From: a virus
Virus record (IMG/VR): IMGVR_UViG_3300032285_001566
Location: 1 to 25,854 of that record
Length of the DNA: 25,854 nt
Reading direction: 5' to 3' (one strand)
Shown here: positions 1 to 25,854 of the stretch, one piece after another
How positions within the stretch are numbered: the stretch's first letter is position 1
Layout of the letters: every line of letters starts with the position of its first letter
Notes under the pieces: model-generated
Databases searched by the model: none
The model's input: the letters and a program-made list of their open reading frames with translations, nothing else
What the model was told of the DNA's origin: nothing
Made by a program: the position numbers and the translations under genes

Positions 1-23
1 AGTTCTTTAATTCGTTCGTTCAT
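1..23 (-). CDS. Start of a hypothetical protein, cut by the window edge
   Basis: Only the first seven codons (MNERIKE) are inside the window. The ATG overlaps the TGA of the preceding gene in an ATGA arrangement, the usual translational coupling in this leftward early unit. Nothing can be said about function. Confidence 0.6.
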
Positions 24-361
24 CTGTACACCCTCAATTCCGCATCTGGATTATCCCAGCATGCGTTTCTGTAATTGTAGACAAAATCGCATAACCCTTC
101 ATAGCTGCCCCAGTGATTCTCCGGAGAAAACTGTCTAAAATGATTTGGGTCTGATAACAGAATATTCCAGCCTTCATCAAGCAATTCTGCGATATCTTTA
201 GCAAACTTTAGATTATGTTCTTCCGGCCGCCACATTATATCATACAATGTCATACCATTTGACAATTCTACCTTAGCAGCCATTCTGTTCAGGTTATGCG
301 TGATGTTGGACTCATAAACCTCTACTGGTTTAGTAACCATTAGATATACATCAAGGCTCAT
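20..361 (-). CDS. Small conserved phage protein of unknown function
   Basis: A 113-aa protein starting MSLDVYL and containing the segments ESNITHNLNRMA, WRPEEH and PENHWGSYEG. I recognise this pattern as a recurring phage early protein without assigned function (from memory, not a search). It is rich in Trp, Tyr and Asn and has no membrane segment. The start is supported by GGAAG just before the ATG. The first 11 nt overlap the end of the upstream gene, and its TGA overlaps the next ATG, so it belongs to the leftward unit that starts at the promoter near 2302-2330. Confidence 0.85.
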   Translation of the reverse strand: MSLDVYLMVTKPVEVYESNITHNLNRMAAKVELSNGMTLYDIMWRPEEHNLKFAKDIAELLDEGWNILLSDPNHFRQFSPENHWGSYEGLCDFVYNYRNACWDNPDAELRVYR

Positions 362-626
362 CTTCCAAATCCTCTATATCCAATTCAGGATCATACTCTT
401 CTAGAAACATCTCGATATATTCAATGGCTTCAATTGCTTCAGATTCCAGGCAACCATATATCTCCATTAATGTCTTGACAATCACTCCTTGTTCAAGTGA
501 CATAAGGTCTAACAATTCGCCCTCAGTCCAATCTATAATACGATCCATATCATACCACAGACTTAACCTACCATTCACATTATAAAAACTATGCCAAGCA
601 CTATTACTCCAACGACTATAACTCAT
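351..626 (-). CDS. Small acidic phage protein, unknown function
   Basis: A 91-aa protein starting MSYSRWSNSAWHSFY. The N-terminal third is rich in aromatic residues (WYTF-like pattern). The C-terminal third is very acidic (EEYDPELDIEDLEDEP). Acidic tails of this type are common in small phage early proteins that bind host factors, but no partner can be named. It overlaps the upstream gene by 4 nt (ATGA) and the downstream gene by 11 nt, so translation is probably coupled. Confidence 0.8.
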   Translation of the reverse strand: MSYSRWSNSAWHSFYNVNGRLSLWYDMDRIIDWTEGELLDLMSLEQGVIVKTLMEIYGCLESEAIEAIEYIEMFLEEYDPELDIEDLEDEP

Positions 627-838
627 TCGTCAAACTCCTCATTCCAGCATCGTATAGGCATATAACCCAATTGACTATTATTCCAATAATCAATTTCTGA
701 CCTGGGCATTCCTTCACTTATTAGCCACTCGTCAAATGCTTCGCCAATTAGACCTTCCGGCATTACTTTCGGAAATCCCCATTTCCACCCACTAGGCGGA
801 TCGCACATTGTTACTACTCTTTTCATCATCATACTCAT
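623..838 (-). CDS. Small phage protein, unknown function
   Basis: A 71-aa protein with the segment MCDPPSGWKWGFPKVMP followed by an acidic, Trp-rich C-terminus. Four in-frame ATGs lie at the start (MSMMMKRVV). The first is used here because it follows the upstream stop by one base, but no clear Shine-Dalgarno sequence decides between them. Opening with a 'DPPSGW.WGFPK' segment is a pattern I recall from other phage proteins of unknown function. Confidence 0.75.
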   Translation of the reverse strand: MSMMMKRVVTMCDPPSGWKWGFPKVMPEGLIGEAFDEWLISEGMPRSEIDYWNNSQLGYMPIRCWNEEFDE

Positions 839-839
839 A

Positions 840-995
840 TTATTTTTTAGGTTCGGGCGCTTTGACTTGAACGCATGCTGCTTTAATATATTGCGTCTTA
901 ATCGCTTCTACAGCTTTATTGCATTTGATCTCATCCTCAAACTGACCAATATAGGTAATGTTCGTTGAGAGGATTACAATTGTCCAGAAGAACAT
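840..995 (-). CDS. Tiny membrane or secreted protein (51 aa)
   Basis: Reading the complementary strand gives a 51-codon frame from ATG at 995 to TAA at 840. It has a hydrophobic N-terminus (MFFWTIVILSTNITYIG), two cysteines and a charged tail ending PEPKK. It fills an otherwise empty stretch between two genes on the same strand, with the stop only 1 nt before the next ATG. The N-terminus could be a signal anchor or an uncleaved signal peptide. Function unknown. Confidence 0.65.
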   Translation of the reverse strand: MFFWTIVILSTNITYIGQFEDEIKCNKAVEAIKTQYIKAACVQVKAPEPKK

Positions 996-996
996 A

Positions 997-1194
997 TTAT
1001 TTCGGATTCACAATTCGAACTGCGATATTGGTCCGACCAATTGCTACGAGCCAAGTAGCAATCTTAGATACGACTGCATGATCGTCTCGTGGATTTTCAA
1101 AACTGATATTGCAATCCATAATAGTATCGCTAGTATTACTATCCCGTGAAGAGAAGCTCAGGTTGAAGTTTTCGTTGATTTTTTCTTTTGCCAT
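997..1194 (-). CDS. Small phage protein, unknown function
   Basis: A 65-aa protein starting MAKEKINENFNLSF. The longer frame begins at 1227, but the ATG at 1194 has AAGGA seven nucleotides upstream, so the short form is preferred. The central part reads DTIMDCNISFENPRDDH and the end is basic and hydrophobic (ATWLVAIGRTNIAVRIV). The pattern suggests a compact alpha/beta fold. No family recognised. Confidence 0.7.
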   Translation of the reverse strand: MAKEKINENFNLSFSSRDSNTSDTIMDCNISFENPRDDHAVVSKIATWLVAIGRTNIAVRIVNPK

Positions 1195-1195
1195 T

Positions 1196-1396
1196 TTATT
1201 TTCCTTTAAAGTGATCTTCCATACCAATCACATCCATAATGTCTACTATCTCATTTTCAAGGAGATAAAATCCACACTCCTTGATAACTAACTCTGTATA
1301 TCTGTCGATTGCTGCTTCCCATTTCTCTCTATCTTTTCCAAGACCATAGATGTCAAGTCCAGATAAACGATAAAATTTTCTAAGCTGATCGTTCAT
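1196..1396 (-). CDS. Small helical phage protein, paralog of the gene at 3956-4159
   Basis: A 66-aa protein with the core DRYTELVIKECGFYL and a C-terminal HF motif (EDHFKGK). The same layout, an (A/Y)(A/T)EL(I/V)I(R/K)EC helix followed about 25-30 residues later by HFG/HFK, is seen in the 67-aa protein encoded at 3956-4159. The two look like diverged paralogs. The family is common in T4-like and other phages and has no assigned function. Confidence 0.8.
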   Translation of the reverse strand: MNDQLRKFYRLSGLDIYGLGKDREKWEAAIDRYTELVIKECGFYLLENEIVDIMDVIGMEDHFKGK

Positions 1397-1419
1397 ATTG
1401 TAGCAAACGCTTGTTTAAT

Positions 1420-1677
1420 TCATTTTGCATTCAATTCAGCCATACGTTTTTCTCGATCAGCCGCGATTTCATTCATGCGTTCCAAGTGTTCCAATTCTTT
1501 TACTTTATTCTCGAATGCGGCAAATGCCAGATTAACTAGCAATAACCCGGCGATTAATAAAAACGTTTCTGTCATACCAATATAAAGTATTGATAAACAC
1601 GTTACCATTCCTACACCAACTGCCAAACTAATTACTTTTGCCACGTATAGGGCGGCTTCTTTTTGAATCTGATTCAT
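1420..1677 (-). CDS. Small membrane protein with two predicted membrane spans
   Basis: An 85-aa protein. Residues about 12-33 and 38-54 are hydrophobic (VISLAVGVGMVTCLSILYIG and ETFLLIAGLLLVNLAFAA), followed by a highly charged, probably coiled-coil tail (KVKELEHLERMNEIAADREKRMAELNAK). Expected topology is a helical hairpin in the inner membrane with the charged tail in the cytoplasm. The ATG has AAGGA about eight bases upstream. Expressed in the early unit, it could modify the host envelope, but that is inference only. Confidence 0.8.
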   Translation of the reverse strand: MNQIQKEAALYVAKVISLAVGVGMVTCLSILYIGMTETFLLIAGLLLVNLAFAAFENKVKELEHLERMNEIAADREKRMAELNAK

Positions 1678-1687
1678 AATGTTTTCC

Positions 1688-2275
1688 TTAGATAGTTACT
1701 TCACGAGCTGAGCATTTTGCCAACTCTACAATTGCTTCCTGCTTGGAAATTCGCATTCCCTGCAGAAAGAATGTCTTTTTAACCCGATGCGATACTGAGA
1801 ATCGACGGATTTTATCTGTTCCGCGGGCAAATACTTTCAATTCACCGAAATCGCCTATGGTATCTAATTTATATCGAGCCAACGCAATTCCAATTTCTTT
1901 ATCAGCCACGACAGCGGCAGCCAATTCTGCTTTTTCTTTCTCAAAGCGTTCTTTGTCGTCTTTGATTCTGCGCTGATAATTTTCTTCCAGCATACCTAAC
2001 TTAGTTGTCTTAATATCAAGACCGATTTTAGCCATCACATTAAGTGCTGTAGCAAAATTCATTTCTGCTTCCATATCGCACTCTATTACTTTGGTATCTC
2101 GACCACCGGAGGAATGAGAAAGCTTAACGGTCCATCCATTAGAACCATATTCGCGATCAATATAAAGGGTAATAACATCCTGAGACCAATAACCCTCAAC
2201 CTTAATACGGATTGAACCATGACCATTATAACCAATGTCAGCCAAATTAAAAGGGGAAATTTCGTATCTTGCCAT
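1688..2275 (-). CDS. Phage early protein, unknown function (195 aa)
   Basis: The first and largest gene of its unit. Residues 1-75 look like a beta-rich domain (GHGSIRIKVEGYWSQDVITLYIDREYG). A long charged helix follows around residues 88-125 (EENYQRRIKDDKERFEKEKAELAAAV), then a basic beta-rich C-terminal part. The ATG lies in the shared early leader with AAGGA upstream, about 25 nt after the predicted transcription start of the promoter at 2302-2330. No family recognised. Confidence 0.8.
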   Translation of the reverse strand: MARYEISPFNLADIGYNGHGSIRIKVEGYWSQDVITLYIDREYGSNGWTVKLSHSSGGRDTKVIECDMEAEMNFATALNVMAKIGLDIKTTKLGMLEENYQRRIKDDKERFEKEKAELAAAVVADKEIGIALARYKLDTIGDFGELKVFARGTDKIRRFSVSHRVKKTFFLQGMRISKQEAIVELAKCSAREVTI

Positions 2276-2301
2276 ATAAGTTCCTTACTGTTTAAGCCTC
2301 A

Positions 2302-2330
2302 ATTATAGCACCTTTTGGTCATCTTGTCAA
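2302..2330 (-). promoter_or_regulatory. Early promoter, repeated cassette copy 1
   Basis: TTGACA at 2330-2325, a 17-nt spacer ending AAAAGGTGC, and TATAAT at 2307-2302, all on the minus strand. The spacer ends in TGC, an extended -10 element, and TGC also precedes the -35 box. Downstream comes a leader (GGCTTAAACAGTAAGGA) that supplies the ribosome binding site of the 195-aa gene. It is nearly identical to the copy at 5398-5426. Confidence 0.92.
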
Positions 2331-2344
2331 GCATTCGGAAAGAG

Positions 2345-2364
2345 ACCCTACGGATTGCTTGGGT
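2345..2364 (-). terminator. Weak hairpin ahead of early promoter copy 1
   Basis: An ACCC...GGGT stem of four base pairs, starting at the stop codon of the 73-aa gene and preceding the next promoter. It matches the position and base composition of the stronger hairpins at 2846-2864, 3318-3342 and 5438-5462, but has no U-tract. Assignment as a terminator rests on this analogy. Confidence 0.35.
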
Positions 2365-2365
2365 A

Positions 2366-2587
2366 CTACCAAGCTTTCTTGTTGCTCGATTCTTCGTTCT
2401 CATTGTATCCTGCGGTGTATGCTGTAATCTCAGCCGCAGTCATATCTTTCAAATCAATCCGATTGCTATTGTAGGTATCACCTGTGTAGTAATGCGGAGA
2501 ATATTCTCGATTGTAATAGGAATCTGCACTGCCCCGGTCAAAGGGTCCGCCATGTCGAGTATCGTATTGTGTCTGTTCTGCAATCAT
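2366..2587 (-). CDS. Conserved small phage protein with GGPFDRGSAD motif
   Basis: A 73-aa protein with the strongly patterned N-terminus QYDTRHGGPFDRGSADSYY, then PHYY and a C-terminal DMTAAEITAYTAGY segment. I recognise this arrangement as a widely distributed phage protein of unknown function. It is hydrophilic and Tyr-rich. AAGGA lies about eight nucleotides before the ATG. It is the second gene of a two-gene unit from the promoter at 2811-2839. Confidence 0.88.
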   Translation of the reverse strand: MIAEQTQYDTRHGGPFDRGSADSYYNREYSPHYYTGDTYNSNRIDLKDMTAAEITAYTAGYNENEESSNKKAW

Positions 2588-2596
2588 ATAAAATCC

Positions 2597-2785
2597 TTAA
2601 GCGTAAGTTTTGCTAGGGAAGCGAGCTGTAGGATCCATTCGAATCTTCATGCCACTATTAAATTTTCCGCGGGCACTAACGGGTTTCGGATTCTTCCGAC
2701 CCTTCAACATCTCAACCATTCCACCTTTTGCCAAGAATTCTGCGACTGCTTGTTCTTGTGCGATTCTAGCTTCTTCTCGTGTCAT
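2597..2785 (-). CDS. Small basic phage protein, unknown function
   Basis: A 62-aa protein. Its first half is an acidic/alanine-rich helix (MTREEARIAQEQAVAEFLAKGG) and its second half is basic and proline-containing (GRKNPKPVSARGKF, IRMDPTARFPSK). It follows the shared early leader with an AAGGA ribosome binding site, so it is the first gene of its unit. The basic second half could bind nucleic acid, but this is speculative. Confidence 0.75.
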   Translation of the reverse strand: MTREEARIAQEQAVAEFLAKGGMVEMLKGRKNPKPVSARGKFNSGMKIRMDPTARFPSKTYA

Positions 2786-2810
2786 ATAAGTTCCTTACTG
2801 TTAAGCCTCA

Positions 2811-2839
2811 ATTATAGCACCGTTGGATGCAAATGTCAA
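2811..2839 (-). promoter_or_regulatory. Early promoter, repeated cassette copy 2
   Basis: TTGACA at 2839-2834, a 17-nt spacer ending CGGTGC, and TATAAT at 2816-2811 on the minus strand, with TGC before the -35 box. The spacer differs more from the other copies, while the -10 surround and the leader (GGCTTAACAGTAAGGA) are conserved. It drives the 62- and 73-aa genes. Confidence 0.9.
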
Positions 2840-2845
2840 GCAAAG

Positions 2846-2864
2846 ACCCTTTGCTCCAAAGGGT
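2846..2864 (-). terminator. Stem-loop terminator upstream of early promoter copy 2
   Basis: On the minus strand ACCCTTTG-GAG-CAAAGGGT forms a perfect 8-bp stem with a 3-nt loop, followed by CTTTG. It begins at the last base of the 54-aa gene's stop codon and lies only about 6 bp before the next -35 box. The short T-run makes it a modest intrinsic terminator. Confidence 0.6.
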
Positions 2865-3028
2865 TAACTCATGTACTGCACTGTCACCTTTGTATAGCGG
2901 CCTGCCTGTCCATACAGACTAGCGATAATTTCGAAATCTTCAGCGTAGGATTCTGCAGCCTTGCGATTGCGAAATTCCTCATACTTGAATGTTGCTTCAA
3001 CTGTATCGTATACTTGTACTATCCACAT
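2864..3028 (-). CDS. Small phage protein (54 aa), unknown function
   Basis: A 54-codon frame from ATG at 3028 to TAA at 2864. The protein starts MWIVQVYDTVEATFKYEEFRN, has an alanine/acid-rich middle and ends GRYTKVTVQYMS. The pattern (beta strand, helix with RKAAESYAE, final strand) resembles a small alpha/beta fold. AAAGGA lies eight bases before the ATG. It follows the 68-aa gene with a 15-nt gap and is the second gene of a two-gene unit. Confidence 0.75.
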   Translation of the reverse strand: MWIVQVYDTVEATFKYEEFRNRKAAESYAEDFEIIASLYGQAGRYTKVTVQYMS

Positions 3029-3043
3029 ATATTATCCTTTCTA

Positions 3044-3250
3044 TTAGCAATCTGGGTCAAACGATTCCCATTCCTGGGCTTCGTCGGGTTGACCATCATC
3101 TTCATCATAATCAACAATGTCGTTGGACCGCATCATGTCCGCAACTTCATCTTCACTCATATAGGCAAGACACATATCTGCAACTGCTTCTGCAGAGATC
3201 AATCCCTCGGCCATCATATCTAGAAGTTTCGTTGTCTGTTCACGCATCAT
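3044..3250 (-). CDS. Small acidic phage protein, unknown function
   Basis: A 68-aa protein, helical in its first half (MMREQTTKLLDMMAEGLISAEAVADMCLAYMSEDEVADMM as separate helices) and acidic in its second (DIVDYDEDDGQPDEAQEWESFD). Two ATGs lie in tandem, and AGGAG precedes the first by about four bases. It is the first gene after the promoter at 3277-3305. The acidic C-terminus is reminiscent of DNA-mimic or host-factor-binding phage proteins, but nothing here proves that. Confidence 0.8.
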   Translation of the reverse strand: MMREQTTKLLDMMAEGLISAEAVADMCLAYMSEDEVADMMRSNDIVDYDEDDGQPDEAQEWESFDPDC

Positions 3251-3276
3251 CTACTCCTGTTGCTGTTTATGCCTCA

Positions 3277-3305
3277 ATTATAGCACCTTTTGAGCAGAGT
3301 GTCAA
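3277..3305 (-). promoter_or_regulatory. Early promoter, repeated cassette copy 3
   Basis: TTGACA at 3305-3300, a 17-nt spacer ending CAAAAGGTGC, and TATAAT at 3282-3277 on the minus strand, with the same TGC extensions of both boxes. The leader begins with the shared GAGGC and then diverges into an AGGAG ribosome binding site. Confidence 0.92.
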
Positions 3306-3317
3306 GCACAAAGTGAA

Positions 3318-3342
3318 GTACCCGAGCAAAAGACTCGGGTAC
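3318..3342 (-). terminator. Stem-loop upstream of early promoter copy 3
   Basis: GTACCCGAG / CTCGGGTAC forms a perfect 9-bp stem around a 7-nt loop. It lies between the end of the 78-aa gene and the -35 box of the next unit. There is no U-tract directly after the stem on the minus strand, so it may act as a weak terminator, an RNA-end protector or a recombination hot spot rather than a classical terminator. Confidence 0.6.
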
Positions 3343-3374
3343 TATAAAAAGGTTGACAAGGAAGGGAAAAGATG

Positions 3375-3611
3375 TTAAGTTTCTGAAAGTTTAATTACAT
3401 TAATAATTGCTTGAATAATATTAATATCTTTTCTTGATTTGTAGTTTCCAATATAGAAACCTTTGATACTATTTAATCCACGCAATTGATCGACAGAATA
3501 TACAAACTTATAATTATTTGGATCATGTCCTAATGGCATTTTGCGACGTACATACGAATGAAATTCCTCTCGATTTCCGGCAACAATCCAAATAATATCT
3601 TTATGCGACAT
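3375..3611 (-). CDS. Conserved small phage protein, unknown function
   Basis: A 78-aa protein starting MSHKDIIWIVAGNREEF, with YKFVYSVDQLRGLNSIKGFYIG in the middle and a C-terminal DINIIQAIINVIK. The series I(V)WVAG..EF - VYV(S) - LRGL...G.(F/Y)IG - RxDI is a pattern I recall from many phage genomes, without assigned function. It looks like a small Rossmann-like alpha/beta fold. The longest frame starts at TTG 3617; the ATG at 3611 is preferred. It overlaps the 55-aa gene by 11 nt. Confidence 0.85.
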   Translation of the reverse strand: MSHKDIIWIVAGNREEFHSYVRRKMPLGHDPNNYKFVYSVDQLRGLNSIKGFYIGNYKSRKDINIIQAIINVIKLSET

Positions 3612-3768
3612 TCGCAATGTTTTTCTTTTCTTTTTCTAACTCATAGATAAAGACATTAATCCAACCTGTGAATCCAACACACCATGCATCAAATAATGCC
3701 GAATCCCAAAATTGATACATTTGAAATGCGGATATTATTGCCAAGAATAATGCAATATATTTTATCAT
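3601..3768 (-). CDS. Small membrane protein (55 aa)
   Basis: A 55-codon frame from ATG at 3768 to TAA at 3601. The N-terminus is hydrophobic (MIKYIALFLAIISAFQMYQFW), a second hydrophobic aromatic stretch follows (WCVGFTGWINVFIY), and the end is charged (ELEKEKKN). Two membrane passes are likely. The ATG overlaps the upstream TAA (TAATG) and the last 11 nt overlap the next gene, so it is translationally coupled on both sides. Confidence 0.75.
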   Translation of the reverse strand: MIKYIALFLAIISAFQMYQFWDSALFDAWCVGFTGWINVFIYELEKEKKNIANVA

Positions 3769-3959
3769 TATGCCATCCTATCTATATTTTGTCCAGCGCG
3801 ATTCATGCGCCGATTTGCTTCAATACGTTTTTCCTCAGTATCAACTTGACGTAGTTTCTCAAGACGATGCTTGTTTAATTGTTCATTATGAATTCGTTCT
3901 GTTCTAACGACTTCATTATGAATACGAGTGTTATGTGCTTGCACTTCTGTTATTTTCAT
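3768..3959 (-). CDS. Highly charged helical phage protein
   Basis: A 63-aa protein, nearly all charged or polar: MKITEVQAHNTRIHNE, then repeated RIHNE, RLEKLRQ, EEKRIEANRRMNR. RIHNE/TRIHNEV occurs twice in the first 25 residues. The whole chain is predicted helical, probably a coiled coil. I recall similar proteins in T4-like phages without known function. It overlaps the upstream gene by 4 nt. Confidence 0.8.
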   Translation of the reverse strand: MKITEVQAHNTRIHNEVVRTERIHNEQLNKHRLEKLRQVDTEEKRIEANRRMNRAGQNIDRMA

Positions 3960-4159
3960 TCTTGAACTCCGAAATGGTCTTTAATCTGAGCCAATATACC
4001 ACGTTCGGTATCATTCATATCTGGGCCAGGTTCTGACACTAAAGACATACATTCCCTAATAATCAACTCGGCGAATGCGTGTATAAGATCTCTTTCAGAC
4101 TCTATACCGTCTTGAACCATTGCAATCTTATAGAGTTTATCAACCTTGCTTGTATTCAT
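3956..4159 (-). CDS. Small helical phage protein, paralog of the gene at 1196-1396
   Basis: A 67-aa protein with the core HAFAELIIRECMSLV and the end IKDHFGV, the same layout as the 66-aa protein at 1196-1396. The family is frequent in phage early regions and has no assigned role. The 3' end overlaps the charged 63-aa gene by 4 nt, and the 5' end overlaps the 87-aa gene by 20 nt. Confidence 0.82.
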   Translation of the reverse strand: MNTSKVDKLYKIAMVQDGIESERDLIHAFAELIIRECMSLVSEPGPDMNDTERGILAQIKDHFGVQE

Positions 4160-4403
4160 AAGTTGTAGTACCTGGAGTAAGATAACCTAGATATTCAATC
4201 TTTGGCATACGCCATTGCATAAAGTCTTTAGCTGGTACTTTAGGAAATACAACTTGATTTTCTTTAAACTCTTTCATCATTGCCAATTGAATATTATGCA
4301 AATACATATAGAGTTTGGTTTCTACTGGCCAATCTTTAATCTTTTCAACAAAGGTTGGATCAACTTGAGCCTCGAGCTCTTTTACATATTCATTCATTTC
4401 CAT
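4140..4403 (-). CDS. Small phage protein, unknown function
   Basis: An 87-aa protein. The N-terminal half is helical and charged (MNEYVKELEAQVDPTFVEKIKDWPVETKLYMYLHNIQLAMMKEF). The C-terminal half holds KVPAKDFMQWRMPKIEYLGY, with aromatic and basic residues. ATGs at 4403 and 4397 are both possible and no Shine-Dalgarno sequence decides. It is part of the long unit that begins at the 5398-5426 promoter. Confidence 0.75.
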   Translation of the reverse strand: MEMNEYVKELEAQVDPTFVEKIKDWPVETKLYMYLHNIQLAMMKEFKENQVVFPKVPAKDFMQWRMPKIEYLGYLTPGTTTYEYKQG

Positions 4404-4405
4404 AA

Positions 4406-4633
4406 TTATGCTGCGCTTTCTACTTTTTCATATATTGTATTAAGAGTCTCAAATCGACCATTCTCATCCGGGTGTTTGATAATTTGAGATGTTCTAATGT
4501 CATGTTCTTCACCTAGTGTTGGATGATTTAAAACGAAAGGTATGCGGGCGACATAGACTGGTTTGTCTTCGGGAGAATAAGGCCAAACATATACCTTGGC
4601 TTCTCCGACATATTGGACTACTGGTTTTTCCAT
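4406..4633 (-). CDS. Small phage protein, unknown function
   Basis: A 75-aa protein, mainly beta by pattern (VVQYVGEAKVYVWPYSPEDKPVYVARIPFVLNHP), followed by ..EEHDIRTSQIIKHPDENGRFETLNTIYEKV. AAAAGGA lies about nine bases before the ATG, giving a good ribosome binding site. The LNTIYEKV end resembles phrases seen in small phage proteins that carry an 'FET(L/R)NTxY' stretch. No function can be assigned. Confidence 0.78.
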   Translation of the reverse strand: MEKPVVQYVGEAKVYVWPYSPEDKPVYVARIPFVLNHPTLGEEHDIRTSQIIKHPDENGRFETLNTIYEKVESAA

Positions 4634-4647
4634 AACAAAAATTCCTT

Positions 4648-4773
4648 TTAGGTTAACAGGTCAATTATTTGCTGAACTAGGTTAACATCTAAATTCAGCT
4701 TTGCTGCAATCTCATAGACGTCCCAATGACGTTCTAGCATTTCTCTAACTGCGTTTACTAGTATGTGTTTCAT
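4648..4773 (-). CDS. Very small helix-turn-helix-like protein (41 aa)
   Basis: A 41-codon frame from ATG at 4773 to TAA at 4648. The protein contains WDVYEIAAKLNLDVNLVQQIIDLL, written here as DVYEIAAKLNLDV plus NLVQQIIDLL. This fits a helix-turn-helix: alanine in the first helix, then a turn, then a second helix. It is comparable to the small DVxxIAxxLxLDxxxVxxII proteins of T4-like phages. It may be a minimal DNA-binding regulator. The start overlaps the upstream TGA (ATGA), supporting a real coupled gene. Confidence 0.7.
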   Translation of the reverse strand: MKHILVNAVREMLERHWDVYEIAAKLNLDVNLVQQIIDLLT

Positions 4774-4901
4774 TTTGCGTAGAGCAGGTAATCCAACAAT
4801 CCCAAAGCAAATACGGATACTGTGACATACAATACAAATATGAAAAGTATTGATGCATATATCTTATTGTTGGTTAGTTTATAAGTCTTTAACTTCTTCA
4901 T
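4770..4901 (-). CDS. Very small membrane protein (43 aa)
   Basis: A 43-codon frame from ATG at 4901 to TGA at 4770. The N-terminus is basic (MKKLKTYKLTNNKIY), and one membrane span covers about residues 16-40 (ASILFIFVLYVTVSVFALGLL), followed by a short tail. It overlaps genes on both sides (23 nt with the 56-aa gene and ATGA with the 41-aa gene). A single-pass inner-membrane protein with the basic end in the cytoplasm is expected. Confidence 0.7.
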   Translation of the reverse strand: MKKLKTYKLTNNKIYASILFIFVLYVTVSVFALGLLDYLLYAK

Positions 4902-5049
4902 ATTCTACATAGAAATCTGTCAAAGGATCATAATACTTTCCTTCTTTAGGATCGTAATATAGAACTCTGCCATTTCGATAATGGAAAGGACCTTCAAGAC
5001 CTTTACGAGGTCCGAATTCTTTAGAATTTTTGAATACTGTGTAGGACAT
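4879..5049 (-). CDS. Conserved phage protein with YYDPKEGKYYDP motif (56 aa)
   Basis: A 56-codon frame from ATG at 5049 to TAA at 4879. The segment FGPRKGLEGPF is followed by NGRVLYYDPKEGKYYDPLTDFY, two tandem YYDP units nine residues apart. I recognise this pattern from uncultured and cultured T4-like phage genomes, function unknown. It overlaps the next gene by 23 nt. Confidence 0.82.
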   Translation of the reverse strand: MSYTVFKNSKEFGPRKGLEGPFHYRNGRVLYYDPKEGKYYDPLTDFYVEYEEVKDL

Positions 5050-5061
5050 ATAATATATATA

Positions 5062-5370
5062 TTACCAAACGAGTTCTTTAGGAGCGAACTGAATCTTGCC
5101 CATATGGTCAAGCTGATCTTTTTCAAACTCGGTCATATAATCGTTAGGAACAATTTTCCAATCAATAATGGATTCGCGATAGTACTCGTCATCGCATTCA
5201 ATTTGCGAACGCAGACCCATGATAGCCATAGTAGCATCGCCCTTAAACTTCTTAACGACATAATCACTGCCGCCCTTGGCTTTCCAGTATTGCGGGCATT
5301 CACCTACGCCGTCCCAATCATGGGCGCCATAATTTTCGTGAATCTGAGTAGAAATTAAGAGCTTTGCCAT
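5062..5370 (-). CDS. Conserved phage protein with ENYGAHDWDG motif
   Basis: A 102-aa protein beginning MAKLLISTQIHENYGAHDWDG and continuing GECPQYWKAKGGSDYVV. This N-terminal pattern (KLLISTQ, ENYGAHDWDG, PQYWKAKGG) is highly recognisable in phage early regions, without assigned function. The ATG follows the shared leader (GGCTTAAACAGTAAGGA) closely, so it is the first gene of the unit that runs through ten genes to 3375. Confidence 0.88.
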   Translation of the reverse strand: MAKLLISTQIHENYGAHDWDGVGECPQYWKAKGGSDYVVKKFKGDATMAIMGLRSQIECDDEYYRESIIDWKIVPNDYMTEFEKDQLDHMGKIQFAPKELVW

Positions 5371-5397
5371 TTCGTGTTCCTTACTGTTTAAGCCTCA

Positions 5398-5426
5398 ATT
5401 ATAGCACCTTTTGGTCATCGTGTCAA
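5398..5426 (-). promoter_or_regulatory. Early promoter, repeated cassette copy 4
   Basis: TTGACA at 5426-5421, a 17-nt spacer (GATGACCAAAAGGTGC at its end) and TATAAT at 5403-5398 on the minus strand. With the leader it matches copy 1 (2302-2330) over about 50 nt with a single visible difference, which suggests a recent duplication or gene conversion. Confidence 0.93.
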
Positions 5427-5437
5427 GCAAAAAGTAA

Positions 5438-5462
5438 GTATCCGAGCAAAAGAGTCGGATAC
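5438..5462 (-). terminator. Stem-loop upstream of early promoter copy 4
   Basis: GTATCCGA / TCGGATAC forms an 8-bp stem around a 9-nt loop that again contains GCAAAAGA-type sequence, as at 3318-3342. It lies about 12 nt before the -35 box. No clear U-tract follows. The stems of the two hairpins differ by covariation (CCC/GGG against TCC/GGA), which indicates that the structure itself is selected. Confidence 0.6.
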
Positions 5463-5526
5463 TGTAAGATTTTCATTGAAAAGGGTATATAGGTATATAA
5501 GTCGCAAAAATCTACAAAAAGCGCAG

Positions 5527-5543
5527 ATAAGTCATTGACTTAT
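5527..5543. promoter_or_regulatory. 17-nt palindrome in an intergenic gap, possible operator
   Basis: ATAAGTCA-T-TGACTTAT is a perfect inverted repeat with 8-bp arms and a 1-nt centre. It lies in the longest gene-free stretch of the early region (5427-5571). A related ATAAGTCG occurs about 30 nt to the left, after a doubled GGTATATA. Odd-centred palindromes of this size are typical of dimeric repressor sites, but no second full copy is visible, so the operator role is inference. Confidence 0.35.
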
Positions 5544-5549
5544 AAGGGC

Positions 5550-5569
5550 AAAAAACACGGAATTTCCGT
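5550..5569 (-). terminator. Intrinsic terminator after the 81-aa gene
   Basis: On the minus strand ACGGA-AAT-TCCGT forms a 5-bp stem with a 3-nt loop, followed directly by GTTTTTTG. It begins two bases after the stop codon of the gene at 5572-5817. The short stem plus T6 makes this the most classical terminator of the early region. Confidence 0.65.
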
Positions 5570-5571
5570 TG

Positions 5572-5817
5572 TTATGCTTTTATATAACCTACGAATCTTT
5601 CGCAATCGTACCATGCTACGGGTTGCCCATTAAGCTCCCATACCAGTACTGGGTCTGCATCTTCATTCAAAGTATCCCATTTGAATTTTGCTGCGAACAT
5701 TGCTGGAAGTCGTTCAAACATATCGATTGTGCTTGCATCGTCTTCATACTTAGTAAAATCGACATTGGTTCCACTATTGTTAACGAACTCGTCGATATCA
5801 TAATCTGTGTTTGTCAT
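5572..5817 (-). CDS. Small acidic phage protein, unknown function
   Basis: An 81-aa protein, acidic in its first 35 residues (MTNTDYDIDEFVNNSG, KYEDDAS). The C-terminal half is ordered: LVWELNGQPVAWYDCERFVGYI, a beta-hairpin-like stretch. The 'NGQPVAWYD' phrase recurs in phage proteins I recall, without function. The ATG overlaps the TGA of the 83-aa gene (ATGA), and a terminator follows the stop. Confidence 0.8.
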   Translation of the reverse strand: MTNTDYDIDEFVNNSGTNVDFTKYEDDASTIDMFERLPAMFAAKFKWDTLNEDADPVLVWELNGQPVAWYDCERFVGYIKA

Positions 5818-6065
5818 ATTAGATCCACCTGTACTTGAATTGATTGAGATTGCAGTTTATTGTCGTAAACTTTAACTGTAGTGCCGATGCCATTACATTT
5901 GCCATTGACAAGTTGTTGTAGAGCAACTTGTGTCGCCACTCTATGCGAGCTCGTAGCGAAACACTTCTCAATATCGCTGATGCTCATATAAAGACCAACG
6001 CCATCTAGAATCACTCGAAAACGAGTAGAGTTCTTTAGGCCTTTGATAATTTCTTTTCTACGCAT
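5814..6065 (-). CDS. Small phage protein, unknown function
   Basis: An 83-aa protein starting MRRKEIIKGLKNSTRFRVILDGVGLYMSISDIEKCF. A basic N-terminal helix precedes a compact domain with a SISDIEKCF...VATQVALQQL segment that could be a DNA-binding helical motif. It is the first gene of the leftmost-reading unit at the divergent switch, about 30 nt after the promoter at 6094-6122. Function unknown. Confidence 0.8.
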   Translation of the reverse strand: MRRKEIIKGLKNSTRFRVILDGVGLYMSISDIEKCFATSSHRVATQVALQQLVNGKCNGIGTTVKVYDNKLQSQSIQVQVDLI

Positions 6066-6093
6066 AAGACACTTTCTAATTAATTAAGCCTCT

Positions 6094-6122
6094 ATTTTAG
6101 CACCTTTCGATGCTCTTGTCAA
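6094..6122 (-). promoter_or_regulatory. Early promoter, repeated cassette copy 5 (leftward side of the divergent pair)
   Basis: TTGACA at 6122-6117, a 17-nt spacer ending GAAAGGTGC, and TAAAAT at 6099-6094 on the minus strand, with TGC before the -35 box. One -10 base departs from consensus. The leader begins GAGGCTTAA like the other copies. It stands back to back with the rightward promoter at 6170-6198. Confidence 0.85.
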
Positions 6123-6169
6123 GCATTTTTTGAAAGACCCTTTTGCTCATATGGGTACTAAAAGAATGC

Positions 6170-6198
6170 TTGACACAATGGACAAAAGGTGCTATAAT
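6170..6198 (+). promoter_or_regulatory. Rightward early promoter of the divergent pair
   Basis: TTGACA at 6170-6175, a 17-nt spacer ending ACAAAAGGTGC, and TATAAT at 6193-6198 on the plus strand, with the same TGC extensions as the leftward copies. The expected transcription start is 6203-6207, at the ATG pair of the GIY-YIG gene. Confidence 0.92.
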
Positions 6199-6204
6199 AA
6201 CGAC

Positions 6205-6510
6205 ATGATGAGAAAGAAACGTTCTGACCGAAAGCATATAGTATACAGTATCACAAATGCTGTTACTGGTGATTTCTACATTGGCATCACGCAGGGATCT
6301 CGAAAGAAAGATTTGCGTGTTCGTATATTGAAGCACATTCAACGAGCTCGTACTGAGAATCGTTCTTGGGCATTATGTAAAGCAATCAGAGAGTTTGGCG
6401 CTGAATCATTTCTAGCACAAGAGTTAGCGATTGTTCGTGGCAAGACTCCTGCTCATAATTTAGAGCGAGCGCTGATTGCCGAGTATTCGCCAGTTTTGAA
6501 TACACAATAA
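6205..6510 (+). CDS. Small GIY-YIG nuclease, probable free-standing homing endonuclease
   Basis: From ATG 6205 the protein is 101 aa. HIVYSITNAVTGDFYIGIT is the GIY-YIG signature. Next come RVRILKHIQRA, giving the conserved catalytic Arg, and the C-terminal LERALIAEYSPVLNTQ, giving the metal-binding Glu and terminal Asn. Almost the whole protein is the nuclease domain, with no separate DNA-binding tail, so target specificity may be low, as for Seg-type enzymes. The frame extends upstream to 6130, but that would pass through the promoter. The predicted transcription start coincides with the ATG, so the message may be leaderless. It sits exactly at the switch between leftward and rightward units. 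Confidence 0.85.
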   Translation: MMRKKRSDRKHIVYSITNAVTGDFYIGITQGSRKKDLRVRILKHIQRARTENRSWALCKAIREFGAESFLAQELAIVRGKTPAHNLERALIAEYSPVLNTQ

Positions 6511-6534
6511 GTTTATCAAATGGATAAAAATTGC

Positions 6535-6563
6535 TTGACAAGCAGAGTAAAGTGTGCTACAAT
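6535..6563 (+). promoter_or_regulatory. Second rightward early promoter
   Basis: TTGACA at 6535-6540, a 17-nt spacer ending AGTGTGC, and TACAAT at 6558-6563, again with TGC before both boxes. It drives the rightward gene cluster from 6589. No strong stem-loop is visible between it and the GIY-YIG stop codon. Confidence 0.88.
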
Positions 6564-6588
6564 ATAGCATAAATTAATGGAGAATCAT

Positions 6589-6909
6589 GTGACTGATACT
6601 TTAGAAAAAACATTGTCTGACGAAGACTATATTGCATTCAAAATTTGGATTAAATCTATCTTGAAGCATGGCTCTTCAACTGTAGAGTTCATTAAGAAAG
6701 ATGGAACAGAGCGTAAAATGCTTTGCACATTGGATCCTACGCTGGTTCCCGGACTAGCAATTGAAGAAAACAAAAAAGAAAATACACGCAAGGTGAGCGA
6801 AGAAGCACTTGCAGTTTATGATTTGGAAGCTAATGCTTGGCGCAGCTTTCGATATGATAGTGTCACAAGCGTAACCATTAAACTTGGAGCAGATGATGAA
6901 ACAGAATAA
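6589..6909 (+). CDS. Phage early protein, unknown function, GTG start
   Basis: A 106-aa protein starting at GTG 6589 (MTDTLEKTLSDEDYIAFKIWIKSILKHG). GGAG lies six bases before this GTG. The upstream in-frame ATG at 6577 would be only about 7 nt from the predicted transcription start and has no ribosome binding site, so the GTG is preferred. Residues 32-50 (VEFIKKDGTERKMLCTLDP) and the C-terminal ALAVYDLEANAWRSFRYDSVTSVTI form a WYL/SH3-like beta pattern known from small phage proteins ('f.KkdGt.R.m..T..p' and 'v.D...ga.Rsfr.dsi'). Function unknown. Confidence 0.82.
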   Translation: MTDTLEKTLSDEDYIAFKIWIKSILKHGSSTVEFIKKDGTERKMLCTLDPTLVPGLAIEENKKENTRKVSEEALAVYDLEANAWRSFRYDSVTSVTIKLGADDETE

Positions 6910-7069
6910 ACAAATCGAGCTACGTGAAGTAGACGAAACTAACGAATCTATTATGAATGAGCTTGTTCATTTGTGCGAGATCCGAGGAGAACTTGACGAT
7001 GAGGCGAATGCGTCAATTGAACGTCGCATTGCATTTCTAGAATCTAAACTAAATAGGCAAATGCTATGA
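6893..7069 (+). CDS. Small helical phage protein, unknown function
   Basis: From ATG 6893 the protein is 58 aa (MMKQNKQIELREVDETNES). It is nearly all helical and acidic, with ELVHLCEIRGELDDEANASIERRIAFLESKL. A GGAG lies just upstream. A longer TTG start at 6884 is possible but less likely. It overlaps the previous gene by 17 nt and the next by 4 nt. Confidence 0.72.
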   Translation: MMKQNKQIELREVDETNESIMNELVHLCEIRGELDDEANASIERRIAFLESKLNRQML

Positions 7070-7251
7070 TTGATTTTGATAAGATTGAAATTCAACCTAA
7101 AGATACAAGCAAGGGACATTTCTATGTCAGCCTTGTAAAGAGTGCTATTCGTATTGTAGCAGGTGCTTGCTTAATTGGAGGAAACTTGCTAATGGCTGGT
7201 TATTGTCTTATTATTGCAGAAATTCTTGGAATCGTTGAGGAGATTGTATAA
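7066..7251 (+). CDS. Small membrane protein with a helical hairpin
   Basis: A 61-aa protein. The first 20 residues are soluble (MIDFDKIEIQPKDTSKGHFY), then two hydrophobic stretches follow (SAIRIVAGACLIGGNLLMAG and YCLIIAEILGIVEEIV). A helical hairpin in the inner membrane is likely. The start overlaps the upstream TGA (ATGA) and the stop overlaps the next ATG (TAATG). Function unknown. Confidence 0.78.
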   Translation: MIDFDKIEIQPKDTSKGHFYVSLVKSAIRIVAGACLIGGNLLMAGYCLIIAEILGIVEEIV

Positions 7252-7469
7252 TGGCTTACGTTACTACAGAAGTAGAAGTTGACTTATCTGATTTTGATAC
7301 TCAGGATCTAATTGATGAGCTTGAATCTCGAGACGCAATGCCCGATGATCTTCCTGAGGGTCCAAAGGAATTGCTTGAAAAAATCTGGATGAAACGTCGA
7401 ATGGGAAACAACGATTACCAAACAGAGTTGGATCAATTGATCTATGCTATACTAGGAAAAATTGTATGA
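7251..7469 (+). CDS. Small acidic phage protein, unknown function
   Basis: A 72-aa acidic protein: MAYVTTEVEVDLSDFDTQDLIDELESRD, then a more basic KIWMKRRMGNNDYQTELDQLIYAILGKIV. The pattern 'vDlsdfdtedLidElesR' is one I recall from proteins in many bacteria and phages with no experimental role. It overlaps both neighbours by 1-4 nt, so translation is coupled. Confidence 0.8.
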   Translation: MAYVTTEVEVDLSDFDTQDLIDELESRDAMPDDLPEGPKELLEKIWMKRRMGNNDYQTELDQLIYAILGKIV

Positions 7470-7813
7470 CAAAAATTGTTATAAATAAATGTCATGGCGG
7501 ATTTGGTTTATCTGATGATGCTATGATGCGGTATGGTGAGCTTGCTGAATTGAATCTTGTTAAGACTTCAACTAATTATGGAACATCTCTTTTTTATAAA
7601 AAAGATCGTGTAGACAACGAGCATCATTTCTATGAAGGACATCTTGAACGTGATGACAAGTATCTAGTACAAGTTGTCGAGGAGATGGGCGACTCAGCAA
7701 ACGGAAAGTATGCCAAATTAAAAGTGGTGGAAATACCTGACGACGTAGAATGGCAGATTGAAGAATACGACGGTTGGGAACACATTGCAGAAAAACATAA
7801 AACTTGGGATTAA
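7466..7813 (+). CDS. Conserved phage protein with KIVINKCHGGFGLS start
   Basis: A 115-aa protein. Its N-terminus KIVINKCHGGFGLSDDA, the middle RDDKYLVQVVEEMGDSANGKYAKLKVVEIPDDVEW and the end IEEYDGWEHIAEKH match a widespread phage protein family of unknown function that I recognise by sequence pattern. Expected length in that family is about 90-120 aa, so it looks complete. The ATG overlaps the upstream TGA. Confidence 0.88.
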   Translation: MTKIVINKCHGGFGLSDDAMMRYGELAELNLVKTSTNYGTSLFYKKDRVDNEHHFYEGHLERDDKYLVQVVEEMGDSANGKYAKLKVVEIPDDVEWQIEEYDGWEHIAEKHKTWD

Positions 7814-7815
7814 AA

Positions 7816-8040
7816 ATGTATATTACTTTAACAAACGCAACCGCAGCACATCGCGGAAACAAGATCGCAATTAATTCAGATTTAATTGCAACTATTCACT
7901 CTAGCGAAGTAACTGTAGATGAAGTGACAGAACTCCGTACCTTTATCTTTTGTCCCCCACACGGAACATGGGAAGTATTGGAGCCGCTTGATAAAGTTGT
8001 TTCAATGCTTAATCAGAAAAAATCTATTCTAAGTTTCTAA
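7816..8040 (+). CDS. Small protein resembling FlbD-like fold, unknown function
   Basis: A 74-aa protein from ATG 7816, two bases after the previous stop; a TTG at 7804 would extend it by four residues. MYITLTNATAAHRGNKIAINSDLIATI, then FIFCPPHGTWEVLEPLDKVVSML, resembles the short FlbD pattern (MI-LT, G..-.IN.DLI--IE, V-E-..EV). An extra CPPHGTW loop is present. Similar proteins occur in T4-like phages. The resemblance is by eye only. Confidence 0.78.
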   Translation: MYITLTNATAAHRGNKIAINSDLIATIHSSEVTVDEVTELRTFIFCPPHGTWEVLEPLDKVVSMLNQKKSILSF

Positions 8041-8044
8041 TATT

Positions 8045-8308
8045 ATGGCACAAGGCTGGCGCAAATCTCAAATTGAAGATAAGGAAGCTCCTCGTCTTCA
8101 GATACCAGTAATTAAAAGATCATTAAAGATTATTAAATGTTCTGATTCTCTTATGTGGTATAACAAACTTGTAGGCCAAGTAGTTCCCTATGTGCGGGAA
8201 TATGATGATTGCTACATGAGCAGAGAGCCAGCCGGCTACCTTAATATAGTTAAATTAGAAGATGCTGAGATTATAGATGAGGAAATAGATGACGGAAGAG
8301 AAAATTAA
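8045..8308 (+). CDS. Small phage protein, unknown function
   Basis: An 87-aa protein starting MAQGWRKSQIEDKEAPRLQIP. The middle, SDSLMWYNKLVGQVVPYVREYDDCYMSREPAGYLNIVKLEDAEII, has the sequence style of a small SH3-like beta barrel (W.Y...G..V......Y..R...GY.N.V...D). The acidic tail ends DEEIDDGREN. No Shine-Dalgarno sequence is obvious. Its last 20 nt overlap the next gene. Confidence 0.75.
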   Translation: MAQGWRKSQIEDKEAPRLQIPVIKRSLKIIKCSDSLMWYNKLVGQVVPYVREYDDCYMSREPAGYLNIVKLEDAEIIDEEIDDGREN

Positions 8309-8447
8309 GGAAATGGCGATTGAAGCTGGACTAGAAAATGTATCACAAGATACAATACAAGTATTTGCAAGAATGATTGAGAATACTGTTAAGGATGAAA
8401 TGCGTCCATTGCTTAAAGATATGCAGGATTTGCTAAATAACAAATAG
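8289..8447 (+). CDS. Small helical phage protein (52 aa)
   Basis: A 52-codon frame from ATG at 8289 to TAG at 8447. GAGG lies seven bases before the ATG. The protein is amphipathic and helical: MTEEKIKEMAIEAGLENVSQ then QVFARMIENTVKDEMRPLLKDMQDLLNNK. It fills the gap between its neighbours exactly. Function unknown. Confidence 0.72.
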   Translation: MTEEKIKEMAIEAGLENVSQDTIQVFARMIENTVKDEMRPLLKDMQDLLNNK

Positions 8448-8455
8448 GATATATT

Positions 8456-8980
8456 ATGACACTACAAGATTACTTTGAGTTGGTTGAATATAAGATTGGA
8501 GAAGGGTCGAATTATATGTGGCGTTGCTTCGGCGACAATGCATATTGTCTATCTAGCAGCGTGTTTGAAGAATATGAAATTGGTGTCATCTATGATACTA
8601 AAGATCAAACCGTATTTGTATTAGAAGCACATGACTTTATTAATAGACGTTCATATCGTATCTTTAATGAAAAATTTAAAGATGCATACTTTGATGAATG
8701 CAAAACTCGAGGCATTGAAGATGCTGCGTATGATGATGTAAAGTTTATTGATCTTGATTTATACGAAGACTTTGCAGAAAAAGCAAACGCTATTATTCAT
8801 GGTCTAGATTATGATACCAGAGTACTAATGTCTGTTAATATTCCAGATGACGAACTACTGGTTATGATGAAAGCAGCACATAAGTTGGATATTACATTCA
8901 ATGAATTTGTTGAGCAGGCATTGACGGAATCAATCGCTATTTGGAGAGCTAAAGATGGGCTGGCAGACAAATTATTTTGA
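8456..8980 (+). CDS. Phage early protein with C-terminal ribbon-helix-helix-like segment
   Basis: A 174-aa protein. Residues 1-110 form an acidic alpha/beta domain with many Tyr, Phe and Asp (NYMWRCFGDNAYCLSS, VYEA-like AHDFINRRSYR, FIDLDLYEDFAEKANAII). Residues about 123-165, VLMSVNIPDDELLVMMKAAH then KLDITFNEFVEQALTESI, follow the strand-helix-helix pattern of ribbon-helix-helix proteins (V.IPD(D/E)...L...A...(D)IT.NE(F/L)(V/I)...L). The domain could make the protein dimeric and DNA-binding. AGGAT precedes the ATG. I recall similar two-part proteins in other phages, function unknown. Confidence 0.83.
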   Translation: MTLQDYFELVEYKIGEGSNYMWRCFGDNAYCLSSSVFEEYEIGVIYDTKDQTVFVLEAHDFINRRSYRIFNEKFKDAYFDECKTRGIEDAAYDDVKFIDLDLYEDFAEKANAIIHGLDYDTRVLMSVNIPDDELLVMMKAAHKLDITFNEFVEQALTESIAIWRAKDGLADKLF

Positions 8981-9203
8981 AGCTAAGGCATATAAGCATA
9001 CTTACGATATCGGTGATAGAGTATTTGGTTATTATAACAAGATACCTTTCATCGGTAGTGTAGGCAATGATAGATTTGTCAATGAAAATGATGGACCTGA
9101 AGTAACAATACATCTTGATCTACCTATCAAAAACGATGGTGTCGTTAGAAACATTATCGTAGTTAAACACAAAGACATTAAACGTCGATTAGAAGAATAC
9201 TAG
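8955..9203 (+). CDS. Small beta-rich phage protein, unknown function
   Basis: An 82-aa protein. YDIGDRVFGYYNKIPFIGSVGNDR opens a small beta barrel of KOW/SH3 style, followed by PEVTIHLDLPI and a C-terminal IIVVKHKDIKRRLEEY. The pattern (GDRVxGxxxxxPFxGxVxxD, VxVxLDLPI, VxxxDIK) is frequent in T4-like phages with no known role. It overlaps the preceding gene by 26 nt. Confidence 0.8.
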   Translation: MGWQTNYFEAKAYKHTYDIGDRVFGYYNKIPFIGSVGNDRFVNENDGPEVTIHLDLPIKNDGVVRNIIVVKHKDIKRRLEEY

Positions 9204-9210
9204 GAATACT

Positions 9211-9414
9211 ATGGATTTTAGAAATGATATTGTTGCTACAACAAAACGTAGGCTTGAAGCTGAATTGGAAAGTCATCGGCTAAATGCTGAGATTGTAATC
9301 AGCCATCCTTTAGGCAATGCTTCTGCAGATATTATGGGCGCATTCTATAAAGAATTGGAAGCAATGGCACAATGCGAGACAAAGCTACTGACTATTAATC
9401 GTTACTTTAAATGA
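9211..9414 (+). CDS. Small phage protein, unknown function
   Basis: A 67-aa protein beginning MDFRNDIVATTKRRLEAELESHRLNAEIVISHPLG, continuing as an amphipathic helix ADIMGAFYKELEAMAQCETKLLTI. AGGAA lies about six bases before the ATG. Its TGA overlaps the next ATG. Mostly helical and soluble; no family recognised. Confidence 0.75.
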   Translation: MDFRNDIVATTKRRLEAELESHRLNAEIVISHPLGNASADIMGAFYKELEAMAQCETKLLTINRYFK

Positions 9415-9632
9415 GTGGCTGGATAGAGCAAGTACAATCTAAAGAATTAGACAAAGCTCTAAAAGAAATTAGAGCAGGTAAAGATGCGAATGTTGTTATT
9501 GAAACAATGTCTAAAAGATTGAATGCCAAATTACTGCATCCCGTATTAAAAGAAATAACCAATGTAGAATCTTCTTTTAATCTAGAAGAGAGTAGAAAAA
9601 ATTATAATAGGATAATGAGAATACATGGATAA
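9411..9632 (+). CDS. Small helical phage protein, unknown function
   Basis: A 73-aa protein starting MSGWIEQVQSKELDKALKEIRAGKDAN. The stretch VVIETMSKRLNAKLLHPVLKEI looks like a helix pair like that found at the C-terminal dimerisation end of some tRNA-biosynthesis enzymes, but the chain is far too short and this similarity is not evidence of function. The end is basic (RKNYNRIMRIHG). It is coupled to its upstream neighbour by ATGA and overlaps the next gene by 8 nt. Confidence 0.75.
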   Translation: MSGWIEQVQSKELDKALKEIRAGKDANVVIETMSKRLNAKLLHPVLKEITNVESSFNLEESRKNYNRIMRIHG

Positions 9633-9780
9633 TGTAACTGAGGAACAATTGCAACTTATTGCTAAAAAAATGAAGGAAGTGTTTGGCGATAAGATACCTT
9701 CTCCCGTACATTATCCTGCGCAATTTGATTACTATCTAAAATTGTTTATGTATTATCATTCAAATGATCCATTGAATTAA
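9625..9780 (+). CDS. Small phage protein (51 aa)
   Basis: A 51-codon frame from ATG at 9625 to TAA at 9780: MDNVTEEQLQLIAKKMKEVFG followed by KIPSPVHYPAQFDYYLKLFMYYH. It opens with a short helix, then a Pro- and Tyr-rich tail. The ATG overlaps the upstream stop region by 8 nt and its stop is one base before the next ATG, which supports a real gene. Confidence 0.68.
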   Translation: MDNVTEEQLQLIAKKMKEVFGDKIPSPVHYPAQFDYYLKLFMYYHSNDPLN

Positions 9781-9781
9781 T

Positions 9782-10057
9782 ATGAATATAAAAATAGTAG
9801 ATGTTCCAGTTGGGGGCAAACTTGTTGTTTACAGAGAACAACTTTCTTCTCACACAATTGTAAGAGCAGATAGTGATCCAGATTTAAAAAGAGCTATAAA
9901 ACGAAATATTGCCAACCAAATTGCCAATTATATGTTGGATAATAATTTGATTGAGATTAATTTAAGAGATGATCCAATTACTTTTACTAAAGAAATTGTA
10001 GCACGAGTTTGTATTGTACCAGATGATAAAATAAGAATTGTAAGAAAAATGATATGA
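9782..10057 (+). CDS. Small phage protein, unknown function
   Basis: A 91-aa protein starting MNIKIVDVPVGGKLVVYREQLSSH. Basic residues cluster in the middle (DLKRAIKRNIANQIANYMLDNNL), and the end is beta-rich with VARVCIVPDDKIRIVRKMI. The arrangement looks like a small two-domain alpha/beta protein. Its TGA overlaps the ATG of the HAD-family gene, so the two are likely co-translated. Confidence 0.75.
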   Translation: MNIKIVDVPVGGKLVVYREQLSSHTIVRADSDPDLKRAIKRNIANQIANYMLDNNLIEINLRDDPITFTKEIVARVCIVPDDKIRIVRKMI

Positions 10058-10569
10058 ACACAATTTATATTGACTTAGACGAAGTCGTAGCAGGCTTCAG
10101 TGAACACGTTAGTAAAATTCTGGGTAGGACAGTACTTTGGACAGACCGAAGTATCTCACCTGAGGAATGGAAAATAATAGCATCCGAGTATAGACTATAC
10201 TACAATCTTCCTTTAATGGAAGGTGCTACTACTTTGGTTGGATACTGTAAAGGTATCACTCCGAAGTATAATGTAGAGTTCTTAACAGCAATCCCAAGAA
10301 AAGATACTGTACCTTATGCAATGGAAGATAAAAAAGATTGGGTCGCTAAATACTTTCCAGGATTTGTAGTAAACTTTGGACCTTTTAGTACAGACAAATG
10401 GAAATGGTGCCGCCCTGGAGATATCCTAATTGACGACAAGTATTCAAACATCGTCGATTGGCATGAGAAGGGCAACGGTATTGCCATCATGCACAAAGGT
10501 TATATCATGGACACTATTGATATTTTAGATAAAGTAATTGGTTGTAAAGAACCAAAGATATTTACATGA
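10054..10569 (+). CDS. HAD-superfamily 5'(3')-deoxyribonucleotidase-like protein
   Basis: A 171-aa protein. The expected reaction is removal of phosphate from deoxynucleoside monophosphates. Motif I is IYIDLDEVVAGF, with nucleophile Asp7 and acid/base Asp9 (usual form DxDGVLADF, here with Glu in place of Gly). Motif II is LTA around Thr78. The C-terminal acidic motif is DILIDDKYSNIVDWHEKGN with Asp127/Asp128, as in type C nucleotidases. Length fits the family (about 170-200 aa). It ends the rightward early unit, coupled by ATGA to its upstream neighbour. It may clear host-derived or unwanted dNMPs while the leftward block makes new dNTPs; that link is inferred from content only. Confidence 0.85.
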   Translation: MNTIYIDLDEVVAGFSEHVSKILGRTVLWTDRSISPEEWKIIASEYRLYYNLPLMEGATTLVGYCKGITPKYNVEFLTAIPRKDTVPYAMEDKKDWVAKYFPGFVVNFGPFSTDKWKWCRPGDILIDDKYSNIVDWHEKGNGIAIMHKGYIMDTIDILDKVIGCKEPKIFT

Positions 10570-10664
10570 TAAAAAAATTAAAAACAATACTACCTTTTAT
10601 GATAGTATGCTTTATATCTACACTGATGGTGTGGGTTCAAGTAAGTTTTGCGAATCTTCAATAA
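10566..10664 (+). CDS. Possible very small membrane protein (32 aa)
   Basis: A 32-codon frame from an ATG that overlaps the TGA of the HAD gene. The protein has a basic start (MIKKLKT) and one membrane span (ILPFMIVCFISTLMVWVQV). ATGA coupling plus a basic-then-hydrophobic pattern argues for a real gene. Against it, its last 47 nt run convergently into the 3' end of the leftward gene at 10618-10932. Confidence 0.5.
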   Translation: MIKKLKTILPFMIVCFISTLMVWVQVSFANLQ

Positions 10665-10932
10665 TAAACTTATCTTCTGGAAAATAAGTTAGACAATTTG
10701 CTCTAATCTCATCCAATGTTTTACCTTGAGTAATAAAGGTATTTCCATCTTTTGACCATAGATAGAGTATGTCTCCGTGCTTTTCTATAGAGCATAATCT
10801 AATCTGTTCCCTGGTCTGTTCCATAGCTTCATGCATTTTATACATGAACATCACTCTTCTGCGTGTGGTTGATATGTAATTTACTAGCAAAAAGAAAAAT
10901 GCAATTGCTAATAGTATTTCAAAAAAATCCAT
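10618..10932 (-). CDS. Single-pass membrane protein, unknown function
   Basis: A 104-aa protein. One membrane span lies at residues about 4-21 (FEILLAIAFFFLLVNYI), followed by basic TTRRRVMFMYKMHEAMEQTREQIR, probably cytoplasmic, and an ordered C-terminal segment ILYLWSKDGNTFITQGKTLDEIRANCLTYFPEDKF. That C-terminal pattern (LYLW....FI.QG.t.dE......FP..kF) is one I recall from T4-like phages, without known function. It is the last gene of the leftward adhesin block. Confidence 0.8.
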   Translation of the reverse strand: MDFFEILLAIAFFFLLVNYISTTRRRVMFMYKMHEAMEQTREQIRLCSIEKHGDILYLWSKDGNTFITQGKTLDEIRANCLTYFPEDKFIIEDSQNLLEPTPSV

Positions 10933-10941
10933 AATAAAATC

Positions 10942-11673
10942 CTAAGGGTTTAATAATAGAACACATTGGTTTGTGATCACTGAAGTATTGGCGCCGCCGT
11001 ATGGATTTGCGCTTTGAGTTTGTCCTAATTGGCTTGTAGGCACAGTAAAATTGCCAGTATAAACACCAAGTCCCTTACATATTCTAAAACTAGTTATGTA
11101 TCCCGGGAAGTAACTGTTAGATGATGCGGTACTTTCTTGGCCAATACTGAGAGATGTGGTACTATTTGTAATATTATTGTTATCAGAATAAGATGCTCCT
11201 ATTCTAGTACCATTCCTATATATCGAAGTAACATTATTTACTCTAGATATTGCAAAATGTATCCAATTATTTAAATAAGATGTTAGAGAAAAACTGAATC
11301 TATAACCATTAACTTCCCAAACATAAAAAGTACCCCCTTCAATACTGACACCGATAGAAGTGGAAGGATAATTTCCTACAGCAAATACTCGAGGATTTGA
11401 AGGTTGACTTGTCATATATTGCCACCATTCCACAGTAAAATCTCCAGTACCAAATGCCCAATTTGAGCTAGCAGGTATACTAAGATAGTTACTCGTGCCA
11501 TTCATATTATAACTATTTGCAGTTATACCTGAATATGGATTACTACTAGTTGTAGTAGTACCATTTAACGTGGGACTTACTGTACTTGCAATAGATCCTA
11601 TTGCAGATACTTGCACTGTCGAAGATGGGCTCAATGTGCTTCCGTTTATAAAAGTAACATTTTGAATTATCAT
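10942..11673 (-). CDS. LamG/concanavalin A-like virion adhesin, one lectin domain
   Basis: A 243-aa protein starting MIIQNVTFINGSTLSPSSTV. Residues about 55-215 carry a LamG-type jellyroll: FTVEWWQYM, NNWIHFAISRVNN, SIYRNGTRI, then FPGYITSFRICKGLGVYTGNFTVPTSQL. It is very rich in Ser, Thr, Asn and Gly, with no signal peptide, as expected for a virion surface protein rather than an exported one. It probably binds sugars on the host or on surfaces. It follows the larger adhesin directly (stop then ATG) and shares its domain plan, so the pair probably arose by duplication. Exact virion location is not visible. Confidence 0.88.
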   Translation of the reverse strand: MIIQNVTFINGSTLSPSSTVQVSAIGSIASTVSPTLNGTTTTSSNPYSGITANSYNMNGTSNYLSIPASSNWAFGTGDFTVEWWQYMTSQPSNPRVFAVGNYPSTSIGVSIEGGTFYVWEVNGYRFSFSLTSYLNNWIHFAISRVNNVTSIYRNGTRIGASYSDNNNITNSTTSLSIGQESTASSNSYFPGYITSFRICKGLGVYTGNFTVPTSQLGQTQSANPYGGANTSVITNQCVLLLNP

Positions 11674-13719
11674 TTAAATTCCAAATCTATTATGATATTG
11701 AGACCACAGATTTTGTATATCTGTAAGTGTTAATGACCCACTATATGATTTAATAAAACCAATATTTGCTTGACCCGGTTCTCCTGGACCGGCCCTGCAC
11801 CACATTATAAACTGATTAAATCCTCTATTACTATTGGCAGAAAAAGTTGTTGTTTTATATACTGCAGTTGGCCCTACCGTATTATTAACTGTAGATGATG
11901 CAATATAAAGATTTGCAACGCCGGTAGTATAATTATATGTTGCCCAGATAAAATGCCAATTTGTATCTGCAGCATCGTGCGATAACCAAACCTCACTGCC
12001 TGGATAGTATACATTCATATAAACTGTTCCGCTTCCTGGAGCAGGCGCATAAGTTCCTAGTAACCAATCTTGTCCAGAGTTTGCAGATAATATCCTACCT
12101 TGACCTCCTGAAGAAGTTCTACGTGGTTGATATGCCATGAAAACAGAATAACTTGCGTTTGTGGTGTCTGGACCTGAGACAATATTATCTGTTGCTGTAC
12201 TTGCAGTTTTATAGAAATATCCAGGGAATGGATTCAATGAACTATATCCAACTGACAAATTGTTTGTTACTGTAAAATTATAATTGCCACTATCTGTTAG
12301 CAATCCATCGGAATTATTATTTAAAAGCAACAATGCTGTATTGTATGCGCCATAAGAATATGGTGTTGCACTATAAGATGCGCGAACATTAGTTACCGTT
12401 GTAATGCCGCTTGCATCGACATAAGCATTTGCGGAATCCGTTACTTGTAATAATAACTTAGTGTTGGCTACTGCTGTTAATTGAGATGTTGGTACAGTAA
12501 TTATAGTTGAACTTGTCGGATATATTACTGAACCTACAACTACTCGTAAGTTATTCAATAAAAGATTAGAACCATAAGCACTGCCACCGCTCCATGAGTT
12601 TGATGCTATTTGGTTACCATTTGCAAAACTACCATTTGACCAAGCCTGTCTACCGCCTACAACTTGTAATCCGTTTACCCATACATTAACATAAGTACCA
12701 TCGTAACTTGCAGCAACGTGATACCAAGTATTTAATGCGTAATTAAAAGTCCAACTTAGTGCCTGACCAAAAGCATTTTGTATCCATATTGAGGTTCCGC
12801 TAAAATAAAACATCATGCCAGGTGTTGAACTAGTCCCTATAATGTTCTGAACATTTGTATCTGCAAAATTTACAAATGATTCAATTGTCCAACTATTTGA
12901 TCCAAAAACAATAGGAGTCGTTGTTAGATAAGTTGCAGCAGCACTTGTACCTCTAGTAGTAAATGATAAACTGCCGCCGGCAATAGGAGTAGCTGCGTTT
13001 GAAATTGCTGTCAATGGTGCAGTTGGAGGTACAAAATTATTACTTGTATAGACTGCGTTACCATTAACTAATCTAAAATTGGTAAGTTGTCCCGTAATTG
13101 AGGTGGCGCCGGTACCTTGATAACCAACAACAAATGGCGCTGTTTGTTGTCCAATACTAGCAGTACATGATCCGCTTGCTACGTTTGCGCCATTTATAAA
13201 GAGAGTAACGCCGAGTCCATTACGAACTAACGCATAGTGATTCCAAGTACCTAAAGCAGGTAGTGTTGAACCGGTTAAACCAAAACCACCAGTGCCGCTT
13301 AAATATGGAAAGTTTTGAGCTGTGCCTGTAGGGTAATAGAATAATTGACTGCCAGAGGTGTATCCAAAAGGACTATCATATGAACCACGGGCCGTTTGGC
13401 GCAACCAATATTCAATGGTCCAACTATTATTACTTAAAGTAAATGCAGCATTTGCAGCAACGTTCATGTATTGATTTACAGTGCCGGTAAAAATTGCACT
13501 ACCCGATGTTTGCTGTGCACTGAATCCAATAGTTGAACTTGAATTGTTTACTGTTAATGTATATGTGTTGGTAGAATCTTTGTTTCCCGTAACTGGGGCT
13601 GATGAAAAATTAATTGCATCTAAGTCATAAACCAATGGCGCACTTATAGTTATATTTACATAAGCACCGGGGGTGAATGTCATTCCTTCAGTTAAAACTA
13701 TTCCGCCGTTAATTATCAT
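11674..13719 (-). CDS. Large multi-domain LamG-type virion adhesin
   Basis: A 681-aa protein starting MIINGGIVLTEGMTFTPGA. It contains three lectin-like domains. Domain 1 is about residues 70-235 (WTIEYWLRQ, GTWNHYALVRNG, TLFINGANV, FRLVNGNAVYT..FVPPTAPL). Domain 2 is about 250-425 (WTIESFVNF, NTWYHVAASYDG, NVWVNGLQV, LRVVVGSVIYP..TVPTSQL). Domain 3 is about 480-681 (YSVFMAYQPRR, NWHFIWATYN, FIKSYSGSLTLTDIQNLW). Each lectin unit ends with a shared (F/L)R.V.G..(V/I)Y...P(T).(Q/P)L phrase. It has no signal peptide. It probably decorates the capsid or tail and binds carbohydrate. The ATG overlaps the amidotransferase-like gene's TGA. Confidence 0.9.
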   Translation of the reverse strand: MIINGGIVLTEGMTFTPGAYVNITISAPLVYDLDAINFSSAPVTGNKDSTNTYTLTVNNSSSTIGFSAQQTSGSAIFTGTVNQYMNVAANAAFTLSNNSWTIEYWLRQTARGSYDSPFGYTSGSQLFYYPTGTAQNFPYLSGTGGFGLTGSTLPALGTWNHYALVRNGLGVTLFINGANVASGSCTASIGQQTAPFVVGYQGTGATSITGQLTNFRLVNGNAVYTSNNFVPPTAPLTAISNAATPIAGGSLSFTTRGTSAAATYLTTTPIVFGSNSWTIESFVNFADTNVQNIIGTSSTPGMMFYFSGTSIWIQNAFGQALSWTFNYALNTWYHVAASYDGTYVNVWVNGLQVVGGRQAWSNGSFANGNQIASNSWSGGSAYGSNLLLNNLRVVVGSVIYPTSSTIITVPTSQLTAVANTKLLLQVTDSANAYVDASGITTVTNVRASYSATPYSYGAYNTALLLLNNNSDGLLTDSGNYNFTVTNNLSVGYSSLNPFPGYFYKTASTATDNIVSGPDTTNASYSVFMAYQPRRTSSGGQGRILSANSGQDWLLGTYAPAPGSGTVYMNVYYPGSEVWLSHDAADTNWHFIWATYNYTTGVANLYIASSTVNNTVGPTAVYKTTTFSANSNRGFNQFIMWCRAGPGEPGQANIGFIKSYSGSLTLTDIQNLWSQYHNRFGI

Positions 13720-14366
13720 TTTTGTATTAGTGTATTAGTAAAATCTAATAATAGATCGTGATGAGATCCCTTGTGCCAATATTTATTAATGTATTCGTAG
13801 GGTTTTTCGTACCAGTGTTTAGTACTCTCAGGATGGCAACCTATGATACCTATTCTATTTTGAATTATTGCCATTGGATCACCATTACAATATCGAGCAA
13901 TAGTTTTAAATTTTCTCTCGTCACCAATTAATGCGCACCCATCATAAAAGAACATATCTTCTGATTGCCCTTTCCAACTGACAGTTGCAATTGTACTGTA
14001 ACTGCGTTTTATATCGCTGGTTTTTCTTTTTATATACTGTTCGCATTTTACTCCGTCTAGTATATCCAAGTAATGATGGCCTGCCCAATAAGCACCCATA
14101 CAAATGCCAAGATAATGTCCGCCATCGTCAATAAAATCTTCAATCATATTACCGGCTTTGCGACCAATAAAATTATAATATTTGTCTGCATCTCCTATAC
14201 CACCAGGAAAAGCAATAACATCTAAACCCTTAAACAAACTAGGTTTAATATCGCCTACTGAAAATGTTCTAACATTATATTCTGAAGACAATGCTATTCT
14301 TATACCATTCGCAGAATCCAATGAGCATTCTGGATGTTTTACAAAAATAGCAATTGTCGGTTTCAT
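13716..14366 (-). CDS. Class I glutamine-amidotransferase-fold protein (BPL_N-like)
   Basis: A 216-aa protein with an intact triad. The nucleophile elbow is LGICMGAYWAG with Cys89, and His178 and Glu180 lie in IIGCHPESTKHW. PGGIGDADKYY carries the preceding glycine-rich loop. The whole resembles the N-terminal domain of biotin-protein-ligase-type GATases rather than PurQ or CarA. No synthase partner domain is fused or encoded next to it, so the ammonia acceptor, if any, is unknown; a peptidase or amidase role is also possible, as in other DJ-1/PfpI-fold proteins. It is coupled by ATGA to the tiny membrane protein upstream and to the large adhesin downstream. Such genes are found near tail genes in T4-like phages. 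Confidence 0.82.
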   Translation of the reverse strand: MKPTIAIFVKHPECSLDSANGIRIALSSEYNVRTFSVGDIKPSLFKGLDVIAFPGGIGDADKYYNFIGRKAGNMIEDFIDDGGHYLGICMGAYWAGHHYLDILDGVKCEQYIKRKTSDIKRSYSTIATVSWKGQSEDMFFYDGCALIGDERKFKTIARYCNGDPMAIIQNRIGIIGCHPESTKHWYEKPYEYINKYWHKGSHHDLLLDFTNTLIQK

Positions 14367-14479
14367 TTTTTGCTAAACGTTTCTTGCATCTTTGCTTGAA
14401 TTGCTTTTGCCCAAAAAGGTTGAGGAAAATTCCAACCAACGAATGCGCCAATTCCTATCCAAAATAAGGTATCTAACAT
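14363..14479 (-). CDS. Tiny membrane protein (38 aa)
   Basis: A 38-codon frame from ATG at 14479 to TGA at 14363. The ribosome binding site is strong (AAGGGGAC, five bases before the ATG). The protein has a hydrophobic start (MLDTLFWIGIGAFVGWNFPQP) and a basic tail (WAKAIQAKMQETFSKK). Proteins with this FWIGIGAFVGWN(F/L)PQP pattern occur in T4-like phages of aquatic hosts, function unknown. It overlaps the GATase gene by 4 nt. Confidence 0.78.
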   Translation of the reverse strand: MLDTLFWIGIGAFVGWNFPQPFWAKAIQAKMQETFSKK

Positions 14480-14489
14480 TTTGTCCCCT

Positions 14490-14891
14490 TTAACTTTTTA
14501 AGTTTTTAATATGAGTACGATGAATTCTGCATTGTATCTGACCGTTATAATAATCTTCCGATTCCAATACTCTCCTATCCATCTGCTCCCTAGCTTCAAG
14601 GTAATTGCATAATCCTTTATTTGGACATATATGCAATATTTCTCTAACAAAATTATCTTCGCCGTGCTTTAATACATCAGCTTTTAACTCATCAGATGAA
14701 GACCAATAATCTCTCCAATCTGATTCTACCTTTAATCTTTTCTTTTTACCTTTAACTACTTTAGTTTTTCTAAACCAAAATAGTTTTTTACCTATATATC
14801 TACGATTAGTAATAGTGTTAGTAATCAGATAAACATACCCATATGCATCATCTGGAATTACTTCTAATTCTTTGTTCTTATATAACCACAT
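14490..14891 (-). CDS. GIY-YIG endonuclease, probable free-standing homing nuclease
   Basis: A 133-aa protein. GYVYLITNTITNRRYIGKK (residues about 18-36) is the GIY-YIG signature. A basic segment KTKVVKGKKKRLK and ESDWRDYWSSSDELKADVLKHG follow. The conserved Glu is in CNYLEAREQMDRRVL, and the end YYNGQIQCRIHRTHI supplies the terminal Asn. It is similar in plan to T4-like GIY-YIG proteins of 120-150 aa. A TATAAATA late-type promoter lies just upstream (14913-14920). It sits between the zinc-finger gene and the adhesin block. Function as a homing nuclease is inferred from the domain and its placement. Confidence 0.85.
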   Translation of the reverse strand: MWLYKNKELEVIPDDAYGYVYLITNTITNRRYIGKKLFWFRKTKVVKGKKKRLKVESDWRDYWSSSDELKADVLKHGEDNFVREILHICPNKGLCNYLEAREQMDRRVLESEDYYNGQIQCRIHRTHIKNLKS

Positions 14892-14912
14892 TTAAATACC
14901 AATTTAAATTAG

Positions 14913-14920
14913 TATTTATA
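14913..14920 (-). promoter_or_regulatory. T4-type late promoter box (TATAAATA)
   Basis: TATAAATA on the minus strand, 22 nt before the ATG of the GIY-YIG gene, overlapping the TAA stop of the zinc-finger gene. In T4-like phages TATAAATA alone is the late promoter recognised by gp55 with the sliding clamp. It would drive the endonuclease and the adhesin block to 10618. Confidence 0.65.
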
Positions 14921-15269
14921 CGGTCTCCCAATAGTCATTTCCATCAGAAAAACTATCACCCTCATCCCTTGGAGGAACAAAGAAATAATCATCTGGGTTT
15001 GTCATCACATCTTCAGGATCTTCCGTCGCTTCTCCTGTTCCCATTCTGCCAGCTTTAACAAGCATTTTGGTTTGAATAGATTTCTTTGCTCTGTGTTCTT
15101 CAGATTCTTCTCTTGCCATGTAGGCTGCTTGCCGTTCAGAGAATAGTTGTTTATGCTCATCTTTCCATTCTCTGGAATTGGCACAAGCCCGGGAACAGAA
15201 TTTCCCAGGCTTTTTATGTTCGATACCACATTTAGGACAATTCTTCGTCGTCATCGTCCTGGTCATCAT
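14916..15269 (-). CDS. Small zinc-finger protein, unknown function
   Basis: Up to 117 aa. The N-terminal zinc finger CPKCGIEHKKPGKFCSRACANSR has CxxC and CSRAC ligands. It is followed by a charged helix (EWKDEHKQLFSERQAAYMAREESEEHRAKK) and an acidic tail ending DSFSDGNDYWETV. This CPKCG(x)..GKFCSR(A/S)CANSR pattern resembles N-terminal fingers in phage and plasmid HNH-type or regulatory proteins; no nuclease motif follows here. Starts at 15269, 15266 and 15254 are all possible, and MTTKNCPKCG at 15254 gives the shortest. It overlaps the zinc-ribbon gene. Confidence 0.78.
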   Translation of the reverse strand: MMTRTMTTKNCPKCGIEHKKPGKFCSRACANSREWKDEHKQLFSERQAAYMAREESEEHRAKKSIQTKMLVKAGRMGTGEATEDPEDVMTNPDDYFFVPPRDEGDSFSDGNDYWETV

Positions 15270-15387
15270 GTTCTATTTCTGCACCGCAGAAAGGACAGTT
15301 TGTTACCTCATAATAAGTCTCATCTAGTTGATGACTTATCGTGAAGATTGCGTCACATTCGACGCATTCGTGTTTGCTTTTTGGCAT
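15232..15387 (-). CDS. Very small zinc-ribbon protein (51 aa)
   Basis: A 51-codon frame from ATG at 15387 to TAA at 15232. Two CxxC pairs, CVEC near residue 8 and CPFC near residue 32, form a complete zinc ribbon, followed by a strongly acidic tail (EIEHDDQDDDDEELS). It overlaps the cytidylyltransferase-like gene by 52 nt and the next gene by 38 nt. Both overlaps are unusually long, but the four spaced cysteines make chance unlikely. It may bind RNA polymerase or nucleic acid; no direct evidence. Confidence 0.75.
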   Translation of the reverse strand: MPKSKHECVECDAIFTISHQLDETYYEVTNCPFCGAEIEHDDQDDDDEELS

Positions 15388-15836
15388 GCCTCGGGTTCTC
15401 CTCGTTTCTTTGATTCTGCTTCGTAAACTCTTAGACGAAGGTCAGACGAGCTAAAGAAGTGATCTCTTTTATTATAGTATAGATCTATTTTACGTTTAAT
15501 GCAAATGTCTTTGCCGGTAAACTCTTTGTCTTTATATTCCTCTCCCAATATTCTAACGTCTATTGGCAATGACATTAAAATATCTTCAAGTTCTTTTTCT
15601 GTAGAATAAACAATAATCTCATCAACGTGTTTGCATGATGAAACTTGAATCTGTCTTTCAATAATAGATTGTACCGGTTTATTCTTTGTTGGACGATCCA
15701 ATGTAGGATCAAGTTGTATTGCTGCAATTAAATAATCGCATTGTCTCTTTGCTTCTTCAAGCATAATGACATGCCCTGCGTGGAACAAATCAAAAGTTGA
15801 TGCAACAAAACCAATTCTTAAATTTTCTGTTTTCAT
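15336..15836 (-). CDS. Cytidylyltransferase-like nucleotidyltransferase (TagD/GCT family)
   Basis: A 166-aa protein. GFVASTFDLFHAGHVIMLEEAK carries the HxGH nucleotide-binding motif (His19-His22). The C-terminal HFFSSSDLRLRVYEAE occupies the place of the RTxGISTT motif. The fold is that of glycerol-3-phosphate and related cytidylyltransferases, which make CDP-alcohols from CTP. Typical length is 125-150 aa, so the last 20 residues (QKANTNASNVTQSSR) are extra. The ATG overlaps the dCMP deaminase stop. The substrate cannot be told from sequence. Similar genes occur in T4-like phages. Confidence 0.85.
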   Translation of the reverse strand: MKTENLRIGFVASTFDLFHAGHVIMLEEAKRQCDYLIAAIQLDPTLDRPTKNKPVQSIIERQIQVSSCKHVDEIIVYSTEKELEDILMSLPIDVRILGEEYKDKEFTGKDICIKRKIDLYYNKRDHFFSSSDLRLRVYEAESKKRGEPEACQKANTNASNVTQSSR

Positions 15837-16300
15837 ATCTTCTCCACATCAATAGTACATTTATTTAAAAATTCTAAACCTTCGGTGCTTCTATATTGCT
15901 CGCGATAAAATACTTTCTTTATACCTGCAATATGTATAAGCTTTGCACATTCAAAACATGGCGCATGGGTGATGTACATTGTTGCCTGGTTACCAGACTC
16001 TGCAGATTTAGCAAGTTTACCAATAGCATTCATTTCAGCATGGATAACTTCTGGTTTTGTCTTTGTACCAATTAGACGCATTGGATATTCCGGACCGCCA
16101 GGATCAATTATATACGAAGAATCTTCTGAAGTTATATCTTCACACGCATTATCCCAACCAGCAGGTGTACCATTGTACCCAATGCTAATGATTCTATCAT
16201 CTTTAACAATAATTGCTCCAACCTTCAATCTACCTGCAGAAGATAACTTAGCATAGGTCTCTGCAACCTTCATATGCGCATCATCAAATTTATTCGGCAT
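15833..16300 (-). CDS. cd: dCMP deaminase
   Basis: A 155-aa protein that converts dCMP to dUMP, feeding ThyX. Zinc site and catalysis: HAEMNAI (His87, Glu89) and APCFECAKL (Cys115, Cys118). The N-terminal part VGAIIVKDDRIISIGYNGTPAGWDNACED matches the deoxycytidylate deaminase family, which is usually 150-190 aa. The first ATG overlaps the stop of the small zinc-ribbon gene, giving tight coupling in the nrdB-cd-NTase series. T4 cd is allosterically controlled by dCTP and dTTP; whether this one is cannot be seen. Identification is secure. Confidence 0.93.
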   Translation of the reverse strand: MPNKFDDAHMKVAETYAKLSSAGRLKVGAIIVKDDRIISIGYNGTPAGWDNACEDITSEDSSYIIDPGGPEYPMRLIGTKTKPEVIHAEMNAIGKLAKSAESGNQATMYITHAPCFECAKLIHIAGIKKVFYREQYRSTEGLEFLNKCTIDVEKI

Positions 16301-16466
16301 GCCATTTTCCTTCTGGACATTTTTGTCCGCTCAATCTCACCTTACCCCATATAGCACATCCACATTTTGAACAAATGTCTGCGCCAATAATCTTTTCTTT
16401 AAACTCACATTCATTACAAATTGCTCGTCTTTTATCTACGAACGTTATCACCTTTTCATTGCTCAT
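16290..16466 (-). CDS. Small cysteine-rich zinc-ribbon protein (58 aa)
   Basis: From ATG 16466, which overlaps the nrdB stop (ATGA), the protein is 58 aa (MSNEKVITFVDKRRA). CNECEF and CSKCGC give two cysteine pairs, and the end is SGQKCPEGKW. This series (CxxC - CxxCGCxxxxKxR - CPxGKW) is a small zinc-ribbon family I recall from T4-like phages and bacteria (DUF6171-like), function unknown. The longer frame to 16487 would run into nrdB and is not preferred. Confidence 0.85.
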   Translation of the reverse strand: MSNEKVITFVDKRRAICNECEFKEKIIGADICSKCGCAIWGKVRLSGQKCPEGKWHAE

Positions 16467-17647
16467 TTTGCCCAGACCTCTTCCCATGAACCAGACAAGG
16501 ATCCTTTAGCATAATCAGTTACACGTTGCTCAAAGAAATTAGTATGTGTAGGCGCATTAATCATTTCCTCAACCCACGGCAATGGATTACGTTTAACTTT
16601 AAAGATGCCTTTTAGACCTAATGAAATTAATCTACGATCAGCAATATAACGAATATACTTTTTAACTTCTTCGGATGTAAGATTTTTCATCTCACCCATG
16701 CTAAATGCTAGATCAATAAACTTATCTTCAAGCTCAACCATCTTTTCAGCAATAGAATAAATTTTGCCTTTTAGATCATCGTTCCAAATTTCTTTGTTCT
16801 CTTCGATATATGTTCTAAACAACTTAATCATATTCTCAGCGTGCATTGTTTCATCTACAATAGACCAAGTAACAATTTGACCCATGCCTTTCATGTTCCC
16901 ATTACGGGGAAAGTTCAATAACATAATAAAAGAACTAAACAATTGCATACCTTCGGTGAATGCTGAGAATACTGCGATGTGCGTTGCTGTATTCTCTTTT
17001 GTCGAGTTCTTTTGGGATAAATCCAACACATACTCGTGCTTGTCCTTCATTTCCTGATATTCCATAAACTCATTGTATGTGCTTTCTGGCATACCAAGTG
17101 ATTCGATAAGATGGGAATATGCTGCAATATGCAATGCTTCTCTTGCAGCAAATCCTAATAACATCATTCGTACTTCAGGTTGTGGGAAGTATGGTAAGTA
17201 ATTATTTACATATCCACCAGCAACGTCAATATCACCTTGAGTAAAGAAACGGAAAATGTTAGTAAGAAAATGTTTTTCGGAATCTGTTAGTTTGTTTTTC
17301 CAATCCTTAACATCTTCCAACATAGGTACTTCTGTATGGCTCGTTGTTCAAATATGGTCGTTAATCATATTCCGTCTTTCGACCGCTATATATTCCTATA
17401 TAGAGCAGACTATCTCTTCACCTTTTGGTGCTGGGTGCTTCCATTCACTTGAATGTACTTCCTTTCGGAATAGTCGTTACACCTTCCTCATATGAGGCTC
17501 GGCTCGGTGTTGTCCGTTCTGGATGTTCACCGAATTCTCCCAGTTTATACTGACCCCTTAGTTAAGCCAGTGTGATTGTTCGTGTTTTAACCATGCGTCG
17601 TATGCAAATGGATAATTGAAAGGCTTGAATGCGCTTCTTTCATCCAT
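16463..17647 (-). CDS. nrdB: Ribonucleotide reductase class Ia small subunit, split by a group I intron
   Basis: The spliced product is 319 aa: exon 1 is 17647-17565, exon 2 is 17339-16463. Exon 1 ends YPFAYDAWLKHEQSHWL and exon 2 continues HTEVPMLEDVKDW, restoring the family's N-terminal sequence without gap or loss. In spliced numbering the di-iron ligands are Asp64, Glu95, His98, Glu157, Glu191 and His194, and the radical tyrosine is Tyr102 (REALHIAAYSHL). All match E. coli spacing (D84, E115, H118, Y122, E204, E238, H241). It partners with NrdA encoded upstream. An earlier in-frame ATG at 17674 would overlap the upstream endonuclease gene; the choice is uncertain. Unspliced RNA meets an in-frame TAA six bases after the codon for the last exon-1 residue. 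Confidence 0.95.
17340..17564 (-). ncRNA. Self-splicing group I intron (IA-like) in nrdB, no ORF
   Basis: 225 nt. P1 pairs exon UGGCU with internal guide GGUCA, ending in the expected U-G pair at the 5' splice site; the last intron base is G. The R and S core strands are visible as AACGACTAT and AGATAGTC, which pair as P7. Other helices: P4 (CGGTG/CACCG), P6 (CCTCAT/ATGAGG), P7.1 (TTCC-GAAA-GGAA), P7.2 (CATTC-AAGT-GAATG), P8 (CACC-AAAA-GGTG), P9-type hairpins ending at AATATG...CATATT. P10 is CC of exon 2 with GG beside the guide. The P7.1/P7.2 insertion points to the IA group of T4 introns. There is no coding frame inside, and the sequence is well over typical decay, so it should be active. 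Confidence 0.93.
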
Positions 17648-17651
17648 TAAA

Positions 17652-18305
17652 TTAGATTTTGTTTTCTTTATCATTTTTTTTAGTTGTTCCTAAATAATAT
17701 TTATTGCCTGGGCATTCTTTTGCCCGCCTATTTTTAACACCATCTGTCCACCATTTATATCCTTTTACGTTGGTATTACCTTTTGCACCTTCGGATTGTT
17801 TTTTTCTGTATTCGTCTGTTATTCGTTTCTTTGTTATTTCTGGATTTTTACTAGGATTGTTTTCCCCTCGCATCCTTTTAGAAATTTTTTCTCTCCAAGC
17901 ATCACTTTTTTCGTAACTATGATTTAAAAAATTATGTGTGCCATTTTCAATTCTTTTCTTTGCTGCAATACTATTTGATATTTTTCTTTTTATGTTGCCG
18001 CGTTCAATAGATTCTTTTGTATTTAATATTCCAGGAGCCAAATTTCTATTTATTAATATTGATAAAAATTTATCTTTCCCCAATAGCCTATAACATTTAT
18101 TCAAATATCTTTTTTCATATTCTCTTGCATCATTTCTTTGTACAATTTTAATTATTTTAAAATCAGAATAATTTAAATTTACATAATAATTTGACGTAAA
18201 GTATGAATTAAATAAATTTGATGGATCGGATTTTTTACCATATTGACATCCAATATAATATCTTCCTGTAGAAATTTCTTGTATTTTGTAAAAGTAAGGG
18301 TTCAT
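17652..18305 (-). CDS. GIY-YIG homing endonuclease next to the intron
   Basis: A 217-aa protein from ATG 18305, chosen because GGAGG lies six bases upstream; a longer frame begins at 18365. FYKIQEISTGRYYIGCQYG is the GIY-YIG motif (residues about 5-23). The catalytic Glu is in DAREYEKRYLN and the conserved Asn in ILINRNLAPG. The C-terminal half is a DNA-binding region with NUMOD3-like units (RMRGENNPSKNPE, SEGAKGNTNVKG) and a final WWTDGVKNRRAKECPG block known from phage homing enzymes. It appears intact. It has its own TATAAATA promoter and a strong ribosome binding site. Its stop lies 4 nt before the nrdB ATG at 17647, between trx and nrdB, like mobE-type insertions in T4 relatives. Confidence 0.9.
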   Translation of the reverse strand: MNPYFYKIQEISTGRYYIGCQYGKKSDPSNLFNSYFTSNYYVNLNYSDFKIIKIVQRNDAREYEKRYLNKCYRLLGKDKFLSILINRNLAPGILNTKESIERGNIKRKISNSIAAKKRIENGTHNFLNHSYEKSDAWREKISKRMRGENNPSKNPEITKKRITDEYRKKQSEGAKGNTNVKGYKWWTDGVKNRRAKECPGNKYYLGTTKKNDKENKI

Positions 18306-18322
18306 TTTATGCCTCCTACTTT

Positions 18323-18330
18323 TATTTATA
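18323..18330 (-). promoter_or_regulatory. T4-type late promoter box (TATAAATA) before the homing endonuclease
   Basis: TATAAATA on the minus strand lies in the 56-nt gap between the thioredoxin stop and the endonuclease ATG. The predicted start would be near 18317, giving a leader of about 12 nt that contains AGGAGG. T4 intron endonucleases are also transcribed from late promoters. Confidence 0.7.
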
Positions 18331-18361
18331 CAATCTTTAACCTCTATATGCAACCAATACA

Positions 18362-18613
18362 TCAATCATTTAACCACTCCTTTAAAATTGTTTCAGATTT
18401 TACACCAACGATTGTTTTCAATGCTTGTCCATCTTCATTTACCATTACTAATGTAGGTACACTACGTATTCTATATTCTGCAGCCACATCAGGAAATACA
18501 TCAATATCAACTACTTCAATTGGAATATTACCTGTGTTTGCACCTTCTAATATCTTTGCCATTGCTTTACATGGCTGGCACCATGATGCTGTAAATCTAT
18601 AAACTTTTTTCAC
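18362..18613 (-). CDS. Thioredoxin-like protein, likely reductant for NrdA
   Basis: An 83-aa protein. FTASWCQPCKAM holds the CxxC active site (CQPC, Cys12 and Cys15). VPTLVMVN has the cis-Pro of thioredoxins. The C-terminal strand and helix follow (GQALKTIVGVKSETILKEWLND). It is shorter than E. coli thioredoxin (about 108 aa), more like phage NrdC/thioredoxin hybrids. The start is GTG 18613, supported by AAGGA seven bases upstream. Its place between nrdA and nrdB argues that it re-reduces NrdA's C-terminal cysteines. Confidence 0.88.
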   Translation of the reverse strand: MKKVYRFTASWCQPCKAMAKILEGANTGNIPIEVVDIDVFPDVAAEYRIRSVPTLVMVNEDGQALKTIVGVKSETILKEWLND

Positions 18614-18649
18614 TTCTTTTTCCTTAAATATGGTTTCATTCTGTGAGGG

Positions 18650-20473
18650 TTATTCGCATGCTAAACAAACTCCGTCATCCATTGCAAGTGCTTTCATATC
18701 CAATTCTTCCATAACTCGGCGCTCTATTTTTTTAGAAACCTTGTCTGCTTTACCAATTTTTTCGGATCTGCAATAATATAATGTTTTTAAGTTAGATTTC
18801 CAGGCTTGGAAGTGAACAGCATGAATATACATCACATTGCTATCTGGTCTAAAGAATAGATTAACAGATTGTGCTTGGTCAATATATTGTTGACGATCTG
18901 ACGCATGCTGCACAACCCATCGTTGGTCAATTTCCATAGATGTTTTAAATACATCTTTAGTCCAATCATCCATCCATGTTAGATGTTGAACACTGCCATC
19001 ATTCGCAATAATAGAAGACCAAATGTCTGCATATTCTTGCTCACCTTTAGGTGTTAGTATTTTTCCGCCTTCAGGATCTAGATGCAACATAATAACTTTA
19101 TCAAGCCATTTATTCTTATTTAAAGAAGAACCTGATAATGTATCTTGTCTATAGGCATTTGCTCTTAAAGGTTCAATAGATGGAGAAGTATTGCCCATAA
19201 TAATAGAAGATGATGCATTGGGTGCAATTGCCATCATGTGACTAAATCTTTTACCTGTACCAGCAGCATCGGGTGCCTCGCCTCTTTCTTTTCCTATTGC
19301 AATGTTTGCATCATCTAAACCTTCACGAATATGCTTAAAGATTTTATGATTAGCGCCTACTGCCATTGCAGATTCCCATGGCAAATTATTTTTTTGCAGA
19401 TATGCGTGCCAACCTAATGCACCAATACCAATAGAACGTTCACGGGTAGCAGAATAAGTTGCTCTAGCTATTGCAGATGGTGCGTTATCAATAAAATACT
19501 GCAGAACATTATCAAGCATTTCAGCAACATCCTTAAGGAATTGCGGTTCATTTTTCCAATCATCATAGTATTCTAAGTTTAAAGATGATAGGCAACATAC
19601 TGCGGTTCGTTCTTTATCTGTTGGTAAAATAATTTCAGAGCATAGATTACTTTGTCTAATACTCAATCCAAGTTTCTTTTGAAACTCTGGCATCATGCGA
19701 TTGCTGGTATCAATAAAATGTAGGTATGGTTCGCCTGTCTGCATACGCATCTCAAGAATACGTTGCCATAATTCTTTTGCGGATACAATTTCACGAACAG
19801 CGCCATCGTGAGGATCTTTTAATTGCCAATCATCATTAGCAGTAGGATCCATCATGCACTTTTCAATAATGTGCATAAAATCATCAGTGATATTAATTCC
19901 ATGATGTAGATTTAATGCTCGCATATTTGGATCGCCTGTTGGCTTTCTCATATCCAAGAACATTAAAATGTCAGGATGAGAAATGTCAAGGTATGCAGCA
20001 TAACTACCGCGGCGAGTCCTTCCTTGCCTATACGCGAGGCTGGATGCGTCATATGTGCGAAGATGAGGCATGACACCAACAGATTTATCATCAGAAGAAC
20101 GAATTCCAATACCAAGACCAACTCCTCCGCCCAACATACTGAGCCAATTTACTTCCGATAATGTATTAACCAAACCCTCTGCGGAATCATCAAGATATGG
20201 TAGAAAACACGAAATAGGGAGCCCACGCTTACTACGACCAAAAGAAAGAATGGGAGTGGAATAAGACAACCAATGCTTAGAAGAGTAATCATATAATCTT
20301 TGAGCGTGTGCATTGTTCGAACCAAACGACGACGATACAAATGCAAATCTTTCCTGTGGAGATTTTTCGTCATCTTTCATGTAACTTTCTTTTAATCTTT
20401 TAATTCCTAATTCATCAAATAGATTATCTCTTGTATAATCTACATTAATACCATGTACAATTTCTTGCGACAT
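18650..20473 (-). CDS. nrdA: Ribonucleotide reductase class I large subunit, without ATP cone
   Basis: A 607-aa protein that makes dNDPs from NDPs. Redox cysteines are Cys89 (PISCFLPY) and Cys293/294 (AVCCLSS). The active site is Asn276, Cys278, Glu280 (SNLCSEIIL). The substrate phosphate loop is APNASSSIIMGNTS. Radical-transfer tyrosines are Tyr566-Tyr567 (TLYYCRSEK), and the C-terminal shuttle is Cys603/Cys606 (CLACE). The N-terminus goes directly into the helical part, so the ATP cone of cellular NrdA (E. coli 761 aa) is absent. Loss of the cone is expected to remove dATP shut-off. It partners with NrdB encoded downstream and receives electrons from the thioredoxin. Confidence 0.95.
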   Translation of the reverse strand: MSQEIVHGINVDYTRDNLFDELGIKRLKESYMKDDEKSPQERFAFVSSSFGSNNAHAQRLYDYSSKHWLSYSTPILSFGRSKRGLPISCFLPYLDDSAEGLVNTLSEVNWLSMLGGGVGLGIGIRSSDDKSVGVMPHLRTYDASSLAYRQGRTRRGSYAAYLDISHPDILMFLDMRKPTGDPNMRALNLHHGINITDDFMHIIEKCMMDPTANDDWQLKDPHDGAVREIVSAKELWQRILEMRMQTGEPYLHFIDTSNRMMPEFQKKLGLSIRQSNLCSEIILPTDKERTAVCCLSSLNLEYYDDWKNEPQFLKDVAEMLDNVLQYFIDNAPSAIARATYSATRERSIGIGALGWHAYLQKNNLPWESAMAVGANHKIFKHIREGLDDANIAIGKERGEAPDAAGTGKRFSHMMAIAPNASSSIIMGNTSPSIEPLRANAYRQDTLSGSSLNKNKWLDKVIMLHLDPEGGKILTPKGEQEYADIWSSIIANDGSVQHLTWMDDWTKDVFKTSMEIDQRWVVQHASDRQQYIDQAQSVNLFFRPDSNVMYIHAVHFQAWKSNLKTLYYCRSEKIGKADKVSKKIERRVMEELDMKALAMDDGVCLACE

Positions 20474-20493
20474 ATTTTTTCTTACTCCAGTTG

Positions 20494-20760
20494 TTATTTT
20501 ACTTCTTCAAAGATAGATTTTTGCTTGTTATACCATTCAATCCAAGCATCATTTTTCGCCACACATTCATAATGCAATGTATAGTTCGCTATTACTGTTT
20601 TAGTATATTCAATTATACTAATATTCTCGCCCTCAATTGTTTTTAGTGCTGCACATTTTTCTGTCAATACTTCAGGTGCTGTAGGAAATTTTGCAACTAC
20701 TGGAACAGTTGTAGCACATCCAACAAGAAACATTGCCAAACAAATTATTAGATATTTCAT
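20494..20760 (-). CDS. Small lipoprotein, probable outer-membrane spanin (Rz1-like)
   Basis: An 88-aa protein. The N-terminal signal is MKYLIICLAMFLVGCATT, with a lipobox LVGC and Cys15 as the lipidated residue. The mature part is short, with a proline-containing segment (KFPTAPEVLTEKC) and a charged helix (EWYNKQKSIFEEVK). No +2 Asp inner-membrane retention signal is present, so outer-membrane sorting is expected. It lies 3 nt after the gene for a membrane coiled-coil protein, in the usual i-spanin then o-spanin order. Unlike Rz1 it is not proline-rich overall, so the assignment is moderate. Confidence 0.72.
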   Translation of the reverse strand: MKYLIICLAMFLVGCATTVPVVAKFPTAPEVLTEKCAALKTIEGENISIIEYTKTVIANYTLHYECVAKNDAWIEWYNKQKSIFEEVK

Positions 20761-20763
20761 TAC

Positions 20764-21480
20764 TTATCCTTTTTTCTCTATGGAGATAAATTCTTTACCT
20801 ATCCAACCTTCTTTATTTGATTTAACAAAAGCATAGTTGCCTTCCAAACGAATAACTTCTATCTTAGTGTATGGTGCTAGCTTTTCAATTTTTTCGCTTG
20901 AACTATCTTTGGTTGGTCTAATATTTGCCCAAGTTGTTACAGTTGCAACAGTTTTTACTGGGTCTTGAGTTTTAGATTCTATTTTTGGTGCTGGTACTGC
21001 AGATGCAGCAGGTTCGGGCGCTTTAACAATTTCAATAGGTTGATTCAATGCACCTGCGTTGTGTGCTTTTACAATTACGCTAGGGATTGGACAATTCTCT
21101 ACAAACTTAATTACTTCTTTATCTTTAACGACTTCTCTATCTACGTAATTAATAATGTTCTTACCTTTTTCGTGGATAACTTTTGTTTTCTCTACAACTT
21201 GTGTAACAATTTCAGTATTTGTCTTTTCGGATTTTGCTTGAGCTTCAGCAACCTTGACTTCCATTTCTACTACTTTAGCTTCCCATTCTGCTTGATTACT
21301 CATTGCACCTTCAAACCATACTCCAAATGCAATTAATATTACTGAACCAAATTGAATAAGTGCACCGTATGTTCTAAAGAATGGAATAAATCTTAAAAGA
21401 AAAGAAACAAGAAATACCATTATCCCAGCTATCAATATAGCGTGAAATATGATATCAGGTACGAAATTCAGTAACCACAT
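20764..21480 (-). CDS. Membrane coiled-coil protein with C-terminal SH3b domain, i-spanin candidate
   Basis: A 238-aa protein. Two hydrophobic segments lie at about residues 10-30 (IIFHAILIAGIMVFLVSFLL) and 38-56 (YGALIQFGSVILIAFGVWF). A coiled coil covers about 62-125 (EWEAKVVEMEVKVAEAQAKS, then IVTQVVEKTKVIHEK). ENCPIPSVIVKAHNAGAL is typical of the short motif after the coiled coil in i-spanin-like proteins. A Pro/Ala linker leads to a bacterial SH3 domain at about 183-236 (TWANIRPTKDSSSEKIEKL, YAFVKSNKEGWIGKEFI). It has GGGGA upstream of the ATG and sits directly before the lipoprotein gene. The SH3b end could bind peptidoglycan. Confidence 0.75.
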   Translation of the reverse strand: MWLLNFVPDIIFHAILIAGIMVFLVSFLLRFIPFFRTYGALIQFGSVILIAFGVWFEGAMSNQAEWEAKVVEMEVKVAEAQAKSEKTNTEIVTQVVEKTKVIHEKGKNIINYVDREVVKDKEVIKFVENCPIPSVIVKAHNAGALNQPIEIVKAPEPAASAVPAPKIESKTQDPVKTVATVTTWANIRPTKDSSSEKIEKLAPYTKIEVIRLEGNYAFVKSNKEGWIGKEFISIEKKG

Positions 21481-21858
21481 TTAAATCCCCAATGCTTTTT
21501 TTATGTTTGGTTGTACAAACGTGTCGGGCTTTAACACCTTGCCGTCTGCTCTTTTTATTAATTTTCCATCAACCATCTTAGACATATTTGATTTAGACAC
21601 CTCATCCCAAACTGATTGTTGCGGAATGCCTAAAGAATGTTCAAGTCCTTCGATTACCCATTTTAAATCTGCACAAGCATCTGCAATTTCAATAAGATCA
21701 TTATTGCGAAATGCTTCGGTCAATTCATTGTATTCTTCTGTCACTAATTTTAAATATAATTCTGCTTGATTTGTTCTATCATCTGTAATTGCTGGATTAA
21801 TATAAACCTTTTGCTCGCCAGCAAGCATGAATGTTTTAACGTCATCATTACTGTTCAT
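21481..21858 (-). CDS. MazG-like all-alpha nucleotide pyrophosphohydrolase
   Basis: A 125-aa protein. The metal-binding series is EEYNE (Glu41/42, Glu45) then EIADACAD (Glu57, Asp60, Asp64), the ExxE...ExxD pattern of the MazG/HisE/dUTPase-like superfamily. The C-terminal VSKSNMSKMVDGKLIKRADGKVLKP is typical of the single-domain phage form. The likely substrate is a nucleoside triphosphate, giving a monophosphate and PPi. It could trim dUTP or other nucleotides for the ThyX pathway or lower alarmones; the sequence does not decide. Its ATG overlaps the thyX stop by 11 nt. Confidence 0.85.
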   Translation of the reverse strand: MNSNDDVKTFMLAGEQKVYINPAITDDRTNQAELYLKLVTEEYNELTEAFRNNDLIEIADACADLKWVIEGLEHSLGIPQQSVWDEVSKSNMSKMVDGKLIKRADGKVLKPDTFVQPNIKKALGI

Positions 21859-22519
21859 TTACAAGTTCCTTAGTCAACGGAAAAATATCTGCAATTACTT
21901 GAGCGCATGCTAGTGCAATTTCAGCATGTTCTTTTTGTGTGCCATTGCTAGCACGTAGGATTATATAGTGGATCCAAGACCTCAAGGTTCCATTCATATA
22001 AAGTCGGCTAACTGTTAAACCTTCGGGCAATATTGCTCTGGCTTGTTCTTTAGCAATACCATTAGTAACTGCCCAAATATAAGTTCGTCTTGCTTCTGCA
22101 ATAAGATCTCTTTGTTTAGCTTGCCACATTTTATTTAATTCTGTATCTTCAGTCTCAATAGAATTTTGACGATTCTTTGGATCCTGCATTCTTGCTTCTC
22201 TTACCTCAAAATCCAATTCTTTAGTTGGGTCTGCATAACGCTGACTAAATTCTTGGAATGAGAAACTACGATGACGTAAAATCTGTCTAGCAATATCTCG
22301 TGTTGTAGTAATCTCTAAACATACACTAACCATTTCAAGCGGAGACCAATGCTGGTGCTTAATTAGATATTTAATTAATTTGTCCGCAGTTTCTAAATTA
22401 TATTGATTGGATGGATTTGATACCCTTGCACAAAACGATACCAAATCTTCAATTTCATAAATTCCTTCAGCCACCATATCTCTAGATGGTTTCGAATTTG
22501 AGATTAATTTAACTTTCAT
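21848..22519 (-). CDS. thyX: Flavin-dependent thymidylate synthase ThyX
   Basis: A 223-aa protein that makes dTMP from dUMP using FAD, NADPH and methylene-tetrahydrofolate. The signature RHRxxSxxExSxRY is present as RHRSFSFQEFSQRY at residues 82-95. Also visible: the FAD-binding DKLIKYLIKHQHWSPLE and the C-terminal RLYMNGTLRSWIHYIILRASNGTQKEHAEIA. Length is normal (about 220-250 aa). It follows the primase stop directly with AAAAGG upstream. It uses the dUMP made by the dCMP deaminase encoded further downstream. T4 itself uses ThyA-type Td, so ThyX is an alternative form seen in other T4-like phages. Confidence 0.95.
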   Translation of the reverse strand: MKVKLISNSKPSRDMVAEGIYEIEDLVSFCARVSNPSNQYNLETADKLIKYLIKHQHWSPLEMVSVCLEITTTRDIARQILRHRSFSFQEFSQRYADPTKELDFEVREARMQDPKNRQNSIETEDTELNKMWQAKQRDLIAEARRTYIWAVTNGIAKEQARAILPEGLTVSRLYMNGTLRSWIHYIILRASNGTQKEHAEIALACAQVIADIFPLTKELVNEQ

Positions 22520-23536
22520 TTAACACCTTTTCCATGATACGAATTTCATTTTTGCTTCTAGACCATTATATATGTTCTTTGTAATCAATTTAAACGGATC
22601 CTTGCCCGTTAATACGATATCATTAATATCTTTTTCTTCCAAAGTCTGAGGCCATATAACAGTATTATAATTGCTATTGATAGCTTTGTCAATGATCTTA
22701 CAAACTTCTTTATTCCTTGGCTGATTATCAAAGATGACAACTAGATTCTCTTTTGGAATACCTAAGCTATCCAACTTACCAAATGCAGTACCTGCAACTG
22801 CAATACAATTTGGAATAAACAAACTATCAATAGGACCTTCAACTACATAAACCTTTTTCTTTTTATCGACGAAGTCAAGTCCAAAGATGAAAGGTTTTTC
22901 ATCATTAATTTTAATAGTAACATACCTCAAAGATTCATTTCTCAATGCTCTGCAAGTTACTCCTACTAATAAACCATCCTGGTCATAAAAAGGAATGACC
23001 AATCTGGGTTCAGATGTTTTTAACGTGTTTTTATACTTATCAGACAGCTGTTCAATTTTTCGGATATCGTCAATAAAATATAAACGGTCAAAAGTTTCTT
23101 TTGGAATCTTTCTTTTCAAACAAAATTGAACTGCCTCATTATCTTCTGGTAATTTATCTAGACGATCCAATAGTTCATCTAGAATATTTTTTTGTTCAAA
23201 AACAGGTTGTGCCATTTTAAACTTATCCTCAATCTTTTGATGAGGTTTAGATAATGGCAAGCCTTCATTATATCGTTCAAGAGTATACTGATTATACTGC
23301 ATTGCATCAAGTTGCTTTAGGAATGAACCAAAGTGCATTGACGCATCACAGTTGTGACACTTATAAAATAAATCGTTTTTTATGGCATAGAAATATCCAC
23401 GTGTTTTGGTTTTCTTTGAGGAAGAATCTCCACACAGGATGCACCTACAGTTATAGACATGATTGTTCTTTTGTTTGAACAATGGCAATCTATTGCTGAT
23501 TAATTTTAAATATTTTAAATCGAGGAATAAAGACAA
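22520..23536 (-). CDS. DNA primase, T4 gp61-like
   Basis: A 338-aa protein that makes RNA primers for lagging-strand synthesis together with a gp41-type helicase (not in the window). The zinc-binding domain has Cys32, Cys35, Cys60 and Cys63 (RCILCGDSS and FYKCHNCDAS). The Toprim part has VYVVEGPIDSLF with Glu233, AVAGTAF, and IFDNQPRNKEV at Asp270, where the canonical DxD is replaced by DNQ, as in phage gp61 relatives. KDINDIVLTGKDP closes it. Length matches gp61 (342 aa). The only start consistent with this N-terminus is TTG 23536, with GGAG seven bases upstream, partly buried in a hairpin. Confidence 0.9.
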   Translation of the reverse strand: MSLFLDLKYLKLISNRLPLFKQKNNHVYNCRCILCGDSSSKKTKTRGYFYAIKNDLFYKCHNCDASMHFGSFLKQLDAMQYNQYTLERYNEGLPLSKPHQKIEDKFKMAQPVFEQKNILDELLDRLDKLPEDNEAVQFCLKRKIPKETFDRLYFIDDIRKIEQLSDKYKNTLKTSEPRLVIPFYDQDGLLVGVTCRALRNESLRYVTIKINDEKPFIFGLDFVDKKKKVYVVEGPIDSLFIPNCIAVAGTAFGKLDSLGIPKENLVVIFDNQPRNKEVCKIIDKAINSNYNTVIWPQTLEEKDINDIVLTGKDPFKLITKNIYNGLEAKMKFVSWKRC

Positions 23537-23537
23537 G

Positions 23538-23561
23538 TTAAGGCTCCATTAAGAGCCTTAA
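23538..23561 (-). promoter_or_regulatory. Stem-loop over the primase ribosome binding site
   Basis: TTAAGGCTC / GAGCCTTAA forms a perfect 9-bp stem around a TTAATG loop, ending one base before the TTG start. The GGAG of the ribosome binding site lies partly in the 3' arm, so the hairpin may limit primase translation. It could instead be the upstream gene's terminator, though no T-tract follows. Confidence 0.6.
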
Positions 23562-23585
23562 TTATAATATAGAAATGATAAAAAA

Positions 23586-23828
23586 TCAACCGAAGAATTT
23601 GCCTAATTGTACATGGGCCAAGAAATATCCTGTAACCAAAGCGCCGCCAATAAGCATCCATCTCCATTTTTCGATTATGCCAATTCTTTCATCCATTTTG
23701 GATAATTTGGCCATCATCAATTGATGTTGTTCTTTTTGTTCGGAACGAAGTTCTTTTAGTTCTTCACATATATTTTTAACTTCATGTTCCATGACAGCAA
23801 GCCTCGATTGCGTATCTATCATTTCCAT
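23586..23828 (-). CDS. Coiled coil plus C-terminal membrane anchor, XhlA-like
   Basis: An 80-aa protein. The N-terminal two thirds is a coiled coil (TQSRLAVMEHEVKNICEELKEL, EQKEQHQLMMAKLSKMDERI). IEKWRWMLIGGALVTGYFLAHV is the membrane segment near the C-terminus. This layout and the EKW(R/K)WM(L/I)IGG(A) phrase match the XhlA-type family associated with phage lysis functions. No holin-endolysin pair is next to it in this window, so a lysis role is only a suggestion. Confidence 0.75.
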   Translation of the reverse strand: MEMIDTQSRLAVMEHEVKNICEELKELRSEQKEQHQLMMAKLSKMDERIGIIEKWRWMLIGGALVTGYFLAHVQLGKFFG

Positions 23829-23834
23829 TTTGCA

Positions 23835-24236
23835 TTACTTCTTCTTTTTTGTTTTTGGTGCAGTTGTTTTTGCCGCTGTCGTTTTCTTTGCTGCAAGTTT
23901 GATTGCTTCTACAACCGGCGCAGATTCTACAACTGGCGCAGGTGCTGGCTCTACAACTGGTGCAGGCTCAGCAACTACTGTTTCTTGTTTAGCTTCTGCA
24001 ACCTGAGAAATAACACTTACAAGTGCTTCCTTTGGTGCTTCTTCTGCTTTTGTAATTTTTGCAGGGGTATCAACTGGCGCAAGCGAAATTGTGCCGGTTG
24101 TGACAGGGGCAGCAACTGGTGTGTTTAAAGGCTTCAACGTCTGCGATTGAGTGTCAACATCGTTTTTCCCTGATTTAAAGAAAACATATGCGCCAACTGC
24201 AAGTACGCCTAATACTAATACAAATAAAATTTCCAT
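23835..24236 (-). CDS. Membrane-anchored Ala/Pro-rich protein with Lys-rich tail
   Basis: A 133-aa protein. One membrane span lies at residues 2-20 (EILFVLVLGVLAVGAYVFF). Then comes an unstructured chain rich in Ala, Pro, Val and Thr with repeated PAPVVE / APVVE units (about residues 90-113), ending in AAKKTTAAKTTAPKTKKKK. The tail resembles histone-H1/TonB-like linkers, so it may bind DNA or a cell-wall polymer. AGGAG lies before the ATG, which overlaps the upstream TAA. Function unknown. Confidence 0.75.
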   Translation of the reverse strand: MEILFVLVLGVLAVGAYVFFKSGKNDVDTQSQTLKPLNTPVAAPVTTGTISLAPVDTPAKITKAEEAPKEALVSVISQVAEAKQETVVAEPAPVVEPAPAPVVESAPVVEAIKLAAKKTTAAKTTAPKTKKKK

Positions 24237-24784
24237 TATTTTCTCCTAAATATACTATTTTTATCAACCCATTTTTTCTGACGTTTTTTGCTAATAGGGG
24301 GTTGGTCTGGAGGCAATCCTGCAATCCCCGGTGTTGCTGCAGCATTATTTGCCGCGACACCACCTTCGCCATCTTCTGAAAACTGTTTAAATGTAAACAT
24401 CTTATTTCCATTTAAAAACTCTTCAACTATCGCTAGCTCCGAATTTAATTCGGCGCTTACTTTATTTATATACTGAAATTCTAAGTCAATCGGTTCATGA
24501 TTGTTATCTAGACTTTCTTTTACTAATGCATACGCAGCTGCATATGATGTCAAAGTTTTGTTCGCAACTGGAACTTTATTAATAATCTTTTTCAATCTGA
24601 ATACTAATCGGTGCAAAAGAGTATATGCATCTCTTTCTTCAACCGTATTCAGGTCACTCATCTTTTTAAGTTCATTACCATTTTTATCTATAATGCCTAA
24701 TTTATAAGCATCCGTTTTTTCAAATGGTGTTGTCAAAAGACGAAGGATTCTATAGGTTATTACTGAATCTACAAATTTACCCAT
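24236..24784 (-). CDS. T4-like structural-region protein, unknown function
   Basis: A 182-aa protein. ITYRILRLLTTPFEKTDAYKLGIIDKNG then ERDAYTLLHRLVFRLKKIINKV is a conserved block I recall from T4-like phages of marine and freshwater hosts, where the gene lies among virion genes. The C-terminal 45 residues are flexible (GEGGVAANNAAATPGIAGLPPDQPP) and end basic (KKRQKKWVDKNSIFRRK). A basic tail with a Gly/Ala/Pro linker would suit packaging with DNA, but that is inference. Confidence 0.8.
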   Translation of the reverse strand: MGKFVDSVITYRILRLLTTPFEKTDAYKLGIIDKNGNELKKMSDLNTVEERDAYTLLHRLVFRLKKIINKVPVANKTLTSYAAAYALVKESLDNNHEPIDLEFQYINKVSAELNSELAIVEEFLNGNKMFTFKQFSEDGEGGVAANNAAATPGIAGLPPDQPPISKKRQKKWVDKNSIFRRK

Positions 24785-24785
24785 T

Positions 24786-25175
24786 TTATACTTTTCTTAA
24801 AATTTCTATTATTTTTTGATCCAACGCAATCTCCGATTCAAATATAGGAGACTCCTCGGTTATAACTACTTTTTCTGGCATATAATTTAAAAATACCAGA
24901 AATGTTTTCAGTTGTGACCAGTATTTTTTATCTATCTTGAAGAACAACATCTTTGTTGCTGCTTCTACTCCAAATAAATTATTTAGAATAATTATGTGAT
25001 TTATAATTAATCGTTCTTTAAGTTCTTTATTATTAAGATACTTTCCCAATAGACGTTTAATATATTTAAAACGCTTTATATCATCTAAGAATTCGTCCAT
25101 GCCTTTGCAATATGGATTATCATAATGCTTCATGGCATACATCATAAAATTTTCTTCAGTCAATTCAAATCTCAT
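24786..25175 (-). CDS. Conserved T4-like phage protein, unknown function
   Basis: A 129-aa protein. The sequence MKHYDNPYCKGMDEFLDDIKRFKYIKRLL, LKERLIINHIIILNNLFG and MLFFKIDKKYWSQLKTFLVFLNYMPEKV is a strong family pattern in T4-like phages (mostly helical, 120-140 aa). I know no function for it. It sits one base upstream of the 182-aa gene, a neighbour it also keeps in related phages to my recollection. Confidence 0.85.
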   Translation of the reverse strand: MRFELTEENFMMYAMKHYDNPYCKGMDEFLDDIKRFKYIKRLLGKYLNNKELKERLIINHIIILNNLFGVEAATKMLFFKIDKKYWSQLKTFLVFLNYMPEKVVITEESPIFESEIALDQKIIEILRKV

Positions 25176-25183
25176 TATAGTAA

Positions 25184-25854
25184 TTATGATGTTATTCCGT
25201 AGTAATTTCTTAACCAGGTCTCAAGAGCTAGGTAATCTCCAAGAGTTGTTTCTCCAGAACAAATAATTAAACATACTGTTTGGAAATCACTCTTCTCTGT
25301 GCTATATTTATTAATTGCTAAAGTGGCTGGATATGTTGTAATACCCGATCCTGTTCCTCGAGTGACTCCATTTGTTCTTCCCAAATTTAATTGATCTGTA
25401 GTAAGAAACCAATTTGTGCCATAATAATCAGTAACTCCATCTGAACCAGTTAATAAACTGCCATGTTTAAATTGACCTGCTGCGCCATTAATATGCCCCG
25501 ACGCCCAATCTTGACCGCCAGTTGTTGAATAAATTCTTTGTTTGTTTGAACCCGAATATCTTGTTACATGGAATATAGTATACGTGTTTGATACAAGTCC
25601 CGTAGGCCAGGTAATACTACTTGATGTAGAGCCACTTATTGCCGATACAAGATTTGTATTTGCACCATTCCCGCCAGAAAGTGATACTAATGAACAATTG
25701 ACTGTGGTTGCTGAAATAGATGTGTTGCCTAATCTATCATACCAAACTTGACGACGGTCATCAAATGATTGTTCGTCATACCAAGCAACTATGTTTGCTA
25801 AATCTCTCGGAGAATTTGGCCAAGTAATTGTGGTCACATCAGCAACATTTGCGG
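25184..25854 (-). CDS. C-terminal part of a lectin-like tail or fibre protein (5' end outside window)
   Basis: At least 223 aa. A GTG at 25837 is possible as start, but the frame stays open to the window edge (…ANVADVTTITWP), so the gene is probably longer. The visible part has a LamG/concanavalin pattern: VAWYDEQSFDDRRQVWYDRLG, YTIFHVTRYSGS, GTNWFLTTDQLNLGR, ending GDYLALETWLRNYYGITS. The end resembles that of domain 3 in the 681-aa adhesin. A structural receptor-binding role is likely. Confidence 0.75.
   Translation of the reverse strand, partial: ANVADVTTITWPNSPRDLANIVAWYDEQSFDDRRQVWYDRLGNTSISATTVNCSLVSLSGGNGANTNLVSAISGSTSSSITWPTGLVSNTYTIFHVTRYSGSNKQRIYSTTGGQDWASGHINGAAGQFKHGSLLTGSDGVTDYYGTNWFLTTDQLNLGRTNGVTRGTGSGITTYPATLAINKYSTEKSDFQTVCLIICSGETTLGDYLALETWLRNYYGITS

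Follow-up and report, generated by a model that had tools for sequence, protein, structure and literature searches.

A predicted ORF-less group I intron at codon 37 of a viral nrdB gene and an upstream GIY-YIG-type endonuclease gene as a probable collaborative homing pair

The nrdB gene, encoding the class I ribonucleotide reductase small subunit, is interrupted at codon 37 in a 25,854-nucleotide stretch of viral DNA (IMG/VR record IMGVR_UViG_3300032285_001566, hereafter the window) by what is, judged from its sequence, a compact ORF-less group I intron. A predicted free-standing GIY-YIG-type homing endonuclease gene, which the initial annotation had overlooked, lies between a thioredoxin gene and nrdB. 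An ORF-less intron with a free-standing endonuclease alongside is the layout of collaborative homing, and the neighbouring gene turns an otherwise stranded intron into a probable two-part mobile element. We regard it as probable that the intron moves by collaborative homing with the upstream endonuclease, which would be aimed at nrdB codons 20-41; both may be selfish elements spreading jointly. The intron site and the endonuclease family appear to be new, while the kind of intron and the collaborative arrangement are already known; a literature search covering few subscription papers returned neither an insertion site at codon 37, nor this endonuclease family upstream of nrdB, nor the substitution footprint in carriers of the gene. 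The coordinates of the features are collected in Table 1.

Table 1 Features of the nrdB locus in the window.
Feature	Position	Strand	Basis or detail
Group I intron of 225 nt without an ORF, IA-like (P7.1 and P7.2 present)	17564-17340	minus	RF00028, covariation, exact join
P1, end of exon 1 and internal guide	17549-17571	minus	fold of 17542-17574; last exon base U17565 opposite G17555
P7 5' strand, GACUA	17475-17471	minus	read from sequence; invariant in 8 introns
P7 3' strand, UAGUC	17412-17408	minus	read from sequence; invariant in 8 introns
nrdB exon 1	17674-17565	minus	codons 1-36 plus the first two bases of codon 37
nrdB exon 2, class I ribonucleotide reductase small subunit	17339-16463	minus	PF00268, E 2.1e-63
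Free-standing GIY-YIG-type homing endonuclease gene (predicted), 217 aa, ATG at 18305	17652-18305	minus	phrog_314, motifs, model
Small thioredoxin-domain gene, upstream	18362-18613	minus	phrog_22, E 5.8e-13
Putative endonuclease target within exon 1, codons 20-37	17565-17617	minus	carriage-associated positions
Putative endonuclease target within exon 2, from the last part of codon 37 through codon 41	17327-17339	minus	carriage-associated positions

The reading frame of nrdB locates the interruption exactly. An ORF caller begins the gene at 17323 and reports 286 aa, losing the first 42 (or 33) residues, whereas joining U17565 to C17339 gives one open NrdB frame of 328 aa. Both outcomes agree with the initial annotation, which held that an ORF caller alone would miss the true start and that an exact join would yield an unbroken NrdB. 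Exon 1 contributes 37 residues of the spliced protein (28 if the second Met is the start), its translated product being MIKKTKSNLMDERSAFKPFNYPFAYDAWLKHEQSHWL, and the predicted join runs from ...CACUGGCU to CCAUACAG, with the intron interrupting codon 37 in the junction HW36L37|H38TEV. The insertion had also been placed far from the iron-site codons; this is right along the sequence, but the intron follows a conserved Trp, Trp36, the counterpart of E. coli Trp48 of the radical-transfer path. A single NrdB match was found in the record, which is a 25.9-kb fragment of a genome.

For the intron itself, a local covariance search with laxer filters, the check that had been proposed for it, gave an RF00028 match on the minus strand at 17386-17615 with 60.0 bits, above the gathering cut-off of 50 (E 1.2e-14). 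A whole-window Rfam search with fast filters at the gathering threshold returned no match, so a routine run could miss this intron, and an ORF caller combined with such a scan would deliver a truncated enzyme with the intron unseen. The local search also produced rows for snR52, mir-8186 and ceN47, which we rejected with scores far below their own cut-offs. Folded by itself, P1 pairs 17571-17564 to 17556-17549 and has U-G pairs at the splice site (-7.9 kcal/mol, z -2.5; 2 of 200 shuffled sequences did as well). Because U17564 also faces a G, the splice position is set by the terminal G at 17340 together with the reading frame. Hairpins for P7.1, P7.2 and P8 are present as well, so that every structural element originally listed (P1 with its U-G pair at the splice site, P7, P7.1, P7.2, P8 and the terminal G) could be located, P1 by folding.

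Eight related introns align at 78% mean column identity. In this alignment, 27 of the 55 predicted pairs have at least one sequence in which both sides have changed and the pair is kept, while P7, being invariant in all eight, is neutral as to covariation. The P7.1 and P7.2 hairpins fall at columns 79-90 and 94-107, and the presence of both is a mark of group I subgroup IA. The proposal of an ORF-less group I intron at 17340-17564 is borne out by the RF00028 score, the covariation and the exact reading frame, and the intron probably removes itself by self-splicing. That the gap might instead be an assembly artefact, or that nrdB might be disrupted and inactive, is suggested by the origin of the locus in one metagenomic record known as DNA sequence alone; given the RF00028 match, the covariation, P1 and the exact frame, we consider this extremely improbable.

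The same codons are uninterrupted in the relatives. All 81 nrdB homologs in the first sample (the best 80 of some 600 listed, plus L135) read continuously through the intron site, 79 of them from the N-terminus and 2 from a contig edge, which settles the alignment of intronless homologs at the junction that had been called for. Since L002 and the other 80 relatives read straight through, the gap in the window is not a matter of chance. In a later sample, 188 of 188 other distinct nrdB genes also read straight through the motif at the junction. The closest relative among the matches listed, L002 (98% amino acid identity over exon 2), has neither the intron nor the upstream endonuclease gene, and in it nrdB comes directly after the thioredoxin gene. 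IMG/VR was scanned with two patterns for the start of the 3' exon preceded by G, and the 33 stretches that fitted (21 and 12) include none that reads as nrdB; an intron ending at this place would make 122 of 134 distinct nrdB genes fit one or the other pattern, and the scans possibly omit records that closely resemble the window. An intron at codon 37 was seen in one genome.

The upstream endonuclease gene overlaps nrdB by 23 nt at its end if nrdB starts at the first Met. Its product matches the homing endonuclease family phrog_314 (E 4.2e-5) and, just under the Pfam cut-off, NUMOD3 (E 8e-4); no Pfam GIY-YIG model matched the window protein. Among 18 family members compared with Pfam, four match PF19835 and one PF01541 (E up to 0.1). 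The family shares loose GIY (PYFYKI) and Y[IV]G segments, and all 18 members have Y6, Y17, G19, E64 and N86; the counterparts of the catalytic Tyr, Tyr, Glu and Asn of I-TevI are among these conserved residues. The catalytic Arg of I-TevI is Arg27, and no invariant Arg is obvious at that place in the family; R57 and R61 are nearly invariant.

A structure model built from the 18 members has a mean pLDDT of 78.5, rising to about 90 in the first 80 residues, and a pTM of 0.44. Its best structural match is the catalytic domain of I-TevI, with Z 6.0 (also 5.7) over 78 residues at 3.2 Å, a weak match with Z under 8, followed by a UvrC GIY-YIG domain at Z 4.5 and unrelated rows at 3.5. Foldseek alone returned nothing at E 0.001 with this model, and the sequence profile returned nothing from the PDB at E 1. 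The low Z is weak alone, but it agrees with the conserved GIY-YIG motifs. The designation as a GIY-YIG-type homing endonuclease is supported by family and motifs and the fold is suggested by the model; from these we infer the activity.

Relatives of the endonuclease are rare, occurring in only 14 of 50,697 phage records at 26-30% identity. Thirty family loci were inspected: 16 have nrdB directly downstream, each without an intron at the site, two end before nrdB becomes visible and have nrdA upstream, three lie near very distant nrd genes, and nine show no nrd gene in the stretch examined. The family stands directly 5' of an intronless nrdB in 15 other distinct phages. A branch of the family with a longer protein (about 272 aa; L136 and L236-L239) has no nrd gene in the stretch examined.

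These phages allowed us to look for a footprint of the endonuclease in NrdB, by comparing the substitutions of carriers, the genomes with the nrdB-linked endonuclease, with those of non-carriers. To count as a non-carrier, a genome had to offer at least 300 nt of sequence upstream of nrdB and, in tblastn with the 18 family members (E 1e-4), no match whose end fell inside the nearest 500 nt; the label refers to the nrdB-linked family alone. Each nrdB scan supplied its 80 best stretches out of at least 599 or 600 that matched, so the counts describe the samples and not IMG/VR, and the carriers were mostly recruited by searching with the endonuclease. Rows were dropped for too little upstream sequence (11), absence of nrdB (11), absence of its 5' end (2) or identity under 60% (2), as were six rows reading LKPF for FKPF, all of them non-carriers with HWLHSEVPM; a smaller footprint set lost four rows to the FKPF filter. 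Duplicates over the first 240 nt were merged, and two rows with a weak endonuclease match, both with the motif unaltered, were kept apart.

The junction motif HWLH[TS]EVPM is altered in 12 of 15 carriers, the window being left out, versus 10 of 171 non-carriers (Fisher 1e-10). The altered carriers read FSEV (five), FGEV (two), SWLHTEV (two), HLEC, HTEC and HWIM (one each); FSEV, FGEV and SWLHTEV each occur once among the 171 non-carriers, and the other three forms are absent from them. When genomes are grouped by NrdB identity to the window, altered motifs are found in 2/2 carriers versus 1/2 non-carriers at 70-78%, 5/7 versus 6/72 at 78-82% and 5/6 versus 3/88 at 82-86%; above 86% there is no carrier and 0 of 9 non-carriers is altered. 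Three of the ten motif-altered non-carriers were inspected (L210, L044, L010), none with an endonuclease upstream. L301 and L210 are non-carriers that read FGEV and FSEV, respectively, L210 being the nearest genome on the tree to the carrier L221; it is possible that these forms are scars of a lost endonuclease.

Ranked by association with carriage, the 313 NrdB positions are headed by 38, 20, 30, 39, 24, 22 and 41. The top position, H38, deviates in 8 of 15 carriers versus 2 of 171 non-carriers, and the smaller set also puts it first (p 1.5e-8). At positions conserved in at least 94% of non-carriers, deviations amount to 8.5% in carriers (without the window) versus 1.1% in non-carriers within codons 16-48, while beyond codon 60 the figures are 1.2% and 0.6%, carriers being somewhat more divergent overall. 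At least one deviation in codons 16-48 is present in 16 of 16 carriers, including the window (W23F), versus 39 of 171 non-carriers. Three of the 15 carriers (L031, L235 and L289) keep the junction motif and deviate elsewhere in these codons. The spliced NrdB of the window keeps the common HWLHTEVPM, and it is the intron that interrupts this motif in the DNA. This distribution points to nrdB codons 20-41, which contain the intron site, as the most likely endonuclease target.

Shared descent was considered by means of the NrdB tree, on which carriage needs at least 10 changes. Among nine independent tree pairs, an alteration of the motif confined to the carrier occurs in 5.5 on average and one confined to the non-carrier in 0, with positions 22, 20 and 38 ranking first to third; restricting the count to supported branches leaves four pairs, with 3.3 to 0, too few for significance. 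Three close pairs illustrate the pattern: L222 (carrier, FGEV) with L184 (HTEV) at 97.8% downstream amino acid identity, L225 (carrier, SWLHTEV) with L261 at 95.5%, and the window (carrier, intron) with L002 at 98.1%. In each, the difference in carriage coincides with a motif change or with the intron.

The motif changes might also be passengers, brought in by co-conversion from diverged donors and not selected as resistance, in which case the target could lie anywhere nearby. Local nucleotide divergence is indeed raised in L222/L184 (21/90 versus 78/807, p 3e-4), in its near relative L223/L184 (p 1.6e-3) and between the window and L002 (14/90 versus 65/804, p 0.02), while the pair L225/L261 is a borderline case (p 0.05). 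The remaining 12 of the 16 pairs, however, show no significant rise (p 0.08 or more), although the motif differs in nine of them, and the rarity or absence of the substituted forms among the 171 non-carriers argues that they are not ordinary alleles carried along. We therefore think passengers an unlikely explanation of the footprint.

The comparison of the window with L002 also bears on whether intron and endonuclease belong together. Exon 1 differs at 12 of 65 positions and exon 2 at 69 of 874 (p 0.007), and none of 60 close non-carrier pairs has an exon 1 identity so low or a gap between the exons so large. No long match in the L002 record was found for the stretch that runs from the intron past the endonuclease gene to a point shortly upstream of it. 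Identity between the two genomes varies elsewhere too. The diverged exon 1 and the unmatched stretch fit what co-conversion would leave.

If their adjacency were coincidental, the intron would be an immobile remnant and the endonuclease would home alone, aiming at another part of nrdB or at the intergenic region. The 15 other distinct carriers without the intron, which show that the endonuclease does not need it, and the tendency of conserved codons to draw many elements would both accord with this. Three observations speak against it: the seven most carriage-associated positions fall in codons 20-41 around the intron site, exon 1 has diverged from L002 beyond exon 2 to a degree outside all 60 control pairs, and L002, closest of the relatives listed, is without both elements. 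Coincidence thus seems to us rather improbable, and collaborative homing is the reading that we prefer.

Under collaborative homing, the endonuclease would act in mixed infections, cutting an nrdB without intron and endonuclease gene around codons 20-41, and repair from the window genome would copy the endonuclease gene, exon 1 and the intron together. By analogy with I-TevI, which cuts 23-25 nt upstream of its intron site, the cut would be expected near codons 29-30. Carriers would shield their own nrdB chiefly through changes in the target sequence; in the window, the intron would also break the target, with the spliced NrdB retaining the common motif.

The locus can further be read, tentatively, as a predicted intermediate in the origin of a mobile intron, which we find quite possible though short of probable. 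The endonuclease would first have colonised the slot upstream of nrdB repeatedly, with no intron, and carriers would have escaped by altering a near-invariant motif; in one phage, an ORF-less intron would then have landed once in the target, sparing the protein and becoming the passenger of the endonuclease. If this holds, carriers and their close non-carriers make up a natural footprint of the endonuclease target. Convergence of an intron and an endonuclease on the same target is the presumed origin of mobile introns. Since the endonuclease occurs in one genome that has the intron and in 15 others that lack it, the sequence of events, the target and the ways of self-protection become directly testable. 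Passages of PMC10448857 call the start of such intron-endonuclease pairing unclear.

Turnover of homing endonuclease genes, as proposed for such loci in parts of the same source (PMC10448857), would reverse this order: the intron would once have held an endonuclease ORF of its own and lost it, and the upstream gene would be a later replacement. Several related introns do overlap annotated HNH genes. The best-matching introns, however, include some of nearly equal length with no room for an ORF (L099, L084, L105), and the presence of the endonuclease upstream of intronless nrdB in 15 other phages suggests that the endonuclease came first, which makes an earlier ORF loss distinctly unlikely.

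Phage T4 offers one close parallel. As described in passages of PMC2988022, its nrdB intron with I-TevIII and the free-standing MobE between nrdA and nrdB are a case of trans homing. The window shares with T4 a group I intron in nrdB and a free-standing endonuclease upstream, which acts on nrdB in T4 and would do so here. It differs in the site, because exon 1 of T4 is open to residue 221, whereas codon 37 of the window is level with T4 residues 46-53, T4 NrdB having FFWRPEEV from residue 46 opposite the window junction. It differs also in that the T4 nrdB intron contains an HNH ORF, and in that MobE is an HNH enzyme while the window endonuclease is predicted to be of GIY-YIG type.

Collaborative homing has been described, in sections of PMC3984707 and PMC10448857, for the cyanophage psbA intron with F-CphI, for T3/T7-like phages and for the ICP1 terminase intron with an adjacent T5orf172 gene. 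Like those loci, the window would combine an intron with an adjacent free-standing endonuclease aimed at the intron site; unlike them, it concerns another gene and another endonuclease family, and its target is deduced from intronless carriers and not from cleavage. An nrdB intron in Pectobacterium phage CB7, reported in part of PMC7344957 to be spliced by RT-PCR, holds an HNH gene, in contrast to that of the window. Since the part of CB7 nrdB after the intron is 387 nt, that intron lies far downstream and does not occupy the window site.

RF00028-type introns in phage genes for DNA polymerase, RNA polymerase, capsid and other products have the same consensus helices as the window intron. Over about 200 nt, its core shares 72-78% identity with introns of uncultured phages, and Erwinia phage phiEa1H and Salmonella phage Vi06 have matches inside or next to their DNA polymerase genes. 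Compared with these relatives, the window intron has another host gene and site (host genes being read by eye), no ORF and its own P1.

One viral contig, L108, holds five matches to the nrdB intron (1574-2607 and 8714-8864), four of them within about 1 kb. In L096, a related intron (1874-2093, minus strand) stands immediately before a sequence that, by eye, resembles the second half of another nrdB, and a GIY-YIG-like ORF lies upstream; the intron family may thus occupy a second site in nrdB.

The window holds two more GIY-YIG ORFs, one of the SegE type at 14490-14891 on the minus strand (PF19835, E 5.1e-37) and one at 6130-6507 on the plus strand (PF01541, E 3.8e-5). The stretch at 14490-14891 is about 99.5% identical in the L002 record, from which the nrdB-linked endonuclease is absent. 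Three minus-strand ORFs (10942-11673, 11674-13719 and 25184-25837) contain recurring similar segments that look by eye like LamG-type lectin domains, and the stretch at 12211-13509 is without a counterpart at that place in the L002 record.
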